Source of the DNA: Flavobacterium tyrosinilyticum
GTDB taxonomy: Bacteria; Bacteroidota; Bacteroidia; Flavobacteriales; Flavobacteriaceae
Assembly (NCBI RefSeq): GCF_023656565.1
Contig: NZ_JAMOKG010000002.1
Coordinates: 1,432,030-1,496,029, forward strand
DNA length: 64,000 bases
Direction: 5' to 3'
Shown here: piece by piece, positions 1 through 64,000 of the stretch
Layout of the letters: each line of letters starts with the position of its first letter
Numbering within the stretch: position 1 is the first letter of the stretch
Notes under the pieces: model-generated
The model's input: only the letters and a program-made list of their open reading frames with translations
Told to the model about the DNA's origin: nothing
The model's database searches: none
Made by a program: the position numbers and the translations under genes

Positions 1-523
1 TTTTTTCCAAAATTGCCTCAAAATCGTACTTATTTTTCCATTTTTGCTCGGAAGTTTCATGCTGAATTGCATTAATTCGCAATTTAAAATCGTTAAAAAT
101 TCCGTTTGAAACAATAAAATTTACTGCTTGCTCAAAAGAATTAAGAATGCTTTTGTAAAATAATTCCTGCTTAATCAAGTTTTGCGAAGAAAACGTTTGC
201 GCAATTTCGATATTGTAAAGCATGATATCTGCAACAATATAAGAATCTACTCCAAGCATCATAAAATGCTTAATTAATTTTTGAGCAACCGATCTTCGCA
301 TTTTGGCTTTTGGGCGCCATTTTGCTCCAGGCTTTTTAATAGGGAAATATTCGTGCGAGATTTTGACTTTTGCATCCTGAAGCAATTTGTCTTCTTTTGG
401 GTTGAAAACAAAGTCATAATACACTTTTACAGGAGCAAATTTCTCGTACAATTCTATCAATTGTTCTTCGAGTTGTTCTTTCGTTAATTCGCCTAAATAT
501 TTTTTTAAATCTCTTTTACTCAT
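1..523 (-). CDS. DUF6155-like protein, 3' end outside window
   Basis: Reading the minus strand from the ATG at 521-523 gives an open frame of about 174 codons that runs off the left edge without a stop. It begins MSKRDLKKYLGELTKEQLEE and contains YYDFVFNPKEDKLLQDAK, a basic stretch KKPGAKWRPKAKMRRSVAQK, and a helical remainder (MMLGVDSYIVADIMLYNIEIAQ). The N-terminus resembles the DUF6155 family of Bacteroidota as I remember it; function is unknown. There is no signal peptide, so it is probably cytoplasmic. It is divergent from the DUF3817 gene at 665. The plus-strand frame at 281-487 is its shadow. Confidence 0.72.
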   Translation of the reverse strand, partial: MSKRDLKKYLGELTKEQLEEQLIELYEKFAPVKVYYDFVFNPKEDKLLQDAKVKISHEYFPIKKPGAKWRPKAKMRRSVAQKLIKHFMMLGVDSYIVADIMLYNIEIAQTFSSQNLIKQELFYKSILNSFEQAVNFIVSNGIFNDFKLRINAIQHETSEQKWKNKYDFEAILEK

Positions 524-664
524 ACAGTAAAGATAATTTCCAAATTCTTAAATTCCAAATTCGAATTTTAAGGCAATTGAACTTATTAAATTTTGAGTTT
601 TTTAAATCCTAAAATCAATCCAGAATCCTTAATTTTGCTGGCATAAAACTTAAAAAATATATAC

Positions 665-958
665 ATGCTCAAGATTTTCAAAATTACTGCCATTTTAGAG
701 GGAATCTCTTATTTAGTATTATTTGCTAATATGTTGATTATCAAAAATAATAATCCTGAACTTTACCATACATTATTACGTCCGTTAGGAATGACACACG
801 GTGTTCTATTTATAGGATACATTCTTTTAGCCTTTTTATTGAAAAAATCAATGAATTGGGACTTAAAAACATTTGCAATCATTCTAGTTGCTTCTCTTAT
901 TCCGTTTGGAACTTTTTACATCGAGAAAAAATATTTAGAAACTAAAGCAAATGCATAA
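665..958 (+). CDS. DUF3817 family integral membrane protein
   Basis: A 97-residue hydrophobic protein. Membrane segments are visible at about residues 5-25 (ITAILEGISYLVLFANMLI), 44-62 (MTHGVLFIGYILLAFLL) and 70-86. The ILEGISYLVL start and the RPLGMTHG motif are typical of the DUF3817 (YdzA-like) family of small inner-membrane proteins, whose function is unknown. Its last 8 nt overlap the start of the downstream MscS gene, so the two are almost certainly co-transcribed and perhaps translationally coupled. No partner function can be deduced beyond a possible link to the channel. Confidence 0.82.
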   Translation: MLKIFKITAILEGISYLVLFANMLIIKNNNPELYHTLLRPLGMTHGVLFIGYILLAFLLKKSMNWDLKTFAIILVASLIPFGTFYIEKKYLETKANA

Positions 959-2198
959 GCTTTTGGAGAAAATATTTAATTTTTTATATCCTGTTTTTAG
1001 AGATTGGGGAATGAGTCGCAATGTGGCGTCTTATACCAGTCTGATCTTTAACATCGCTATTTTAATAGCACTGGCTTACGTAATTTATTACGCGGCCAAA
1101 TTTCTTTTGGTCACTTTGACTGCTGTTTTTGCACAACGTACCAAAACCAAGTTTGACGATTATTTAATTCAAAACAAAACAACAAGATATACCGCTTATT
1201 TAATTCCGTTTTTCTTTATCTATAAAGCCGTTCCTGTTATTTTAGATAAATATGAATATTGGGAATCGATTTTCGGAAAAATTGTCGGAATCTATATTGT
1301 ATTGCTCGGATTATGGATTGTTCGAACTGTTTTTAATTCGTTACGCGATTACTTAAAACAAAAACCTGAATATAGCGATAAACCAATCGACAGCTTTGTT
1401 CAGGTTATTATGATTGTGCTTTGGATTTTTGGGGTTGCCATGATCATTTCGACTTTATTCGGAATTAAGAAAGGCGAATTATTAACCATTTTAGGAACAC
1501 TTTCGGCCATTATCATCTTAATTTTTAGAGATACAATTCTAGGATTTGTTTCGAGTGTTCAGGTTGCGATAAACGACATGGTTCGTATTGGTGACTGGAT
1601 TACAATGGATAAATTTGGTGCCGACGGAGACGTAATCGAAATCAATTTGACAACGGTAAAAGTTCGAAATTTCGACAATACCATCACCACAATTCCAACG
1701 TATGCATTAAGTTCAGATTCGTTTCAGAACTGGCGCGGAATGCAGAAATCTGATGGAAGGCGTATCAAAAGACATGTTTTAATAAAAAGCAGTACGATCC
1801 GTTTTTTGAATGATGAAGATTTGCATCAGCTAAAAAAAGTACAACTGATAACCTCTTATATAGATAGCCGTCAAGCGGAAATTGACAAATACAATGATCT
1901 TAGAGGAATTGATAAAACGCTTTCGCTAAATGGCCGAAATATGACCAATTTAGGTTTGTTTAGAAAATACATCATGCAATATTTAAATGATCATCCAGGA
2001 TTGAACAAAAATATGCATATCATGTGCCGACAATTACAGTCAACAGCACATGGAGTTCCTTTAGAAATTTATGTGTTTTCTAGCGATAAACGTTGGGCAA
2101 ATTACGAATACATCATGGCTGATATTTTCGATCATGTTATGGCTTCGGTAAGATATTTTGATCTTGAAATTTTTGAATTGCCTTCTACTTTAAGTTAG
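951..2198 (+). CDS. MscS-family mechanosensitive ion channel (YbdG-like)
   Basis: This 415-residue inner-membrane channel is expected to open under membrane tension and release solutes on hypo-osmotic shock. About five membrane helices occur before residue 205, the last being the pore helix (LLTILGTLSAIIILIFRDTI, about 178-197). The MscS beta domain follows (VRIGDWI, FGADGDVIEINLTTVKVRNFDN, TIPTYALSSDSFQNWRGM), then a cytoplasmic domain with an insertion around 270-330. The length and the insertion resemble E. coli YbdG rather than the short MscS. The start overlaps the DUF3817 gene by 8 nt. A large inverted repeat lies just downstream and may end transcription. Confidence 0.93.
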   Translation: MHKLLEKIFNFLYPVFRDWGMSRNVASYTSLIFNIAILIALAYVIYYAAKFLLVTLTAVFAQRTKTKFDDYLIQNKTTRYTAYLIPFFFIYKAVPVILDKYEYWESIFGKIVGIYIVLLGLWIVRTVFNSLRDYLKQKPEYSDKPIDSFVQVIMIVLWIFGVAMIISTLFGIKKGELLTILGTLSAIIILIFRDTILGFVSSVQVAINDMVRIGDWITMDKFGADGDVIEINLTTVKVRNFDNTITTIPTYALSSDSFQNWRGMQKSDGRRIKRHVLIKSSTIRFLNDEDLHQLKKVQLITSYIDSRQAEIDKYNDLRGIDKTLSLNGRNMTNLGLFRKYIMQYLNDHPGLNKNMHIMCRQLQSTAHGVPLEIYVFSSDKRWANYEYIMADIFDHVMASVRYFDLEIFELPSTLS

Positions 2199-2200
2199 TT

Positions 2201-2410
2201 TTTGTTTCAAGTTTCAAGTTTCAGGTTGAAGTGGATTGTGTATATTTAAACGCAAAGCACGCAAGTTTTTTTTTAATATTAGACTTAATAAAAACGCGAA
2301 GTTCGCAAAGCTTTGTGTTAAAACTTTGCGAACCTTGCGTAAACCGTTGCGAACTTTGCGGTTAAATATACACATGCTATATCAACCTGAAACTTGAAAC
2401 TTGAAACAAA
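2201..2410. repeat. nested intergenic inverted repeat, about 210 bp
   Basis: The outer arms, 2201-2229 and 2382-2410, are a perfect 29-bp inverted repeat built from GTTTCAAGTTTCAGGTTGA words. Inside them GTGTATATTTAAACGCAAAG (from about 2237) pairs with CTTTGCGGTTAAATATACAC (to about 2373) with one mismatch. The centre holds more CGCAAAG/CTTTGCG words. The element fills the gap between two convergent genes. It may act as a bidirectional terminator or be a non-autonomous mobile repeat. The same words recur at 9181-9250 and near 54980-55010. Confidence 0.85.
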
Positions 2411-2414
2411 AAAA

Positions 2415-2834
2415 CTACTTCTCCTCTATCCTTTCAAACAGAAACTCAGGATTATGATACTCAATTGGAACTTCTGGGACGTAACACGGAAGATTAAAAT
2501 AAGTTCCTATTACCCCTTTTCCTAGATAAAGCTTTTCATCTTTCTTTAAAAGGGCTAATGGGACTCTTTTCCAGGCACCGCCAAACGAAATGTAATGATA
2601 ATCTCCTCGAAGCGTATCGCCTCTTAAATCTCCTCGTACATCGCCAGAATCTTTTCCGGTTCCATAATGACTAATTTCATAGCGTCCGTAAAAACGTTTA
2701 TCATTTATATGAATATCCAAAATAGCGGTGTCTTTATTGTTTACAGCACGATATAATTGATGATTGTATTTTTCTTTATCTTCTTTAGAATTGCAAGAAG
2801 CTAGTAATAAGCAGAGAAACAGAAAGAATCGCAT
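2415..2834 (-). CDS. hypothetical lipoprotein
   Basis: 139 residues. The N-terminus MRFFLFLCLLLASC is a lipoprotein signal with a lipobox ending at Cys14, so the mature protein should be lipid-anchored in the envelope. The rest is polar and likely beta-rich, with repeated short strands (KRFYGRYEISHYGTGKDSGD, RGDLRGDTLRGDYHYISFGG). I recognise no family or catalytic motif. It is convergent with the MscS gene and divergent from the gene at 2916. Confidence 0.7.
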   Translation of the reverse strand: MRFFLFLCLLLASCNSKEDKEKYNHQLYRAVNNKDTAILDIHINDKRFYGRYEISHYGTGKDSGDVRGDLRGDTLRGDYHYISFGGAWKRVPLALLKKDEKLYLGKGVIGTYFNLPCYVPEVPIEYHNPEFLFERIEEK

Positions 2835-2915
2835 AATTTATTTTTATAAAAACAAAAATAGGTTTTTACTATGGGATTATTTCTTTAACTTTAAGAAAAA
2901 CTTTAAGCAAATACC

Positions 2916-3323
2916 ATGGAAGATAGAGACACTTTTTTAAAAGAATTCAGAGGCGAAACTTTAGGAACCGTTAGTGCTCAATCTTCACCAGATGAGTTAT
3001 TTCAAAACCAAACAATCAGGCCGATTTTAAAACTCCAAAACGATTTGTTTATCGCAGTTTTTATTAATTATATAAATAAGAACAAGCGTGATTTTTATTC
3101 TTATTCGGTTGAGAAGAAACTACAAACTATTGAAAATTCAATTCAGAAAGATATTAAGTTCCGAAATTCTCTAAAAGGAATTGTAATGGGACTTTTTACG
3201 CTTGACGAATATGATACTTATATTCAAAATTCATCTAATTTAAATAAACGAATGATGAATTTATTGATTGAAAGATTGAAAAGTCAAGTGCAACTTTTTG
3301 AAGTGGAATCTGATTTGAAGTAA
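2916..3323 (+). CDS. conserved hypothetical protein
   Basis: A 135-residue soluble protein, largely helical, starting MEDRDTFLKEFRGETLGTVS and carrying LQNDLFIAVFINYINKNKRD and IQKDIKFRNSLKGIVMGLFT. There is no signal peptide or membrane helix, and I cannot assign a family. It is followed after 7 nt by another unknown gene, with which it probably forms an operon, and then by the Crp/Fnr gene at 3828. Confidence 0.65.
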   Translation: MEDRDTFLKEFRGETLGTVSAQSSPDELFQNQTIRPILKLQNDLFIAVFINYINKNKRDFYSYSVEKKLQTIENSIQKDIKFRNSLKGIVMGLFTLDEYDTYIQNSSNLNKRMMNLLIERLKSQVQLFEVESDLK

Positions 3324-3330
3324 TTTTTAG

Positions 3331-3798
3331 ATGGAAATAGAAATTATTGAAAAGCAGAATCAAAGCCTATTTGTTTATAAAGAAGGTGGATTATTGTTTT
3401 ATTCCACAGTAAAATTTAATTGGATTAGTAGAATTATAAAAATATACAATCCTTATGATGTATTAGCTTTAGAGTTAAAATATGGTTCTTTTTTTCAGAA
3501 ATCAACTTATTTAATTCTTCATCAGAATAAGTTCATGACAAAGTTAATATCAGATATAGATAGCAAAATTTTGATTTTTGATAACAATAAACGCTTACTT
3601 ACTAAATCAGCACATTTTTTCTCTCTAAGTCATAATTTTAATTACTTTTTTGAAGGAAAAATAATTGCTCAGGTAAAGCAAAATATATTCAGTATTCAAA
3701 CCAAATATTTATTAAATGTAAATGATGAAAATTTAGAGCTTTTGGATCAAATAATTTTTCATCTTTTATCAATTAAGACTGGGTATTCGGTTGATTAA
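3331..3798 (+). CDS. hypothetical protein
   Basis: 155 residues, AT-rich codons, no signal peptide. The pattern is mostly alternating hydrophobic strands (QSLFVYKEGGLLFYSTVKF, IIKIYNPYDVLALELKYGSF, HFFSLSHNFNYFFEGKIIA), which suggests an antiparallel beta fold, possibly LURP-one/Tubby-like, but no diagnostic motif is visible. It lies 7 nt after the previous gene and 29 nt before the Crp/Fnr gene, so all three may share a transcript. Confidence 0.55.
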   Translation: MEIEIIEKQNQSLFVYKEGGLLFYSTVKFNWISRIIKIYNPYDVLALELKYGSFFQKSTYLILHQNKFMTKLISDIDSKILIFDNNKRLLTKSAHFFSLSHNFNYFFEGKIIAQVKQNIFSIQTKYLLNVNDENLELLDQIIFHLLSIKTGYSVD

Positions 3799-3827
3799 AT
3801 ACTTTATAATTAAAATATTTATTTACG

Positions 3828-4403
3828 ATGTTCAACCAATTCCGAAACAAGTTCCCTTTAACAGAAGAAAAATGGAACGAATACGTCGGTTATTTTAATC
3901 GAATTGAAGTTTCTGCTAAAACAACGCTTTTAGAAGAAGGTGAAATCTCAAAAAAGCTTTTTATAATTGAGAAAGGCTGTATAAGAGTTTGGTTTAATAA
4001 TAACGGAAAAGATCTGACTTCACAGTTCTTTTTTGAAAATCAAAGCGTGGCTTCGATCGAAAGTTTTATGAAGAAGTTTCCAAGTCCAGTTGTAGTTGAA
4101 ACAATTGAACCTTCTGTTTTATGGTGGATTCACAAAGAAAATCTTGATATTATAATTGAAGAAATCAAAGAAAATCCAGAGTTGAGAGATCGTTTGATTG
4201 ATATGCTTTTTCAAAGAACTTTCGACTATATGAAACACTTTTTTTCTTTCATAAAAGATTCTCCTGCTCAGCGTTATCTTAGTTTAATTCAAGAAAAACC
4301 TCAAATTGTTCAAAGAGTTCCGCAACATTATATTGCATCTTATTTAGGTATTAGTACGGTTCATTTAAGTAGAATTAAAAGTAAATTGCTTCAAAATAAA
4401 TAG
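3828..4403 (+). CDS. Crp/Fnr family transcriptional regulator
   Basis: 191 residues. An N-terminal cyclic-nucleotide-binding-type beta barrel (about 20-120, EEGEISKKLFIIEKGCIRVWF) and long dimerisation helix precede a C-terminal helix-turn-helix (about 155-190, VPQHYIASYLGISTVHLSRI). There is no four-cysteine Fnr cluster motif, and residues for cAMP binding are not clearly conserved, so the effector is unknown. It sits 77 nt upstream of an MDR oxidoreductase whose promoter carries a 16-bp palindrome, the likely target. This pairing mirrors the regulator at 22169-22738. Confidence 0.9.
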   Translation: MFNQFRNKFPLTEEKWNEYVGYFNRIEVSAKTTLLEEGEISKKLFIIEKGCIRVWFNNNGKDLTSQFFFENQSVASIESFMKKFPSPVVVETIEPSVLWWIHKENLDIIIEEIKENPELRDRLIDMLFQRTFDYMKHFFSFIKDSPAQRYLSLIQEKPQIVQRVPQHYIASYLGISTVHLSRIKSKLLQNK

Positions 4404-4415
4404 CCTTTTTCATTT

Positions 4416-4431
4416 GATAACAAATGTTATC
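4416..4431 (+). promoter_or_regulatory. candidate Crp/Fnr operator upstream of MDR gene
   Basis: GATAACAAATGTTATC: perfect 7-bp arms with a 2-nt centre. It ends exactly 21 nt before a consensus -7 box at 4453. That is the same spacing as for the TTTGCC..GGCAAA palindromes at 22145 and 22772. Its centre is about 42 bp upstream of the predicted transcription start, a class II activator position. Confidence 0.6.
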
Positions 4432-4452
4432 GTCTACCCATAAACGGCTTTC

Positions 4453-4460
4453 TAATTTTG
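4453..4460 (+). promoter_or_regulatory. -7 promoter box of the MDR gene
   Basis: TAATTTTG matches the Bacteroidota TAnnTTTG -7 consensus. Transcription would start near 4466, giving a leader of about 15 nt before the ATG at 4481. No clear -33 TTTG is visible, in keeping with dependence on an activator bound at 4416-4431. Confidence 0.65.
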
Positions 4461-4480
4461 CTTCATAAAATTTAATAATT

Positions 4481-5452
4481 ATGAAAGCAGCAGTAGTTTA
4501 TACAAAAGGCGAATTGCCAAAATGTGCAGAGTTTCTGGAGCCAATTGCATCAAATGAAAATGAAACTTTGGTTTCGATAAAAGCCGTAGCCATTACAAAT
4601 CTGGATAAAGGCATTGCAAGCGGAGATCATTATTCTTCGGAAAAAGAAAATCAAAACGGATTTATAGTCGGAAGTGACGGAATTGGAGTTCTAGAAAACG
4701 GAACAAGAGTTTATGCCCGCGGAATCTCAGGAACAATCGCCGAAAAAGCTTTAGTAGAGAAAAACCGAATGGTGGTTTTACCAGACGGAATTAATGATGC
4801 CACGGCCGCAGCGATGCCAAATGCAGTTGCAGGTTCGGCAATGGCACTTCGTTTTAGAGCAGCAATAAAACCTGGAGAAACTGTTTTGATAAATGGAGCG
4901 ACTGGTTTTACAGGACAAATGGCAGTTCAAATTGCAAAACATTATGGAGCCAAAAGGATAATCGTTACAGGAAGAAATGAAAAAACGCTTGAAAGCCTTT
5001 TAGAATTAGGTGCCGATGAAATTGTTTCCCTAAAACAAGAGGACGAATCTTTTGTTTCTCAGTTAAAAGAAATCCATAAAAATACTCCAATTGATATTGT
5101 AATTGACTATTTATGGGGACATTCGGCAGAACTTATTCTTTCCGTTTTAAAAGGAAATGGAAACTTTACACATAAAACGAGATATGTTTCTGTAGGCTCA
5201 ATGTCTGGAGATACTATTCAATTATCTGCACAGATTTTACGCAGCGTTGATCTTCAGTTATCCGGTTCCGGATTAGGAAGCTGGACAAAAGAAGAAGTCA
5301 AATTGCTGTTTTCTGAAATACTTCCCGAAATGTTTCTTTTGGCTTCAAAAAATATACTAAAAGTAAATATTGAAACCGTTCATTTATCGGATATTGAAAA
5401 AATGTGGAATGCAGAAGTTAGTGATGGAAAACGCTTGGTTGTGGTAATTTAA
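4481..5452 (+). CDS. zinc-less MDR family NAD(P)-dependent oxidoreductase
   Basis: A 323-residue medium-chain dehydrogenase/reductase. The N-terminal GroES-like domain covers about 1-125. The nucleotide-binding Rossmann domain has VLINGATGFTGQMAVQIAKHYGAK at about 134-158 and a TGRN end to the second strand, which suggests NADPH. Catalytic-zinc ligands are absent, placing it with quinone oxidoreductase-like members. The substrate is unknown. It probably answers to the adjacent Crp/Fnr regulator through the palindrome at 4416-4431, which would fit a reactive-electrophile or redox response. Confidence 0.85.
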   Translation: MKAAVVYTKGELPKCAEFLEPIASNENETLVSIKAVAITNLDKGIASGDHYSSEKENQNGFIVGSDGIGVLENGTRVYARGISGTIAEKALVEKNRMVVLPDGINDATAAAMPNAVAGSAMALRFRAAIKPGETVLINGATGFTGQMAVQIAKHYGAKRIIVTGRNEKTLESLLELGADEIVSLKQEDESFVSQLKEIHKNTPIDIVIDYLWGHSAELILSVLKGNGNFTHKTRYVSVGSMSGDTIQLSAQILRSVDLQLSGSGLGSWTKEEVKLLFSEILPEMFLLASKNILKVNIETVHLSDIEKMWNAEVSDGKRLVVVI

Positions 5453-5460
5453 TATTTTTG

Positions 5461-5600
5461 AACACATAGAAACATAGGATTCTTATTTTTTAAAAAGAGA
5501 ACCAGAAAGAAACTAGTTTCTAACACAGAGGCATAGCTATGTGTATTTAAATTAGTGAAACGCCTTTTATAGATTCCAAGAGGCTATGTTTCTATGTGTT
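5461..5600. repeat. intergenic inverted repeat (CACATAGAAACATAG family)
   Basis: AACACATAGAAACATAG (5461-5477) and CTATGTTTCTATGTGTT (5584-5600) form a perfect 17-bp inverted repeat. The inside holds a further palindrome CATAGCTATG near 5534 and related words (AACACAGAGG). It lies between two convergent genes. A diverged relative is at 11487-11579. Confidence 0.8.
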
Positions 5601-5614
5601 TATTTTTTTATGGT

Positions 5615-7591
5615 TTAGTATTCTAACAACTCTTTCAAAGCTTCCTCAAATCTGTTTCTTGGTAAAAACTGATCTTCAAGTGCTTTTGTAAACGGAATTG
5701 GAGAGTCTAAACTTGCTACACGTTTTACAGGGGCGTCAAGATATTCGAAGCAATTTTCCATAATTAAAGCCGAAATATCACTTGCGATTCCGCCAAACAT
5801 AGTGTCTTCTTGGTAGATTATAGCTTTTCCTGTCTTTTTTACCGAAGCAAAAATGGTTTCAGTGTCTAAAGGCTGTAAAGTTCTTAAATCAATTAAATCG
5901 GCATCAATTTCTGGATGTTTTGCTAAAGTGTCTAAAGCCCAATGAACAGGTGCTCCAAACGAAATAATGGTAACCGAATTCCCTTCTTTAACCAACGCCG
6001 CTTTACCTAAAGGAATAGTGTAATAGTCTGTTGGAACATCTTGATAAATACTTCTGTATAATAATTTATGTTCAAAGAATAAAACGGGATTCGGGTCATT
6101 AATAGAGGTGTTTAGAAGTCCTTTTGCATCATAAGGAAATGCAGGATAAACAACTTTTAAACCTGGAGTTTTGGTAAACCAAGCTTCATTGGTCTGCGAA
6201 TGAAATGGTCCTGCCTGAGTTCCTCCGCCGCAAGGCATACGAACAACAACATCGGCATTTTCGCCCCAACGATAATGAGATTTGGCCAATAAATTTACAA
6301 TTGGATTAAATCCAGTTGAAACAAAATCTGCAAACTGCATTTCTACAATTGCTTTATATCCGTTGATTGATAATCCCATTCCTGTCGAAACAATGGCACT
6401 TTCGCAAATTGGCGTATTTCGTATTCTATCTTTCCCAAAAGCATCAACAAAACCATCTGTAATTTTAAAGGCTCCACCATATTCGGCGATATCCTGCCCC
6501 ATAATAACTAAGTTTTTATGACGCCACATAGATTGCTCCAAACTGTTTCGTATGGCATCTATAAAACGAATATTTGTTGAATCAGAATTATGTGTATATT
6601 CTTCATATTGAAATGGTTTATAGACATCATCTAATTCCCCACTGTAAGTTGGTTCGATTTCAGGTTCAGCATTTGCCATCGCCCAATTTTCATCAATTTC
6701 TTTTTTTATTTCAGCGTGAAATTGTTCGTCTTGTTCTGCAGTTAAAATTCCGTTTTCCGTTAGATATTTTCTGTAATTGGTAACAGGATCTCTCAGTTCC
6801 CATTGATCCATTAATTCCTGAGGAACGTATTTTGTGCCACTCGCCTCTTCGTGCCCGCGCATTCTAAATGTTTTAAATTCTAATAAAATAGGACGCGGAT
6901 TTTCCTGCATTTCCTTTTTTAGCTGAGACAATTTATTATAAACTTCAACAATATTATTTCCGTCAATAATCCAGCTTTCAATTCCGTAACCAATTCCCTT
7001 ATCAGCAAGGTTTTCGCAAGCATATTGTTCGTTGGTTGGCGTTGAAAGTCCATAACCATTATTTTCAATAATAAACATTACAGGAAGTTTCCAAACCGCA
7101 GCAATATTTAAAGCCTCGTGAAAATCTCCTTCGCTTGTAGCGCCTTCTCCAGTAAAAACTGCTGTAATTTTTTTATTGTCTTGAAGTCTGTTCGCAAGCG
7201 CGATTCCGTCAGCAATTCCTAACTGCGGACCCAAATGCGAAATCATTCCAATAATATTGTATTCTTGCGTTCCAAAGTGAAAACTTCTGTCTCGTCCTTT
7301 GGTAAAACCATTTGCTTTTCCTTGCCATTGCGAGAATAAACGATGAAGTGGAATCTCTCTTGTTGTAAAAACACCAAGATTTCGGTGCATTGGAAGAATG
7401 TATTCGGACTGATCTAAAACGGCAGTTACTCCAACCGCAATGGCTTCTTGTCCTATTCCAGAAAACCATTTAGAGACTTTTCCTTGTCGTATCAGGATCA
7501 GCATCTTCTCCTCGATCAATCTTGGCTTTAATATCTTTTTATATAAATCTAATAACTCGGTGTTAGTAAGGTTTTGTCGGTAAAAAATCAT
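5615..7591 (-). CDS. 2-oxoacid dehydrogenase E1, fused alpha and beta subunits
   Basis: 658 residues that decarboxylate a 2-oxoacid with thiamine diphosphate and transfer the acyl group to lipoyl-E2. The alpha half (about 1-310) has the TPP motif GEGATSEGDFHEALN ending in ENNGYGLS, and the regulatory-loop-like MRGHEEASGTKY. The beta half (about 335-658) has MGQDIAEYGGAFKITDG, ICESAIVSTGMGLS, CGGGTQAGPFHSQTNEAWF and FEHKLLYR. Separate E1 subunits are commoner; here they are one chain. Sequence suggests the branched-chain type, but pyruvate or other substrates cannot be excluded. No E2 or E3 gene is adjacent. The plus-strand frames inside it are shadows. Confidence 0.9.
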   Translation of the reverse strand: MIFYRQNLTNTELLDLYKKILKPRLIEEKMLILIRQGKVSKWFSGIGQEAIAVGVTAVLDQSEYILPMHRNLGVFTTREIPLHRLFSQWQGKANGFTKGRDRSFHFGTQEYNIIGMISHLGPQLGIADGIALANRLQDNKKITAVFTGEGATSEGDFHEALNIAAVWKLPVMFIIENNGYGLSTPTNEQYACENLADKGIGYGIESWIIDGNNIVEVYNKLSQLKKEMQENPRPILLEFKTFRMRGHEEASGTKYVPQELMDQWELRDPVTNYRKYLTENGILTAEQDEQFHAEIKKEIDENWAMANAEPEIEPTYSGELDDVYKPFQYEEYTHNSDSTNIRFIDAIRNSLEQSMWRHKNLVIMGQDIAEYGGAFKITDGFVDAFGKDRIRNTPICESAIVSTGMGLSINGYKAIVEMQFADFVSTGFNPIVNLLAKSHYRWGENADVVVRMPCGGGTQAGPFHSQTNEAWFTKTPGLKVVYPAFPYDAKGLLNTSINDPNPVLFFEHKLLYRSIYQDVPTDYYTIPLGKAALVKEGNSVTIISFGAPVHWALDTLAKHPEIDADLIDLRTLQPLDTETIFASVKKTGKAIIYQEDTMFGGIASDISALIMENCFEYLDAPVKRVASLDSPIPFTKALEDQFLPRNRFEEALKELLEY

Positions 7592-7719
7592 GAAAATTTT
7601 TGTTTTTTAGTGTTTCAAATATAACAATTTGCGCCAATTTTATTGGATTATGCTGTAAAATTTTAATAAGAAATCTGCTTTTAATGCCTGAGCTTAAGAT
7701 TATTTTCTAAAATATTATC

Positions 7720-7754
7720 TACCTTTGTTAGCGAAAGGTGCTTATGACACCTTT
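7720..7754 (+). promoter_or_regulatory. -7 box and 5'-terminal hairpin before the dioxygenase gene
   Basis: TACCTTTG (7720-7727) fits the TAnnTTTG -7 box. The predicted transcript would begin near 7732. It would fold at once into a hairpin with perfect stem AAAGGTG (7734-7740) / CACCTTT (7748-7754), followed by a T-rich TTATCTTTT. This could protect the 5' end or act as an early attenuator. No -33 TTTG is evident. Confidence 0.5.
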
Positions 7755-7781
7755 TATCTTTTAAAATAAAAAATGTAAAGT

Positions 7782-8732
7782 ATGCAAAACATTCCTAGTG
7801 TAGACTTACGTGATTTCCTTTCGGACGACCCGAAACGTAAACAAAAATTTGTAAATGAAATCGGCAGTGCATTTGAAAACATTGGCTTCGTTGCCTTAAA
7901 AGGTCATTTCCTTGATGATCAGTTGGTAAACGAACTTTATGGTGAAATTAGAAATTTTTTCGCCTTGCCAATAGAGACTAAGCATAAATATGAAATTCCT
8001 GGAATCGGCGGACAAAGAGGTTATGTTTCTTTTGGAAAAGAACATGCTAAAGGACGCAAAGAAGGAGATTTAAAAGAGTTTTGGCATTTTGGTCAATACG
8101 TTGACAAAGATTCAAGATGGGCTTCAGAATACCCAGACAATGTGGAGGTTACCGAATTACCACGTTTTAATGTAGTGGGTAAAGAAGCGTACCAGAAACT
8201 AGAAAAAACTGGGGTTTATGTTTTAAGAGCTTTGGCTTTACATTTAGGTTTAGATGAGTTTTATTTTGACAATTATGCAAAAGAAGGAAACTCAATCTTA
8301 AGACCAATCCATTACCCACCTATTACTTCTGAGCCAGAAAACGCAATTCGTGCTGCTGCTCACGGTGATATCAACTTGATTACCTTATTAATGGGAGCTC
8401 AAGGTAAAGGATTACAAGTTCAGAACCACAATGGCGATTGGATCGATGCTATTGCTCAAGATGACGAATTAGTGATCAATGTTGGTGATATGCTTTCTAG
8501 ACACACCAACAACAAATTAAAATCCACAATTCATCAAGTTGTAAATCCGCCAAGAGAATTGTGGGGAACTTCACGTTATTCAATTCCATTTTTCATGCAT
8601 CCAGTAAGCGATATGCGTTTGGATTGTCTTGAAAATTGTATTGATGCAGAAAATCCGAAGAAATATGAAGATATTACTGCTGGAGAGTTCTTATACGAAC
8701 GTTTAGTAGAATTAGGTTTAATTAAAAAATAA
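7782..8732 (+). CDS. isopenicillin-N-synthase-like Fe(II)/2-oxoglutarate dioxygenase
   Basis: A 316-residue cytosolic oxygenase. The N-terminal DIOX_N-type region covers about 5-120. The double-stranded beta-helix core carries the iron triad His194, Asp196 (AAHGDINLITLL) and His251 (STIHQVV), plus the RYS motif (Arg265, Ser267) that binds 2-oxoglutarate in this family. The substrate is not predictable. It stands alone with its own promoter and a 5' hairpin, and is followed by a repeat-containing gap before the SUI1 gene. No secondary-metabolite genes are nearby, so a housekeeping or stress role is as likely as biosynthesis. Confidence 0.9.
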   Translation: MQNIPSVDLRDFLSDDPKRKQKFVNEIGSAFENIGFVALKGHFLDDQLVNELYGEIRNFFALPIETKHKYEIPGIGGQRGYVSFGKEHAKGRKEGDLKEFWHFGQYVDKDSRWASEYPDNVEVTELPRFNVVGKEAYQKLEKTGVYVLRALALHLGLDEFYFDNYAKEGNSILRPIHYPPITSEPENAIRAAAHGDINLITLLMGAQGKGLQVQNHNGDWIDAIAQDDELVINVGDMLSRHTNNKLKSTIHQVVNPPRELWGTSRYSIPFFMHPVSDMRLDCLENCIDAENPKKYEDITAGEFLYERLVELGLIKK

Positions 8733-8740
8733 ACTTACAT

Positions 8741-8805
8741 AAATTTTAAATTAAAAATTCCAAATTCCAAGTTTTTCTTGGGGTTTGGAATTTAATTTTT
8801 AAATA
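8741..8805. repeat. imperfect inverted repeat (AAATTCCAAATTCCAA family)
   Basis: AAATTAAAAATTCCAAATTC on the left faces TTTGGAATTTAATTTTTAA on the right across a short TTCTTGGGG centre. Similar words occur at 538-565 and 32896-32930. It may be a terminator for the dioxygenase gene, although no long T-run follows. Confidence 0.6.
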
Positions 8806-8842
8806 TCTTTATGCTTGAAATTTATTTTTAGAATAAAAAAAT

Positions 8843-9175
8843 ATGGACTTTAAAGATCAATTAAAAAACTTATTTCCAGATCACGTAGAATCGAATGAAC
8901 CTGAGCAAGTTGAAGAACAAGAACACGTTCTTTATGTTCAGAAAGAACCAATGATTTGTAAATTTGAAAAAAGAAAGGGAAAACCAACTACTATAATTGA
9001 AGGTTATGAAGGCTCTGATGAAGATTTTAAAATCTTAGCCAAAGAAATTAAAACCAAACTGAGCGTTGGAGGAACTTTTAAAGACGATTCGATTATAATT
9101 CAAGGCGATTATAGAGATAAAATTATGGCAATCCTAAAAGAAAAAGGATTCAAAACCAAACGTGTAGGAGGATAA
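8843..9175 (+). CDS. SUI1/eIF1-family (YciH-like) translation factor
   Basis: 110 residues. A variable acidic N-terminus (ESNEPEQVEEQEH) precedes the SUI1 fold at about 40-108 (KRKGKPTTIIEGYEGSDEDF, LSVGGTFKDDSIIIQGDYRDKIMAILKEKGFKTKRVGG). The family includes eukaryotic eIF1 and bacterial YciH, which bind the small ribosomal subunit and affect start-codon fidelity or translation under stress. It is monocistronic. Confidence 0.88.
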   Translation: MDFKDQLKNLFPDHVESNEPEQVEEQEHVLYVQKEPMICKFEKRKGKPTTIIEGYEGSDEDFKILAKEIKTKLSVGGTFKDDSIIIQGDYRDKIMAILKEKGFKTKRVGG

Positions 9176-9180
9176 TTAAT

Positions 9181-9250
9181 TGTTTAAAAGTTTCAAGTTT
9201 AAGGTTTCAGGTTACTATAAATAACTTGAAACGTGAAACATGAAACAAAA
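9181..9250. repeat. GTTTCA/TGAAAC repeat words
   Basis: Words AAGTTTCAAGTTTAAGGTTTCAG and the facing ACTTGAAACGTGAAACATG (to about 9243) form a loose inverted repeat related to the outer arms at 2201-2229. It is followed by CTTAGAAACTTAGAAACT just before the nucleoside phosphorylase start. Confidence 0.6.
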
Positions 9251-9284
9251 AACAAAATCTTAGAAACTTAGAAACTAAAAAAAC

Positions 9285-10154
9285 ATGATTCAATCATCAG
9301 AATTAATACTAAATCCTGACGGAAGCGTTTACCACTTAAACCTTCGTCCTGAACATATAGCACACGACATTATTTTTGTTGGTGACCAAAATAGAGTAGA
9401 AAAAATTACTCAATTTTTCGATTCAATCGAACATTCTGCTCAAAAAAGAGAATTTAAAACCCAAACCGGTATTTACAAAGGCAAAAGAATTTCGGTGGTT
9501 TCTACAGGAATTGGCCCTGATAATATTGATATTGTACTAAACGAATTGGATGCTTTAGTAAATATTGATTTAAAAACGCGTCAGCCAAAAGAGAAATTGA
9601 CTTCTTTAAATATTATCAGAATTGGAACTTCGGGTTCTTTGCAGGAAGATATTCCAGTTGATAGCTTTGTGATGTCCAAATTCGGATTGGGATTAGACAA
9701 TATGCTTCGCTCCTACTTAATTGACGGCGTTTCGATTACAGAAATTGAAGATGAATTTGTAGCACATACAAACTGGGATCCCAAAAAAGGAAAGCCTTAC
9801 GTAACGCAGTGTTCTGAAAAGTTAGAAAAACTAATAGAATCAGATAAAATTTTTAAAGGAATTACGGCAACTGCTGGAGGATTTTATGGCCCGCAAGGAA
9901 GAGTTTTACGTTTGAATATTCAAGATGAAGAATTGAATAACAAAATGGATAATTTTAGTTTTAATGGAACTAAAATCACTAATTTAGAAATGGAAACAGC
10001 GGCAATCTACGGGCTTTCAGCTCTGTTAGGTCATAATGCTTTATCGCTGAATGCTATTATTGCAAATCGTGCTAGCGGAACTTTTAGTGAAGATCCGTAT
10101 AAAGCAGTAGATGAGCTTATTGCATATACATTAAATAAATTAGCAGGAAACTAA
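9285..10154 (+). CDS. nucleoside phosphorylase (uridine phosphorylase-like)
   Basis: A 289-residue PNP/UDP-type phosphorylase that splits a nucleoside with phosphate into base and ribose-1-phosphate for salvage. Family motifs: HDIIFVGDQNRVEKI near the N-terminus, STGIGPDNIDIVLNELDAL (phosphate site), RIGTSGSLQEDIPVDSFV, and the ribose-binding NLEMETAAIYGLSALLGH, then ANRASGTF. It heads a compact operon with DinB, VOC and DUF4265 genes (gaps of 14 and 5 nt, then a 1-nt overlap). Base preference is inferred, not proven. Confidence 0.87.
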   Translation: MIQSSELILNPDGSVYHLNLRPEHIAHDIIFVGDQNRVEKITQFFDSIEHSAQKREFKTQTGIYKGKRISVVSTGIGPDNIDIVLNELDALVNIDLKTRQPKEKLTSLNIIRIGTSGSLQEDIPVDSFVMSKFGLGLDNMLRSYLIDGVSITEIEDEFVAHTNWDPKKGKPYVTQCSEKLEKLIESDKIFKGITATAGGFYGPQGRVLRLNIQDEELNNKMDNFSFNGTKITNLEMETAAIYGLSALLGHNALSLNAIIANRASGTFSEDPYKAVDELIAYTLNKLAGN

Positions 10155-10168
10155 TTAATTAGAATTTG

Positions 10169-10609
10169 ATGGAAAGTGTTCTTCTGAAATTTGAGCAGTT
10201 ATTGAATGAGAATGTAAATTATATTCCAACAATACAGAATGAAATTTTAGACGCAAAAAAACCTGGTAAATGGTCTAAGAAAGAGATTTTAGGCCATTTG
10301 ATAGATTCTGCAATTCATAATCTGGTTCGTTTTACAGAGATTAATTATTCGGAAAAACCATATCGTCACAGGCCGTATAATCAGATCGATTTAGTAAATT
10401 TAAATCAGTATCAGAAAACAGATATTAAAGAGCTAACTCAGTTGTGGTTTTCAATAAACAAACAGATTGTTAGAATCATGAAATCTGTCGATGAAAATGC
10501 TTTAGATTATAAAATCATTTTAAGCGATGAATCTGTAATTGATTTAAGGTTTTTGATGACCGATTATGTAGAGCATTTAGAACATCATATTAATCAAATA
10601 AAATCATAG
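10169..10609 (+). CDS. DinB/YfiT-like metalloenzyme superfamily protein
   Basis: 146 residues starting at the ATG at 10169; the preceding in-frame TTG at 10166 is an unlikely start. It is an all-helical DinB-like protein with PGKWSKKEILGHLIDSAIHNL, RHRPYNQIDLVNLNQYQ and VEHLEHHINQI. The histidines at HLIDSAIH and EHLEHH are in the positions that bind a divalent metal in the family. Some relatives are thiol transferases; the role here is unknown. It sits 14 nt behind the nucleoside phosphorylase. Confidence 0.8.
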   Translation: MESVLLKFEQLLNENVNYIPTIQNEILDAKKPGKWSKKEILGHLIDSAIHNLVRFTEINYSEKPYRHRPYNQIDLVNLNQYQKTDIKELTQLWFSINKQIVRIMKSVDENALDYKIILSDESVIDLRFLMTDYVEHLEHHINQIKS

Positions 10610-10614
10610 AATTT

Positions 10615-11007
10615 ATGTTTTTACGAGTGGCACGACATACAAATGATTTGGAGAAAATAGAGAATTTTTATGTTGATATACTCGGGTTTGAACGATTGGG
10701 CGGATTTGAAAATCATAATAATTATGATGGCGTCTTTATTGGGAAACCGGGTTTAGACTGGCATTTTGAGTTTACTCAATCTAAAGTCGCAGCCAAACAT
10801 ACTTTTGATGAAGATGACGCAATGGTATTATATCCTAAAACTATTGCAGATTATGATAAATTAGTAAATAAATTAACGCAACAGAATATTGCAGTTATAC
10901 CTTCGCTGAATCCGTTTTGGAATGAAAACGGAAAAATGATTCAGGATCCAGATGGTTATAGAATTGTAATATCACCTTTAAAAGCTGTAATTAGCGAAAT
11001 TGAATAA
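10615..11007 (+). CDS. VOC family (glyoxalase-fold) protein
   Basis: 130 residues with paired beta-alpha-beta-beta-beta modules: LRVARHTNDLEKIENFYVDILGFERLGGF, the central WHFEFTQSK, and the C-terminal NPFWNENGKMIQDPDGYRIVIS. Family members include glyoxalase I, dioxygenases and resistance proteins. Candidate metal residues are His8 and His55, with a possible acidic ligand at the C-terminus. The stop codon overlaps the next gene's ATG by 1 nt, indicating coupling. Confidence 0.82.
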   Translation: MFLRVARHTNDLEKIENFYVDILGFERLGGFENHNNYDGVFIGKPGLDWHFEFTQSKVAAKHTFDEDDAMVLYPKTIADYDKLVNKLTQQNIAVIPSLNPFWNENGKMIQDPDGYRIVISPLKAVISEIE

Positions 11008-11483
11008 TGGAACAGGAAACTCATAAAAAAATATTATTTAAATATTATAGTGATTATCTAGATGAAGTAGTGTCTGAAACCATGTGGGCAGAAATTGTAG
11101 ATCTAGAAAAAGGGCTTTTTAGATTGGATAATATTCCGTTCTTCGGACCTTTAATTGCTACTGATGACATTTTTTATGCAGAATATGACGAAACAGAAGA
11201 ACGTTTTATGCATAGAAAAACGATTCAGAATTCTGGAAACTCGATTGTTCAGGTTGCGGTTTTAGAAAAAGGTTTTGACAAAGAAATCATTCGGGAGAAA
11301 TTAAAAGCGCTAAATTGTTTGTCTGAAGGATTAAATGAAACTTTTTTTGCGACAGAAATAACCAAAGATATTGATTATTCTTTGGTAAGAAGCCTTTTGA
11401 ACGAATACGAATCGCAAGACATTATCGAATATGCAGAGCCTTGTCTTTCAGAAAAACACCGAGCAGATTTATTAAAAAATTAA
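11007..11483 (+). CDS. DUF4265-like protein
   Basis: 158 residues, cytoplasmic, acidic. The N-terminal half (ETMWAEIVDLEKGLFRLDNIPFFGPLIATDDIFYAEYDE) matches my memory of DUF4265, a family of unknown function often seen as immunity-like or orphan genes. The C-terminal half (EIIREKLKALNCLSEGLNETFFA) looks like a ferredoxin-like or ACT-like fold. It is the last gene of the operon starting at 9285. Confidence 0.68.
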   Translation: MEQETHKKILFKYYSDYLDEVVSETMWAEIVDLEKGLFRLDNIPFFGPLIATDDIFYAEYDETEERFMHRKTIQNSGNSIVQVAVLEKGFDKEIIREKLKALNCLSEGLNETFFATEITKDIDYSLVRSLLNEYESQDIIEYAEPCLSEKHRADLLKN

Positions 11484-11486
11484 AAA

Positions 11487-11579
11487 TTTGAATACATAAA
11501 AACATTGCTTTTTATTATATCCTTTTAATTTTGTAGGAAAAGTAAACACTATAAAGTAGCTGTGTTTTTATGTCTCAAA
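11487..11579. repeat. inverted repeat (ACATAAAAACA family)
   Basis: TTTGAATACATAAAAACA (11487-11504) faces TGTTTTTATGTCTCAAA (11563-11579), imperfectly complementary. It resembles the CACATAGAAACATAG repeat at 5461-5600 and may end transcription of the upstream operon. Confidence 0.6.
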
Positions 11580-11656
11580 ACAATTTTGACGAATAAAATA
11601 CTAACCATAAGATTACGCATACGCATACCAAGCAACTTAACTTAAACTTAAAACAA

Positions 11657-12508
11657 ATGAAAACTGTCAAAATTGCGGGTGTTCCGGAACACTTCAATTT
11701 GCCGTGGCATCTATGTATCGAAAACGGCGAATTTGAAGAAGAGAACATCGATTTACAATGGACAAATGTACCCGAGGGAACCGGGAAAATGTGTCAAATG
11801 CTTCGAGACGGAGAAACAGATCTTGCTGTTATTTTAACCGAAGGAATTCTAAAAGATATTGCAGCTGGAAATCCGAGCAAAATTGTTCAGGTTTACGTAC
11901 AATCTCCTTTAATTTGGGGAATTCACGTTGATGCAAAATCTGATTTTCAGACGTTGAAAGATCTTAAAAACAAAAAAGCAGCTATTTCCAGATTAGGATC
12001 GGGATCACAATTAATGGCTTATGTAAATGCAAATGAGCAAGGCTGGGAAATGGATGATCTCGAATTTGAAATTGTAAATACAATAGATGGTGCTGTCGAC
12101 GCTTTGACCAATAAAAAAGCCGATTATTTTATGTGGGAACGTTTTATGACTAAACCGCTTGTAGATAAAGGCGTTTTTAGAAGAATTGATGACTGCCCTA
12201 CTCCTTGGCCTTCATTTATTATTGTTGGACGCGATGAGTTCTTAAAAAAGAATGCCAAAACGGTAGAGACAATTCTTAAAATAATCAACAAAACAACGGT
12301 TGATTTTAAAGAAATCCCAGAAATTGACAAAAAATTATCTGAACTGTTTAATCAAAAAGCAGAAGATATTAAAGAATGGTTGAAACTGACTCAGTGGTCA
12401 CAGAAAAATTTGACAGAAAAATCTTTTAATAAAATTCAAAATCAATTATTTGATCTGGGAATTATTGATAAAAAAAGTATTTTTGTAGAAACAGTAAAAG
12501 CTTTGTAA
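11657..12508 (+). CDS. orphan periplasmic-binding-fold protein without signal peptide
   Basis: 283 residues of the type 2 periplasmic-binding fold (NMT1/SsuA/ThiY-like): VKIAGVPEHFNLPWHLCIENGEFEEENIDLQW, a GTGKMCQMLRDGETDLAVIL hinge strand, and AAISRLGSGSQLMAYVNANEQGW. It starts directly with the first strand. There is no signal peptide or lipobox, and no permease or ATPase gene is adjacent, so it may act in the cytoplasm as a binding protein or enzyme rather than in uptake. The transglutaminase gene follows 19 nt later and is probably co-transcribed. Confidence 0.78.
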   Translation: MKTVKIAGVPEHFNLPWHLCIENGEFEEENIDLQWTNVPEGTGKMCQMLRDGETDLAVILTEGILKDIAAGNPSKIVQVYVQSPLIWGIHVDAKSDFQTLKDLKNKKAAISRLGSGSQLMAYVNANEQGWEMDDLEFEIVNTIDGAVDALTNKKADYFMWERFMTKPLVDKGVFRRIDDCPTPWPSFIIVGRDEFLKKNAKTVETILKIINKTTVDFKEIPEIDKKLSELFNQKAEDIKEWLKLTQWSQKNLTEKSFNKIQNQLFDLGIIDKKSIFVETVKAL

Positions 12509-12527
12509 ATACTGCTTTTTGATTCGT

Positions 12528-13460
12528 ATGATGAAATTCCCTAAAATTGACTTACCGCATTTAAAATCCAAACTACAGGTGAAATCGCCGTGGGATAGGA
12601 TTATTATTTCGCTGTTGAGTCTTTTGATCACCATACCGATTTTCATCATACTGCATCAAAATTTGATCGATTTAGAATGGGCATTCAATCTAGATCGTAT
12701 ATTTATCTTTATTTTTGTTTTTGCAACTGTGTTTTTTCTTCTGATGTATCTCAGAACAATTATTATTCTGTGTGTTGCAGTTTATTTGTTGATTCTATTT
12801 TACGGATCAGTAATTGGAAATTATGGTTTTAACGAAATCTCAGAAGATTACAATTCTATGATTTACACCATGTCAGACAATCCATATCCGCAGGATATTA
12901 TTGTGGCAAAACTGCTTCCATTTCCTAATAAATCAAAGATTTTAAATGCTATTGAATATCAAAACCCGAAAGTGCGAAACTTTGCTATTATGGCAACTTC
13001 AAAGCATTTTAAAGGCATTAGAGGCTATTCAGATTATCGTACCATAATTCAGTGTTTTGCTGTTTTTAAAGAAATAAACGGCAGATGGAATTATGTAAAC
13101 GATCCCAAAGACGGTGATTATATCGCAACCGCCAGCGAATCACTTGAGTATTTCTCAGGCGATTGCGATGATCACTCTATTTTGATGGCGGCTGCTGTGC
13201 GTTCTATTGGCGGAACTCCTCGCCTTATTCATACCAAAGGACACATTTATCCTGAAATTTTAATTGGTTCGATGATCGATCTGGAAAAAGTCAATTATCT
13301 CATCAAAAATGTTCTTTTTGTGAAAGAAAGCTACGGCAAAAAACTACACTACCATATAGACGAGCGCGGACAAGTCTGGATGAATCTGGATTATACCGCA
13401 ACTTATCCTGGAGGTCCGTTTATGTATGAAGAAATTTTAGGAGCTTTGACTCTTAATTGA
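12528..13460 (+). CDS. membrane-anchored transglutaminase-like protein
   Basis: About 310 residues from the ATG at 12528 (an upstream TTG at 12519 is less likely). Two or three membrane helices lie in the first 105 residues (IIISLLSLLITIPIFIIL, IFIFIFVFATVFFLLMYL, IIILCVAVYLLILFYGSVIG). The C-terminal transglutaminase/protease domain carries the triad context: Cys in SGDCDDHSILMAAAVRSIGG, His in HTKGHIYPEIL and Asp in WMNLDYTA. It is probably a cysteine peptidase or crosslinking enzyme acting at the membrane. The target is unknown. Confidence 0.8.
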   Translation: MMKFPKIDLPHLKSKLQVKSPWDRIIISLLSLLITIPIFIILHQNLIDLEWAFNLDRIFIFIFVFATVFFLLMYLRTIIILCVAVYLLILFYGSVIGNYGFNEISEDYNSMIYTMSDNPYPQDIIVAKLLPFPNKSKILNAIEYQNPKVRNFAIMATSKHFKGIRGYSDYRTIIQCFAVFKEINGRWNYVNDPKDGDYIATASESLEYFSGDCDDHSILMAAAVRSIGGTPRLIHTKGHIYPEILIGSMIDLEKVNYLIKNVLFVKESYGKKLHYHIDERGQVWMNLDYTATYPGGPFMYEEILGALTLN

Positions 13461-13675
13461 TGGTCTCTAGAAGTCAGTTTGTCCAATTAAGACGATTTTA
13501 ATAGTTAATTTGTAAAAGACTGGTTATCAGTAAAAGTCCCGAAAACAGAGACTTTCTGTATTAAAAGGAATTCATTTTTAGAAGTAAAAAAAATCTTTAT
13601 AAATATTTGATTACGAATATTTTAATGTTATTTTTTTTTGTAACTTTTTCCTGTTTAACTTTTAATCACAAAATC

Positions 13676-14047
13676 ATGAAAAACTCAAAATTATTTACCC
13701 TCGTAATTGCCATTGCTGTCGTTGTATTAATTGTTTCATGTCATCGTAAAAGAGACAAGCTTGTGAATTCATGGAAAGTTAGTGCCGTAGAACCAAAAGA
13801 AACCGTTTCTGATTCTACAAAAAATGCAATTTTAACCAATGGGATGCTTACTTTTACTGAAGATGGGCATGTTACTGGATATTTGCTTCGTGAAATCACA
13901 GACGGAACTTACGCGCTAAGCCAAAAAGGTAAAAAACTTGTTATTAAAGACGAAGTTGGAACACCATATGTTTGTGAAAGCACGATCACAGATGATAAAT
14001 TAATTTTAGATACCAAAGAAGCCAAACTAACATTTGATAAAATTTAG
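13676..14047 (+). CDS. small lipocalin-like lipoprotein
   Basis: 123 residues from the ATG at 13676; the frame extends upstream to 13607, but that extension is low complexity and non-conserved-looking. MKNSKLFTLVIAIAVVVLIVSC is a lipoprotein signal with Cys22. The mature part (NSWKVSAVEPKETV, NGMLTFTEDGHVTGYLLREI, GTYALSQKGKKLVIKDE) is a series of beta strands as in the small lipocalin-like lipoproteins of Bacteroidota. Function unknown. A strong terminator follows. Confidence 0.78.
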   Translation: MKNSKLFTLVIAIAVVVLIVSCHRKRDKLVNSWKVSAVEPKETVSDSTKNAILTNGMLTFTEDGHVTGYLLREITDGTYALSQKGKKLVIKDEVGTPYVCESTITDDKLILDTKEAKLTFDKI

Positions 14048-14074
14048 AATACAAATTACATTGTAATTTGATAC

Positions 14075-14112
14075 AAAAAACCATTCGCTACAATTGTAAA
14101 GAATGGTTTTTT
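14075..14112 (+). terminator. intrinsic terminator after the lipoprotein gene
   Basis: AAAAAACCATTC (14075-14086) pairs perfectly with GAATGGTTTTTT (14101-14112), followed by T-rich sequence. The right arm overlaps the -33 region of the next promoter. Confidence 0.8.
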
Positions 14113-14141
14113 GATTTTTAAAACTAAAATAAATATCTTTG
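14110..14141 (+). promoter_or_regulatory. promoter of the ABC-F gene
   Basis: TTTG (14110-14113), a 20-nt spacer, then TATCTTTG (14134-14141) is a near-ideal Bacteroidota promoter. The transcription start would be near 14147, leaving a leader of about 105 nt before the ATG at 14254. The leader holds a short stem (ATCAC..GTGAT near 14205-14220) and an ATG-TGA minimal start-stop near 14166. Confidence 0.65.
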
Positions 14142-14253
14142 CACTACTTAAATAAGCATTGCTATATGTGAAAAATAATTTCTTTCAGGAAAATTGAGTA
14201 AGCGATCACGATTTTGTGATGGCTAGAATATTTATCTATAAAAGAAAGGAATT

Positions 14254-15840
14254 ATGCTTATTCTTCAAAATATCTCTTATCAGCATGAGAATAAAGACAT
14301 GCTGTTTCAAAACATTGGCTTTACGCTAAATAATCACGACAAAACCGCTTTGGTCGGAAATAATGGTGTCGGAAAATCAACCTTATTAAAAATTATTGCT
14401 GGCGAATTGCAACCCTTTTCAGGGCAAATCATTCAGGATTCTAAACCTTATTTTGTTCCGCAATTATTCGGTCAGTTTAATGACTTGACGATTGCTGAAG
14501 CTTTGCAAATAAAGGAAAAAATAGCCTCACTTAAAGAAATACTTGAAGGTGTAGTAACCGAAGAAAATCTTCAATTATTGGATGATGATTGGACAATTGA
14601 AGAACGCTGTAATGAAGCTCTCTCCTATTGGCAATTGCATAATCTGGATTTAAACCAGAAAATGGAAACTTTAAGTGGCGGACAAAAGACAAAAGTATTT
14701 CTAGCCGGAATCATGATTCATGAACCCGATTTGGTTTTATTGGACGAACCTAGTAATCATTTAGATTTTGCGGGAAGGACATTATTGTACGATTTTATCA
14801 AATCGACCTCAATCACGCTTTTAATTGTCAGCCATGACAGAACTTTGCTTAATATTCTGAATAAGACTTTAGAAATGACAAAAAATGAAATTTCGGTCTA
14901 TGGTGGCGGTTATGACTTTTACAGCGAACAGAAAAAAGTAGAAAATAATGCTTTAGAACAAGACGTTCAGAGCAAAGAAAAGGCATTGAAAAAAGCCAAA
15001 GAAAAAGAACGAGAAAGTATCGAACGCCAAAACAAATTAGATTCGAGAGGAAAAAAGAAACAGGAAAAATCGGGTGTTGCTAGAATTATGATGAATACGC
15101 TCCGAAATAAAGCCGAAAACAGCAGTTCGAAAATCAAGGATGTCCATGCTGAAAAAATAAGTGGTATTTCTGAAGATTTAAGGAACCTGCGTTCGTCGCT
15201 TCCCGCTATAGATCAAATGAAATTTGGTTTTAATAATACTTCTTTTCTTAAGGGAAAAACGCTTTTTAAAGCTTCAGAAATCAATTATAGTTATGATGAG
15301 AAAGATCTTTGGAATGAAAATCTAAGTTTTGAAATTCTGTCTGGTGATCGCTTGGTAATAAAGGGATTAAATGGTTCGGGAAAAACTACTTTAATTAAAA
15401 TTATTCTGGGCGAGTTGAATCCAACAAAAGGACAAATTACTTCTTTAGCCAAAAAAGCAATTTACATCGATCAGGATTATTCTTTATTAAATCAAAACTT
15501 GAAAATTTATGAGCAAGCTCAGATTTTTAACGATTCTGGTTTAGAAGAACATGATATAAAAATGAGATTAAATCGTTTTTTATTTTCGAGAAATGATTGG
15601 GACAAATCTTGTAATGCGCTGAGTGGTGGTGAAAGAATGCGTTTAATGCTGTGTTGTCTAACGATTAGTAACGAAGCGCCAGAAATTATAATTCTAGATG
15701 AGCCAACAAACAATTTGGATATTCAGAATATCGAAATCCTTACAGCGGCGATCAATGAATATCAAGGCACTTTAATTGTGATTTCGCACGATTATTCATT
15801 TTTGGAACAGATTAATGTCGGAAAAAGTATTTCGCTTTAA
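14254..15840 (+). CDS. ABC-F family ribosome-associated ATPase
   Basis: 528 residues with two ATPase domains and no membrane segments. Walker A motifs are GNNGVGKST (35-43) and KGLNGSGKTT (about 370). Signatures are LSGGQKTKVF (about 140) and LSGGERMRL (about 455). Walker B motifs are LLDEPSNHLD and ILDEPTNNLD. The charged inter-domain linker (about 225-300, KEKALKKAKEKERESIERQN) is the part that reaches the peptidyl-transferase centre in ABC-F proteins. The family includes translation factors and antibiotic-protection proteins; the relatively short form with a long leader would suit a resistance-type member. That is inference. Confidence 0.88.
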   Translation: MLILQNISYQHENKDMLFQNIGFTLNNHDKTALVGNNGVGKSTLLKIIAGELQPFSGQIIQDSKPYFVPQLFGQFNDLTIAEALQIKEKIASLKEILEGVVTEENLQLLDDDWTIEERCNEALSYWQLHNLDLNQKMETLSGGQKTKVFLAGIMIHEPDLVLLDEPSNHLDFAGRTLLYDFIKSTSITLLIVSHDRTLLNILNKTLEMTKNEISVYGGGYDFYSEQKKVENNALEQDVQSKEKALKKAKEKERESIERQNKLDSRGKKKQEKSGVARIMMNTLRNKAENSSSKIKDVHAEKISGISEDLRNLRSSLPAIDQMKFGFNNTSFLKGKTLFKASEINYSYDEKDLWNENLSFEILSGDRLVIKGLNGSGKTTLIKIILGELNPTKGQITSLAKKAIYIDQDYSLLNQNLKIYEQAQIFNDSGLEEHDIKMRLNRFLFSRNDWDKSCNALSGGERMRLMLCCLTISNEAPEIIILDEPTNNLDIQNIEILTAAINEYQGTLIVISHDYSFLEQINVGKSISL

Positions 15841-15853
15841 AATGAAAATAATT

Positions 15854-15885
15854 AGCGCTAAGAATTCTCTTGGCGCTTTTCTTTT
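15854..15885 (+). terminator. terminator after the ABC-F gene
   Basis: AGCGCTAAGA, loop ATTC, TCTTGGCGCT (15854-15877) makes a stem with two G-T pairs, followed by TTTCTTTT. Confidence 0.7.
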
Positions 15886-15986
15886 AGTATTAATTTGATA
15901 TTCAAAATATTAAATTAAAATTTCCGTAAATTGCAGTAAAAACTGATGAAATTCAAATTGAACGTTTAATTAAAATTAAAAATTTT

Positions 15987-17039
15987 ATGAAGCCAAAAAA
16001 CAGAATTTTTCCCGTCCTACTTGCATTTACCTTATTAATAACCGAAACCGTTCTTCCTTGTACAAGAGTTGTTTACGAAGGTTTGAACGGAACAATTATT
16101 ACAGCACGTTCAATGGATTGGCGTGGAGAAATTCCTGCCAATTTATGGATTTTCCCTCGCGGAATTGAAAGAGCTGGAGAAGCCGGAACTAGTTCTATTA
16201 AATGGAAATCCAAATACGGAAGCGTTATTACGAGTTCTTGGGATATTGCTTCTTCTGATGGAATGAACGAAAAAGGACTTGTAGGCAATCTTTTATGGCT
16301 GGTAGAATCGCAATATCCCGCATTTGAGAAAAATGGAAAAGTAAAAAGTCTGGCGGTTTCTTTATGGCTTCAATATGTTTTGGATAATTTTTCGACTGTT
16401 GCAGAAACGGTGTCAGCATTAGAAAAAAAAGATTTTGTAATTGCCTCTTCACATATTCCAGGAACCAATATTTTTGCTACGGTCCATTTATCTATTTCTG
16501 ATTCTACTGGAGACAATGCCATTTTTGAATTTATAAATGGCAAACTGGTTATTCATCATGATAGAAAGTATGTTACAATGACCAATTCTCCGATTTTTGA
16601 TCAGCAATTGGCAATAAATGCGTATTGGAAAGGAATTCCCGGTACAATTATGCTTCCTGGAACGAATCGTGCAGCAGATCGCTTTGTACGAGCTTCCTAT
16701 TATATTGATGCCATTCCGAAAACAGATAATACAAGAACGGCGTTGGCTAGTGTTTTTGGTGTAATTCGAAATTGTTCTGTTCCTCTTGGGATTTCGTCAG
16801 AAACGGAGCCTAATATTTCCTCTACTCGTTGGAGAACGGTAGCCGACCAGAAAAACTTGGTTTATTATTTTGACAATGTTTTAAATCCGAATGTGATTTG
16901 GGTTGAATTCAGTAAAATTGATTTTAGCGAAAAAGGGAAAATCAAGAAATTAAGTCTTGCTAATAACGAAAATTATGCAGGCGATTCTCTTTTAAATTTC
17001 AAAGAATCAAAACCTTTTCAGTTTGCTGGTCTAGATTAA
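15987..17039 (+). CDS. choloylglycine hydrolase/penicillin V acylase-like amidase
   Basis: 350 residues. A signal peptide (residues 1-24, ending TVLP) is followed at once by Cys25, the expected N-terminal nucleophile of this Ntn-hydrolase family, exposed by signal cleavage. Supporting motifs are TARSMDWRGEIPANLWIFPRG (Arg and Asp of the active site), the central ASSDGMNEKGLVGNLLWLVES, MTNSPIFDQQL and RWRTVADQKNLVYYFDN. It should hydrolyse a linear amide such as a bile-salt conjugate, penicillin V or an N-acyl homoserine lactone, in the periplasm. In an environmental flavobacterium an acyl-amide or quorum-signal substrate is more plausible than bile salts, but this is inference. Confidence 0.85.
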   Translation: MKPKNRIFPVLLAFTLLITETVLPCTRVVYEGLNGTIITARSMDWRGEIPANLWIFPRGIERAGEAGTSSIKWKSKYGSVITSSWDIASSDGMNEKGLVGNLLWLVESQYPAFEKNGKVKSLAVSLWLQYVLDNFSTVAETVSALEKKDFVIASSHIPGTNIFATVHLSISDSTGDNAIFEFINGKLVIHHDRKYVTMTNSPIFDQQLAINAYWKGIPGTIMLPGTNRAADRFVRASYYIDAIPKTDNTRTALASVFGVIRNCSVPLGISSETEPNISSTRWRTVADQKNLVYYFDNVLNPNVIWVEFSKIDFSEKGKIKKLSLANNENYAGDSLLNFKESKPFQFAGLD

Positions 17040-17060
17040 TCTTAATAAAAAGCTATACAT

Positions 17061-17099
17061 AAAACCTTCAAATTGAAACGTTTGAAGGTTTTCTTTTTG
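17061..17099 (+). terminator. terminator after the amidase gene
   Basis: AAAACCTTCAAA (17061-17072) pairs with TTTGAAGGTTTT (17081-17092), followed by CTTTTT. Confidence 0.85.
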
Positions 17100-17119
17100 A
17101 AAAAAATGCTAAAAAAATA

Positions 17120-17164
17120 TTGCGCAGTCAAATGACTTCATTATATTTGCAGTCAAATAACTGC
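17120..17164 (+). promoter_or_regulatory. promoter and ArsR operator sites
   Basis: TTG (17120-17122) and TATATTTG (17142-17149), 19 nt apart, form the promoter. A palindrome AGTCAAATGACT (17126-17137) lies between them, and a second near-copy GCAGTCAAATAACTGC (17149-17164) starts at the last base of the -7 box. Both share CAGTCAAAT. A repressor bound here would block RNA polymerase, as expected for ArsR-type autoregulation. The start codon is at 17168. Confidence 0.62.
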
Positions 17165-17167
17165 GTA

Positions 17168-17485
17168 ATGGAAATAAGAAGAGACGTTTTTCAAGCAATA
17201 GCCGATCCTACTCGAAGAGCTATTTTAAGTTTAGTTGCCATTCAGGCTATGACTCCTGGGGCAATTGCCGAGAATTTTAATTCGTCAAGACAGACGATTT
17301 CAAAACATATTCAAATTCTAAACGAATGCGAATTATTGCATCAGACACAAAACGGAAGAGAAATTTATTATCATTTAAATCCTGAAAAAATGAAAGAAAT
17401 TGACAAATTCATCGAACCTTTTAGAAAAATGTGGGATGATCGTTTTAATAAGTTAGAATCAATTATGAAAAACTATAAAAAATAA
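17168..17485 (+). CDS. ArsR/SdpR-family winged-helix repressor
   Basis: 105 residues starting [20 protein letters not shown] at 17168. The frame is open upstream to 17120, but that part is promoter and operator sequence. The winged helix is [48 protein letters not shown] (about 9-60). It lacks the ELCVCDL metal-binding motif, so it is of the SdpR/antisense-partner kind and not a metal sensor. It is followed after 4 nt by the SRPBCC gene. Such ArsR-SRPBCC-DoxX clusters are common in Bacteroidota. Confidence 0.9.
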
Positions 17486-17489
17486 AACC

Positions 17490-17957
17490 ATGGAAAAGAA
17501 AACCAAAATTCATGCTGAAGACGACAGGCACGATCTTGTCATTACAAGAGAATTTGATTTGCCAGTAGAATTATTATTTAAAGCTTATGAAGATCCTGAA
17601 ATTGTAGCGCAATGGATGGGAACAAAAGTTTTGCGACTCGAAAATAAAAAATATGGAGGCTGGGAGTTTGAGACAAGCGATGCTAACGGAAATGTAGTTT
17701 TTAAAGCCAATGGTGTGATTCATGATTTTGTTCCCAATCAAAAAATAGTGCGCACTTTTGAAATGGAAAACATCGATTTTGCGCCTCAGTTGGAATTCTT
17801 AGAGTTTGAAAAACTAACGGATGATAGTAGTAAATTAACGATGCAGATTATTTACAGATCAATCGAACATAGAACGACGCAATTGAAACTGCCTTTTGCT
17901 CAAGGTTTGAACATGGCACATAATAGACTAGAAGAAATTGTAACTAAAATAAAGTAA
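17490..17957 (+). CDS. SRPBCC (AHSA1-type) ligand-binding protein
   Basis: 155 residues of the Bet v1-like helix-grip fold: LVITREFDLPVELLFKAYEDPEIVAQWMG, WEFETSDANGNVVFKANGVIHDFVPNQKIVRTFEM, and a C-terminal helix (TQLKLPFAQGLNMAHNRLEEIV). The family binds hydrophobic ligands in a cavity; the ligand is unknown. It lies second in the ArsR operon, 2 nt before the DoxX gene. Confidence 0.88.
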   Translation: MEKKTKIHAEDDRHDLVITREFDLPVELLFKAYEDPEIVAQWMGTKVLRLENKKYGGWEFETSDANGNVVFKANGVIHDFVPNQKIVRTFEMENIDFAPQLEFLEFEKLTDDSSKLTMQIIYRSIEHRTTQLKLPFAQGLNMAHNRLEEIVTKIK

Positions 17958-17959
17958 TC

Positions 17960-18337
17960 ATGACAAAACGTAATAGAATTATTTATTGGATTGCTACACT
18001 TTGGCTGGCTTTAGGAATGACGGCTACCGGTATTGTACAACTTATACCAATGAAAGAAGAGGCAGAAATGATACAGCGTTTAGGCTATCCTCTATACTTT
18101 TTAACACTTTTAGGAGTTTGGAAACTTCTGGGCGTTATCGCAATTTTGATTCCTAAATTTGGTTTATTAAAAGAATGGGCCTATGCAGGCTTCTTTTTTG
18201 CAATGTCTGGAGCTGTAGTGTCGCATTTGGCTATAAAAGATGAGGCTTCAACCCTTTTTGGACCTGTATTATTAATTGTTTTAACTGTAGTTTCTTGGTA
18301 TTTCAGACCAGAAAACAGAAAATGCAGTTCTAACTAA
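17960..18337 (+). CDS. DoxX-family membrane protein
   Basis: 125 residues with four hydrophobic helices (IIYWIATLWLALGMTATGIVQLI, YFLTLLGVWKLLGVIAILI, WAYAGFFFAMSGAVVSHLAI, GPVLLIVLTVVSWYF). The LGVWKLLGVIAILIPKF segment is characteristic of DoxX/DoxD-like proteins. Some DoxX proteins join oxidoreductase complexes at the membrane; here the function is unknown and presumably linked to the SRPBCC neighbour. Confidence 0.85.
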   Translation: MTKRNRIIYWIATLWLALGMTATGIVQLIPMKEEAEMIQRLGYPLYFLTLLGVWKLLGVIAILIPKFGLLKEWAYAGFFFAMSGAVVSHLAIKDEASTLFGPVLLIVLTVVSWYFRPENRKCSSN

Positions 18338-18351
18338 AAAAAAATCAAATC

Positions 18352-18909
18352 ATGAAAAAACAATTGACAGCAAACGAGCAAGAAGAACTTTTAAGCATTC
18401 TTGAAAAACGTTTTGAGAAGAATAAAAGCCGACATGAAAATCTGGATTGGGCAAAAATAGAAGCAAAATTAAAAGCAAATCCATTAAAATTGTGGTCTCT
18501 TGACGAAATGGAAAGGACTGAAGGTGAGCCAGATGTTGTGGGTTATGATGAAAAAACAGATGAATATCTTTTTGTAGACTGCTCAGCTGAGAGTCCTAAA
18601 GGTCGCAGAAGCATTTGTTACGATCATGAGGCGCTAGAAAAAAGAAAAGAACACAAACCCGCCGACAGCGCTATTAATATGGCGCAAGAAATGGGAATTG
18701 AAATTCTAACAGAAGAACAATATAAAGAATTGCAAAAGCTAGGAAAATTTGATGCTAAAACTTCGAGCTGGATTTTAACTCCGCCAGAGATACGAAAACT
18801 GGGAGGAGCAATATTCTCCGATTTCAGATATAATACTGTTTTTGTATATCATAATGGAGCCGATTCTTATTATGCCGCGAGAGGTTTTCGTGGTTTGTTG
18901 AGAGTTTAA
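18352..18909 (+). CDS. DUF4256 family protein
   Basis: 185 residues, soluble. Features typical of DUF4256 are LTANEQEELLSILEKRFEKN, LWSLDEMERTEGEPDVVGYD, FVDCSAESPKGRRSICYD, ILTEEQYKELQ and the C-terminal VFVYHNGADSYYAARGFRGLLRV. Function is unknown. It is the last gene of the ArsR/SRPBCC/DoxX operon (14-nt gap), a recurrent neighbourhood for this family. Confidence 0.85.
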   Translation: MKKQLTANEQEELLSILEKRFEKNKSRHENLDWAKIEAKLKANPLKLWSLDEMERTEGEPDVVGYDEKTDEYLFVDCSAESPKGRRSICYDHEALEKRKEHKPADSAINMAQEMGIEILTEEQYKELQKLGKFDAKTSSWILTPPEIRKLGGAIFSDFRYNTVFVYHNGADSYYAARGFRGLLRV

Positions 18910-18914
18910 AAATT

Positions 18915-18950
18915 AAAGACCTTCAAAAGTACTTGAAGGTCTTTTTTTTT
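18915..18950. terminator. bidirectional terminator
   Basis: AAAGACCTTCAA (18915-18926) pairs with TTGAAGGTCTTT (18933-18944), with a T9 run on the plus side and an A-run on the left serving the minus-strand gene. It separates convergent DUF4256 and DUF2200 genes. Confidence 0.88.
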
Positions 18951-19299
18951 ATTCTCTTAAAATCTTTTCCATTTTTTTGCCTTTGGCGATTTCATCAATC
19001 AATTTGTCCAGATATCGCATCTTTTGGATTAAAGGATCTTCAATCTCCTCTACTCGATATCCGCAGATGACTCCAGTAATTTTGGATGCATTCGGATTGA
19101 TTTCTGGAGCTTCAGCAAAGAAGGTTTGAAAATCTACTTTCTTTTCAATTTGTGCTTTAATTTGCTCGTCACTATATCCTGTAAGCCATTTAATTACGAT
19201 ATCTAATTCTTCTTTCGTTCTCCCCTTTTTTTCGACTTTTTGAATGTATAAAGGATATACGCTAGAAAATAGTATTTTGTAAATTCTTTCTGTTTTCAT
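18949..19299 (-). CDS. DUF2200 family protein
   Basis: 116 residues, mostly helical: [78 protein letters not shown]. These are diagnostic for DUF2200, a small soluble family of unknown function. Its stop codon lies inside the terminator shared with the DUF4256 gene. Confidence 0.85.
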
Positions 19300-19433
19300 A
19301 AATGCTATGTTTTAATACAAAAGCTTTGATGTAAAGATAAATCAAAAGAATAAAAAAGGAAAACGCAATGAATATTTTTAATACCTTAGACTTAAAAATT
19401 ACATTGCTTAAACAATCTTAAATAACTAATTAT

Positions 19434-19832
19434 ATGGAAAATAATTCAAATGAAATTATGCCAAAAGTCACAGGTATTGGCGGAATTTTCTTTTTTCTTG
19501 ACAATCCGAAAGAAACAAAAGATTGGTATGCTAAAAATTTAGGATTGGAAATAAACGATTGGGGTTCTGCAAGTTTTGAATCTCGAAATCTTGAAAATCC
19601 AGAGCAGATCGAATCAACGCAATGGTGCCCTTTTAAGAAAGGTGATGCCTATTTTTCTCCATCTAAGAAAGATTTTATGGTCAATTACCGTGTTCAAAAT
19701 ATCGAAGGACTTGTAACGCAATTAAAAGCAAACGGCGTTACTGTTCTTGATGACATTGAAACGTACGATTACGGAAAATTTGTTCATATAATGGATACAG
19801 AAGGCAATAAAATTGAACTTTGGGAACCTTAA
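19434..19832 (+). CDS. VOC family (glyoxalase-fold) protein
   Basis: 132 residues: GIGGIFFFLDNPKETKDWYAKNLGLEINDWGS, VNYRVQNIEGLVTQLKANGVTVLDD and the closing YGKFVHIMDTEGNKIELWEP with a Glu at the usual metal-ligand position and a His in FVHIMD. The enzyme activity cannot be told from sequence. It stands alone, followed by GTTATGA-type repeat words at 19833-19866. Confidence 0.82.
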   Translation: MENNSNEIMPKVTGIGGIFFFLDNPKETKDWYAKNLGLEINDWGSASFESRNLENPEQIESTQWCPFKKGDAYFSPSKKDFMVNYRVQNIEGLVTQLKANGVTVLDDIETYDYGKFVHIMDTEGNKIELWEP

Positions 19833-19866
19833 TTGAGTTGTGAGTTATGAATTATGAGTTAGAAGT
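19833..19866. repeat. GAGTTATGAATTATGAGTTA repeat words
   Basis: A short run of near-direct repeats (TTGAGTTGTGAGTTATGAATT, ATGAGTTAGAAGTTATT) between the VOC gene and the acyltransferase. It looks like another dispersed intergenic word family; only one copy is seen in this window. Confidence 0.45.
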
Positions 19867-19889
19867 TATTCCCAAAGCTGGAAAATAAT

Positions 19890-20420
19890 ATGTTTAATAC
19901 ATTAGTTAAAATAAACTGTCATTCAAAAAATAGGTTTTTAAAACTGATTGCTGGCAATTTATTAGAGAAATTATATTGCTGTGAAATCAATTGCGCTGAA
20001 ATGGACAAAAGTGTTTTGTTTGCGCATCACGGACGCGGGTGTACAATTGTTGCTTCTAAAATTTGCGAAAATGTAGTAATTTTTCAAAACGTTTCTATCG
20101 GAGCCAATTTGAAGTATAATAAAATTAGTAAAGAATGGGAAAATGTTGGAAATCCTATTGTTGCCAAAAATGTTGTAATAGCCGATGGAGCTAAAATTTT
20201 GGGCCCAATAGTAATTGGAGAAAATTCTATTATTGGTGCTGGTTCTATTATCACAAAAGACATTCCGCCCAATAGTGTAGCTTTTGGAGTAAATAAGTTT
20301 AAGCCAAAAGACATGAATTATGATTTTATATTCAACCCAAATATGATACATCCAAGTAAGATAATTGAAGCGAATAAAAATTTAGTTAACGAATTTAATA
20401 AACAGAATAAATCTGTTTAA
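19890..20420 (+). CDS. serine acetyltransferase-like hexapeptide-repeat protein
   Basis: 176 residues. The left-handed beta-helix of hexapeptide repeats covers about 40-140 (TIVASKICENVVIFQNVSIGAN, NPIVAKNVVIADGAKILGPIVIGENSIIGAGSIITKDIPPNSVAFGV). The LFAHHGRGCTIVAS segment resembles the catalytic His region of CysE-type O-acetyltransferases. It is shorter than true CysE, lacking the long N-terminal helical domain, so it may acetylate a sugar or other acceptor. There is no obvious operon partner. Confidence 0.75.
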   Translation: MFNTLVKINCHSKNRFLKLIAGNLLEKLYCCEINCAEMDKSVLFAHHGRGCTIVASKICENVVIFQNVSIGANLKYNKISKEWENVGNPIVAKNVVIADGAKILGPIVIGENSIIGAGSIITKDIPPNSVAFGVNKFKPKDMNYDFIFNPNMIHPSKIIEANKNLVNEFNKQNKSV

Positions 20421-20426
20421 AAACAC

Positions 20427-20460
20427 AAAAGCTCCATTATTTCTAAAGGAGCTTTTATTT
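20427..20460. terminator. bidirectional terminator
   Basis: AAAAGCTCC (20427-20435) pairs with GGAGCTTTT (20448-20456), between convergent acyltransferase and methionine aminopeptidase genes. Confidence 0.82.
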
Positions 20461-20471
20461 TATGTTTTTTC

Positions 20472-21236
20472 TTAATTCCAAATCTCATTCATTTCTGTCA
20501 AGATAATGGGTTTTCCTTCTGTTACAACAATGGTATGTTCGTGCTGGGCCATAAATCCGCCTTTATTTCCCACCATTGTCCAACCGTCTTTTAGGGTTTC
20601 AGCATATGTAGAAGCAGTAGAAATGAACGTTTCAATTGCTACTACAGAATTTTTCTTAAATCTTGTTTGATTAAAACGATCTCTATAATTCGCAATTTCA
20701 TGTGGCGCTTCATGAAGACTTCTGCCTACCCCATGTCCCGTTAGGTTTTTAATTACTTTGTAACCGCGTTTTTTTGCTTCCGTTTCAATTAAAAAACCAA
20801 TATCAGAAATACGAACACCGCCTTTTATATTGTGAATCGCTTTATGTAAAATATCTTTAGAAGCATCGACAAGCTTTTGATGCTCGTTTACATCTGAACC
20901 AATTACAAAAGAACCTCCATTATCTGACCAAAATCCGTCTAATTCTGCAGAAACATCGATATTGATTAAATCGCCTTCTTGTAAAATTCTTTTTTCAGAC
21001 GGAATTCCATGGCAAAATTCATTATCAACACTAATGCAAGTCCAACCAGGAAATCCATACGTTAGATAAGGCGCAGATTTCGCTCCTAAATCATTTAAAA
21101 TTTGTCCGCCATAATCGTCTAATTCTTTTGTAGATATTCCAGGTCTGGCAAATTTTTTCATTTCTTTTAAAGTAAAAGCTACAGCTTCACTTATTTTTTT
21201 CATTCCTGCTAATTCTGCTTCAGTTGTAATGGACAT
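20472..21236 (-). CDS. map: type I methionine aminopeptidase
   Basis: 254 residues. It removes the initiator methionine from nascent proteins. Metal ligands are all present: Asp94 (INIDVS), Asp105 (FWSDNGG), His168 (TGHGVG), Glu202 (AIETF) and Glu233 (QHEHTIVV), with the substrate-site His76 in CHGIP. The pita-bread fold occupies the whole protein, with no zinc-finger extension. It is monocistronic between two terminators. Flavobacteria often have another, more canonical map gene, so this could be a paralogue; that cannot be judged from this window. Confidence 0.9.
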   Translation of the reverse strand: MSITTEAELAGMKKISEAVAFTLKEMKKFARPGISTKELDDYGGQILNDLGAKSAPYLTYGFPGWTCISVDNEFCHGIPSEKRILQEGDLINIDVSAELDGFWSDNGGSFVIGSDVNEHQKLVDASKDILHKAIHNIKGGVRISDIGFLIETEAKKRGYKVIKNLTGHGVGRSLHEAPHEIANYRDRFNQTRFKKNSVVAIETFISTASTYAETLKDGWTMVGNKGGFMAQHEHTIVVTEGKPIILTEMNEIWN

Positions 21237-21305
21237 TGTTTTGCTTCTTAAAAATTAATAACGGGTTAAATTTACTACTTTTCTCTAGAACGAATCGTTA
21301 TTATA

Positions 21306-21345
21306 ATGCTAAAACCTTCCAAAATCGATGACTTTGGAAGGTTTT
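21306..21345 (-). terminator. terminator of the SDR gene
   Basis: AAAACCTTCCAAA (21311-21323) pairs with TTTGGAAGGTTTT (21333-21345), just downstream of the minus-strand SDR stop. Confidence 0.82.
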
Positions 21346-21351
21346 CTTCTT

Positions 21352-22089
21352 TTACCAAGGACTTTCTTCGCTTTCGTCTTCAATATCATTACTGAAGAAT
21401 TTTCCTGTTGGTCCATTTTCATCTAGTAAAGTGTGTTTTATTATAAAACTTGCAGCGCTTTCTACGCTTCCTGGTCCGCTATGATGGTTAAAATCGGTTG
21501 CGGTGTAGCCTGGATCAATTGAGTTTACTTTGAATGGCAGTTCTTTTAATTCATGAGCCAAAGTAACGGTAAAGGCATTTAAAGCAGTTTTGGAAGAAAC
21601 GTACGAAATGGCTTTTATTGCATAATATTTCCAAGTTGGATCGCTATGCAAAGTAAGAGAACCAAGTCCGGAGGTTATGTTACTGATTCTCGGACTGTCT
21701 GATTTTTTCAATAATTCAAGAAAAGCCTGTGTAACGGTTATTACTCCGAAGAAATTCGTATCAAAAACCTTCTGAATACTTTCGATAGAAGTCGTAGAAG
21801 GATCTTGCGGAATATCGCCTAGAATTCCAGCATTATTTATCAGAATGTCCAATTTGCCTTTTTCTTTTTCAATGCCGTTTTTTGCTGCTAAAACACTTGC
21901 TGCATTTGTAACATCAATTTGAATCGCTTTAATGTTTTGAAATCCATTTTCATTCAGTTCTTTTACTACTTCTTCTCCTTTTGCGAGATCACGCGTTCCT
22001 AAATAAACAAATAATCCTTTCTTGGAGAGCTGTTTAGCAGTTTCTAAACCAATGCTTCTATTTGCGCCTGTAATTAATACTATTTTCAT
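21352..22089 (-). CDS. short-chain dehydrogenase/reductase (SDR)
   Basis: A 245-residue classical SDR. The cofactor motif is TGANRSIGLETAKQL (residues 7-21, with Ser in place of the common second Gly), then NNAG (DILINNAGILG), the catalytic Ser in ITSGLGSL, and YVSSK with the Tyr/Lys pair. The LGTRDLAKGEE segment after strand 2 suggests NADPH. It ends in a DEESEESPW tail. It lies downstream of a Crp/Fnr gene, and both have the same TTTGCCATATGGCAAA operator, so the SDR is very likely part of that regulator's regulon. Confidence 0.9.
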   Translation of the reverse strand: MKIVLITGANRSIGLETAKQLSKKGLFVYLGTRDLAKGEEVVKELNENGFQNIKAIQIDVTNAASVLAAKNGIEKEKGKLDILINNAGILGDIPQDPSTTSIESIQKVFDTNFFGVITVTQAFLELLKKSDSPRISNITSGLGSLTLHSDPTWKYYAIKAISYVSSKTALNAFTVTLAHELKELPFKVNSIDPGYTATDFNHHSGPGSVESAASFIIKHTLLDENGPTGKFFSNDIEDESEESPW

Positions 22090-22115
22090 TTTTTATGTTT
22101 TAAAATTATCTGAAG

Positions 22116-22123
22116 CAAAGTTG
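22116..22123 (-). promoter_or_regulatory. candidate -7 box of the SDR gene
   Basis: On the minus strand CAACTTTG resembles TAnnTTTG with one mismatch. It begins 21 nt after the palindrome at 22145-22160, the same distance as for the Crp/Fnr gene's own promoter and for the MDR gene at 4453. Confidence 0.5.
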
Positions 22124-22144
22124 CATGGATAAAAAGTAAAAACA

Positions 22145-22160
22145 TTTGCCATATGGCAAA
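22145..22160 (-). promoter_or_regulatory. Crp/Fnr operator upstream of the SDR gene
   Basis: TTTGCCATATGGCAAA, a perfect 16-bp palindrome, identical to the one at 22772-22787. It sits 55 nt upstream of the SDR start codon. Confidence 0.75.
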
Positions 22161-22168
22161 AAACGATT

Positions 22169-22738
22169 TTAAGGGATATTTTTTCTAATCCTGCTCAAGG
22201 AAGATTGTGTTATTCCGAGATAAGAAGCGAGATACGAAAGCGGAACTCTATTAATTACTTTTGGAAACATTTCCATAAATGACAAATAACGAGTTGTAGC
22301 ATCTTCTGAAACCAGCGGACTTCTTCGAGCCACTTTTTGAATTAATGCCTTCGAAATGATTTTATGCACAATCGTGTCCCAGCCTACTATTGTATCAAGC
22401 AATTCCTGCCAATCGGCTTTAGAAAATACAATAACTTTACAGTCTGTAACCGCTTGGACATAAGCAGACGAGCAAATATTATTGTCAAAACTTTCTAAGT
22501 CTACAACCAGATTATTCTCATCGATGAAATATTTAGTAATCTCCTCACCTTTGTTGTTGTAGTAACAAACACGCATTATTCCGTCTATGATAAAACCAAC
22601 TTCTGCGGCTATTTTTCCAGCTTCAGAAAAATATTCCTCTTTTTTGATTTCTTTTTCTTTGGCTTTCGTTAAAATCAGATCCATCTGCTGCTGATTCAAA
22701 TTGCCAAACTGCAATATATAATTAACTAATTCTTTCAT
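22169..22738 (-). CDS. Crp/Fnr family transcriptional regulator
   Basis: 189 residues. The cNMP-type barrel covers about 25-115 (EAGKIAAEVGFIIDGIMRVCYYNNKGEEITKYF) and the C-terminal helix-turn-helix about 150-188 (VPLSYLASYLGITQSSLSRIRK). It is a paralogue of the regulator at 3828 with a different recognition helix, matching the different palindrome. An identical palindrome lies upstream of both this gene and the downstream SDR, pointing to autoregulation plus control of the SDR. The effector is unknown. The start codon lies very near the predicted transcription start, so the mRNA may have almost no leader. Confidence 0.9.
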   Translation of the reverse strand: MKELVNYILQFGNLNQQQMDLILTKAKEKEIKKEEYFSEAGKIAAEVGFIIDGIMRVCYYNNKGEEITKYFIDENNLVVDLESFDNNICSSAYVQAVTDCKVIVFSKADWQELLDTIVGWDTIVHKIISKALIQKVARRSPLVSEDATTRYLSFMEMFPKVINRVPLSYLASYLGITQSSLSRIRKNIP

Positions 22739-22742
22739 GCAC

Positions 22743-22750
22743 GAAAGTTA
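22743..22750 (-). promoter_or_regulatory. candidate -7 box of the Crp/Fnr gene
   Basis: On the minus strand TAACTTTC is one base from TAnnTTTG. It begins 21 nt after the palindrome at 22772-22787. The predicted start falls about at the ATG (22738). Confidence 0.45.
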
Positions 22751-22771
22751 AGTATAAGTTTTTATTGAGAA

Positions 22772-22787
22772 TTTGCCATATGGCAAA
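22772..22787 (-). promoter_or_regulatory. Crp/Fnr operator upstream of its own gene
   Basis: A second exact copy of TTTGCCATATGGCAAA, 33 nt upstream of the regulator's start codon and immediately after the 3' end of the GNAT pseudogene. Confidence 0.75.
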
Positions 22788-22792
22788 AAGAA

Positions 22793-23250
22793 TTAAACTT
22801 TTTGAGTGCCCTTATAAACATTAGGATTGTAAAGTTCCATGTAAACTTCTGGGTTAGGAACATTCTGGAAACCATATTTTTTATAAAGCCATTCTGCAGT
22901 AGAAGTCAGTAAAATCCATCGTCTCAAGCCTTGTAAATTAGGATGCGACATAATGCAGTCCATCATTTCTTTAGAAAGTCCTTTTCCGCGATAATCATCC
23001 AAAACATAAACATCTCCTAAATAGGCAATAGTAGAAAAATCGGATATAATTCTAGCAAAACCAATTTGTTTTCTCCATGAAAAAGCCCAAAATTCAATGA
23101 ATTATCAATTGAAACTTTTACTTTTTCTAACGGAATATTATCGCTCCATCCAGAATCTTTAGATAAAAAATCATGTATTGCAGTAATGTCGAGTTTAGAT
23201 TTGTCTGTTGTAATAAGAAATTCTCCAAATGTGTATTCTACTATTTGCAT
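22793..23250 (-). pseudogene. GNAT family acetyltransferase broken by a -1 frameshift
   Basis: Two adjacent minus-strand frames, 23250-23017 and the part ending at 22793, together make one GNAT N-acetyltransferase. The first runs MQIVEYTFGEFLITTDKSKL to NFGLFHGENK and then goes out of frame. In the other frame the protein continues QIGFARIISDFSTIAYLGDV, YVLDDYRGKGLSKEMMD and YKKYGFQNVPNPEVYMELYN. The DYRGKGLSKEMMD segment is the acetyl-CoA-binding motif A. The break maps to an A-run (T4 at 23069-23072 on the plus strand) where one extra A would restore the frame. It is either a recent mutation or a sequencing error. Confidence 0.85.
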
Positions 23251-23282
23251 TATTTAGAATTAAGATGTTCTTTAATTAAAAT

Positions 23283-23678
23283 TTACATTCCTGGCCAATA
23301 TAAAAAATTAAATTTATGTCCGTCTGGATCTGAAAAACCAAAAGTATAACCGACCTCAAAATTTTCAGGCTCAGAGAAAATAGTGCCGTTTATTTCTTTT
23401 ATTTTCTGGTGCCAAAGATCCACTTCTTCTACACTATTTGCAGACAAAGAAAATATAATTTCGTTATCTACCGCCGTGTTGGATAGTTTTCCTTTTATAG
23501 CATTTTCTAGTCTTTTTGGCGCGAAAAAATTAATTACAAAATCATTTTCTCCAAATACAAAACTAACTAATTCCTTTGTCTCTTCTCCGTTTTGCTTAAA
23601 ACCAAGAGCAGTATAAAATTGAATTGTTTTCTGTATATCGCTCGAAACCAAGTTGGCCCATATCATTTTAGTTTTCAT
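23283..23678 (-). CDS. VOC family (glyoxalase-fold) protein
   Basis: 131 residues: MIWANLVSSDIQKTIQFYTALGFKQNG, SFVFGENDFVINFFAPKRLENA, IIFSLSANSVEEVDLWHQKIKEINGTIFSEP and GYTFGFSDPDGHKFNFLYWPG. The DPDGHKFNFL ending is typical of the family. There is no clear full set of metal ligands, so it may be a binding protein rather than an enzyme. It lies 32 nt upstream of the broken GNAT gene. Confidence 0.85.
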   Translation of the reverse strand: MKTKMIWANLVSSDIQKTIQFYTALGFKQNGEETKELVSFVFGENDFVINFFAPKRLENAIKGKLSNTAVDNEIIFSLSANSVEEVDLWHQKIKEINGTIFSEPENFEVGYTFGFSDPDGHKFNFLYWPGM

Positions 23679-23753
23679 AAACTTAAGTTTTTATTGATAA
23701 CTAAATTAATCAATTAATTTGGCAAACACTTGGTTTAATTGTGTTTAAGAACA

Positions 23754-24251
23754 TTAAAAAGCAATTCCAAACTGAAAACCTACCGTAAAACTAGCAGGAT
23801 GATCATTTCCAAAACGAACGGGCAATGGCACAGCAACGTAGTAACTGCAGCTTGTATTTTTTATAATTGTTTTATTAAAAACTGGAGTAAAACCATATCT
23901 GCCACCACTTTCAAAAGCGGCTCTTCCGGCAAATGTGTAACCTTTTCCTAAAGCGACCAAAACACCTGGATGGAATAACAAATTGGTTACTTTGCTCGTT
24001 CCTTGATCCTCTTTTATGTTGGGAACGACTTCAAATGAGAATCCGATTTTTTCGTTCTTCCAGATATTGATTCCGGTTGGAAAACCAACAGCATAATAAT
24101 CTCTAAAATTTACAGTAGTTTCATCTTTGTTAATAGTAACTATTGGATGCATAATACCAAAATATCCCACTATTTTAGGATATGTAGTTTGAGAAAAAGA
24201 CGTAAAACCAATAAGTAGTGCTGTAAAAAATAAAATCCTTTTAAATGACAT
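23754..24251 (-). CDS. secreted beta-barrel-like outer-membrane protein
   Basis: 165 residues with an N-terminal signal peptide (MSFKRILFFTALLIGFTSFSQ). The mature part has amphipathic strands (YPKIVGYFGIMHPIVTI, GINIWKNEKIGFSFEVVPN, GVLVALGKGYTFAGRAAFE, ASFTVGFQFGIAF) and ends in Phe, as outer-membrane barrels do. No specific family is recognised. Confidence 0.7.
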   Translation of the reverse strand: MSFKRILFFTALLIGFTSFSQTTYPKIVGYFGIMHPIVTINKDETTVNFRDYYAVGFPTGINIWKNEKIGFSFEVVPNIKEDQGTSKVTNLLFHPGVLVALGKGYTFAGRAAFESGGRYGFTPVFNKTIIKNTSCSYYVAVPLPVRFGNDHPASFTVGFQFGIAF

Positions 24252-24334
24252 TGTTTCTAATTTTTGATTGGATAAACAAAGCTATAAGCATTCGTTTTCA
24301 AAAAATAGAACCCAATTTACCTTTTGTATCTGGT

Positions 24335-25177
24335 TTACTTTTTTGTTTTTTTTCTATAGGAAGAAGGATTTTTTCCTGTATGAAGTTTGAAAATTCTCGT
24401 AAAATGACTTTGATCTGAAAAGCCCGTTATATAAGCAATTTCTGTTAAAGTACTCGAGGAATTTTCGATGAGATGAATTGCTTTTTCAATACGAAGTTTT
24501 CTAACGTATTCGCCAAAATTCAAATCTTCAAAATGTTTTGAAAATTCTCGTGACAAATATGAAGGATTCAAATCTAATTCGCTCGAAATTTTCTTTAAAT
24601 CAAAAGTAAACTGAGTATCAATCTGATCTTGAATTATATTCTTTAAATCCTTTACCCAAGACGGCGTCTTGCCTGATGTTTTTTTGTCATTTAAAAACTT
24701 ATTATAAACTTCATGCAATAGTTTTTCAAACGGACTATTCTGCAAATGATTTTGCTGATATAAATGTGTTGCCCAACTGTATAAGGCATCATACAAAAGC
24801 ATTCCTTTTTCTAATAATTCGTAATCATTGGTAATATTATAAGCCAATCCAGCAGAAATGGCCCAAAGTCCCGCCGATTCTTTAGCAATTTCGTGCCTAT
24901 CAGTATCAGCGCCGCGTACAATTCCTGCAATAATCTTAATTGCTGGATCTTTAATTTCATATTTTTTGACTATATAATCAAAAGTGCTTTCTTCATTATA
25001 ATGAGTAAACTCAACATCTGGAATATCAAACGGAATGGCGCCAAGTTCCTTTGCCTTGGTTATAACGTCATTAAAAGGAACATAAATAAATTCAGATTCA
25101 GAATCGACAAATTTTCGAATCAGCCATGGACAGGCAATTCGATCTATTTTAGGTCTCTCTCTGGTAATCCATTTCAT
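24335..25177 (-). CDS. ChrB-domain/AraC fusion regulator
   Basis: 280 residues. Residues 1 to about 135 match the chromate-resistance ChrB C-terminal domain (MKWITRERPKIDRIACPWLIRKF, GAIPFDIPDVEFTHYNEESTFD, IKIIAGIVRGADTDRHEIAKESAGL, YELLEKGMLLYDALYSW). Residues about 185-278 are an AraC-type double helix-turn-helix (LDLNPSYLSREFSKHFEDLNFGEYVRKLRIEKAIHLIE, LTEIAYITGFSDQSHFTRIFKLHTGKNPSSYR). ChrB normally controls or assists the chromate exporter ChrA; here the same module is a sensor-like domain on an AraC regulator. No chrA is in the window. The next gene downstream is the barrel protein at 23754, in the same direction. Confidence 0.85.
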   Translation of the reverse strand: MKWITRERPKIDRIACPWLIRKFVDSESEFIYVPFNDVITKAKELGAIPFDIPDVEFTHYNEESTFDYIVKKYEIKDPAIKIIAGIVRGADTDRHEIAKESAGLWAISAGLAYNITNDYELLEKGMLLYDALYSWATHLYQQNHLQNSPFEKLLHEVYNKFLNDKKTSGKTPSWVKDLKNIIQDQIDTQFTFDLKKISSELDLNPSYLSREFSKHFEDLNFGEYVRKLRIEKAIHLIENSSSTLTEIAYITGFSDQSHFTRIFKLHTGKNPSSYRKKTKK

Positions 25178-25445
25178 TTTGAAATACTATTTGAAGAATG
25201 TTTTCTAAAATTTAGCTAAACTACATTATTTTAGGATCTTTCAAAAACTTGATTTTGAATTTAATAAATCGTTTATTTAAGTTAATTAATTTTTTTCACT
25301 GCCTAAGTAATGATTTTTCCTATATTAGCTTCAAAAGAATTCTATCAATTACAATAAAAAAACACTGCTGATTGGTCTTTAAATAAAGAAAATTATGTAT
25401 GCCGAATTGCAGAAAATTAATTCAAAATAAACATACAATACCCAT

Positions 25446-25946
25446 ATGATCTTAGCCTTTGACACCTATTATTTTGATCAAAAAGCAAAAACAATCTGCC
25501 TTGAATTTGCGGAATGGAATGAAGATAAGAACTTCAAAGTTCATTCAGAAATAATAGATAACGTAGAAGAATATATACCCGGAGAATTCTACAAAAGAGA
25601 ATTGCCTTGTATCCTGAGCTTATTAAAACAAATACATTTGTCGACTATAGAGGTTATAGTAGTTGATGGTTTTGTTTATTTAAACGATGAAAACAAATAC
25701 GGTCTAGGCGGTTATTTATACGAGAAACTGAATAAACAAATTCCGATTATTGGTGTTGCCAAAACGAATTTTGCTTCTATAGAAAAGAATAAAAAAGCAC
25801 TATATAGAGGCGAAAGCAAGAAACCTTTATACATAACTTCTATCGGAATTGATTTGGATGAAGCCTACAAAAAAGTGGAGAGCATGGCCGGCGAGTTTAG
25901 ATTTCCAACTTTGCTGAAAGAATTGGATAGATTGACTAAGGAATAA
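25446..25946 (+). CDS. endonuclease V-like protein
   Basis: A 166-residue protein resembling endonuclease V, which nicks DNA near deaminated bases such as inosine. The catalytic-region motifs MILAFDTYYF (Asp6), EYIPGEFYKRELPCIL (Glu47 or Glu52), VIVVDGFVYL (Asp73) and IIGVAKTNF are in the family order. It is shorter than E. coli Nfi, and the His of the family's PGH motif near the C-terminus is replaced (ITSIGIDLDEA), so activity may differ. It is monocistronic. Confidence 0.75.
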   Translation: MILAFDTYYFDQKAKTICLEFAEWNEDKNFKVHSEIIDNVEEYIPGEFYKRELPCILSLLKQIHLSTIEVIVVDGFVYLNDENKYGLGGYLYEKLNKQIPIIGVAKTNFASIEKNKKALYRGESKKPLYITSIGIDLDEAYKKVESMAGEFRFPTLLKELDRLTKE

Positions 25947-25950
25947 TAAA

Positions 25951-25981
25951 AAACTCCTCAAGAAATTGAGGAGTTTTTTTT
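25951..25981. terminator. bidirectional terminator
   Basis: AAACTCCTCA (25951-25960) pairs with TGAGGAGTTT (25967-25976), followed by a T-run; between convergent endonuclease V and HD-domain genes. Confidence 0.88.
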
Positions 25982-25982
25982 A

Positions 25983-26564
25983 TTATACGAATTGATTTGA
26001 ACTCAGAAACCGATGATATTCATTTATTTTAAGTTTCAATCGGTTTGCCAAATATTCGTTTCCGTCTTTCAGTTCATTGTGTAAAATTTCGGCTTCGGCA
26101 ATGTATTTTAGTTTTTTATCATCATTCCAATAAAAAGGTGGTTCGTATAGATTTGAAATTCTGTCGGCCATTTTAACCGCCCAAACTTCTATGGGTTGTT
26201 GTTTGATTCTTCTTAAGCTATCCATCATTTTTTCTGAAGAATCTTTGATTCTATCATCTTTAGTTAAAGCAAGAACTCCAGATGCTACCTGACCGCCAAA
26301 TAAGTCAACCACTTTTTCATATTTCATTTCAGTATCTTCTATTGTATCATGAAGCATAGCGCATTTGATTGCCAGATCAACATTCATGTTTTCAGTAAAT
26401 CGAGCAGCATTTATAATCTCAAAAACAACACCTCCGATATGATTGAGATATTCAACTTGTTCGTCCTCATTAAATCCGCCATACTTTTGTCCGTTATGAA
26501 GTTTTGAAACCAGCTTCCAAACATTCTGAATTTCATCTATTGACCAGTCTTTGTGCTCTTTCAT
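25983..26564 (-). CDS. HD-domain hydrolase, MESH1/SpoT-hydrolase-like
   Basis: 193 residues from the Met at 26564 (MKEHKDWSIDEIQNVWKLVS); the frame is open to 26627 but the extra 21 residues look non-native. HD motifs are VSKLHNGQKYGG, EYLNHIGGVVFEI, AIKCAMLHDTIEDTEMKYEKVVDLFG and VWAVKMADRISNLYEP. These match the hydrolase domain of RelA/SpoT and of MESH1 small alarmone hydrolases, without any synthetase, TGS or ACT domain. It may therefore degrade (p)ppGpp or a related nucleotide or NADPH. It lies 82 nt downstream of an unknown membrane gene. Confidence 0.78.
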   Translation of the reverse strand: MKEHKDWSIDEIQNVWKLVSKLHNGQKYGGFNEDEQVEYLNHIGGVVFEIINAARFTENMNVDLAIKCAMLHDTIEDTEMKYEKVVDLFGGQVASGVLALTKDDRIKDSSEKMMDSLRRIKQQPIEVWAVKMADRISNLYEPPFYWNDDKKLKYIAEAEILHNELKDGNEYLANRLKLKINEYHRFLSSNQFV

Positions 26565-26646
26565 TTGTCTTGTGTATTGTAGTTTTTTATATTGTTGTAA
26601 TGTATTGCTTTTTCTAAAGATCTGCAATCGTTTTAAAGTTTAAAAA

Positions 26647-27204
26647 TTAGTATATACCTATCTCAAAAAATCGCATAATGGCTATGGCTGCAATAAAAAT
26701 TCCAATAAGAATATAATTAATCTTCTGCGGAATTTTTGCCAAGCCATTTAATAGTAGCATAAAGCCTAAAAAGAGCGCAAATAGGCCTTGTCGAATTTTA
26801 TACCACTCTCGATTATGGTAAAATTCATCTGGTGTCATTAAAGAATTTCCGTTTAAACTAAGGCCGATTACCGTAATTTCATTCTTGCCTTCAGAAAGAT
26901 TTTCAAAATCTGATGATTTGATTAATAAATCGACTTTTTGTCCCTTTTTTAAATTTGCCACAGCATCCTGTTTACCTTTGGAAACACTTGCATTCAAAAT
27001 ATTAAATCGATTCTTAAAGGTTTTTGTCCAAAATTTATAATCGGCAGTGCTTCTACCCTTTGCACTGGCGATGTCGTTTTCCAGTTCTACCGTAATTTTT
27101 TGCAATTCTGTTCTTTTGGATGTCACATTATTAGATAACCCAAAATACAACATCAGAATTCCTATAAATATAAAATACCAATTTCGGTTTGATTTTTTCG
27201 CCAA
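26647..27204 (-). CDS. hypothetical membrane protein
   Basis: 185 residues. An N-terminal membrane helix (NWYFIFIGILMLYFGLSNNV) is followed by an extracytoplasmic, mixed-charge domain (about 28-125, ELQKITVELENDIASAKGRS, KKGQKVDLLIKSSDFENLSE). Two further helices are at the C-terminus (GLFALFLGFMLLLNGLAKI, YILIGIFIAAIAIMRFFEIG). No family is recognised. It may be co-transcribed with the HD-domain gene downstream. Confidence 0.65.
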   Translation of the reverse strand: MAKKSNRNWYFIFIGILMLYFGLSNNVTSKRTELQKITVELENDIASAKGRSTADYKFWTKTFKNRFNILNASVSKGKQDAVANLKKGQKVDLLIKSSDFENLSEGKNEITVIGLSLNGNSLMTPDEFYHNREWYKIRQGLFALFLGFMLLLNGLAKIPQKINYILIGIFIAAIAIMRFFEIGIY

Positions 27205-27355
27205 TTTTTAAGTTTAAAATTTATATCTGAGATTTAAGTTGAAAAGTGAGATAAATGTAAATCATTTTGTTGCTAATATAGGAACTCTATAATTGACGAT
27301 TTGTAAAAATCAACGTTTTAATTCCTATTTTCGCTAAAATGAAAGCAAAAGTAAA

Positions 27356-27886
27356 ATGACTGAAGTAAAAATAATTTTTCGTTTTAATATATCTGAAGTT
27401 GTATGTCCTCCAGTTGACAAAATCCTACATTCTGAAAAAGAGTTAAATATTATTTCAGAAGACCGAATTAAAAATGATTTCTTAAAGAGTGATCATGCTA
27501 TTGCAACTAAAATTAATAGCTATATAGATAACGGAGAATTGATTCCGACAGCATTATGGCAATCATTTTGGTTATCTATGATTTATAAGGGAAAAATGAA
27601 TGTTTTTACAGCAGGAATAGGAGATGTTAATCAATTTAAAGAATTTGAAGAATGCCTAGAGATTAATAACTATACACTTTCTGAAATCATTTATTTAAAG
27701 CTAAACGATATTTCTAAAATTACTCAAATGGCAAAACAGAAGTATTCAAAAATGTATGATGACGAGGCAATATTGAAAAATCATATTGAAAAATATAACA
27801 AGATGAGAGAAGAAATAATTGATTATGCTTTGCCAAAATATAAAGTATCAATGGATAATTTCTTTTCAAAACAAATAGAAGTATAA
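27356..27886 (+). CDS. hypothetical protein
   Basis: 176 residues, cytoplasmic, AT-rich coding. The N-terminus TEVKIIFRFNISEVVCPPVD is strand-like; the middle and C-terminal parts are helical (ISKITQMAKQKYSKMYDDEA, HIEKYNKMREEIIDYALPKY). I recognise no family and see no operon partner. Confidence 0.6.
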   Translation: MTEVKIIFRFNISEVVCPPVDKILHSEKELNIISEDRIKNDFLKSDHAIATKINSYIDNGELIPTALWQSFWLSMIYKGKMNVFTAGIGDVNQFKEFEECLEINNYTLSEIIYLKLNDISKITQMAKQKYSKMYDDEAILKNHIEKYNKMREEIIDYALPKYKVSMDNFFSKQIEV

Positions 27887-27904
27887 AGCTTAAAAATATA
27901 GCAT

Positions 27905-27940
27905 AAAAAAACTCCTTAAGAAATTAAGAAGTTTTTTATG
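27905..27940. terminator. bidirectional terminator
   Basis: AAAAAACTCCTTAA pairs with TTAAGAAGTTTTTT around an AGAAA loop, with one mismatch, between convergent genes. Confidence 0.8.
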
Positions 27941-27950
27941 TGTTTAAAAC

Positions 27951-29555
27951 CTATTGTTTTTTTCTACTTTTTATCAATTTGTTTCCTATCATAAAAAGAC
28001 CAAGAACGACTAAAAAATGAATTAAATATGATTTAGGTTCATCGTTTCCATTTGTTACAGAAAAAACACGATTCCATCTTATTTTGTTTATACCAGAGGC
28101 ATTTTTCTCCCAGCTAAACCAGATAAATACGGGTTTTCCAATTACGTGATCAAAAGGAACAAATCCCCAGAATCTTGCATCTAGAGAATTTTGGCGATTA
28201 TCTCCCATCATCCAATAGTAATCTTGTTTAAAAGTATAAGTGTCGCTTGGTTTTCCGTTTATTACAATTTGGTTGCCTTTAACTTTTAAACTATTATGTT
28301 CATACTCTTTGATTATTCGTTTGTAAAAAGGCAACGTTTCTTTATTTAATTTTACGGTTTTTCCTTTCTTCGGAATATAAATCGGGCCATAATTATCGAT
28401 ATTCCAACCCAATGAACGGATATGAGGAAATACATTTCCGTCTTCGCCTTTGGGCGTCAATTGTTTTTTAACGCTTTTTACAACAGGATTGCTTGCCATT
28501 AGCTTAGCTTCATCATCTGTTAGAGTCAAAAAATAAGCTCCAGTATTGGTTAGTGCAAAATAGCCATTGTCGTATCTTAAACCTTCTCTTGCTCCGTAAG
28601 ACTTAAGCTCATCCTGACTTATAGCCTGTCCTTTTGTATCAATTAGAAAATTATATTGAGGTTTTGCGCTTTTTGGCAATACTGATATTTTGCTATTAAT
28701 ATAAATATCTCCGTCACGAATTTCTAGAGTATCACCAGCTATTCCGACACATCGTTTAACTAAATTTGTTTTCTTGTCAATTGGTTTGTAATAGTTTCGA
28801 TCTGGATTAAAATTATCCATATTTCGCAAAGTATCTGCGGGTTGATTAAAAACGACAATTTCATTACGTTTGATTTCTTCTAATGCTGGAAATCTAAAAT
28901 AGGGCAACTGAAACTTATTCAATACTGAGTTTTCCTTTTTGGTAAAGTCATCATTAAATAAATAAGATTTCAAACCTAAAACAGGAATCGAATCATGAAC
29001 CATAGGTAATGCAACCGAAGTCATCGGTGCTCGTGCGCCAAAATTAATTTTACTAACAAACAAAAAATCACCCGTATACAATGTTTTTTCTAGAGATGAA
29101 GACGGAATTGTAAAGGGCTGAATAATATAGGTATGAACCAATGTCGCAACAATAATAGCAAATACTAGAGATCCTATGGTGTCTTCCGTTTTGGATTTTG
29201 GGCGTAAATCTCTATTTTCGATATAGGATACATCTTTTGAATCGTAGTTTAAAAATGCAATATAGAAGCCAAATGTTATCAAAACCAATAGCGTATCCTT
29301 TGTGGAGTTTTTACCAAAGCTTCTAATAAATTCGATCCAAACAACAGGAATCATCAAAAGATTAATTATCGGAATGAAAAGTAATAACACCCACCAAAGA
29401 GGACGTTTTATAATTTTCATCATTACAACTAAATTGTAAAAAGGAATAAATGACTCTATCGGTTTTCTGCCAGCTTTTATGTAAAGTTTCCAAGTAGATA
29501 ATCCATGGATAATTTGAACGATTAAGATAAAAATAAGCCATTGCGATAAATTCAT
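27951..29555 (-). CDS. lepB: signal peptidase I, large flavobacterial form
   Basis: 534 residues, about twice the usual length. It cleaves signal peptides of exported proteins at the inner membrane. Three or four N-terminal helices (residues 1-105) resemble DUF5684 and precede the anchor helix (SLVFAIIVATLVHTYII, about 129-145). The catalytic Ser is in FTIPSSSLEKTL (about 152-154) and the general-base Lys in VKRCVGIAGD (Lys267). A long inserted domain (about 275-450) precedes box E (MMGDNRQNSLDARFWGFVPF). A C-terminal helix (IHFLVVLGLFMIGNKLI) follows. This organisation is typical of Flavobacteriia. Confidence 0.93.
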   Translation of the reverse strand: MNLSQWLIFILIVQIIHGLSTWKLYIKAGRKPIESFIPFYNLVVMMKIIKRPLWWVLLLFIPIINLLMIPVVWIEFIRSFGKNSTKDTLLVLITFGFYIAFLNYDSKDVSYIENRDLRPKSKTEDTIGSLVFAIIVATLVHTYIIQPFTIPSSSLEKTLYTGDFLFVSKINFGARAPMTSVALPMVHDSIPVLGLKSYLFNDDFTKKENSVLNKFQLPYFRFPALEEIKRNEIVVFNQPADTLRNMDNFNPDRNYYKPIDKKTNLVKRCVGIAGDTLEIRDGDIYINSKISVLPKSAKPQYNFLIDTKGQAISQDELKSYGAREGLRYDNGYFALTNTGAYFLTLTDDEAKLMASNPVVKSVKKQLTPKGEDGNVFPHIRSLGWNIDNYGPIYIPKKGKTVKLNKETLPFYKRIIKEYEHNSLKVKGNQIVINGKPSDTYTFKQDYYWMMGDNRQNSLDARFWGFVPFDHVIGKPVFIWFSWEKNASGINKIRWNRVFSVTNGNDEPKSYLIHFLVVLGLFMIGNKLIKSRKKQ

Positions 29556-29741
29556 GTTTTTGAGGGTTTAATTGGTTGTCTTTTTATACTAAAAATATAT
29601 TGATTTAGTATAAGTAGTATTTTGCATAATTTGTTACAAATACTAAAACACAAACAATTAAAATTTAGATTTTAATTGCCTTTCTCAGTTAATTCGATAA
29701 TCTTAGTGCAATGCCATTTACCCTAATATAGAATAAGTTTT

Positions 29742-30323
29742 TTATGTTAGTGTAATTTTATTTTTCTTAATAATTGCTCTTAGATTGTTTATTGCGTAAC
29801 GCATTCTTCCCAACGCTGTATTTATGCTAATTTCTTTTTCTTCAGATATTTCTTTAAAACTCATATTACGATATAATCGCATTTCAACTATTTCTTTTTG
29901 ATCGTCATTGAGTTCTTCTATGAGTTTTTTTAAATCAATTTGAATCTGGTTTGTAATTATTCTATTTTCAATATTTGGAGAATTATCAGATAAAATAGAA
30001 AAAATGGAAAATTCATCAGTATCTCTATGTATTGGCATTCGTTTTATTTTACGGAAATGATCCATAATCAAATTGTGAGAAATTCTCATAACCCAAGAAA
30101 CGAATTTATCTTCTTCCTTGTAAGAGTTGCTTTTAAGTGTCTTAATTACTTTAACAAACGTATCTTGAAAAATATCATTTGCAATATCTGTATCCTTTAT
30201 CTTAGAGTATATAAAACCATATATTCTAGATTTATGTCTATTAATTAATTTTGAGAGCGCTTCTTCGTTACCTGCTACGTACTTTTTTATCAATAAAGAA
30301 TCAGGTATAGTCAATTCAGTCAT
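29742..30323 (-). CDS. ECF-type RNA polymerase sigma factor
   Basis: 193 residues with region 2 (NEEALSKLINRHKSRIYGFI, DIANDIFQDTFVKVIKTLKS, FVSWVMRISHNLIMDHFRKI) and region 4 (LNDDQKEIVEMRLYRNMSFKEIS, INTALGRMRYAINNL). There is no region 1.1 or 3. No anti-sigma gene is adjacent, so control is likely at another level. Paralogues with the YRNMSFKEIS motif are widespread in Flavobacteriia, and their regulons are mostly unknown. Confidence 0.9.
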   Translation of the reverse strand: MTELTIPDSLLIKKYVAGNEEALSKLINRHKSRIYGFIYSKIKDTDIANDIFQDTFVKVIKTLKSNSYKEEDKFVSWVMRISHNLIMDHFRKIKRMPIHRDTDEFSIFSILSDNSPNIENRIITNQIQIDLKKLIEELNDDQKEIVEMRLYRNMSFKEISEEKEISINTALGRMRYAINNLRAIIKKNKITLT

Positions 30324-30562
30324 AACATCAAATTTTTAATTTTTGGAGTTGCAAAATTAAAGATGAATTGAATCTATATTTTTGCCTATTAAGACTTTAA
30401 AGTATCAAAATAGGGTCTTTTTTTATATAATTCCAGTTTCCTCCAAAAAATATAATCTAACATTTGACAGAACTTAGTTTAAAGGGACAAAATCTTTTTT
30501 ATAAAATAAGCGGTAAAGAAATTTTGTGCGGAAGTATAGAAATAAAATAAGCTGCTAAAAAG

Positions 30563-30598
30563 AAAAATCCTGTAAATCAAAAGACTTACAGGATTTTC
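30563..30598 (-). terminator. terminator downstream of tRNA-Tyr
   Basis: AAAATCCTGTAA (30565-30576) pairs perfectly with TTACAGGATTTT (30587-30598); read on the minus strand the stem is followed by a T-rich tract. Confidence 0.8.
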
Positions 30599-30607
30599 GT
30601 TTCTTTG

Positions 30608-30688
30608 TGGGGAGAGCAGGATTCGAACCTGCGAAGTTCACACAGCAGATTTACAGTCTGCCCTCGTTGGCCGCTTGAGTATCTCCCC
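30608..30688 (-). tRNA. tRNA-Tyr (anticodon GTA)
   Basis: On the minus strand an 81-nt class II tRNA begins GGGGAGATACTCAAGCGG and ends in an acceptor arm pairing with it (CTCTCCCC plus discriminator A). The anticodon loop is CTGTAAA, anticodon GTA. The T arm is GCAGGTTCGAATCCTGC. The CCA end is not encoded. It lies in tandem downstream of tRNA-Val. Confidence 0.95.
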
Positions 30689-30730
30689 AAAATCTGATTG
30701 CTAATTACAATTTATTGCATTCAGGAAATT

Positions 30731-30759
30731 CAAAAAAAAATCCTTAATTTCTTAAGGAT
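30731..30759 (-). terminator. terminator between tRNA-Val and tRNA-Tyr
   Basis: ATCCTTAA (30740-30747) pairs with TTAAGGAT (30752-30759); on the minus strand it is followed by a T-run. The two tRNAs may thus be partly uncoupled. Confidence 0.6.
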
Positions 30760-30766
30760 ATTTTTG

Positions 30767-30841
30767 TGGGCGATGAGGGGTTCGAACCCCCGACCCCCTC
30801 GGTGTAAACGAGGTGCTCTGAACCAGCTGAGCTAATCGCCC
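30767..30841 (-). tRNA. tRNA-Val (anticodon TAC)
   Basis: The minus strand reads GGGCGATTAGCTCAGCTGG and then an anticodon stem CCTCG/CGAGG with loop TTTACAC, giving anticodon TAC. The T arm is GGGGGTTCGAACCCC, and the acceptor stem is GGGCGAT/ATCGCCC with discriminator A. CCA is not encoded. Confidence 0.95.
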
Positions 30842-31051
30842 TATTTTACTAGGTTGCTATCGTTTGTGATTGCGAGTGCAAATATACAGCTAGATTTTAT
30901 ATTTCCAAGCCTTTTTTTGAAAAAAGTAAAAAAAACATCAATAAAAATATCTAGAAAACTATTTTTCAGCGAATTAAAAAAGCAAAAAAATCTGCAATTT
31001 CTAAATTTAAGTTAAAAATTCAATGCTCGAAAGCTAATTCAGAATATTCTT

Positions 31052-31082
31052 TTTGTATTCATTTGCTATAGTCATACCTTTG
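31052..31082 (+). promoter_or_regulatory. promoter of the ABC exporter gene
   Basis: TTTG (31052-31055), 19 nt, then TACCTTTG (31075-31082) matches the Bacteroidota -33/-7 consensus. Transcription would start near 31088, with a leader of about 17 nt. Confidence 0.72.
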
Positions 31083-31104
31083 CGTACCTTAATTGTATAT
31101 TCAA

Positions 31105-32895
31105 ATGGCAAGATTTCAAGAAAATGATTTACCTAAAGCTAAATTAAACTCTAACTCCCTTCAAAAAGCTCTCCGAATTTTTAAATACGCTAAAAACCAC
31201 AAATGGAAATTTTTCCTAGGTTTGATTTTCTTATTTTTAACAAGCGCCACTGCCCTAGCCTTTCCTAAATTGATGGGAATGCTGGTTGATTGCGTTACGA
31301 ATAAAGACCTTTCTAAAGCAAACGAAATTGCTCTTGGTTTAATGGTAATTCTCGGACTTCAGGCAATTTTCTCGTTTTTCAGAATTTCATTGTTTGTAAA
31401 TTTTACCGAAAACTCTCTTTCTAATATTCGTTTTGCATTATATGAGAATCTGATAAAATTACCCATGTCGTTTTATTCTCAAAAACGTGTTGGAGAACTT
31501 AATAGTAGAATCAGTGCCGATATTTCGCAATTGCAAGATACTTTCAGCACCACTATTGCAGAGTTTCTGCGTCAGTTTATTTTAATTATTGGAGGTTTTG
31601 TAATCTTAGGAAGCATTAGTCCTAAATTAACCTTAATGATGCTGGCAATTGTGCCTATTGTAGCAGTTGCTGCTGTCATCTTTGGAAGATTTATTCGTAA
31701 ATACGGAAAAAAGACACAAGATAAAGTTGCCGAAAGCCAGGTTATAGTTGAAGAAACGCTGCAAGGAATTAGCAATGTAAAGGCATTTGCTAACGAATGG
31801 TACGAAATTCAGCGTTATAAAAACAAGATTAGAGAAATTGTAAAAATCGCTATTAAAGGTGGTCAATACAGAGGTTATTTTGCTTCATTTATTATTCTTT
31901 GCCTTTTCGGATGTGTCGTAGCTGTTGTTTGGTACGGAATCACATTAACGATTAAAGGAGAAGTTGAAGGTGTTGGTGATTTAATCTCGTTTGTATTATA
32001 TACTACATTTATTGGTGCTTCTTTTGGTGGAATTGCAGAAATGTACGCGCAAATTCAAAAAGCAGTTGGCGCAACAGAGCGTGTTTTTGAATTATTAGAA
32101 GAAACTCCAGAAGAAATCAATGCTAAGCCAAGACTTTCGGCAGTTGAAAAAATAAAAGGAAATGTAGCTTTCAATAACGTTGCTTTTAGTTATCCTTCAA
32201 GAAAGGAAGTTCAGGTTTTAAAAGATGTGAATTTCAATGCCGAATTCGGCCAGAAAATAGCAATCGTTGGACAAAGTGGAGCAGGAAAATCTACTATTTC
32301 TTCGCTTTTATTGCGTTTTTACGACATTACTTCGGGAGAAATTTTAGTTGATGGAAAAAATATTTACGATTATGATTTAGAAAATCTTCGCGGCAATATG
32401 AGTATCGTTCCTCAAGATGTTATTTTGTTTGGTGGAACAATTAGAGAAAATATCGCTTATGGAAATCCAAACGCTTCAGAAGAAGAAATTATAGCTGCCG
32501 CTAAACAAGCTAATGCTTTTAATTTTGTAGATGGCTTCCCTGAGAAATTTGAAACTTTGGTTGGAGAACGAGGAGTTAAACTTTCTGGAGGTCAGCGTCA
32601 GCGTATCGCAATTGCGAGAGCTTTGCTTAAAAATCCAAGCATTTTGATATTAGACGAAGCCACTTCTTCTTTAGATAGTGAAAGCGAAAAACTAGTTCAA
32701 GAAGCTTTAGAAGTTTTAATGGAAGGAAGAACAAGCATTATTATTGCGCACAGGCTTTCTACCATTAGAAATGCAGACAAAATCTTAGTTTTAGATAACG
32801 GAAGAATTTCTGAAGAAGGAACACATCAGGAATTAATAAACTTAGAAAACGGAATTTATAAGAATTTAAGCAACTTACAGTTTAGTAACTCTTAA
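31105..32895 (+). CDS. MsbA-like ABC exporter (permease-ATPase)
   Basis: 596 residues from the ATG at 31105; an in-frame TTG at 31093 is less likely. An N-terminal six-helix exporter domain (about 30-330, starting FFLGLIFLFLTSATALAFPKLMG) is followed by the ATPase domain: GQSGAGKST (Walker A), Q-loop VPQDVILFGGTIRENIAYG, signature LSGGQRQRIAIARALL, Walker B SILILDEATSSLDSES and H-loop IIAHRLSTI. As a half-transporter it should act as a homodimer exporting lipids or drugs. It is monocistronic with a strong promoter, which suits a housekeeping lipid flippase. Confidence 0.92.
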   Translation: MARFQENDLPKAKLNSNSLQKALRIFKYAKNHKWKFFLGLIFLFLTSATALAFPKLMGMLVDCVTNKDLSKANEIALGLMVILGLQAIFSFFRISLFVNFTENSLSNIRFALYENLIKLPMSFYSQKRVGELNSRISADISQLQDTFSTTIAEFLRQFILIIGGFVILGSISPKLTLMMLAIVPIVAVAAVIFGRFIRKYGKKTQDKVAESQVIVEETLQGISNVKAFANEWYEIQRYKNKIREIVKIAIKGGQYRGYFASFIILCLFGCVVAVVWYGITLTIKGEVEGVGDLISFVLYTTFIGASFGGIAEMYAQIQKAVGATERVFELLEETPEEINAKPRLSAVEKIKGNVAFNNVAFSYPSRKEVQVLKDVNFNAEFGQKIAIVGQSGAGKSTISSLLLRFYDITSGEILVDGKNIYDYDLENLRGNMSIVPQDVILFGGTIRENIAYGNPNASEEEIIAAAKQANAFNFVDGFPEKFETLVGERGVKLSGGQRQRIAIARALLKNPSILILDEATSSLDSESEKLVQEALEVLMEGRTSIIIAHRLSTIRNADKILVLDNGRISEEGTHQELINLENGIYKNLSNLQFSNS

Positions 32896-33003
32896 AAAGG
32901 AAATTCCAATTTTATAAAATCCAAATTCCAAACAAAAAAGCTTCAATTTTCATTGAAGCTTTTTCTATATAACTGAATACTGTAAACTGAGAACTGAATA
33001 ACT
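32896..33003. repeat. repeat words around a terminator
   Basis: AAATTCCAATTTTATAAAAT and CCAAATTCCAAAC (32900-32933) belong to the ATTCCAAATTCCAA word family seen at 8741. ACTGAATACTGTAAACTGAG and AACTGAATAACT (32972-33003) is another word family. The terminator at 32935-32965 lies between them. Confidence 0.5.
32935..32965. terminator. bidirectional terminator
   Basis: AAAAAGCTTCAAT (32935-32947) pairs with ATTGAAGCTTTTT (32952-32964); between convergent exporter and proline dehydrogenase genes. Confidence 0.88.
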
Positions 33004-33010
33004 AGTAAAC

Positions 33011-34180
33011 TTATTTCCCTTTTCTACGTTTACGTTCTGCTTTAATCATAGATAATTCGCGGCTAGTTTGACCCGCAACAGAAGTATTCTCTTCTGCACG
33101 ACGAATCAAGTATGGCATAACATCTTTTACAGGTCCGAATGGTAAGTACTTAGCAACGTTATAGCCATTTTCTGCTAAGTTGTAGCTAATATTATCACTC
33201 ATTCCGTATAATTGTCCGAACCAAATTCTAGAATCATTTTTGGCGATTCCTTTTTGAACCATCATTTCCATTAATTTATAAGAGCTCAATTCGTTGTGAG
33301 TTCCTGCAAAAATGGCCATTTTTTCAATATGCTCTAACATATATTGTACAGCATTATCGTAATTGATATCGGTAGCTTCTTTAGAAACGCAGATTGGAGA
33401 AACATAACCTTTTTCTTCGGCTCTTTTGTTTTCCTTTTCCATGTAAGCACCACGAACCAGTTTCATTCCTATATAAAAACCTTCGGATTTCGCAACCTCA
33501 TGAAGTTTTTTCAAATAATCTAAACGATCCCAACGGTACATTTGCAAAGTATTAAATACAATCGCTTTTTCTTTATTGTATTTACGCATCATATCGGTTA
33601 CCAAATCATCAGCAGCATCTTGCATCCAGCTTTCTTCACCATCAATTAACAACGCAACATCTTTTTTATGAGCTTCACCGCAAACTTTATCAAAACGAGC
33701 CACTACTCTATCCCATTCTGCTTGTTCTGCGGGATTAAGAGTTTGTTTTTCTCCTAGTTTTTCATACAATTCAAAACGACCTAAACCTGTTGGTTTAAAA
33801 ACTGCAAACGGAATTGCTAAACGTTCTTTAGCAAAATCAATAGTTCTTAAAGTCATTTCTAATGCAGCATCGAATTGCTCCTCTTCTTCTTTTCCTTCAA
33901 CAGAATAATCCAAAACAGACGAAACGCCTTTTGTAAACATTTTATCTACAACAGTAAGACAGTCGTTTTCGTTTACACCACCACAAAAGTGATCAAAAAC
34001 AGTTGCACGAATTAATCCTTCAACTGGAAGATGTGCTTTGATTGCGAAATTAGTAACAGCAGTTCCAATACGAACTAAAGGCTCACTGTCTATCATTTTA
34101 AAAAGAAAATAAGCCCTGTCAAGTTCTGTATCACTTTTAAGTGAAAAAGCAACTTGAGTGTTATCGAATATTTTTTCCAT
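33011..34180 (-). CDS. proline dehydrogenase
   Basis: 389 residues, FAD-dependent, oxidising proline to pyrroline-5-carboxylate at the membrane as the first step of proline use. The TIM-barrel PRODH domain shows VFKPTGLGRFELYEKLGEKQ, LLIDGEESWMQDAADDLV, IVFNTLQMYRWDRLDYL, GMKLVRGAYMEKENKRAEE, IFAGTHNELSSY, FGQLYGMSDNISYNLAENGY and the substrate-binding YLIRRAEENTSV. It is a single-function enzyme without the P5C dehydrogenase half of PutA. It is convergent with the exporter gene. Confidence 0.92.
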   Translation of the reverse strand: MEKIFDNTQVAFSLKSDTELDRAYFLFKMIDSEPLVRIGTAVTNFAIKAHLPVEGLIRATVFDHFCGGVNENDCLTVVDKMFTKGVSSVLDYSVEGKEEEEQFDAALEMTLRTIDFAKERLAIPFAVFKPTGLGRFELYEKLGEKQTLNPAEQAEWDRVVARFDKVCGEAHKKDVALLIDGEESWMQDAADDLVTDMMRKYNKEKAIVFNTLQMYRWDRLDYLKKLHEVAKSEGFYIGMKLVRGAYMEKENKRAEEKGYVSPICVSKEATDINYDNAVQYMLEHIEKMAIFAGTHNELSSYKLMEMMVQKGIAKNDSRIWFGQLYGMSDNISYNLAENGYNVAKYLPFGPVKDVMPYLIRRAEENTSVAGQTSRELSMIKAERKRRKGK

Positions 34181-34369
34181 TAAGTTTAGTTTTTGTGCAA
34201 AGATATAGAGTGTTTTGAATATTATTTAGTAAATGGTATCATATTTTTCAATTTTCTCAATACCTAAAATAAGATTTTTTTTAACTGAAATGTAACTAAA
34301 ATAAAATCTAAATTAAAAAAGTAAGAATATACTTTGTTTTTTTGTTATTTTTGCAAAAAAAATACAGGT

Positions 34370-37069
34370 ATGAATGCAAATGCAATTGATCGAATAATTA
34401 ATGAAACAAAGAGAAAAGAAACAACATCAAATTTCACAGTTCTTGCAGTTATAATTTCACTGCTTGCAATTGATTTTTTCCCTTATTTTAAAAGTTTGGA
34501 AATCATAAATCCGCAATTTCTTTATTTATCAGTTATAAACCTTATTTTAGGCTTTTATTTTTACTTTAACTCAGATATAACATCTGCTACAGTTTTTCCC
34601 ATATTAAAACGAAGCTATATTTTTAAACTTTATTTAGCTTTTATAGTTCTTTGCGGAATATCAATTTTTACAGCGAAGAACACTTCATTGGTCTATACAA
34701 AATTTACTGAAATTGTAATTGTTTTTTGTTTATTTATAAACCTTACAATTCTACTTAAGGATAAATTAGATCTACTTTATAAGATTATTTTAATTGTAGG
34801 AATTAGTAGTTTTTTTCAGGCTTGGGAGCAACTAGCCCACTTTATCGTAATACCAAGACATGCTTCAATAATTGATCTTTTAAATGCAATGAAAGGTAAC
34901 ACTGGGAATATAAATATCCTTGCGGCAAGTCTTACAATAAAGGTTCCATTTTTACTGCTTGGAATTACACATTATAAAGGATATAAAAAATGGTTTCTTC
35001 TCGCCGCATTATTTTCTGTAACCGCAGTAATTTTTCTAACTGGTGCAAGGACACCTTTAATCAATCTTTTTTTAATCTATTTTATTTATATCATTTATTT
35101 ACTAAAAGATTCATTTAGCAGATTGAGTTTTGTAAAAATTATATATTTAATAATTCCTGTTTTAATAGCCATTCTATTTGCAAATTCAATTTTTGAAAAA
35201 TCTAAAGATATAGGACGATATGTATCATTGGAAAATAGAGTTTCTCAGATTAATACAAAGGATGCTTCATCACAAGCTAGGTTAACTTTTTGGGGAAATG
35301 TCATAAAAATGGGTAAAAAAAGCCCTATTTTGGGAATTGGATTAGGTAATTATCAAGTTGAATCTATTCCTTATGAAAGAACTACTTCTAACGATTCTAA
35401 CGTTTCGCTTCATGCCCACAATGATTTCTTAGAAATATTAGCAGAAACAGGAATTTTAAACGGTCTTATTTATTTTTCCCTATTTGTTTTGCTTTTCATA
35501 ATTAATTTAAATAATGTCATAAAAACAAAGGATTCCACAATTAAGTTATTTGCACTTTTGACTTTAATGCTGGTTGTCGTATATGGTGTCGATTCCATTT
35601 TCAACTTCCCTATGTACAGGCCTACAATGGCAATATTTTTCGCCTTATTCCTTGCTTTCACTGTTTTGATTAATTGTAATAATACTAATTTAGGAAGAAT
35701 TAAAACTGTTAAAATTATATCAGCAATTTTAATTTCAGTATCATTAGCAACAAGTTATTCGGCATATTTAATATATAAAGCTTCAAATTTGGAGTATTTA
35801 ATTGCTACTGATAATATTAACATGAATGAAAAAGGGGTTCTTACTGGAGACGAAGTAATAAATCGAATGCCAAAGTATCCAAATACATTTAGTAGCTCTG
35901 AAGCATTTTATGAATACGCAGGAATCTATTATGTTCGTGAGAAAAATTACGAAAAAGCTTTTAAATGTTTCGCCAAAGCAAGTAAAATCAATCCTTATTC
36001 AGGAAGGATAGATTTTTATAAACAACTAATTTCTTCGCAGAAAGGAAATATAGATAGTGCTTACATTTATTCTAAAAGAGCTTTTTATTTAAGGCCAAGA
36101 AATTATGCTTTATTTAAGGCCGCAATGAACTTCGCAATATTAAAAAGAGATACTATTGAGATTATAAAACAGCATAACCTATATACTAAGTATAGAAATG
36201 AGCCTGATGCTTGGGCACTCTCTGCTCGTGGCTTACAAAATTCAGGTGCAAATTATAAAAGAGTGATCAATTTTATAGATCAAGGATTAAAAGTTCTACC
36301 AAATGACAGTACTCTTTTAAAACAAAAAAACAGTTCCTTAGTTACAAATTATATTGTTGAAGGTCAGGTTTTTGGAGAGCAAGGAAAAAGAGATAAAGAA
36401 CTTGAATTATATCAAAAAGCTTTAAAAATCGATTCTCAAAATATATATGTACTGCAGAATATAGGTTTCTGTTATTATAATACAGGAAAAAATGATTTAG
36501 CTATTAAGTTTTTCAAAAAAACACTAGAATATCCTGGGTCAGATAATGGAAGGATAGAATATTATATCGGAATTTGTTACCTAAACCTAAATGATAAAGT
36601 AAATGCAGATAAGTATTTTCAATTATCAAAAAATAAAAATTACGTTTCAGCCAAACAATCTAACTCTATTGCGTTAAATGGTAATGAACAGGCTGTATTT
36701 GAAAAACGAAAGAATGATCTTTTGATAGCATATTACATTACAGAAGGGCAAAAATTTGAAGAACGAAAAAAAATGGATCAAGCTCTTTTATCATTTAAAA
36801 AAGCTCTAAAAATTGATTCAAAAAGTATATATGCAGCTCAGAATATTGGTTTCCACTATTTGAAAATAGGAGAATATAAGAAAGGAATAAGTTTTTTATT
36901 GGATGCATTAAAATATCCAGGCTTAAATGACGGAAAAACAGAATATTTTTTAGCAATTTGCTATCTAAATGAAAACGATAAATCCAACGCATGCAAATAT
37001 TTTAATATAGCCAAAAATAAAAACTATGCTACGTCGCAACAAGCGATTAATGAAAACTGCATGAAATAA
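34370..37069 (+). CDS. O-antigen ligase-like membrane protein with TPR C-terminus
   Basis: 899 residues from the ATG at 34370 (the frame is open to 34334). About twelve membrane helices lie in residues 1-450, with the Wzy_C/O-antigen ligase region around LGIGLGNYQVES and VSLHAHNDFLEILAETGILNG (periplasmic loop). The C-terminal half consists of TPR-like repeats (EKAFKCFAKASKINPYSG onward). The last part is two tandem 128-residue units beginning at about 36350 and 36734. Such proteins ligate or polymerise surface glycans. No glycosyltransferase cluster is adjacent, so the substrate is unknown. Codon use is AT-rich like its neighbours. Confidence 0.8.
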   Translation: MNANAIDRIINETKRKETTSNFTVLAVIISLLAIDFFPYFKSLEIINPQFLYLSVINLILGFYFYFNSDITSATVFPILKRSYIFKLYLAFIVLCGISIFTAKNTSLVYTKFTEIVIVFCLFINLTILLKDKLDLLYKIILIVGISSFFQAWEQLAHFIVIPRHASIIDLLNAMKGNTGNINILAASLTIKVPFLLLGITHYKGYKKWFLLAALFSVTAVIFLTGARTPLINLFLIYFIYIIYLLKDSFSRLSFVKIIYLIIPVLIAILFANSIFEKSKDIGRYVSLENRVSQINTKDASSQARLTFWGNVIKMGKKSPILGIGLGNYQVESIPYERTTSNDSNVSLHAHNDFLEILAETGILNGLIYFSLFVLLFIINLNNVIKTKDSTIKLFALLTLMLVVVYGVDSIFNFPMYRPTMAIFFALFLAFTVLINCNNTNLGRIKTVKIISAILISVSLATSYSAYLIYKASNLEYLIATDNINMNEKGVLTGDEVINRMPKYPNTFSSSEAFYEYAGIYYVREKNYEKAFKCFAKASKINPYSGRIDFYKQLISSQKGNIDSAYIYSKRAFYLRPRNYALFKAAMNFAILKRDTIEIIKQHNLYTKYRNEPDAWALSARGLQNSGANYKRVINFIDQGLKVLPNDSTLLKQKNSSLVTNYIVEGQVFGEQGKRDKELELYQKALKIDSQNIYVLQNIGFCYYNTGKNDLAIKFFKKTLEYPGSDNGRIEYYIGICYLNLNDKVNADKYFQLSKNKNYVSAKQSNSIALNGNEQAVFEKRKNDLLIAYYITEGQKFEERKKMDQALLSFKKALKIDSKSIYAAQNIGFHYLKIGEYKKGISFLLDALKYPGLNDGKTEYFLAICYLNENDKSNACKYFNIAKNKNYATSQQAINENCMK

Positions 37070-37200
37070 AATGTAAATACTAGCGATCTAAAATGTTTTA
37101 TTAATTTAGAATGATTCGTTTTTAAACAAATTAGAATTAAAGTATGAATATTATTTGTTTTAAAATGCCTTATTTTGCGGTTTTAATTAACTAAAGAATT

Positions 37201-38268
37201 ATGGAATCTATTCAAGCCAATAATTATCTCGTTCATTTTAACCAGAATGCTTACGAAGCTTTAAATAAACATTTGAGAGAGAATAAATATTCTAATATAT
37301 TTATAATCGTAGATGATCAGACCAATGAACATTGTTTGCCTAAATTTATTCCTATATTAGAGACAGATTTAGCGATCGAAATTATTGAATTTGAAGCTGG
37401 AGAAGCAAATAAAAATATTGAGACTTGTATTGAAATCTGGAATATATTGACAGAACTTGGTGCAGATAGAAAATCGCTAGTTATTAATTTAGGAGGTGGT
37501 GTTGTTACAGATTTAGGAGGTTTTGTCGCTTCTACTTTTAAAAGAGGTGTAAATTTCATTAATATCCCTACTACATTATTATCTATGGTTGATGCTTCTG
37601 TTGGGGGAAAAACTGGTGTTGACTTAGGAAATCTTAAAAATCAGATTGGCGTTATCAACGTACCTCAAATGGTTTTAATTGACACACAATATTTGGAAAC
37701 TCTACCGCAAAGTGAAATGCGTTCTGGTTTGGCAGAAATGCTAAAACACGGGTTAATATATGATGCGCCATACTGGAGACAATTTTCAGATTTAAAATCG
37801 ATTGTTTTTGATGAATTAGATCAATTGATTTATCGTTCTGTTGAAATCAAGAATGAAATCGTTATTCAGGATCCAACTGAGAAAAACATCCGTAAAGCTT
37901 TAAACTTCGGACATACCTTAGGACATGCCATTGAAGGATATTTTCTAGAAAGTGAAGAAAAAACAACTTTACTACATGGAGAAGCCATAGCGGTTGGAAT
38001 GATTTTGGAAAGTTATATTTCTCTTCAAAAAGGATTAATTTCTGCAGAAGAATATAGAGAGATTAAAGCAGTGATTAAAGACATTTATGACGATGTAATT
38101 TTTGAAGAAAAAGATATCGATCCGATCTTAGAATTGCTAATTCACGACAAAAAAAATGAATACGGTTTAATTCAATTTGCATTGATTGAAGGAATCGGAA
38201 AAATAAAAATTAACCAATCCGTTGAAAATAAATTGATTCTAGAAGCGTTTGAGGATTATAAATCTTAA
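37201..38268 (+). CDS. aroB: 3-dehydroquinate synthase
   Basis: 355 residues. It converts DAHP to 3-dehydroquinate, the second step of the shikimate pathway, using NAD and a divalent metal. Motifs: NLGGGVVTDLGGFVASTFKRG (NAD site), IPTTLLSMVDASVGGKTGVD, KNQIGVINVPQMVLID, SGLAEMLKHGLI, and metal ligands in FGHTLGHAIEG and LLHGEAIAVGM. Length is normal for the family. No other shikimate gene is adjacent. A TTTG/TATTTTG pair lies upstream near 37157-37180. Confidence 0.94.
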   Translation: MESIQANNYLVHFNQNAYEALNKHLRENKYSNIFIIVDDQTNEHCLPKFIPILETDLAIEIIEFEAGEANKNIETCIEIWNILTELGADRKSLVINLGGGVVTDLGGFVASTFKRGVNFINIPTTLLSMVDASVGGKTGVDLGNLKNQIGVINVPQMVLIDTQYLETLPQSEMRSGLAEMLKHGLIYDAPYWRQFSDLKSIVFDELDQLIYRSVEIKNEIVIQDPTEKNIRKALNFGHTLGHAIEGYFLESEEKTTLLHGEAIAVGMILESYISLQKGLISAEEYREIKAVIKDIYDDVIFEEKDIDPILELLIHDKKNEYGLIQFALIEGIGKIKINQSVENKLILEAFEDYKS

Positions 38269-38312
38269 ACTTTTTTTAATCAAAAGCATTGCATTTGGTA
38301 TATATTATTTTT

Positions 38313-38320
38313 TACATTTG
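38313..38320 (+). promoter_or_regulatory. -7 box before the short ORF and speA
   Basis: TACATTTG matches TAnnTTTG; TTTG at 38294-38297 may be a -33 box with a short 15-nt spacer. The predicted start falls at or within a few bases of the ATG at 38325, so the first frame on this mRNA would be leaderless. Confidence 0.5.
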
Positions 38321-38324
38321 CCCC

Positions 38325-38504
38325 ATGAAAACAAAGAATCAGCAAAGGCACTTTAGCTCTTACAGAAACAGACTCAATAGTTCTTTATTAAGAATGTTGA
38401 ACCGTTTCTATAATAGTAAAAGCCCGTTTTGTTTTGATGTTTTCCAATGTACTAAAGCTGAGCATGAAAAACTGCCAATTATATTTGCCAATATTAGAGT
38501 TTGA
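38325..38504 (+). CDS. possible small arginine-rich protein or leader peptide
   Basis: A 59-codon frame from the ATG at 38325 (also open upstream to 38289). It starts MKTKNQQRHFSSYRNRLNSS and carries six arginines in its first 33 codons (RHFSSYRNRLNSSLLRMLNR). It begins 4 nt after a -7 box and ends 67 nt before arginine decarboxylase. It could be a small basic protein, a leader peptide influencing speA, or chance. I recognise no family. The interval 38269-38571 holds nothing else. Confidence 0.4.
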   Translation: MKTKNQQRHFSSYRNRLNSSLLRMLNRFYNSKSPFCFDVFQCTKAEHEKLPIIFANIRV

Positions 38505-38571
38505 ATTTAAGATTAAGCCCCAGAAAGCCTAACATTAAGTAAAATTACAATCTCTAAACATTGACAAATAA

Positions 38572-39975
38572 ATGAATACAAAATATTCTGATCTAATAAA
38601 TCAAACATACTACTTTCCACAAGAGGAATTCAAACTAAACAAAGACAACCTATTGTTTCACAACATCGATTTGATGAAATTGGTTGAACAATATGGAACA
38701 CCATTAAAGTTTACTTATCTGCCTCAGATTTCTGAAAATATTAACAAAGCAAAAGCTTGGTTCAGAAAATCAATGGAAAAGAATAAATACGAAGCAAAAT
38801 ATTACTATTGTTATTGTACAAAAAGCTCTCATTTTGAATACATTATGAATGAAGCTTTCAAGAATAACATTCACATCGAGACTTCATCTGCATTTGACGT
38901 GAATATTGTGGAGAATTTATTAGAAAATGGAAAAATCAATAAAAGTACTTATGTAATTTGCAATGGTTTTAAAAGAGATGAATATATTGCTAACATTGCA
39001 AGATTAATCAACAACGGACATAAGAACACTATTCCGATTATTGATAATTATGAAGAGTTAGATTTGCTTCAGGCAGAAATTAAAGGAAAATTCAAAATCG
39101 GAATCCGTATTGCTGCCGAAGAAGAACCTAAATTTGAGTTTTATACTTCTAGATTAGGTATTGGTTACAAAAACATAGTTTCTTTCTATAAAAAACAAAT
39201 ACAGGAAAATGATAAATTAGAGCTAAAAATGCTTCACTTTTTCATTAATACTGGTATAAACGATACTTCATATTACTGGAATGAGCTTGTAAAATGTATT
39301 AAAGTATACATTGCTCTTAAAAAAGAGTGCCCTACTCTAGACGGTTTAAACATTGGTGGTGGTTTTCCAATTAAAAACTCACTTGCCTTTGAATATGATT
39401 ATCAATATATGATTGATGAAATTATCAATCAGATTAAAATTGCTTGTGATGAAGCCGAAGTTGATGTTCCGAATATTTTTACGGAATTTGGATCGTTTAC
39501 TGTAGGTGAAAGCGGTGGTGCAATCTATCAGATTTTGTATCAAAAACAACAAAATGATAGAGAAAAATGGAATATGATCGATTCATCTTTTATTACCACT
39601 TTACCAGATACTTGGGCTATAAACAAACGTTTTATTATGCTGGCAGTAAATCGCTGGAATGATACTTACGAACGGGTTCTGTTAGGAGGTCTGACTTGTG
39701 ATAGTGACGATTATTACAATTCTGAGCAAAATATGAACGCCATTTATTTGCCTAAATACAACAAAGAGAAACCTTTGTATATTGGATTCTTTAATACTGG
39801 CGCTTATCAAGAAACAATTGGAGGATACGGAGGTCTGCACCACTGTTTGATTCCGCAGCCTAAACATATTTTAATTGATCGTGATGAAAATGGAATTCTG
39901 GCAACCGAAGTGTTCTCAGAACAACAAACTTCAGACGACGTTTTAAAGATTTTAGGATACAAAAAAAAGGTGTAA
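38572..39975 (+). CDS. speA: arginine decarboxylase (biosynthetic)
   Basis: 467 residues of the PLP-dependent alanine-racemase-fold decarboxylases. It makes agmatine from arginine, the start of polyamine synthesis. The PLP lysine context is KYYYCYCTKSSHFEYIMNEA near residue 80; LHFFINTG, LNIGGGFPIKNS and FTEFGSFTVGESGG (phosphate and substrate sites) follow, with the C-terminal CDSDDYY and GFFNTGAYQETIGG. It is shorter than the gammaproteobacterial SpeA, as is usual in Bacteroidota. It is followed 104 nt later by the DHS-like gene, placing both in polyamine metabolism. Confidence 0.9.
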   Translation: MNTKYSDLINQTYYFPQEEFKLNKDNLLFHNIDLMKLVEQYGTPLKFTYLPQISENINKAKAWFRKSMEKNKYEAKYYYCYCTKSSHFEYIMNEAFKNNIHIETSSAFDVNIVENLLENGKINKSTYVICNGFKRDEYIANIARLINNGHKNTIPIIDNYEELDLLQAEIKGKFKIGIRIAAEEEPKFEFYTSRLGIGYKNIVSFYKKQIQENDKLELKMLHFFINTGINDTSYYWNELVKCIKVYIALKKECPTLDGLNIGGGFPIKNSLAFEYDYQYMIDEIINQIKIACDEAEVDVPNIFTEFGSFTVGESGGAIYQILYQKQQNDREKWNMIDSSFITTLPDTWAINKRFIMLAVNRWNDTYERVLLGGLTCDSDDYYNSEQNMNAIYLPKYNKEKPLYIGFFNTGAYQETIGGYGGLHHCLIPQPKHILIDRDENGILATEVFSEQQTSDDVLKILGYKKKV

Positions 39976-40079
39976 AAAAAAGGGCAGATTAAGTAATAAT
40001 TTTTCTTAAAAAATTCTTAATTTGCATTAACATCCAAAAAGGTTAAAACTTTTTAATTCAAAAAAAAAAAACAAAAAAA

Positions 40080-41048
40080 ATGAAAGGACCAATCAGTCAG
40101 TTTATTGAAAAACATTATTTGCATTTTAACTCTGCTTCATTAGTAGATGCTGCAAAAGCTTATGAGCAGCAATTAGCTGATGGTGCTAAAATGCTGGTAA
40201 GTATGGCTGGCGCAATGAGTACAGCAGAAATTGGTAAAATTTTTGCCGAAGTAATCAGACAAGACAAAGTGCATATTATTTCATGTACTGGAGCAAACTT
40301 AGAAGAAGACATCATGAATTTAGTAGCTCACTCTCACTACGAGAGAGTTCCTAACTATCGTGATCTAACACCAGAAGATGAGTGGGCTTTATTAGAAAGA
40401 GGATTAAACCGTGTTACAGACACTTGTATTCCTGAGCATGAAGCTTTCCGTCGTTTACAAAAACATATTTACAAAATTTGGAAAGACGCTGATGACAAAG
40501 GTGAGCGTTACTTCCCACATGAATTTATGTATAAAATGTTGTTGTCTGGCGTTTTAGAAGAATATTATGAAATTGATCTAAAAGATAGCTGGATGTATGC
40601 AGCTGCAGAGAAAAACTTACCGATTATCGTTCCAGGATGGGAAGATAGTACAATGGGGAACATCTTTGCTTCATACGTAATTAAAGGAGAATTAAAAGCG
40701 TCTACTATGAAATCTGGAATTGAATACATGACTTTCCTTGCGGATTGGTATTCTAAAAACAGTTCAAACGGAATTGGATTCTTCCAAATCGGTGGTGGTA
40801 TCGCGGGTGACTTCCCTATCTGTGTAGTGCCAATGCTATACCAAGATATGGAAATGCACGATGTTCCATTTTGGAGTTATTTCTGCCAAATTTCAGATTC
40901 AACAACTAGTTATGGATCTTATTCTGGAGCAGTTCCAAATGAAAAAATCACTTGGGGTAAATTAGACATCAAAACCCCAAAATTTATTATTGAATCGGAT
41001 GCTACAATCGTTGCGCCGTTAATTTTTGCATACTTATTAGATTTATAA
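40080..41048 (+). CDS. deoxyhypusine synthase-like (probable homospermidine-forming) enzyme
   Basis: 322 residues of the deoxyhypusine synthase fold: MLVSMAGAMSTAEIGKIFAEVI, HIISCTGANLEEDIMNLVAHSHYERVP, PIIVPGWEDSTMGNIFASYV, GIGFFQIGGGIAGDFPICVVPML, and near the end ITWGKLDIKTPKFIIESDATIV, in which Lys294 corresponds to the catalytic lysine of the human enzyme (WGKIR). Bacteria lack eIF5A, so the eukaryotic reaction is not expected. Related bacterial enzymes make homospermidine, and homospermidine is the main polyamine reported for Flavobacterium. The location after speA supports that. No agmatinase gene lies between them. A long A-rich tract precedes the start. Confidence 0.88.
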   Translation: MKGPISQFIEKHYLHFNSASLVDAAKAYEQQLADGAKMLVSMAGAMSTAEIGKIFAEVIRQDKVHIISCTGANLEEDIMNLVAHSHYERVPNYRDLTPEDEWALLERGLNRVTDTCIPEHEAFRRLQKHIYKIWKDADDKGERYFPHEFMYKMLLSGVLEEYYEIDLKDSWMYAAAEKNLPIIVPGWEDSTMGNIFASYVIKGELKASTMKSGIEYMTFLADWYSKNSSNGIGFFQIGGGIAGDFPICVVPMLYQDMEMHDVPFWSYFCQISDSTTSYGSYSGAVPNEKITWGKLDIKTPKFIIESDATIVAPLIFAYLLDL

Positions 41049-41056
41049 GATAATTT

Positions 41057-41470
41057 ATGAAAAGAGTTATAGTAGACTACGCCAAACTTACCAACGAAAT
41101 TTTAAACCTTTTGGTTGAAAAATTTCCTGACGGTTATGATGATTCGGATGTTATCCGTTTTAGAAATGCTAAAAACGAATTGGTTGAAGCTGTAGAGGTT
41201 CGTACTGAAGATACAATTTACTTGGTAAAAATTAGTACTAAACTTGCTGACAGAATTGAAAACTACGATGAAGATGATGATTTAGATGTTGATGTAGATG
41301 CAATTGCGCCAGTTAAAGGTATTGATCTTGATGATGATATTAGCAATGACGATGACGAAGATGATGATAATCTTGACAAGCCAGATACTGACGGTGGTGA
41401 CGATGATGACGATGATGATGACAAAGCAGATACTGATTATGAAGAAGAAGACGAAGACGATGAAGATTAA
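41057..41470 (+). CDS. protein with acidic low-complexity tail
   Basis: 137 residues. The first 75 residues form a compact alpha/beta domain (MKRVIVDYAKLTNEILNLLV, DGYDDSDVIRFRNAKNELVEAVEV). From about residue 76 on it is almost all Asp and Glu (DEDDDLDVDVDA, DDDEDDDNLD, DDDDDDDDKAD, EEEDEDDED). Such tails mimic nucleic acid or bind basic proteins. It is 8 nt after the DHS-like gene and probably co-transcribed. GAT/GAC repeats in the DNA could make the length variable. Confidence 0.75.
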   Translation: MKRVIVDYAKLTNEILNLLVEKFPDGYDDSDVIRFRNAKNELVEAVEVRTEDTIYLVKISTKLADRIENYDEDDDLDVDVDAIAPVKGIDLDDDISNDDDEDDDNLDKPDTDGGDDDDDDDDKADTDYEEEDEDDED

Positions 41471-41489
41471 TTCATTTTCTTTTTAATAA

Positions 41490-41524
41490 AAAAAAAGGAA
41501 CTCTATTGGGAGTTCCTTTTTTTT
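41490..41524 (+). terminator. terminator of the speA/DHS operon
   Basis: AAAAGGAACTC (41493-41503) pairs with GAGTTCCTTTT (41510-41520), followed by TTTT. Confidence 0.88.
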
Positions 41525-41609
41525 ATGACACACAAGAAATCAACAAAACCAATTTATATTTTTATTTTTATAGGATTATTTTTACATTTAAATCTTGAAT
41601 AAAAAATAT

Positions 41610-43730
41610 ATGCCTATGACTTCAGAAATTCTACATACGACACTAAAAGAAAATTTTGGTTTCGAAAGATTCAGACCCAATCAAGAAACCATAATTAATA
41701 CCATATTATCTGGACAAGATACCTTGGCAATTATGCCCACTGGAGGTGGAAAATCAATATGTTTTCAACTACCAGCTTTAATTCTACCAGGAATAACAGT
41801 TGTTATATCACCTTTGATTGCATTAATGAAAGATCAGGTTGATAGTTTAAAGACAAACGGAATTTCTGCTTGTTTTATTAATAGCAGCCAATCTTCTCAA
41901 GAGCAGCAATATTATATTGATAATTTAAAAACAAATCATTTTAAGTTAGTTTATATCGCCCCTGAAAGTCTTTCTTATTTGGATATGGCTTTCAATGAGT
42001 TGAACATTAGCTTAATAGCAATTGATGAAGCACATTGTATTTCGTCTTGGGGTCATGACTTTAGACCTGCTTATACTAATTTGGGTTATTTGAAAAGTCG
42101 TTTCCCTTCTACTCCAATTTTAGCCTTAACTGCGACTGCTGACAAAGCAACACGAACAGATATAACCAAGCAATTAAATCTTAAGAATCCAAAAACGTTT
42201 ATCGCTTCTTTTGATAGAGCAAATTTGAGTCTGGAAGTTCGTCCTGCTTTGGATCGCGTTAAGCAAATCATTGATTTTATCGAAAACAAACCCAATGAAT
42301 CTGGAATAATTTATTGCTTGAGTCGTAAAACTACAGAAGAACTTGCTGAAAAACTCAAAAAGAACGGAATTGAAGCTAAAGCATATCATGCAGGCTTAGA
42401 TAATGAAACGCGTGCGAAAACTCAGGATCAATTTATTAATGACGATTGTCAAGTAGTTTGTGCTACTATTGCTTTCGGAATGGGAATTGACAAATCGAAT
42501 GTTCGCTGGGTTATTCATTACAATCTTCCAAAAAATATAGAAGGCTATTACCAAGAAATTGGACGTGCTGGACGTGACGGTTTACCAGCTGAAACCGTTT
42601 TGTTTGAAAGCTACGCCGATGTAATTCAATTGCAGAAATTTGCATCTGAAGGATTGAACTCGGATATTCAGCTTGCAAAATTAGATCGCATGAAGCAATA
42701 TGCCGATGCTGTAAGCTGTCGCAGAAAAATTCTGCTGTCTTATTTTGGCGAACTGGTAACTGAAAATTGCGGAAACTGCGATATTTGCAAAAATCCGCCA
42801 ACTTTTTTCGATGGGACGATTCTAGCGCAAAAAGCCTTATCTGCAATTGTACGATTAAAAGAATCTGAACCTCTAGCTGTAATTGTCGATTTTTTGAGAG
42901 GCTCGAGAAACGCATATATCTACGAAAAAAATTATCAAGAGCTAAAAACGTACGGAATTGGCGCTGATGTTTCTTGGTATGATTGGAATCAATATCTTAT
43001 TCAACTTATCAATTTAGGATATTGCGAAATTGCTTTTCATCAGCATAATAAAATTTTGCTTACTCCTTTTGCTAAGAAAGTTTTATTTGAAGGAGAAAAA
43101 GTGAAATTGACAACAGTTGTCAAAAAAGTAATTGACAAAAACGAAGCTAAGGAAGCAAAACCAAAAGCAGCTAAAAATTCTCTTTTTGAAATGCTTAGAA
43201 AACTACGCTACGAAATTGCTCAAGAAGAAGAAGTTCCTGCTTATGTTATTTTTAGCGATGCTTCATTGAGGCAAATGGAAGTTTTAAGACCAATGTCAGA
43301 TGAAGACTTCTTGGCAGTTGAAGGTGTCGGTAAAGCCAAGCTAGAAAAATACGGCGCGGATTTTATAAATGCTATCATCGAATTTCAACGAAACAAATCG
43401 GTTGTCAAAAAGGAGAAAAAAGAGAATACTTATAAAAAAACGCTAGAATTATTTCAAAGCGGACTTTCTGTTAAGGAAATTGCTGAGCAACGAAATCTGG
43501 GCGAAACTACAATTATTTCTCATTTGGCTAAATTATACGTTGACGGAAATGATATAGATTTAAGTCAATTTGTTTCGGAAGAGGAAATTCTTCAAATTGA
43601 AAAAGCTCAGATTGAATTAGAAAGTCCTAATGCATTAAGACCTTACTTCGATTACTTTGAAGAAAAAATGTCTTATGACAAGATTAGATTTGGATTGGCG
43701 TTCCTGGAGAGAAAGCATCAAACAGAATAA
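41610..43730 (+). CDS. recQ: ATP-dependent DNA helicase RecQ
   Basis: 706 residues from the ATG at 41610 (41616 is also possible; an in-frame TTG at 41595 is not favoured). Superfamily 2 motifs: FRPNQETIINTILSGQDTL, MPTGGGKSICFQLPAL (Walker A), IDEAHCISSWGHDFRPAY (DEAH box and aromatic-rich loop), ALTATADKATRTDI and YQEIGRAGRDG (motif VI). Zinc cysteines are in CRRKIL and NCGNCDICKNP, then the RQC winged helix. An HRDC domain (about 525-600) and a C-terminal helix-turn-helix region (GLSVKEIAEQRNLGETTIISHL) follow. It unwinds DNA in recombination and repair. Confidence 0.95.
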   Translation: MPMTSEILHTTLKENFGFERFRPNQETIINTILSGQDTLAIMPTGGGKSICFQLPALILPGITVVISPLIALMKDQVDSLKTNGISACFINSSQSSQEQQYYIDNLKTNHFKLVYIAPESLSYLDMAFNELNISLIAIDEAHCISSWGHDFRPAYTNLGYLKSRFPSTPILALTATADKATRTDITKQLNLKNPKTFIASFDRANLSLEVRPALDRVKQIIDFIENKPNESGIIYCLSRKTTEELAEKLKKNGIEAKAYHAGLDNETRAKTQDQFINDDCQVVCATIAFGMGIDKSNVRWVIHYNLPKNIEGYYQEIGRAGRDGLPAETVLFESYADVIQLQKFASEGLNSDIQLAKLDRMKQYADAVSCRRKILLSYFGELVTENCGNCDICKNPPTFFDGTILAQKALSAIVRLKESEPLAVIVDFLRGSRNAYIYEKNYQELKTYGIGADVSWYDWNQYLIQLINLGYCEIAFHQHNKILLTPFAKKVLFEGEKVKLTTVVKKVIDKNEAKEAKPKAAKNSLFEMLRKLRYEIAQEEEVPAYVIFSDASLRQMEVLRPMSDEDFLAVEGVGKAKLEKYGADFINAIIEFQRNKSVVKKEKKENTYKKTLELFQSGLSVKEIAEQRNLGETTIISHLAKLYVDGNDIDLSQFVSEEEILQIEKAQIELESPNALRPYFDYFEEKMSYDKIRFGLAFLERKHQTE

Positions 43731-43732
43731 AA

Positions 43733-43803
43733 AGGCTTCGACTTCGCTCAGCCCGACAGATCATTCATAAATTATATTGTCAGGCTGAGCGAAGTCGAAG
43801 CCC
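43733..43803. repeat. inverted repeat (CTTCGACTTCGCTCAG family)
   Basis: AGGCTTCGACTTCGCTCAGC at 43733 faces GCTGAGCGAAGTCGAAGCCC ending at 43803; the full 26-nt arms match at 24 positions. It lies in the convergent gap between recQ and the DinB gene, next to a separate terminator. A second copy is at 57421-57487. Confidence 0.88.
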
Positions 43804-43817
43804 TATTTCTAAAAGCA

Positions 43818-43851
43818 AAAAAACTGTACTTAAAAAAGTACAGTTTTTTTT
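43818..43851. terminator. bidirectional terminator
   Basis: AAAAACTGTACTT pairs with AAGTACAGTTTTT around a short A-rich loop, followed by T-runs on both strands. Confidence 0.88.
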
Positions 43852-43866
43852 GTTATAAAGTATATT

Positions 43867-44382
43867 TTACAAATATCGTTCCTCAAAAACTTTCTGATGG
43901 TGTTTTTGATGTCCAATAATGACAAAACCTAAAGCACGAACAGAAATCGGATTATTAGATGCAGTACCAATTCTCTTCAACTGTTCTTCAGATAAACTTT
44001 TGTAAAACAATAAAGTCGAATGTCTTACCGCTGAAAATTCAGTAAGCAGATCTTGAATACTTCTGCTGTTTGAATTTGTATTATCTGCATAATCATTTTC
44101 TTCAAAGCTTGGTAAAGGCGTTTTGTCGTTTCTTGAAAAACGCAAAGCACGATAAGCAAAAATTCTCTCCGTATCTATTACGTGCTGAATAATATCTTTG
44201 ATTGTCCACTTCCCTTCTGCGTAGCGATAATCAAATTTATCCATTGGAATATTTTGAACAAATCGAATGAACTCATGAAGAGAAATTTCCAATTCTTCAA
44301 TTAAAATACCATCTCCAGCTGCTTTAATGTAAGTTCCAAAATGACCTGAATATTCATTTTCCAATAATTCTGATGCTCTCAT
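43867..44382 (-). CDS. DinB family protein
   Basis: 171 residues, all-helical. Candidate metal histidines are in GKWTIKDIIQHVIDTERIFAYRALRFSRND and FVIIGHQKHHQKVFEERYL, the usual DinB positions. RALRFSRNDKTPLPSFEENDYA is typical of Bacteroidota members. The thiol or metal-dependent reaction is unknown. It lies 11 nt downstream of ppc and may be co-transcribed. Confidence 0.85.
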   Translation of the reverse strand: MRASELLENEYSGHFGTYIKAAGDGILIEELEISLHEFIRFVQNIPMDKFDYRYAEGKWTIKDIIQHVIDTERIFAYRALRFSRNDKTPLPSFEENDYADNTNSNSRSIQDLLTEFSAVRHSTLLFYKSLSEEQLKRIGTASNNPISVRALGFVIIGHQKHHQKVFEERYL

Positions 44383-44393
44383 TTTTTATTTTT

Positions 44394-46979
44394 TTAAGCT
44401 GAGTTTCTACTTGCATTCGTATTTCCGAATAGTGATCTCGTTACGATTTTCTCATAAACTTTAATCAATTCTTCATCAGGAGTTTGTTCTTTGTTTAGCT
44501 CATTGATTCTCAATAAAGCATATTGCTGAATTGTCAATAAAGGTAAAACAATACGCTCTCTTATTTGAATAGAAGCAATACCATCAGGATAATTTTCCAT
44601 CAATGTTTTATGATCAGCAATTTTCAACAAAAGACGTTTTGTTTCTGAGAACTCATCGTAAATAATCTGCCAGAATTCGCCAAACTCAGGATCATTTTTC
44701 ATGTAAGCTGTCAAAGGCAAGAATGATTTTGCTAATGACATCATACTGTTTTCAAGCAAAGTTTTGAAAAACAATGAATTGTGATATAAATCGCTTACTT
44801 TATTCCATTGACCAGATTCTTCAAAATGTTTTAAAGCCGAACCTACTCCAAAAAATCCTGGAACGTTTTGCTTTAATTGACTCCATGAACCTACGAACGG
44901 AATTGCTCTTAAATCAGCAAAATCTAAAGATTCAGATTTACTTCTTTTTGAAGGACGGCTTCCAATGTTGGTTTTTGAGTAATATTTCAGCGTACTCATT
45001 TTTTCTAAATACGGAATAAACTTTGGATGGTTTTTGAAACTTAAATATTTCTCATAACCTAAATTAGCCAAATCCGTTAAAATTTGAGTTTCATCAGCTG
45101 TCAGTTCATTTTTCTCTTTACTAAATACTTGATTGGTAACACCAGCACTCAATAAGTTTTCGATATTGTAACGGCAAGAATCTAAAGTTCCAAAATTAGA
45201 GCTAATAGTCTGACCTTGAACTGTAATCTGAATCTCGTTGTTTTCAATTTTTGGACCTAAAGAAGCATAGAATTTATGTGTTTTTCCACCGCCACGAGCT
45301 GGAGGCCCACCACGTCCGTCAAAGAAAATAGCTTTAATTCCGTATTCTCTAGAAATTTTAGTCAATGAAATTTTAGCTTGATAAATACTCCAGTTTGCCA
45401 TTAAATAGCCACCATCTTTAGTTCCGTCAGAAAATCCAAGCATTATAGTTTGCTTATTTCCTCTTGATTTTAAATGCTTAGCATATTCTGGATTGGTATA
45501 CAATTGCTCCATAATGGCATGTGCATTTTGTAAATCGTCTACAGATTCAAAAAGCGGAATAATATCAACTGTTGGTTTTTCCCAATTATTCAAACGAATC
45601 ATCGCAAATGTTTCCATCACATTCAGCGCGCTTTCGTTATTACTGATAATATAACGGTTCGCTCCTTCTTCACCATTATTCTGCTGAATGGTTTTAATAG
45701 CTTGAACAGATTCTAAAGTATATCTGGTGATTTCATTTTCGAAATCGACTGGATTTAGATTTCCTTTAACTTTCGATAAAACATCAATTTTTTGATCTTC
45801 TGTCAATTCGAAATAATTCTTTGGGAAAACATCTGAACCAGAGTTCAAATAGTAATCTACTACATCTTTGAAAACGGCATTATGAATTTTACTATTCTGA
45901 CGAATATCTAAAGTTGCAAAATGGAATCCGAACAAATTAATTTTTACTAAAAGCGCATCTAATTCATCCAAATATAAAGATTGATGTTTCTCAATAATTA
46001 TATCTCTAATTTTGTTTAGTTGAGTCAATAATTCTTCTAAAGTAATAAAAATATCTCCTTTAGAATAGAACACAGAACGGTAAAGTTTATGTTCAAGTTC
46101 TGCTACTAAATCATCTACACCTGAGAAAGTTAGCTTACGTTTTAAATTTCTCATTTCTACATAATAGCACTTCAAAATTGAGGTACGTAAACGATCTGCA
46201 ACTTTAAGTGTAATATCGGTAGTAACAAAAGGATTTCCATCACGATCACCTCCTGGCCAGAAACCCAATTTTACTAATTGATTATGAATTGGATTTCCAT
46301 TTAAAATGTTCTTCTGCAAATAATGCACAATTTCTCCTGCTGTAGCATAAAATACATTTTCTAGGTACCAGATCAAGCTTACTGCTTCATCATAAGGATT
46401 TGGTTTTTCTTTCTGAATGAAAGGCGTTTTTCCTAATTGAGCTAGTAATTGTTTAATTTGAAGTAAATCGTTCTGACGAATAGCTTCCGTCAAGTCATTT
46501 ATAATTCCTAAAACGGGTCCAGGATAAAACTGAGTAGGATGCGCTGTTAAAACTGTACGAACGTTAAAGTTTTCTAGAAACTCTACCAATTCGTCATCTT
46601 TCTCTTTAGCATCAGATTTCTCCTTAATATCACGAAGAGATCCACGCCCTTCCATGTTGTTAACTTCTGGAAAAGCAGCATCTTCAATAGCATCAAACAA
46701 TACAATTTGACGTTCTATATACTGAATAAATCGAAACATAAGATCGATTTTTTCATCTTCAGAAGTATTGTTTAAGAATTTATTAGAAAAGAAATCTACG
46801 ATCTCTTTTGGTGTTTCTTGTTTTTTAAAGCCCGTTTCGCAAGTCTCTGTAAATAAAGGAAGTAAAACTCCTGTATTATCTATAGAGTCAAAAGGTAATG
46901 TTATGAAAACACTATTATAAATGTGATATTTTGAGAGAACGTCTTGATTAAAGCGTTCAATTTTTGGCAACGTATACAT
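44394..46979 (-). CDS. ppc: phosphoenolpyruvate carboxylase
   Basis: 861 residues. It carboxylates PEP to oxaloacetate to refill the TCA cycle. Active-site regions: VRTVLTAHPTQFYPGPVLG (catalytic His, about 140), KLGFWPGGDRDGNPFVT, IMLGFSDGTKDGGYLMANW, and the glycine-rich FFDGRGGPPARGGGKTHKFY. The C-terminal TRSLFGNTNASRNSA replaces the usual QNTG end, as in other Bacteroidota. The N-terminus lacks the plant phosphorylation site. A DinB gene follows at 11 nt; an Lrp-type gene lies upstream. Confidence 0.93.
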   Translation of the reverse strand: MYTLPKIERFNQDVLSKYHIYNSVFITLPFDSIDNTGVLLPLFTETCETGFKKQETPKEIVDFFSNKFLNNTSEDEKIDLMFRFIQYIERQIVLFDAIEDAAFPEVNNMEGRGSLRDIKEKSDAKEKDDELVEFLENFNVRTVLTAHPTQFYPGPVLGIINDLTEAIRQNDLLQIKQLLAQLGKTPFIQKEKPNPYDEAVSLIWYLENVFYATAGEIVHYLQKNILNGNPIHNQLVKLGFWPGGDRDGNPFVTTDITLKVADRLRTSILKCYYVEMRNLKRKLTFSGVDDLVAELEHKLYRSVFYSKGDIFITLEELLTQLNKIRDIIIEKHQSLYLDELDALLVKINLFGFHFATLDIRQNSKIHNAVFKDVVDYYLNSGSDVFPKNYFELTEDQKIDVLSKVKGNLNPVDFENEITRYTLESVQAIKTIQQNNGEEGANRYIISNNESALNVMETFAMIRLNNWEKPTVDIIPLFESVDDLQNAHAIMEQLYTNPEYAKHLKSRGNKQTIMLGFSDGTKDGGYLMANWSIYQAKISLTKISREYGIKAIFFDGRGGPPARGGGKTHKFYASLGPKIENNEIQITVQGQTISSNFGTLDSCRYNIENLLSAGVTNQVFSKEKNELTADETQILTDLANLGYEKYLSFKNHPKFIPYLEKMSTLKYYSKTNIGSRPSKRSKSESLDFADLRAIPFVGSWSQLKQNVPGFFGVGSALKHFEESGQWNKVSDLYHNSLFFKTLLENSMMSLAKSFLPLTAYMKNDPEFGEFWQIIYDEFSETKRLLLKIADHKTLMENYPDGIASIQIRERIVLPLLTIQQYALLRINELNKEQTPDEELIKVYEKIVTRSLFGNTNASRNSA

Positions 46980-47012
46980 AATCGTGTTATAGTTGGTTGG
47001 TTAATTAGTCAT

Positions 47013-47041
47013 AAAAAAACCCCAAGAATAAACTTGAGGTT
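47013..47041 (-). terminator. terminator of the Lrp/AsnC gene
   Basis: On the minus strand AACCTCAAG, loop TTTATT, CTTGGGGTT, then a T7 run. One G-T pair is in the stem. Confidence 0.82.
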
Positions 47042-47071
47042 ATATTTTAATATAGCATTCAAGAAAAGTTC

Positions 47072-47551
47072 TTACATATTTTTGAAAATAGTATGCATCA
47101 AACGCTTCTTATCGTTTATACTTTCCTCTAATGAAATCATTGTTTCTGTTCTGTAAACACCATCAATATCGTCAATCATAAAGATAACTTCTTTCGCATG
47201 TTTAGTATCTTTTGCTCTAATTTTACAAAAGATGTTAAATTTTCCTGTAGTTACAGAAGCTACAGTTACGAATGGAATTTGATTGATTCTCTCTAATACA
47301 AATTTAGTTTGAGATGTATTATTAAGAAAAACCCCTACATAAGCAATAAATGAATAACCTAATTTATCGTAATCCAAGGCTAATGAAGACCCCATGATGA
47401 TACCGGCATCTTCCATCTTTTTAACTCTAACGTGTACTGTACCAGCAGATATCAATAGTTTTTTTGCAATGTCAGTAAACGGAACTCTCGTATTGTCTAT
47501 TAACATATCTAAAATCTGGTGATCTACTTCATCTAAACGAAATTTACTCAT
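47072..47551 (-). CDS. Lrp/AsnC family transcriptional regulator
   Basis: 159 residues. An N-terminal helix-turn-helix (VDHQILDMLIDNTRVPFTDIAKKLLISAGTVHVRVKKMEDAG) and a C-terminal RAM ligand-binding domain (ALDYDKLGYSFIAYVGVFLN, KFNIFCKIRAKDTKHAKEVI). It should respond to an amino acid or related effector. ISAGTVHVRVKKM is characteristic of a flavobacterial Lrp subgroup. Its targets are not shown by the sequence. Confidence 0.9.
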   Translation of the reverse strand: MSKFRLDEVDHQILDMLIDNTRVPFTDIAKKLLISAGTVHVRVKKMEDAGIIMGSSLALDYDKLGYSFIAYVGVFLNNTSQTKFVLERINQIPFVTVASVTTGKFNIFCKIRAKDTKHAKEVIFMIDDIDGVYRTETMISLEESINDKKRLMHTIFKNM

Positions 47552-47628
47552 AATTGTTTAATTAATATTACTAATTGCTATTACAAAGTATAAAATTATA
47601 TATAAAAAACAACAAATTCACATAAAAA

Positions 47629-48783
47629 TTAACTTTTTATTAATCCGTTAACAAATTTAACATTTTTATTTAAATAAAAATTTGCTTTCTGACCCGTTTT
47701 TGGAAAATTTTGGAAATCGTCCGAATATTCTGCGCCTTTTGCGTCGTATTCGTAATGACCAAAATAATTTTCCAGCTCACCTACTTCTACTATGTAAGCA
47801 TTAAAATGAATCTTATTTTCGATTAATTCTTCTTTGTATTGTGCGACAAAATTCGTAATAATTTCGATACCATCATAATTTATTTTGACATTTTTATACA
47901 TAAAATCATAAAAAACCACGTTATTTTGTGAAATATTCAAATATTCGGAAAATCTATTGTCAACTAAATCGTTTTCGAATATTAGTTTGAAGCTTAAAAT
48001 TAACGAGAAAAATATGAATTTCCTTGTAATTTCTCGCTCGTAATCTTCTGGAAAGTGGCCAGCCTCAAACAAGATAGTAGGAACACCTAAAAATTGAAAA
48101 GTGTCTCCTATACAATTAATATTGAACGAATCATCAAAGCGGCCGACCTGTCCAGGAATGTATTTTTGAAGTTCTTCATTGATTCCTGCAATAATATTTA
48201 TCGCTTTCAATCTGTTATCGTTCACTTCTCTCTCCTCATTATAAGAAGGAGCTAGAAAAGAAACTGTTGCTGGTTTTCCAGTTGTTCCTGCGCCAAATAT
48301 AGTACGCTGGTCGTGAAGGTTAAAACAGAAATCAGGTTTAAATTTTTCAAATACTTCACGTAGAACTTTGCTTTCTGGCTGTGTCAGGTCTTGAGAATCA
48401 CGATTTAAATCTACTTCGTTTGCATTTGCTCGTGTGTATAGTCTAGCTCCATCAGGATTAAGCATTGGAATACAGTAGAAAGTAAAAGTCTCTAGCATTT
48501 GCTTAGCAAAATCAGTATCGTCATTTAATAAATTAATGAAATCAAATAAAGCTTTTGTTGTTGTGCTTTCGTTACCATGCATTTGAGACCATAAATAAAC
48601 ACGTGTCTTTCCTGTTCCGATTTGATAACTATATATAGGTTCGCCCAAAACAGATGTACCAATAATCTCCACTTGACCATTTGTATTTAACGTATCTAAA
48701 AGAGGTTTTATATGGTCTAAAGTAAGATACCTTCCAGATATCGACTGTTCCTTGTATTGTGTAAAAAGCTGTTCTAAATTCAT
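47629..48783 (-). CDS. M14-family zinc carboxypeptidase-like enzyme
   Basis: 384 residues without a signal peptide, so cytoplasmic. Zinc ligands: His and Glu in WSQMHGNESTTTKALFDF (HxxE) and His in FCFNLHDQRTIFGA. The putative catalytic Glu is in TILFEAGHFPEDYER. The fold suggests a carboxypeptidase or a deacylase of the AspA/succinylglutamate type. The promoter region carries TTTACA..TGTAAA palindromes shared with the divergent XRE gene, so its expression is likely regulated by that protein. Confidence 0.85.
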   Translation of the reverse strand: MNLEQLFTQYKEQSISGRYLTLDHIKPLLDTLNTNGQVEIIGTSVLGEPIYSYQIGTGKTRVYLWSQMHGNESTTTKALFDFINLLNDDTDFAKQMLETFTFYCIPMLNPDGARLYTRANANEVDLNRDSQDLTQPESKVLREVFEKFKPDFCFNLHDQRTIFGAGTTGKPATVSFLAPSYNEEREVNDNRLKAINIIAGINEELQKYIPGQVGRFDDSFNINCIGDTFQFLGVPTILFEAGHFPEDYEREITRKFIFFSLILSFKLIFENDLVDNRFSEYLNISQNNVVFYDFMYKNVKINYDGIEIITNFVAQYKEELIENKIHFNAYIVEVGELENYFGHYEYDAKGAEYSDDFQNFPKTGQKANFYLNKNVKFVNGLIKS

Positions 48784-48797
48784 TATATTTTGATTAG

Positions 48798-48811
48798 TTT
48801 ACAAAAGTAAA
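48798..48811 (-). promoter_or_regulatory. palindrome covering the -7 box of the M14 gene
   Basis: Plus-strand TTTACAAAAGTAAA has 5-bp arms. On the minus strand it contains TACTTTTG (48802-48809), a TAnnTTTG -7 box, about 19 nt before the M14 start codon. A regulator bound here would block the promoter. Confidence 0.6.
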
Positions 48812-48821
48812 TATCTTTATT

Positions 48822-48835
48822 TTTACAATTGTAAA
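48822..48835. promoter_or_regulatory. perfect palindrome TTTACAATTGTAAA
   Basis: A 14-bp perfect palindrome centred 24 bp from the one at 48798. It overlaps the likely -33 region of the M14 promoter. Half-sites TTTGTAAA also occur at 48861-48868 and 48873-48880. The rest of the interval 48784-49094 is AT-rich, with no gene that I can see. Confidence 0.6.
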
Positions 48836-49053
48836 CAAAAGAAAAATTTATTAATTTAGATTTGTAAACAGTTTTGTAAATTATTTATTTGTTTAAGCTT
48901 TAACTTGTTTTAATAGAGCTATTTAATTCGTTTAAGCTTTATAAATATATTAATTTCAGTTAATTATAAAGCTTTATATAAATTTTATATTTAACATAAA
49001 ACTAAACTCCTATTAAAAATGCAACAACAAGACAGAAACGCTTTTCTTTTTTG

Positions 49054-49067
49054 TTTACATTTGTAAA
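49054..49067 (+). promoter_or_regulatory. palindrome covering the -7 box of the XRE gene
   Basis: TTTACATTTGTAAA has perfect TTTACA/TGTAAA arms. It contains TACATTTG (49056-49063), the -7 box of the XRE gene, whose ATG is at 49095. This arrangement suggests autorepression. Confidence 0.62.
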
Positions 49068-49094
49068 TAAAATAATTTAAAACATAAATTCACA

Positions 49095-49544
49095 ATGGTA
49101 AACATAGATGATTTTGTAAAAAGACTCGAAACCATATTAGATTATTATGGTTTAAATGCATCTAGCTTTGCAGATAAAATTGGTGTGCAACGTTCTAGTA
49201 TGTCTCATCTTTTATCTGGCAGAAACAAGCCAAGTTTAGATTTTGTAATGAAAATTCTAGAGGTTTTCCCTGATGTTGATCTATATTGGATTTTAGTTGG
49301 GAAAGGAAGTTTTCCTAAAAACCATGACGAAAATTTAGAAATTCAAGAATCTCCTACTCCAATTTCATCTCATGAAAATATGGGTACAGATTTATTTTCT
49401 TCCATTGAAAAAAATGAACAAGAAAAGAGCGAAATAAAAAAAGTATCACCTTCAAAAAATGCAACTATTAATTTTGAAGATGATGAAATTGAAAAAATAG
49501 TCTTATTCTACAAAAATGGAACTTTTAAAGCCTATTCTCCGTGA
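49095..49544 (+). CDS. XRE-family helix-turn-helix regulator
   Basis: 149 residues. The XRE helix-turn-helix is at about 7-62 (FVKRLETILDYYGLNASSFADKIGVQRSSMSHLLSGRNKPSLDFVMKILEVF), followed by the YWILVGKGSFP tail usual in this group. The C-terminal half is charged and probably disordered (ENLEIQESPTPISSHENMG, EKNEQEKSEIKKVSPSKN). It is divergent from the M14 gene. The palindromes at 48798, 48822 and 49054 are likely its operators. Confidence 0.88.
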   Translation: MVNIDDFVKRLETILDYYGLNASSFADKIGVQRSSMSHLLSGRNKPSLDFVMKILEVFPDVDLYWILVGKGSFPKNHDENLEIQESPTPISSHENMGTDLFSSIEKNEQEKSEIKKVSPSKNATINFEDDEIEKIVLFYKNGTFKAYSP

Positions 49545-49628
49545 TGCAAAAATTAGCGCGTATTTGATTCCTAGTACAGAAAATTTTCAAATATGCAATT
49601 CTCACGCGTTTGAAAAAATTCTCAGAAA

Positions 49629-50180
49629 TTACAATTTGACTCCATTTTCAGGAATTTTCCCCAAAACTCCTTCGTAGTGTTTTTTTAAGATTTCAAAATC
49701 GGCTTCATAATTTCCAGTTGGATAAAATGGCTTGCCCAGATTCACTTCTTTTTTACCCCAATCAAAAGCTACGGGAACAATTGGAACATTCGCTTTAAGC
49801 GCGATAAAATAAAATCCTGTTTTAATTTCTTTTACTTTTTTCCTAGTTCCTTCTGGAGCAACAGCCAAACGAAAGATCTCTTTTCTATCAAAAATTGCAG
49901 CAATAGAATCTACTTTATTTAATCCGCCGGAACGATCTAAAGGCTCTCCTCCAACATTTCTAAAATAATAACCAAACGGAAAACGAAACAATTCTTTCTT
50001 TCCCACCCAATTCATCTGTAGTCCAGAGATGCCTCGAGTAAAAAGTCCGATATAAAAATCATGATTACTCGTATGAGGCATTACCATGAGAATACATTTT
50101 TTAATTTCTGCATTTTCGATTCCTACTATTTTCCAGCTCATTAGCTTAAAAAAGATGAATTTATAGAATAGTTTTTTCAT
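49629..50180 (-). CDS. PlsC-type acyltransferase
   Basis: 183 residues. The acyltransferase motif HxxxxD is in VMPHTSNHDFYIGLFTRG, and the substrate motif is VAPEGTRKKVKEIKTGFYF, then VPIVPVAFDWGKKEVNLGKPF. It resembles 1-acyl-glycerol-3-phosphate acyltransferases but is short and begins right at the catalytic domain, so it may acylate another glycerolipid. It acts at the inner membrane. Confidence 0.85.
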   Translation of the reverse strand: MKKLFYKFIFFKLMSWKIVGIENAEIKKCILMVMPHTSNHDFYIGLFTRGISGLQMNWVGKKELFRFPFGYYFRNVGGEPLDRSGGLNKVDSIAAIFDRKEIFRLAVAPEGTRKKVKEIKTGFYFIALKANVPIVPVAFDWGKKEVNLGKPFYPTGNYEADFEILKKHYEGVLGKIPENGVKL

Positions 50181-50244
50181 TAAAGATTTAATATTTCGTG
50201 CAAAATAAAAGATTTAATGGTAAATTTGAGTAAAAGCATAAAAA

Positions 50245-50910
50245 ATGATTCGAAAATTTTTCAGTTACTTAATTCCTATAAAAATATTTAAGAAAAAATC
50301 AACCCGAAGTAAAATGATCGAAGTTACTTGGGCAAATGGGGAGTTAGTATTGGACACTGAAAACACAAATTATTCGTACGGAAGCCTGCAGCGTATATTA
50401 CGATACGGACTTCGAAATATTGGTTACGATAAAATTGTAGAAATGGAGCACATCTTATTATTGGGTGTAGCGGGCGGAAGCGTAGTTAAAACATTAGTAG
50501 ACGAGATCGAATACAAGGAAAAGATTACTGGCGTAGAAATCGATCCTGATATGATTGAGATTGCAAATCAGTATTTTAACCTTAATCAAATTAAGCAGTT
50601 GGAAGTAGTTATTGATGATGCATTTGAATTTGTTTTAAAAACAAAAGAAAAATACGATCTTATAATAATTGATATTTTTGAAGATACACATATGCCTAAC
50701 TTTTTGTTTGAGAAGTTTTTTGTAGATAGAATCTGCACGATTTTAAAAGATGCTGGTTTTGTTTTATTCAACACCATGATATTAGACGAAGCCCACAATG
50801 TTCGAAATAGAAAGTATGTGACTGAAGTTAATCCGAAATTTTTTCAAACCAAAATGCTGCCCCGAATCGAAGTACATAATGAATTAATAATTATAAATAA
50901 AGTTGCCTAG
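50245..50910 (+). CDS. spermidine-synthase-like class I methyltransferase-fold protein
   Basis: 221 residues with the SpeE/MTase Rossmann fold: ILLLGVAGGSVVKTLVDEIE, KITGVEIDPDMIEIANQYFNL, VVIDDAFEFVLKTKEKYDLIIIDIFEDTHMP and LFNTMILDEAHNVR. The SpeE N-terminal beta-domain is reduced to TWANGELVLDTENTNYSYGS, and the usual aminopropyl-acceptor DASD/DSSD-type motif is not kept (DIFEDTH), so a methyltransferase or other role is as likely as polyamine synthesis. It nearly abuts the M23 peptidase gene. Confidence 0.75.
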   Translation: MIRKFFSYLIPIKIFKKKSTRSKMIEVTWANGELVLDTENTNYSYGSLQRILRYGLRNIGYDKIVEMEHILLLGVAGGSVVKTLVDEIEYKEKITGVEIDPDMIEIANQYFNLNQIKQLEVVIDDAFEFVLKTKEKYDLIIIDIFEDTHMPNFLFEKFFVDRICTILKDAGFVLFNTMILDEAHNVRNRKYVTEVNPKFFQTKMLPRIEVHNELIIINKVA

Positions 50911-50914
50911 TTTT

Positions 50915-51592
50915 ATGAAGCCCCTAACCTCAATCTTAAATGCCCAGCCACCTACTAAAATTATTGATGCCTCAATTAATATTTCAGAATATACGCCGTT
51001 AAATTTATCGGTTTCGAATGAGGAATTAGTAAGTCAAAAATTGGATACCTCAGAAGATTTTGAAAAATACATTTCAAAATTTTTAAAAGAAAACAACGCT
51101 AAAGTTGCATTTGGCGGTTATATAGAAGGAAGATTTTTATATCAAAGAAGTCCTATTTTTTTAGATGTATCCAAACCCGAACGTAATATTCACATCGGAT
51201 TAGATTTATGGGCCGAAGCTGGAACAGCCGTGCTTGCTGCCCTTGACGGAATTGTTCATAGTTTTAAAAACAATATTGGTCTGGGCGATTATGGACCAAC
51301 CATTATTTTAGAACATGAAGTAGAAAATGAGAAATTTTATACTTTATACGGACATTTATCGTTAGAAAGTATAGAAAATTTAAATATCGGAGACCAATTT
51401 AAGAAAGGCGACAAGATTGCGACTTTAGGAAATGCCTCAGTAAATGGAGATTACGCCCCTCATTTACATTTTCAGATTATCCATAATATTGGCGATTATT
51501 GGGGAGACTATCCAGGCGTCTGCAATACAAATGACCTAAACTTTTATATCGAAAATTGTCCCGATCCTAACTTATTATTAAAAATTACTTAA
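50915..51592 (+). CDS. M23-family metallopeptidase
   Basis: 225 residues from the ATG at 50915; an overlapping TTG at 50903 is less likely. The LytM/M23 domain has HIGLDLWAEAGTAVLAALDG (zinc His and Asp), TIILEHEVENEKFYTLYGHLS and APHLHFQII (HxH, catalytic). There is no signal peptide, unlike typical peptidoglycan endopeptidases, so export is unclear. The insert at the C-terminus (GDYWGDYPGVCNTNDLNFY) is seen in other Bacteroidota members. A lipoprotein gene follows after 6 nt. Confidence 0.88.
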   Translation: MKPLTSILNAQPPTKIIDASINISEYTPLNLSVSNEELVSQKLDTSEDFEKYISKFLKENNAKVAFGGYIEGRFLYQRSPIFLDVSKPERNIHIGLDLWAEAGTAVLAALDGIVHSFKNNIGLGDYGPTIILEHEVENEKFYTLYGHLSLESIENLNIGDQFKKGDKIATLGNASVNGDYAPHLHFQIIHNIGDYWGDYPGVCNTNDLNFYIENCPDPNLLLKIT

Positions 51593-51598
51593 ATAGTT

Positions 51599-52075
51599 AT
51601 GAAGAAAGCAGGATTGATTATATGTTTGTTATTGTTAATTGGATGTAAATCGAAAACAGTAAGTAGAGATACAGAAGATCTAAAAATTAAAAAAGTTTCT
51701 GGAGAAGAAGTAAATGCAAATCAGCAGCGAAAAGCGTATGATTTAGGAAAGAGAGTTTTAGAAACTTGTAATACTTCAAAATTTAAACCTTTTAATGAAA
51801 CTGAAGTAACTAAATCGGTAATGGAAAACACTACAGAAGAGCGTTTGACTAAGACCTGCCAAAGATTTAGACAATATTACGGAAGTTTTATAGATTTAAA
51901 ATTAGATGGAGTTTACAAAACCAAACAAGAAGTCATTTACCGCTATCATGCTTTGTACACTAAAAAAGTGGCCAATAAAGAATTACGCATTTTTGTAAAT
52001 GAAGATAATCTTATTTCTGCCATAAAATCTATGGATTGGGATGAGAAATTTGATGCTAAATTAGCCGAACAATAA
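51599..52075 (+). CDS. hypothetical lipoprotein
   Basis: 158 residues. MKKAGLIICLLLLIGC is a lipoprotein signal with Cys16. The mature domain looks like a small alpha/beta fold of the DUF3887 or NTF2 kind (ETEVTKSVMENTTEERLTKTCQRFRQYYGSFIDLKL, VIYRYHALYTKKVANKELRI). It probably belongs to the 50245-52611 operon. Confidence 0.72.
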   Translation: MKKAGLIICLLLLIGCKSKTVSRDTEDLKIKKVSGEEVNANQQRKAYDLGKRVLETCNTSKFKPFNETEVTKSVMENTTEERLTKTCQRFRQYYGSFIDLKLDGVYKTKQEVIYRYHALYTKKVANKELRIFVNEDNLISAIKSMDWDEKFDAKLAEQ

Positions 52076-52086
52076 ATACCATATAT

Positions 52087-52611
52087 ATGAATTTTAAACT
52101 GCCACTACTCCTATTATTTTTTATTTCTACTTTTGCTTCAGCACAGCAAACAATGAGTGTAAAAGGTTCAGCTCCCTATCCAGCAACACAAGAATACACT
52201 TTTATCTGCGAAAAATATGCTTACTCTGGCGAAATTAATGTTCAAATAGCTAAGACGGAAAAAGGAGGCATTTTAAAACTAACTGTTTCAACGGCAAGCG
52301 ATAAAGCAAAAATTGCTGGCGGTGTTTATGTCGATTTGACCAATGCAGATGTTATTGCCTGTACAGATAAAAACGTTAAAGAATCTTCAGACGGAAAAAC
52401 TACTGCATACTATTATTTTACGCCTGCTGAATGGCTGAAACTTAAAAAGACCGACATTTATGCGATAAGATTTATAATTGCAGGAGGTCCAGATATTTCA
52501 GGAAATCTAACGGGACATTTTACCGCTTACAGTAAAGTGAAGTATTTCTCAACAGCATTTGATAAAACTAAAAAAACATTTGATACAGCAAAAGAAATTA
52601 GTGTTTTGTAA
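52087..52611 (+). CDS. secreted hypothetical protein
   Basis: 174 residues with a clear Sec signal peptide (MNFKLPLLLLFFISTFASAQ). The mature part is beta-rich (EYTFICEKYAYSGEINVQIA, GGVYVDLTNADVIACTDKN, YYYFTPAEWLKLKKTDIYAI). It contains two Cys that could pair. No family is recognised. It sits 11 nt after the lipoprotein gene. Confidence 0.72.
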   Translation: MNFKLPLLLLFFISTFASAQQTMSVKGSAPYPATQEYTFICEKYAYSGEINVQIAKTEKGGILKLTVSTASDKAKIAGGVYVDLTNADVIACTDKNVKESSDGKTTAYYYFTPAEWLKLKKTDIYAIRFIIAGGPDISGNLTGHFTAYSKVKYFSTAFDKTKKTFDTAKEISVL

Positions 52612-52657
52612 TGATTTTTTAATTTAATAAACCTTATATTTAACATAAATATATTTT

Positions 52658-53128
52658 ATGAATGCAAATGAGGCTTTAATTGCAAAATTCTATACTGCTT
52701 TCGCACATGCAGATGCTAAAACGATGAGTGAATGCTATCATCCGAAAGTTCATTTTATAGATCCAGCTTTTGGATTATTAAAAGAAGAACAGGTTTCTAA
52801 AATGTGGGAAATGCTGCTTCTAAAAAGTAAAGGCAATTTAAAAATCGAATTTTCAAACGTAACTGCCGATGATTCGACTGGTTCAGCAAATTGGACCGCT
52901 ACCTATAATTTTAGCAAAACAAATAGAAAAGTTGTCAATAAAATCTCTGCCCATTTTGTTTTTCAAGACGGATTAATTATCAAACACACCGATAGTTTTG
53001 ATGTGTGGAAATGGTCAAAACAAGCTTTTGGCATTACGGGCTATTTATTAGGTTGGACAGGATTTTTTCAGAAGAAAGTTCAATCGCAAGCCTTATCAGC
53101 ACTCAAACAATTTCAGAAGACCAAATAA
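52658..53128 (+). CDS. NTF2/SnoaL-like protein
   Basis: 156 residues with the NTF2-like cone fold: ANEALIAKFYTAFAHADAKTMSECYHPKVHFIDPAFG, ANWTATYNFSKTNRKVVNKISAHFVFQDGLIIKHTDSFDVWKW. Such proteins are small-molecule isomerases or binding proteins; the exact role is unknown. The C-terminal QAFGITGYLLGWTGFFQKKV tail is typical of Bacteroidota members. Confidence 0.85.
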   Translation: MNANEALIAKFYTAFAHADAKTMSECYHPKVHFIDPAFGLLKEEQVSKMWEMLLLKSKGNLKIEFSNVTADDSTGSANWTATYNFSKTNRKVVNKISAHFVFQDGLIIKHTDSFDVWKWSKQAFGITGYLLGWTGFFQKKVQSQALSALKQFQKTK

Positions 53129-53225
53129 AACAGTACGTTACAATTAATATATCAATATTTGCCTGACGCTCGATTCTAATTTTTTTGTTACTTAATTTTA
53201 TTAAAAGTGTAAATTTTAGATACTA

Positions 53226-54968
53226 ATGAAAGAAATCGTACACAAAAAATTAAATGAATTACAGGCAACTGCAATTTGCGGAAACGACATTAGCTCTTCT
53301 TGCTTATATGTTTCAGCGTTAACCATTTTATACGCAGGTCAATATGCTTGGATTTCACTTCTAATTGTTGCTGTTGTATTATTTCTTTTCCGAAAAATTT
53401 ACGCCGAAGTTGTTGGAGCAATTCCATTAAATGGTGGCGCTTACAATGTTTTATTAAACACTTCAACCAAACGTCTGGCCTCTTTAGCAGCGACTTTAAC
53501 GGTTTTATCTTATATGGCAACTGCTGTTATTTCTGCTTCTGAAGGAATGCATTATTTGCACGGAATCTTTGAAGGTCTAAATGTAACCATTGCAACAGTA
53601 GTCGTTTTAATTCTGTTTACCGGATTAGCTATTTTAGGAATTGGAGAATCGGCATTTGTGGCCGTCATTATTTTTATGACCCATATAGGCACCTTGGCTT
53701 TGCTCGTTTTAGCATCAGCTTGGTTTGTCTTAACTCACGGATTAGATACTTTTCACATCAATTGGCAAACACCAATTTCGTCAGGAAGCATACAAACTGC
53801 TCTTTTTCTCGGCTTTTCGGCAGCCATGTTAGGGATATCAGGTTTTGAGAGTTCAGCCAATTTTGTTGAAGAACAAGAACATGGTGTTTTTTCTAAAACG
53901 CTCCGAAACATGTGGGGAATTGTAAGTTTCTTCAATCCCGTAATTGCTATTTTGTTAATCAGCGTAATTCCACTAACAGAAGTTGGAGAAAACAAAGAAT
54001 CCCTATTAGCACATTTAGGAGAAACAACAGGCGGATCTTGGTTGGCGTGGCTGATCTCTATAGATGCTGTTATGGTGCTCTGTGGAGCCGTTTTAACCTC
54101 ATTTGTGGGGGTTTCAGGGCTTTTAAACCGAATGACATTAGACCGAATTCTCCCTAATTATTTTTTAAAACAAAACAAAAGAGGTTCTCATTACAGAATT
54201 GTTTTAAGTTTTCTAATTCTTTGCATTTCAGTTCTTTTTGCAACAAGTGGACATTTAGAATCTCTTGCTGGAGTTTATACTTTTTCATTTTTAGCCGTTA
54301 TGGCTCTTTTCGGAATAGGAAATTTGCTTTTAAAATACAAACGCAGAAAACTGCCAAGACCAGAACGTGCACGAGGCATTTCGGTCGTAATTGCCGTAGC
54401 TTTTGTAATTGCGGCTTTTTTTGGAAATATGCTCCTCAATATCAATTCGTTTTACACCTTTTTGCAATATATGATTCCAGCCTTGCTCTTCATTGGAATT
54501 ATGCTCAATCGTGTTATTTTAATTCGTCTATTAATAGAAGCTTTAGAATATTTCTATCAGCCATTGCGCAAAATGGTTATTCTCAGTAATCGATATCTGG
54601 AAAAATTAAGTTCCGAAATTAACTCTCAAGAATTTGTCTTCTTTACAAAAGGAGATGACATTACAATCTTGAACAAAGTCTTACAATACGTTGAAGACAA
54701 CGAAACCACGAAGAAGCTAAAAATTGTTCATGTCAAAAAAGATCCTGTAGACAACGAAGCACTCAAAAAAGATCTAGAAGTTCTAGATCGCGCTTACGGC
54801 GGATTAGATATAGAATACATAGAAATTGAAGGCACATTTGGTCCTGAAATAATCGATGAGCTTTCTGAAAAATGGAAAATCCCAAAAAACTTTATGTTTA
54901 TCGGATCTCCAGGAAACAAATTCTCTTATCGTGTGGCCGATCTTGGTGGTGTACGATTGATTATGTAG
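53226..54968 (+). CDS. APC-superfamily amino acid permease with cytoplasmic domain
   Basis: 580 residues. About twelve membrane helices occupy residues 15-440, with the family motif FRKIYAEVVGAIPLNGGAYNVLLN and the FSAAMLGISGFESSANFVEEQ segment. After the last helices (YTFLQYMIPALLFIGIMLNR) comes a soluble C-terminal region (about 470-580, EFVFFTKGDDITILNKVLQY, KKLKIVHVKKDPVDNEA, KIPKNFMFIGSPGNKFSYRV). It alternates strands and helices like a universal-stress-type domain. The substrate is unknown. Confidence 0.85.
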   Translation: MKEIVHKKLNELQATAICGNDISSSCLYVSALTILYAGQYAWISLLIVAVVLFLFRKIYAEVVGAIPLNGGAYNVLLNTSTKRLASLAATLTVLSYMATAVISASEGMHYLHGIFEGLNVTIATVVVLILFTGLAILGIGESAFVAVIIFMTHIGTLALLVLASAWFVLTHGLDTFHINWQTPISSGSIQTALFLGFSAAMLGISGFESSANFVEEQEHGVFSKTLRNMWGIVSFFNPVIAILLISVIPLTEVGENKESLLAHLGETTGGSWLAWLISIDAVMVLCGAVLTSFVGVSGLLNRMTLDRILPNYFLKQNKRGSHYRIVLSFLILCISVLFATSGHLESLAGVYTFSFLAVMALFGIGNLLLKYKRRKLPRPERARGISVVIAVAFVIAAFFGNMLLNINSFYTFLQYMIPALLFIGIMLNRVILIRLLIEALEYFYQPLRKMVILSNRYLEKLSSEINSQEFVFFTKGDDITILNKVLQYVEDNETTKKLKIVHVKKDPVDNEALKKDLEVLDRAYGGLDIEYIEIEGTFGPEIIDELSEKWKIPKNFMFIGSPGNKFSYRVADLGGVRLIM

Positions 54969-55056
54969 TTATTGGGTTTTCTTCTTTGCGACCTTAGTAA
55001 ACACAAAGCATCAAACAAAATCATTAATAATCTTTGCAATCTCTGATTTAAAAAAA

Positions 55057-55122
55057 TAGCCACAGATTAGAGGAATTGAAAAGATTTAAAAAATCAGTGT
55101 TAATCCGTGTAATCTGTGGCTA
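55057..55122. repeat. inverted repeat (AGCCACAGATT family)
   Basis: TAGCCACAGATTA (55057-55069) and TAATCTGTGGCTA (55110-55122) are a perfect 13-bp inverted repeat, with GTTAATCCGTGTAATCTGTGG words inside the right arm. It lies between convergent permease and aminotransferase genes. A related pair brackets 57372-57528. Confidence 0.85.
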
Positions 55123-55158
55123 AAAAATCTTTAGCTTTAGCTATTTGAAGTTATAAAT

Positions 55159-56646
55159 CTAAGATTTAAACCAGCTCTCAACCAATTCATCTTCAAAAGA
55201 AGTTGCGTCTTTATGAATAAACTCATTACGCATTTTATCGTAAGAATAATCCAATGCCCAAGTTTTATGATTTGCTGACAACTCTTTTATACTCTTACAA
55301 ACAAAAGCAATTTCTTCATCTGTAGTCGTTGGGTGAATCGACATTCTAATCCATCCCGGTTTTTTAATTAAATCACCAATTGTAATTTCATTAACCAGCT
55401 TATTAGAAGTTTCTTGATCAACGTGTAATAAATAATGACCGTAAGTTCCCGCACAGCTGCATCCTCCTCTAGTCTGAATTCCAAAACGATCATTCAAAAT
55501 TTTGACCCCTAAATTAAAATGAAGATCATCAATAAAGAATGAAATGACACCAAGACGTTCTTTGTGTTGCCCTGCAAGAATTTTAATATTCTCAACAGAA
55601 TCCAATTGAGAGAAAACATAATCCACAATTTCGTGCTCACGCTCCATAATATTTTCAATCCCCATTTCTTCTTTCAATTCAATGGCAAGCGCAATTTTAA
55701 TAACCTGCAGAAATCCTGGTGTTCCACCATCTTCACGATCTTCAATATTATCAATATATTTATGTTCGCCCCAAGGATTTGTCCAACTTACCGTTCCTCC
55801 TCCAGGGCAATCAGGAATCATATTATTATATAATTTCTTATTGAAAATTAAAACTCCAGAAGTTCCTGGCCCTCCTAAGAATTTATGTGGAGACATAAAA
55901 ACAGCATCTAAATAGGCTTCTGGATCAGCAGGATGCATATCAATTTCTACATAAGGTCCAGAACAAGCAAAATCAACAAAACAAACACCATTGTACTGAT
56001 GCATCAATTTTGCTGCTTCGTGAAAAGGAGTTCTTAATCCCGTAACATTTGAACAAGCTGTAATAGAAGCGATTTTTATCGTTCTATCTTTATATTTTTC
56101 TAATAAAACTTCAAGATTTTCTAAATTGAAAAGCCCTTTCTCGCAAGAAGGAATAATTTCTACATCTGCAATAGTCTCCAACCAAGAAGTCTGATTAGAA
56201 TGATGCTCCATATGCGAAATAAAAACAATTGGCTTTTTCTCAGCAGGAACATTGGTAAAACCTTTCAAGTTTTCAGGAATTTTTAATCCTAAAATACGTT
56301 GAAACTTATTAATAACTCCCGTCATTCCAGTTCCATCCGTAATCAGTACATCATCATGGTTCGCATTAGCATGACGCTTAATAATATGTCTAGCATGATG
56401 ATACGCTTTTGTCATTGCAGTACCAGAAACAGTCGTTTCTGTATGTGTATTGGCAACAAATGGCCCAAATTGATTCAATAATTTTTCTTCAATGGGGCGA
56501 TATAATCTTCCGCTGGCAGTCCAATCGGTGTAAATTATTGATTTTCTGCCATAAGGTGACGTAAATTCTTGGTTTATACCGACAATATTTTGTCTAAATT
56601 CCTGAAAATACGTTTCCAGGGTCATGGTACTATTTTTGCTATTCAT
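55159..56646 (-). CDS. class V aminotransferase-fold PLP enzyme (cysteine desulfurase-like)
   Basis: 495 residues. The PLP lysine is in LDAVFMSPHKFLGGPGTSGVLIF. Other motifs are the N-terminal IIYTDWTASGRLYRPIEEK, VLITDGTGMTGVINKF, SHMEHHSNQTSW, ASITACSNVTGL and a Cys-containing RGGCSCAGTYGHYLL near residue 400, as in cysteine desulfurases. It is longer than NifS/IscS and likely acts as a desulfurase or selenocysteine-lyase type enzyme in an uncertain pathway. No Fe-S assembly genes are adjacent. Confidence 0.82.
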   Translation of the reverse strand: MNSKNSTMTLETYFQEFRQNIVGINQEFTSPYGRKSIIYTDWTASGRLYRPIEEKLLNQFGPFVANTHTETTVSGTAMTKAYHHARHIIKRHANANHDDVLITDGTGMTGVINKFQRILGLKIPENLKGFTNVPAEKKPIVFISHMEHHSNQTSWLETIADVEIIPSCEKGLFNLENLEVLLEKYKDRTIKIASITACSNVTGLRTPFHEAAKLMHQYNGVCFVDFACSGPYVEIDMHPADPEAYLDAVFMSPHKFLGGPGTSGVLIFNKKLYNNMIPDCPGGGTVSWTNPWGEHKYIDNIEDREDGGTPGFLQVIKIALAIELKEEMGIENIMEREHEIVDYVFSQLDSVENIKILAGQHKERLGVISFFIDDLHFNLGVKILNDRFGIQTRGGCSCAGTYGHYLLHVDQETSNKLVNEITIGDLIKKPGWIRMSIHPTTTDEEIAFVCKSIKELSANHKTWALDYSYDKMRNEFIHKDATSFEDELVESWFKS

Positions 56647-56827
56647 TAGTTGTGCCTGTGTTTGACTGCAAATATATAGTTTTTTTATAAAATTGCGAAT
56701 TTATCAATACTAAACTTCAAACACTACGTTACCGTTTGGTATTTTTAGTTAAAAGAACTTTTTTTTAATAAATTATCATAATATCCTATCGAATTAATAG
56801 GCATTAAATTTAAAGAAAGCATTATTT

Positions 56828-57361
56828 ATGGGAAATTTATCAGTTGCTACCTTTGGTGGCGGATGTTTTTGGTGTATTGAGGCTGTAATTCAGCGTATAA
56901 AAGGTGTAGAATCTATAAAATCAGGTTATTCAGACGGATTTATAAAGAATCCTGCTTATCGCGAAGTATGCACGGGTAGAACAGGACATGCTGAAGTGAT
57001 TCAAGTAACTTTCAATCCTGACATAATTTCATATCATGACTTAATTTTCATATTCATGACAAGTCATGATCCAACAACTTTAAATCGTCAAGGTGGCGAT
57101 AGCGGAACGCAATATCGTTCTATCGTTCTGTATCATAATGACGAACAAAAAGAAATTGCAGAAAAAGTATTTGAAGAAGTTCAGCCTGCATATCCAGATC
57201 CAATTGTAACGCAATTAAAACCTTTTGAAGTTTTTTACGAAGCTGAAGATTATCATCAAAACTATTATAATGAAAATCAAGAGGCTGGATATTGCCAAGT
57301 TGTAATTGATCCTAAAATTCAAAAACTTAAAAAAATGTACGCTGATAGGTTAATCAGCTAA
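56828..57361 (+). CDS. msrA: peptide methionine (S)-sulfoxide reductase
   Basis: 177 residues. It reduces methionine-S-sulfoxide in proteins and free methionine. The catalytic GGCFWCIEAVIQ motif (Cys13 and Cys16) is near the N-terminus, with GYSDGFIKNPAYREVCTGRTGHAEVIQV, FMTSHDPTTLNRQGGDSGTQYRSIVLY and AEDYHQNYYNENQEAGYCQVVI. There is no MsrB domain and no signal peptide. It is followed by a nested repeat block and selO. Confidence 0.95.
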   Translation: MGNLSVATFGGGCFWCIEAVIQRIKGVESIKSGYSDGFIKNPAYREVCTGRTGHAEVIQVTFNPDIISYHDLIFIFMTSHDPTTLNRQGGDSGTQYRSIVLYHNDEQKEIAEKVFEEVQPAYPDPIVTQLKPFEVFYEAEDYHQNYYNENQEAGYCQVVIDPKIQKLKKMYADRLIS

Positions 57362-57371
57362 ATTTAGTTTT

Positions 57372-57528
57372 AGCCACAGATTGCACAGATGAAAGACTAG
57401 AATTATATATGAATTAGATTTGTCACCCTGAGCGAAGTCGAAGGGCGTTCCAATTGGACTTGAGCTTCGACTTCGCTCAGCCTGACAAAGACAGGGATAA
57501 AATGCTTCTATTCTGTATAATCTGTGGT
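57372..57528. repeat. nested double inverted repeat
   Basis: Outer pair: AGCCACAGATTGCACAGAT (57372-57390) and TTCTGTATAATCTGTGGT (57511-57528). Inner pair: TGTCACCCTGAGCGAAGTCG (from 57421) and CTTCGACTTCGCTCAGCCTG (to about 57484). Two repeat families seen separately elsewhere (55057 and 43733) are combined here, one inside the other. Confidence 0.82.
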
Positions 57529-57546
57529 AAAAAGAAAATCAACAAA

Positions 57547-59115
57547 ATGAAAAATCTAAAAATAAAAAATCGTTTTACTGCAGAATTGCCAGCAGATCCA
57601 GATTTGACAAATGAAATTCGTCAAGTTAAAGACACGGTGTTTTCGTACGTAAATCCAGTAAAACCTTCCAATCCAAAATTGATTCATGCTTCTCAAGAAG
57701 TTGCTGAATTGGTTGGTATTACTAAAGATGAAATTCAATCAGAAGAATTTTTAAATGTTTTTTCTGGAAAAGAAATTCTTCCAGAATCACGTCCTTATGC
57801 AATGTGCTATGCAGGACATCAATTTGGAAATTGGGCAGGGCAATTAGGAGATGGTCGTGCAATCAATTTGATGGAAGTAGAAAACAACAATCAGTTTTAT
57901 ACTCTGCAATTAAAAGGAGCTGGAAAAACTCCCTATTCAAGAACTGCAGATGGATTGGCTGTTTTACGTTCTTCTATAAGAGAGTATTTATGCGCCGAAG
58001 CAATGCACTATTTGGGTGTTCCTACTACCCGATCGCTTTCTCTTGCTCTTTCTGGAGATCAAGTTTTAAGGGATATTTTGTATAACGGAAATCCTGCTTA
58101 TGAAAAAGGTGCAATTGTTTGTCGTGTCGCTCCCTCATTTATTCGTTTCGGAAGCTTTGAGATGCTAACGGCTCGAAATGAGTTGAAAAATCTGAAAAAG
58201 TTTGTAGAATATACAATTCACCACTATTTTCCTGAAATAAAAGGAGAACCAAAAGAACAATATTTACAGTTCTTTCAAAAAGTTGCCGATACAACTCGTG
58301 AAATGATTCTGCATTGGCAACGTGTCGGATTTGTACACGGTGTAATGAATACAGATAATATGTCTATTCATGGAATCACAATTGATTATGGGCCATACGG
58401 CTGGCTTGAAAATTATGATCCAGATTGGACGCCAAATACAACCGACAGTCAAAACAGAAGATATCGTTTCGGAAATCAGCCTCAGGTTGCACAATGGAAT
58501 TTGTTTCAATTAGCCAATGCGCTTTATCCTTTGGTTAATGAAGCTGCGCCTTTAGAAAAGATCTTAGATTCATTTATGACACAGTTTGAGAATGATTACA
58601 AAATAATGTTTTTAAGCAAATTAGGAATATTTACTTCAAGTGAAACTGATGATAAAATCATTAAAGGTTTAGAGGAAATTTTGCAGTTGTCAGAAACCGA
58701 TATGACTATCTTTTTTAGAAATCTTAGCAAAATTAAAAAAGAGGATTCTGTAGAACAAGCATTCGAAAAAATTGAATATGCATTTTATACTCCAGAAGAA
58801 ATAAGAGAAAATATTCTTGATGCTTGGCAAAAATGGTTTACGGTTTATTTGAAAAGATTAAATGCCGAAGTACTTTCTGATCAAGAAAGAGCTTTAAAAA
58901 TGAATCAAATTAATCCAAAATATGTACTTCGAAATTATATGGCTCAATTAGCCATTGATGCTGCAGATAAAGAAGATTATGCTCTGGTTGATGAATTATT
59001 TCAGCTTTTGAAAAATCCTTATAATGAACAGCCAGAATCTGAAAAATGGTTTGCCAAACGTCCTGAATGGGCTAGATCTAAAGTAGGATGTTCTATGCTT
59101 TCTTGTAGTTCTTGA
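57547..59115 (+). CDS. selO: SelO/YdiU protein adenylyltransferase
   Basis: 522 residues from the ATG at 57547. The frame is open back to 57454, but that part runs through repeat sequence and is not protein-like. It is a pseudokinase-fold enzyme that transfers AMP from ATP to proteins. Motifs: YCYAGHQFGNWAGQLGDGRAI-type segment (MCYAGHQFGNWAGQLGDGRA), LKGAGKTPYSRTADGLAVLR, the HGVMNTDNMSIHG catalytic loop, ITIDYGPYGWLENYDP, and the C-terminal GCSMLSCSS, a Cys pair used for redox control. It lies downstream of msrA, which fits a thiol-redox theme. Confidence 0.93.
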   Translation: MKNLKIKNRFTAELPADPDLTNEIRQVKDTVFSYVNPVKPSNPKLIHASQEVAELVGITKDEIQSEEFLNVFSGKEILPESRPYAMCYAGHQFGNWAGQLGDGRAINLMEVENNNQFYTLQLKGAGKTPYSRTADGLAVLRSSIREYLCAEAMHYLGVPTTRSLSLALSGDQVLRDILYNGNPAYEKGAIVCRVAPSFIRFGSFEMLTARNELKNLKKFVEYTIHHYFPEIKGEPKEQYLQFFQKVADTTREMILHWQRVGFVHGVMNTDNMSIHGITIDYGPYGWLENYDPDWTPNTTDSQNRRYRFGNQPQVAQWNLFQLANALYPLVNEAAPLEKILDSFMTQFENDYKIMFLSKLGIFTSSETDDKIIKGLEEILQLSETDMTIFFRNLSKIKKEDSVEQAFEKIEYAFYTPEEIRENILDAWQKWFTVYLKRLNAEVLSDQERALKMNQINPKYVLRNYMAQLAIDAADKEDYALVDELFQLLKNPYNEQPESEKWFAKRPEWARSKVGCSMLSCSS

Positions 59116-59136
59116 GCATTTCTTTCAGAATCAATT

Positions 59137-59174
59137 AAAAAAGGTAGTTCATTTTAAACTGAACTACCTTTTTT
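59137..59174 (+). terminator. terminator after selO
   Basis: AAAAAAGGTAGTTCA (59137-59151) pairs perfectly with TGAACTACCTTTTTT (59160-59174) around an 8-nt loop. Confidence 0.92.
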
Positions 59175-59272
59175 AATATGTATATAATTGATTATCAATT
59201 ATGTACTTTTATATTTAAAATTTTAACAAGAAAAAAGTATGTATTTTTTACTAAACATATCATTTGACTGAT

Positions 59273-59280
59273 TACATTTG
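59273..59280 (+). promoter_or_regulatory. -7 box of the first OmpA/HhH pair
   Basis: TACATTTG matches the TAnnTTTG consensus, 23 nt before the ATG at 59304. A -33 box is not clear. Confidence 0.5.
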
Positions 59281-59303
59281 TAAGAATTATAACACTAAAT
59301 ATT

Positions 59304-60209
59304 ATGTTTAAAAAATTATTTTATTTATTAGGCATTGCTGCAACAATAATTCTTGGAACAATTTTGTACCAGCGATTTTGCTGTAGCTGCTATTTAAATG
59401 AGCAAACAGATAATGGTTTAGATAAAACCGTTATGTTACCAGAAACAAGCCCTAATCCTTTTATTCTTAACGGCTCTGGAATAAATTATCAATGTAATGA
59501 TAGTTTTGATTTCTTACAAAACAATTCTGCATTGATTTCACCAGTTAAGGATTCTATTGTAATGGGACTGGAAAATTTAAAAGAGATATTAATTGCAAAT
59601 CCAAAGCAAAAAATCACAATTACTGGGTATGCAACTAGTGACGAAAAAAACACTACAACTTTTGAAAACCTTGCATTAGCAAGAGCCAACGATGTTAAAA
59701 CATTCTTGGTAGCAAAAGGTTTTTCTGAATCTCAATTTGACACAAAAGGTGAAATTCTTGATGCTTGGAAAACGAGTGGCGATACCCTTTTGGGACCTAT
59801 AAAGTTTCAATTTAGTGAATTAGAATCTGAGAAAAATACTGAAGATTGGAGTATTCTTAAAAATGAAATTAACGCAAATCCTCTTGTTTTATATTTTAAT
59901 ACAAATCAATCAAGCGATAATTTAAGTAAAGAAGAGCATCAAAAAGTAATTGATATTGCTAAATACGTAAATCATGTTTCAGATGCAAAAGTTCAAGTTG
60001 TAGGACATTCTGATAATACTGGAAGTCGCGAATTAAATATGAACTTAGCTAAAAAGAGAGCAGAGTTTACTAAAAAATATTTAGTTCAAAATGGCATTAA
60101 AAATTCTAATATAGAAGTATCTGCAAAAGGACCAGACGAGCCTATCTCCGATAACGAATCAGCTGAAGGAAGAGCTAAAAATAGAAGAACTGTAATTACA
60201 ATAAAATAA
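59304..60209 (+). CDS. membrane-anchored protein with two OmpA-like domains (copy 1)
   Basis: 301 residues. An N-terminal anchor helix (LFYLLGIAATIILGTILY) is followed by a cysteine cluster FCCSC and then two OmpA-like peptidoglycan-binding domains: about 75-155 (ITITGYATSDEKNTTTFENLALARANDVKTFLV, divergent) and about 190-300 (VLYFNTNQSSDNLSKEEHQKV, VQVVGHSDNTGSRELNMNLAKKRAEF, RAKNRRTVITIK). The second is canonical. It is homologous over its full length to the protein at 62504. It probably tethers the membrane to peptidoglycan. It is 19 nt upstream of an HhH gene that is duplicated alongside it. Confidence 0.85.
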   Translation: MFKKLFYLLGIAATIILGTILYQRFCCSCYLNEQTDNGLDKTVMLPETSPNPFILNGSGINYQCNDSFDFLQNNSALISPVKDSIVMGLENLKEILIANPKQKITITGYATSDEKNTTTFENLALARANDVKTFLVAKGFSESQFDTKGEILDAWKTSGDTLLGPIKFQFSELESEKNTEDWSILKNEINANPLVLYFNTNQSSDNLSKEEHQKVIDIAKYVNHVSDAKVQVVGHSDNTGSRELNMNLAKKRAEFTKKYLVQNGIKNSNIEVSAKGPDEPISDNESAEGRAKNRRTVITIK

Positions 60210-60228
60210 TAATTAAATAAATAGAATC

Positions 60229-60828
60229 ATGAATATACCTTGTATTTTAATACCTGCGCTAGTAGGTTTAATCTGTGGGATTTTGGGTTACTTGCTTGGA
60301 AAAATGAACTCAAAAGGAACTGATAATTCTAAATCTTTAACGCTAAAATCGGATTTAGACATTTGCAGATCTAATACGCAAAAATTAAATGCTAAAATAA
60401 AATCATTAGAGGAAGATTTAGATATTTGCAAAGGGAATAGCTTAAACTTAAAAGGAAAAATATCTGAATTAGAAAGAGCTGGTGAAAATAGAATTCAATC
60501 TTTTACTAAAGATATATCTGCTTCAACTTTTTTTGACAGTGAATTGTTTTTTACAGTATTTGGAAAAAGAACAAAGCTAAATGACTTAAAAGTAATTGAA
60601 GGAATTGGTCCTAAAATTGAAGAATTGTTTCATAAAGCGGGAATTACTACATGGTATGCTCTTTCTGAAGCTTCAGTTGAGAAATGTCAAGCAATTTTAA
60701 ATAATGGTGGAGAAAACTTCTCTATTCATAATCCTGGAACGTGGCCAACGCAAGCTGAATTAGCTTACAAAGGAAAATGGCAAGATCTTAAAGATTGGCA
60801 AGACATTCTAGACGGTGGAAAAGAGTAA
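60229..60828 (+). CDS. membrane protein with coiled coil and HhH domain (copy 1)
   Basis: 199 residues. The N-terminal helix MNIPCILIPALVGLICGILG is a membrane segment with a Cys. It is followed by a coiled coil with a 21-residue unit present twice (DLDICRSNTQKLNAKIKSLE and DLDICKGNSLNLKGKISELE). The C-terminal domain has a helix-hairpin-helix (LKVIEGIGPKIEELFHKAGI) and the tail HNPGTWPTQAELAYKGKWQD. HhH domains bind DNA or serve in protein contacts. Function unknown. It is the partner of the OmpA protein upstream. Confidence 0.75.
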   Translation: MNIPCILIPALVGLICGILGYLLGKMNSKGTDNSKSLTLKSDLDICRSNTQKLNAKIKSLEEDLDICKGNSLNLKGKISELERAGENRIQSFTKDISASTFFDSELFFTVFGKRTKLNDLKVIEGIGPKIEELFHKAGITTWYALSEASVEKCQAILNNGGENFSIHNPGTWPTQAELAYKGKWQDLKDWQDILDGGKE

Positions 60829-60841
60829 ATAATATAATATT

Positions 60842-60872
60842 AAAAAAGCTGGCTAAAACCAGCTTTTTTTTT
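60842..60872. terminator. bidirectional terminator
   Basis: AAAAAAGCTGG (60842-60852) pairs with CCAGCTTTTTT (60859-60869), between the HhH gene and the convergent YpdA gene. Confidence 0.88.
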
Positions 60873-60873
60873 A

Positions 60874-61845
60874 CTATTCAATAGCTGTTATGTAATCCAA
60901 AATCATGTGAGCATGAACTCTAGAGTTTTCTATAAACCATTTATGCGTCTGCATTCCTCCACAAACTACTCCAGCAAGAAATAAACCCTTAACATTAGTT
61001 TCCATAGTTTCGGGATTATAAACTGGAATTTTTAATTCATCGTCAGAAAGTTTAATTCCCATTTTTTCTAGAAAAGTAAGATCTGGTTTATATCCTGTTA
61101 AAGCTAGAACGAAATCATTTTCAATTGTAACCTTTCCGTTTGGAGTTTCAATTTCTACTTCATTTACTCTAATTTCAGTAATATTAGATTCAAAATAAGC
61201 TTTAATACTTCCTTCTGCAATTCGGTTTTCAATATCGGGTTTAACCCAATATTTTACACGGTTATTAATTTCGTTTTTACGAATTACCATGGTAACCTCT
61301 GCTCCTTTTCTCCAGCATTCTAAAGCCGCATCTACAGACGAATTATTAGCGCCTACAACCAACACTTTTCTAAAAGCATACTCGTGCGCTTCTTTATAGT
61401 AATGGCGTACCTTGGGTAAAGCTTCTCCTAAAACATTCATTTCAATCGGAATATCATAAAAACCTGTTGCGATTACAACGTTTTGAGCTTCATAATTCCG
61501 TTTATCTGTTGCGATCTTAAAAATTTCGTTTTGTTTTTCAACACTAAGTACCTTTTCAAATAAATTGATATTGAATTTAAAATAGCGATGAATATTTCTG
61601 TAATATTCCAAAGCTTCCTGACGTCCTGGTTTTGGTGCCAAACAATTAAATGGAATCTCGCCAATTTCTAATCTTTCTGCTGTAGAAAAAAAGGTCATGT
61701 AGAGCGGATAGTTGAAAATGCTATTAACGATCGCACCTTTTTCTATAATTAAATATTTAAGTTTTTTCTTTTCAGCTTCTATCGCACAAGCCAAGCCAAT
61801 TGGTCCGCCTCCCACAATAATAAGGTCGTATTTTGATTCTGTCAT
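60874..61845 (-). CDS. YpdA-type bacillithiol disulfide reductase
   Basis: 323 residues, a single-component flavin reductase. The FAD motif is IIVGGGPIGLACAIEAEKK, the NADPH motif VLVVGANNSSVDAALECWRKGA, with VVIATGFYDIPIE and ALTGYKPDLTFLEKMGI. It lacks the redox CxxC of thioredoxin reductase, as YpdA does. YpdA recycles oxidised bacillithiol in Firmicutes, and many Bacteroidota also use this thiol. It is translated 1 nt after the CYTH gene on the minus strand, giving a two-gene operon that separates the two OmpA/HhH pairs. Confidence 0.9.
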   Translation of the reverse strand: MTESKYDLIIVGGGPIGLACAIEAEKKKLKYLIIEKGAIVNSIFNYPLYMTFFSTAERLEIGEIPFNCLAPKPGRQEALEYYRNIHRYFKFNINLFEKVLSVEKQNEIFKIATDKRNYEAQNVVIATGFYDIPIEMNVLGEALPKVRHYYKEAHEYAFRKVLVVGANNSSVDAALECWRKGAEVTMVIRKNEINNRVKYWVKPDIENRIAEGSIKAYFESNITEIRVNEVEIETPNGKVTIENDFVLALTGYKPDLTFLEKMGIKLSDDELKIPVYNPETMETNVKGLFLAGVVCGGMQTHKWFIENSRVHAHMILDYITAIE

Positions 61846-61846
61846 T

Positions 61847-62320
61847 TTATTTTTGCCAATCTTTAAATGGATTTTTACTTAAATAAGCATTGTAATATCT
61901 TTCGTCGTTTGTTACTTCTTCTCCCAACCATTCTGGTTTTTCAAAAGTTTCATTTTCAGAATTTAACTCGATTTCAGCCATTACCAAACCTTCATTTTCT
62001 CCATAAAATTCATCTACTTCAAAGATATGGTCTCCAGATTTTATTTCGAAGCGTGTTTTTTCAATTTTGCCCTTTTCGCATAATTTAAATAGCTCTTGTG
62101 CTTCATCTAGCGGAATTTCATTTTCCCATTCAAAACGAGACATGCCGCCACTATGGCTTATTCCTTTTATGGTTATAAAGCCTTTTTGCCCTTTAATCCT
62201 AATCCGAACTGTACGCTCAGGAGCAGAACTCAAATAACCCTGGGCAATATTATTCTGAGTAAAAGCTTGACTCTTGAAATCATTGGATTTTACAAGAAAC
62301 TTTCTTTCTATTTCGACCAT
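61847..62320 (-). CDS. CYTH-domain phosphohydrolase
   Basis: 157 residues. The N-terminal MVEIERKFLVKS holds the ExExK signature, then RIRIKGQKGFITIKG, RFEWENEIPLDEAQELFKLC, KTRFEIKSGDHIFEVDEFYG and LVMAEIELNSENE, all parts of the triphosphate tunnel. Bacterial single-domain members usually hydrolyse inorganic triphosphate. It is the upstream gene of the CYTH-YpdA pair, separated by 1 nt. Confidence 0.92.
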   Translation of the reverse strand: MVEIERKFLVKSNDFKSQAFTQNNIAQGYLSSAPERTVRIRIKGQKGFITIKGISHSGGMSRFEWENEIPLDEAQELFKLCEKGKIEKTRFEIKSGDHIFEVDEFYGENEGLVMAEIELNSENETFEKPEWLGEEVTNDERYYNAYLSKNPFKDWQK

Positions 62321-62503
62321 TTTAACTGTAGATTATTTTTTATGCAAGTTACTCATTTTAATCAAGTCTTTGAACGTGTAAAAGTCGAAAAACAAGTCAA
62401 TTTATTTTGCTTCACTTTAATACCTAAACATTAAAATAACTGATTATTAATGTGTTATGATTATTATTTTAATTAAATTTGATAGAATCTTAATCCGAAA
62501 TAT

Positions 62504-63415
62504 ATGTCTAAAAAAGCACTTTACCTGTTAGGCATTGCAATAACCATCATTTTGGGTACTTTTTTATATCTAAAATTTTGCTGCAATTGCTGCGAAAAAA
62601 CAACAACGGACATTACTTCAAAAACAGTTCCTCCTACTGTCACAGAGCCCAATTTTGTTCCGTTTGTATTAAATGGTCCCGGACTTAATTATCAGACAAA
62701 TGATAATTTGAAGTTTCTTAAAAACAGTGCAAAGCTTATTATGCCTGTAAGCGACTCGGTCACAACTGGCATTGATAACTTAAAGAAATTCTTAGAAGCA
62801 AATCCGAAACAGAAAATTACAATAACTGGTTACGCGACTTCGGACGAAACAAATTCTACTACTTTTGAAAATCTAGGTCTGGCAAGGGCCAATGATGTTA
62901 AGAATTATTTTGTTTCTGAAGGACTGTCAGAAAATCAGTTTTCTACTAAGGGTATTATTATAGATAAGTGGAAAATGAGTGGCGATACACTTCTAGGGCC
63001 TGCGGAATATTTATTTGAGGCGATAGATTCTACTGCAACATCAAATGATGAGTGGAGCGCATTAAAAGCAAAAATAAATGCTGATCCGTTAATTCTCCAT
63101 TTCAATACAAATAAATCCAGCGAGAAATTGAGCAATATTGAGAAGCAAAAAGTTACTGACATCGCCAAATATGTCAAGAATGTAAAAGATGCGGTGATTG
63201 TAGTGGTCGGACATTCTGATAATGTTGGTAATCGCGATTCAAATATTGTTTTAGGACAAAAAAGAGCCGATTTCTCAAAAAATTATCTCTCTAAAAACGG
63301 AATTGATAATGCGAGAATTGAAACACAATCTAAAGGTCCTGACGAGCCTATTGGCGATAATAATACTGAAGAGGGAAAAGCTTCAAACAGAAGAACTGTA
63401 ATTACCATTAAATAA
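62504..63415 (+). CDS. membrane-anchored protein with two OmpA-like domains (copy 2)
   Basis: 303 residues, a full-length paralogue of the protein at 59304: anchor helix (LYLLGIAITIILGTFLYL), cysteine cluster FCCNCC, first divergent OmpA-like domain (ITITGYATSDETNSTTFENL) and canonical second domain (VVVGHSDNVGNRDSNIVLGQKRADF, GKASNRRTVITIK). Codon usage and wording differ from copy 1, so the duplication is not recent. It is followed after 17 nt by its HhH partner. Confidence 0.85.
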   Translation: MSKKALYLLGIAITIILGTFLYLKFCCNCCEKTTTDITSKTVPPTVTEPNFVPFVLNGPGLNYQTNDNLKFLKNSAKLIMPVSDSVTTGIDNLKKFLEANPKQKITITGYATSDETNSTTFENLGLARANDVKNYFVSEGLSENQFSTKGIIIDKWKMSGDTLLGPAEYLFEAIDSTATSNDEWSALKAKINADPLILHFNTNKSSEKLSNIEKQKVTDIAKYVKNVKDAVIVVVGHSDNVGNRDSNIVLGQKRADFSKNYLSKNGIDNARIETQSKGPDEPIGDNNTEEGKASNRRTVITIK

Positions 63416-63432
63416 CATAAAAATATACGATC

Positions 63433-63975
63433 ATGAATATACCTTGTATCTTAATACCTATTCTAGTAGGTTTAATTTGTGGAATCTTAGGTTATTTACT
63501 AGGAAAAATGAATTCGAAAAACGATGATTCGCTTTCAGCATCGCTTCAAGCTGATTTAGATGCCTGTAAAGCGAATACACGAAACTTAAATGCAAAAATC
63601 GCTACACTAGAAGCAGATTTGGCGGCAAAAACCAAAGCTTCGGTACAATCTTTTGCAACTGCACCTGCAGACATTGTTTTTGATGCTGGTTTGGCGGCAA
63701 ATGTCTTAGGCAAGAAAATTAAAGAAAATGATTTAAAAATTGTAGAAGGAATTGGTCCTAAAATAGAAGCTCTCTTTAATGCCTCAGGAATCAACACCTG
63801 GTACGAGCTTTCACAAGCTTCTACCGAAAAAATGCAGGCTATTCTAGATGCTGGCGGAGAAAATTACGCCATGCATAATCCGAGCACATGGGCTAAACAA
63901 GCACTCTTTGCTTATCAAGGCAAATGGCAGGATTTAAAAGAATGGCAAGAAAATCTTTTGGGCGGGAAAGAGTAA
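63433..63975 (+). CDS. membrane protein with coiled coil and HhH domain (copy 2)
   Basis: 180 residues, a paralogue of the protein at 60229. The first 29 residues differ at only one position (Ile for Ala at 10). The coiled coil has one 21-residue unit (DLDACKANTRNLNAKIATLE) where copy 1 has two. The C-terminal helix-hairpin-helix is LKIVEGIGPKIEALFNASGI, and the tail HNPSTWAKQALFAYQGKWQD. Same predicted topology and unknown function. The window ends 25 nt after the stop. Confidence 0.75.
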   Translation: MNIPCILIPILVGLICGILGYLLGKMNSKNDDSLSASLQADLDACKANTRNLNAKIATLEADLAAKTKASVQSFATAPADIVFDAGLAANVLGKKIKENDLKIVEGIGPKIEALFNASGINTWYELSQASTEKMQAILDAGGENYAMHNPSTWAKQALFAYQGKWQDLKEWQENLLGGKE

Positions 63976-64000
63976 AAAATAGGTTCAAAAGTACGGAGTG

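Follow-up and report, generated by a model that had tools for sequence, protein, structure and literature searches.

A palindrome placed 21 nt before the -7 element of the gene that follows many Crp/Fnr regulator genes in flavobacteria

The window, a 64-kb stretch of the Flavobacterium tyrosinilyticum genome, contains a gene for a Crp/Fnr-family regulator (ending at 4403) and, on the same strand, a gene for a medium-chain dehydrogenase/reductase (MDR) superfamily oxidoreductase with its start codon at 4481. Between the two genes lies the palindrome GATAACAAATGTTATC, whose arms GATAACA and TGTTATC flank a 2-nt centre, followed after 21 nt by the promoter element TAATTTTG. This arrangement had been proposed by a sequence-only reading of the window, and its coordinates were confirmed in the sequence (Table 1). 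We use N21 for a gap of 21 nt between the end of the palindrome and the first base of the -7 element, and N22 for one of 22 nt; at the MDR locus, the -7 element begins 29 bp after the dyad centre. Among the 24 even dyads of the window in which pairs 2-8 are complementary (each counted on both strands), only two had NAnnTTTG at N21, those of the MDR promoter and of a short-chain dehydrogenase/reductase (SDR) promoter. The MDR protein scored below the cut-off for PIG3-type quinone oxidoreductases (TIGR02824, 98.7 bits vs. 296.8). Two ORFs upstream of the Crp/Fnr gene (135 and 155 aa, window 2916-3798) had no Pfam or NCBIfam match.

Table 1. Features of the MDR and SDR loci in the window.
Feature	Position	Strand	Basis
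Crp/Fnr-family regulator, 191 aa, recognition helix STVHLSRIK	3828..4403	+	ORF; PF00027; predicted CRP/FNR fold
Putative operator GATAACAAATGTTATC; its dyad is centred between 4423 and 4424	4416..4431	+	Sequence; conserved; single exact copy in the genome
Spacer, 21 nt, constant in length and diverged in sequence	4432..4452	+	60-locus comparison
-7 promoter element TAATTTTG, fits TAnnTTTG	4453..4460	+	Consensus and numbering from PMC6847099 (available text)
MDR-superfamily oxidoreductase, presumed target	4481..5452	+	ORF; PF00107, 61.1 bits (cut-off 31.8)
SDR-family oxidoreductase, presumed target of the second regulator	21352..22089	-	ORF; PF00106, 149.2 bits
-7-like element CAACTTTG of the SDR gene	22116..22123	-	Sequence
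Putative operator TTTGCCATATGGCAAA before the SDR gene	22145..22160	-	Sequence; N21 in 30/30 orthologous loci
Second regulator of the Crp/Fnr family (189 aa; recognition helix TQSSLSRIR)	22169..22738	-	ORF; PF00027, 41.5 bits
-7-like element TAACTTTC, own promoter of the second regulator	22743..22750	-	Sequence
Further copy of TTTGCCATATGGCAAA, upstream of the gene for the second regulator	22772..22787	-	Sequence

The regulator of the MDR locus carries a cNMP-binding domain (PF00027, 36.4 bits vs. a cut-off of 27.5). It is not CRP proper, since it scored 21.3 bits against a cut-off of 266 in the cAMP-activated equivalog NF008732, and the Pfam sequence scan reported no HTH family. The predicted structure (pLDDT 86.1) has C-terminal helices at residues 166-172 and 177-189, and a Foldseek search with this model matched CRP, GlxR, and FNR structures over about 190-200 columns with TMq up to 0.80. 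The domain and the predicted model place the protein in the Crp/Fnr superfamily, with the overall CRP fold and C-terminal DNA-binding helices. It is one of many such proteins: the genome has 24 PF00027 matches, and 22 lie in frames of 183-250 aa. A cysteine sensor was also considered and set aside. Of 68 aligned relatives, 63 share Cys51, but this residue offers no specific evidence, as the KGC stretch also occurs in 3dn7, a cyclic nucleotide-binding regulatory protein of Cytophaga hutchinsonii.

We searched 398 genomes of the same genus and found a homologue of the regulator (E <= 1e-20) in 190 of them. The loci examined numbered 90, the window's own and 89 others (L055-L143). The MDR gene followed the regulator on the same strand in 60 loci, with a regulator identity of 63-100% and gaps of 59 to 357 nt. 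When these 60 loci were aligned on the dyad, the mean column identity was 99% in the palindrome and 93% in the -7 element, compared with 73% in the spacer and 66% in the left flank. The spacing was N21 in 58 and N22 in one; the remaining locus carried TAATTTCG at N21. A further 13 loci with an MDR gene came from deeper relatives (43-54% identity), and all 13 kept the core TAACA-N2-TGTTA. Read by eye, a -7-like element stood at N21 in five of them and at N22 in eight, and several had a less regular element in which a final A replaced G. The other 17 of the 90 loci had no MDR gene in the stretch covered and were excluded from the conservation counts. In a set of 80 named loci, from genera including Flavobacterium, Pedobacter, Chryseobacterium, Niabella, Taibaiella, Parachryseolinea, and Zunongwangia, the spacing was N21 in 70 and N22 in six, and four had no site, two of these having no MDR gene within the stretch covered. 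Many of the named loci apparently come from the same genomes as the 90-locus set, so the two sets are not independent. The closest named relative was Flavobacterium ginsenosidimutans, with 97% regulator identity.

The operator was nearly private to the Crp-MDR locus. The exact 16-mer GATAACAAATGTTATC has one copy in the 5.29-Mb genome. Across 199 genomes, the pattern GATAACANNTGTTATC occurred 39 times in 32 genomes (2 for the backward control), 30 times at the Crp-MDR locus. In this fetched set, 34 genomes carry the locus; 30 had the exact pattern there and four had one- or two-base variants, and a match was found in only two of the 165 genomes outside those 34. As for the nine exact sites off the locus, four lay within one conserved coding sequence, two were terminator-like by eye, two stood before a small gene in deep relatives, and one followed another Crp/Fnr gene. 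The last three of these show that the privacy is incomplete. In two genomes of deep Crp-MDR relatives (L498, ~1071; L503, ~1054), an exact GATAACA-N2-TGTTATC also precedes a gene for a protein of 126-129 aa, which may be a second target; one of these proteins had a sub-threshold SnoaL_2 match. In another genome (L499, ~1112), the exact operator recurs behind an additional Crp/Fnr gene, again with an element (TTTCTTTG) at N21, and that genome has its copy at the Crp-MDR locus as well. A large GATAAC regulon in the window's genome was considered and rejected: GATAACNNNNGTTATC with at most one mismatch gave 14 sites vs. 20 for the backward control, and the sole other exact GATAACNNNNGTTATC site, GATAACGGACGTTATC, is without the A/T core.

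The second Crp/Fnr regulator of the window lies next to the SDR gene and has a different palindrome, TTTGCCATATGGCAAA, of which the genome holds just two exact copies, both at this locus. A genome-wide search with TTTGCCANNTGGCAAA returned the window's two exact sites plus four sites with one mismatch, compared with 0 for the control. Both copies of TTTGCCATATGGCAAA, taken on the minus strand, are followed after 21 nt by a -7-like element, CAACTTTG or TAACTTTC, which bears out the earlier statement that the gap at 22145 and 22772 is identical to that of the MDR locus. The same reading gave TAnnTTTG as the motif to scan for. TAATTTTG at the MDR gene fits it, but CAACTTTG and TAACTTTC each differ from it by one base. 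The operator stands exactly 41 nt before the second regulator's own ATG in 28 of 30 orthologous loci (window 22739-22787; L158-L187) and 40 nt before it in one, and one locus is without the box; these own promoters have TAACTT-type elements at N21. If the class II geometry applied there, transcription would begin with the first base of the start codon, and the gene would be leaderless and self-regulated.

We also examined groups of orthologous loci around other paralogues. The palindrome was at N21 in all 30 loci of the SDR group (c22) and in all 29 loci with a palindrome, among 30 in total, of a group (c44) with a target of the carboxymuconolactone decarboxylase (CMD) family and the palindrome CTTGAAGTAGTTCAAG. 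A group with a DinB_2-family target (c54, TTGATTnnAATCAA) had a strict palindrome in nine of 23 loci, with NAnnTTTG at N21 in seven and NAnnTTTA in two. A fourth group (c41; L041, L218-L247), with the FNR-type palindrome TTGATnnnnATCAA, had a palindrome in 25 of 30 loci and NAnnTTTG at N21 in none; 22 of these 25 were without NAnnTTTG anywhere within N12-N36, and the other three had it at N23, N25, and N26. The Crp/Fnr helix of this group reads PETLSR, and shortly beyond the palindrome comes a conserved stretch with GGTTTTGC at its end. All four groups were picked after their palindromes had been seen, so they are no test of the spacing rule. The groups also differed in the first base of the -7 element, T-12. 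It was absent from all sites of the SDR (0/30), CMD (0/29), and DinB (0/9) groups and present in 49 of 58 MDR promoters and in 10 of 20 clusters from the 118-cluster sample described below. In the TAnnTTTG motif of the earlier reading, the first T is often G or C.

For a family-wide count, we searched the ORFs of 417 loci with a profile of this genome's paralogues, and among the matches listed there were 390 distinct Crp/Fnr genes, which formed 131 clusters at 60% identity. Within a 250-nt stretch beginning 20 nt upstream of each stop codon, we recorded the distance from every even dyad (pairs 3-7 complementary) to NAnnTTTG. All tested loci were reached through homology to the window regulator or to its paralogues, and the clusters are phylogenetically non-independent. 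In all 131 clusters, N21 occurred in 25 and N22 in eight, against a background mean of 1.01 and a maximum of 3. Once clusters with members in the named groups were removed, 191 genes in 118 clusters were left, and the counts were 20 and 5 (background 0.57, maximum 3); a search for TAnnTTTG only gave 10 at N21 vs. 0.22, and a relaxed palindrome gave 32 at N21 and 10 at N22 vs. 2.08 (maximum 7). This sample still included loci inspected earlier, namely this genome's paralogues and four deep relatives. The strictest sample dropped every cluster touching any locus inspected before the first test (132 genes, 96 clusters). The sequence-only reading had named the lack of an excess of N21 over other spacings as what would refute it. 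The excess is there: in the 96 uninspected clusters, 17 were at N21 and three at N22, against a mean of 0.32 and a maximum of 3 at other distances, and the relaxed palindrome gave 28 and 7 vs. 1.38 (maximum 6). No N21 peak was seen in the 118-cluster controls with odd-centred dyads (0, background 0.39) or direct repeats (2, background 0.67). The peak also depended on orientation. In 94 clusters, the downstream same-strand side had 22 at N21 and seven at N22, and no peak appeared on the divergent side (2 at N21) or the convergent side (1). The regulators' own promoters departed from the rule, with NAnnTTTG at N21 in 0 of 94 clusters. A phylum-wide draw, mostly from other families or orders (L351-L417), gave N21 in three of 39 clusters and N22 in one (background 0.11). 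The rule thus reaches past the genus, where 39 clusters are a thin sample. About four in five of the uninspected clusters (79 of 96) had no strict N21 site, so the rule is common, not universal.

Next to these sites, we asked what the downstream genes encode. Sites at N20-N23 were present in 28 clusters, and 27 downstream proteins, one per cluster, were scanned with Pfam; the 28th ORF was of 35 aa. Oxidoreductase types made up seven of the 27 (MDR 2, SDR 3, NmrA 1, and flavodoxin/FMN reductase 1), which does not support the earlier view of NAD(P)-dependent enzymes as the targets throughout. The others included CMD (5), DinB (3), glyoxalase (2), and metallo-beta-lactamase fold (2) proteins, with pirin, MFS, Na/Ca exchanger, outer-membrane barrel, and chalcone synthase-like proteins once each, and three had no Pfam match. 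Going by these domain assignments, redox and detoxification functions are common among the downstream proteins.

The available text of PMC1274295 already links residues 180 and 181 of regulators in this family to operator bases, and we compared recognition helices with half-sites in 33 clusters, assigning the residue numbers by eye after that paper. Agreement was partial. ETLSR went with TTGA[TC], VHLSR with GATAAC, and VSLSR with TTAAC or TTATC; E[FYH][LF]S[KEM] went with TTAA[AT], except for AEFMSK with TTGAA, and S, H, or T before SLSR went with TTGCC, the exceptions being QSLSR with TTAAC and ASLSR with ATAAA. Across 23 clusters formed at 50% identity, the residue at CRP position 181 was compared with half-site position 4: Glu was paired with A in 11 of 11 cases, Ser, His, Thr, or Asn with C in four of four, and Val with A in four of six. 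Over the same 23 clusters, overall helix similarity and operator similarity correlated at r = 0.21, a value reached in 117 of 5000 permutations. The claim that operators are paralogue-specific is supported, with operator type going with helix type, and the suggested comparison of palindromes with recognition helices gave a qualitative agreement but a modest statistical link.

We next placed the palindrome relative to the predicted transcription start site. The -7 element of F. johnsoniae, in the available text of PMC6847099, comprises T-12, A-11, T-8, T-7, T-6, and G-5, with 4-5 nt from the element to the start site in probable promoters; the -33 motif is much less evident, and T-12 is nearly invariant in the set of that study. 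With N21 after a 16-bp palindrome, the dyad lies 29 bp before the -7 element and hence at -41.5 from the predicted start. Class II Crp sites of E. coli are centred at -41.5 (PMC5957442, available text). The value of -41.5 for a flavobacterial dyad is our own derivation from these two papers and is stated in the available text of neither. By the F. johnsoniae numbering, the class II-like layout that had been proposed therefore holds for the predicted start.

We consider it likely that the palindrome serves as operator for the Crp/Fnr protein whose gene lies just upstream, and that the layout is that of a class II activator promoter. A Crp/Fnr dimer would sit on the 16-bp dyad centred at -41.5, covering the position of the weak -33 element. 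It would contact RNA polymerase there and start transcription of the next gene downstream, here the MDR gene. The core promoter would be the Bacteroidota -7 element, and the recognition helix of each paralogue would set the sequence of its operator. The sequences themselves show the conservation, the constant spacing, the near-privacy of the site and the N21 excess across the family; we infer both the binding of the palindrome by this protein and the activation, rather than repression, of the gene. A palindrome at one fixed distance from the next promoter suggests that the regulator switches its neighbour on, and the absence of T-12 in the SDR, CMD, and DinB groups fits promoters that need an activator. 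Since other paralogues have other operators, the regulator, operator, and target may act as a small, nearly private switch. Several findings speak against this explanation: the FNR-type group is without N21, eight of the 13 deep relatives have N22 with less regular -7 elements, 79 of the 96 uninspected clusters have no strict N21 site, the helix correlation is modest, and the exact site also occurs before a small gene in two deep relatives.

The adjacent protein could bind the palindrome and still repress the MDR gene, blocking the -33 region for as long as no signal removes it. The palindrome overlaps the place of the -33 element, and the MDR promoters mostly keep T-12 and here the full TAATTTTG, as if working unaided. 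However, a repressor would not have to be phased to the exact base with the -7 element, whereas unrelated operators share N21, and the lack of T-12 from every SDR, CMD, and DinB site would suit an activator. We therefore regard repression as unlikely.

It is highly improbable that the palindrome belongs to another regulator and that its position after a Crp/Fnr gene reflects gene order only. Across genomes, the presence of the site goes with that of the Crp-MDR locus (30 of 34 genomes with the locus, two of the 165 others), many other Crp/Fnr genes are followed at this position by a palindrome of another sequence that goes with their own helix, and the second exact site in L499 directly follows another Crp/Fnr gene. 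On the other side, position and co-occurrence are what link the palindrome to the Crp/Fnr protein, and in L498 and L503 the exact site precedes a SnoaL-like or unassigned gene with no adjacent Crp/Fnr gene in the stretch covered. That the palindrome is a terminator or an RNA hairpin ending the Crp/Fnr transcript seems to us extremely improbable. It does lie 3' of the stop codon, its RNA can fold a 6-bp hairpin (-5.3 kcal/mol, z -2.76), and the CMD-group palindrome is followed by a run of five T. A scan of 4300-4600, however, found no terminator-like site, the MDR-locus palindrome has no T run behind it, the CMD-group stretch folds no better than shuffles (z -0.52), and a terminator would leave the N21 distance to the next promoter unexplained.

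Beyond the operator and activator reading of the MDR locus, we put forward a wider proposal tentatively and hold it at a little under even confidence. The orphan Crp/Fnr sets of Bacteroidota may be largely self-contained cassettes of a regulator, an operator at -41.5, and a downstream target, in which operator and helix co-evolve and the activator offsets the loss of T-12. If this is true, N21 and the helix type would predict the targets of many uncharacterised regulators in the phylum. The targets of some 20 Crp/Fnr paralogues per large Flavobacterium genome are mostly uncharacterised, and a base-exact rule, with the dyad 29 bp upstream of the next gene's -7 element, offers testable predictions of targets and operators. 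The rule also suggests that class II geometry transfers to the unusual primary sigma factor of Bacteroidota, and the natural pairs of regulator and operator could serve as a basis for building a recognition code. On its own, the MDR cassette looks like an ordinary local switch. As far as our literature searches tell, the new part is the base-exact, family-wide rule on Bacteroidota promoters; no paper on the arrangement of regulator, palindrome, and N21 was found in the open-licence PMC literature, and it may be published elsewhere.

Several known systems resemble parts of this arrangement. The PrfA box of Listeria, TTAACANNTGTTAA, has the core TAACANNTGTTA in common with the MDR-locus operator, and PrfA is a Crp-type regulator. 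The phylum and promoter type are different, and no PrfA structure was among the eight PDB sequences matching the window regulator. The best of these matches was 3dn7 (E 2e-18), which is also a close fold match but has the recognition helix TPEYLSEI in place of STVHLSRIK. HcpR2 and NssR, as described in the available text of PMC1274295, are CRP/FNR-family proteins with the operator core TAACnnnnGTTA (GTAACnnnnGTTAC; TTAACnnnnGTTAA), they are often encoded beside the regulated gene, and residues 180/181 are linked to operator bases. In contrast, their targets in that text are hcp and a globin gene, position 181 is Pro or Gln there and Val here, and the available text mentions no constant distance to a -7 element. 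The gene downstream of the window regulator encodes the MDR oxidoreductase, so the regulated hcp neighbour of HcpR2 regulators was not found. The ETLSR paralogues are like FNR in their TTGATnnnnATCAA operators (FNR box from PMC1274295, available text). The class II CRP/FNR promoters of E. coli are built on a -35/-10 core, unlike the Bacteroidota -7 element, and the regulators here are local, lie beside their presumed targets, and have varied operators, with activation being our reading of the layout. In both systems, the site for a Crp/Fnr dimer lies over the upstream promoter element, and the dyad centre is 29 bp before the -12 base (PMC5957442, available text).
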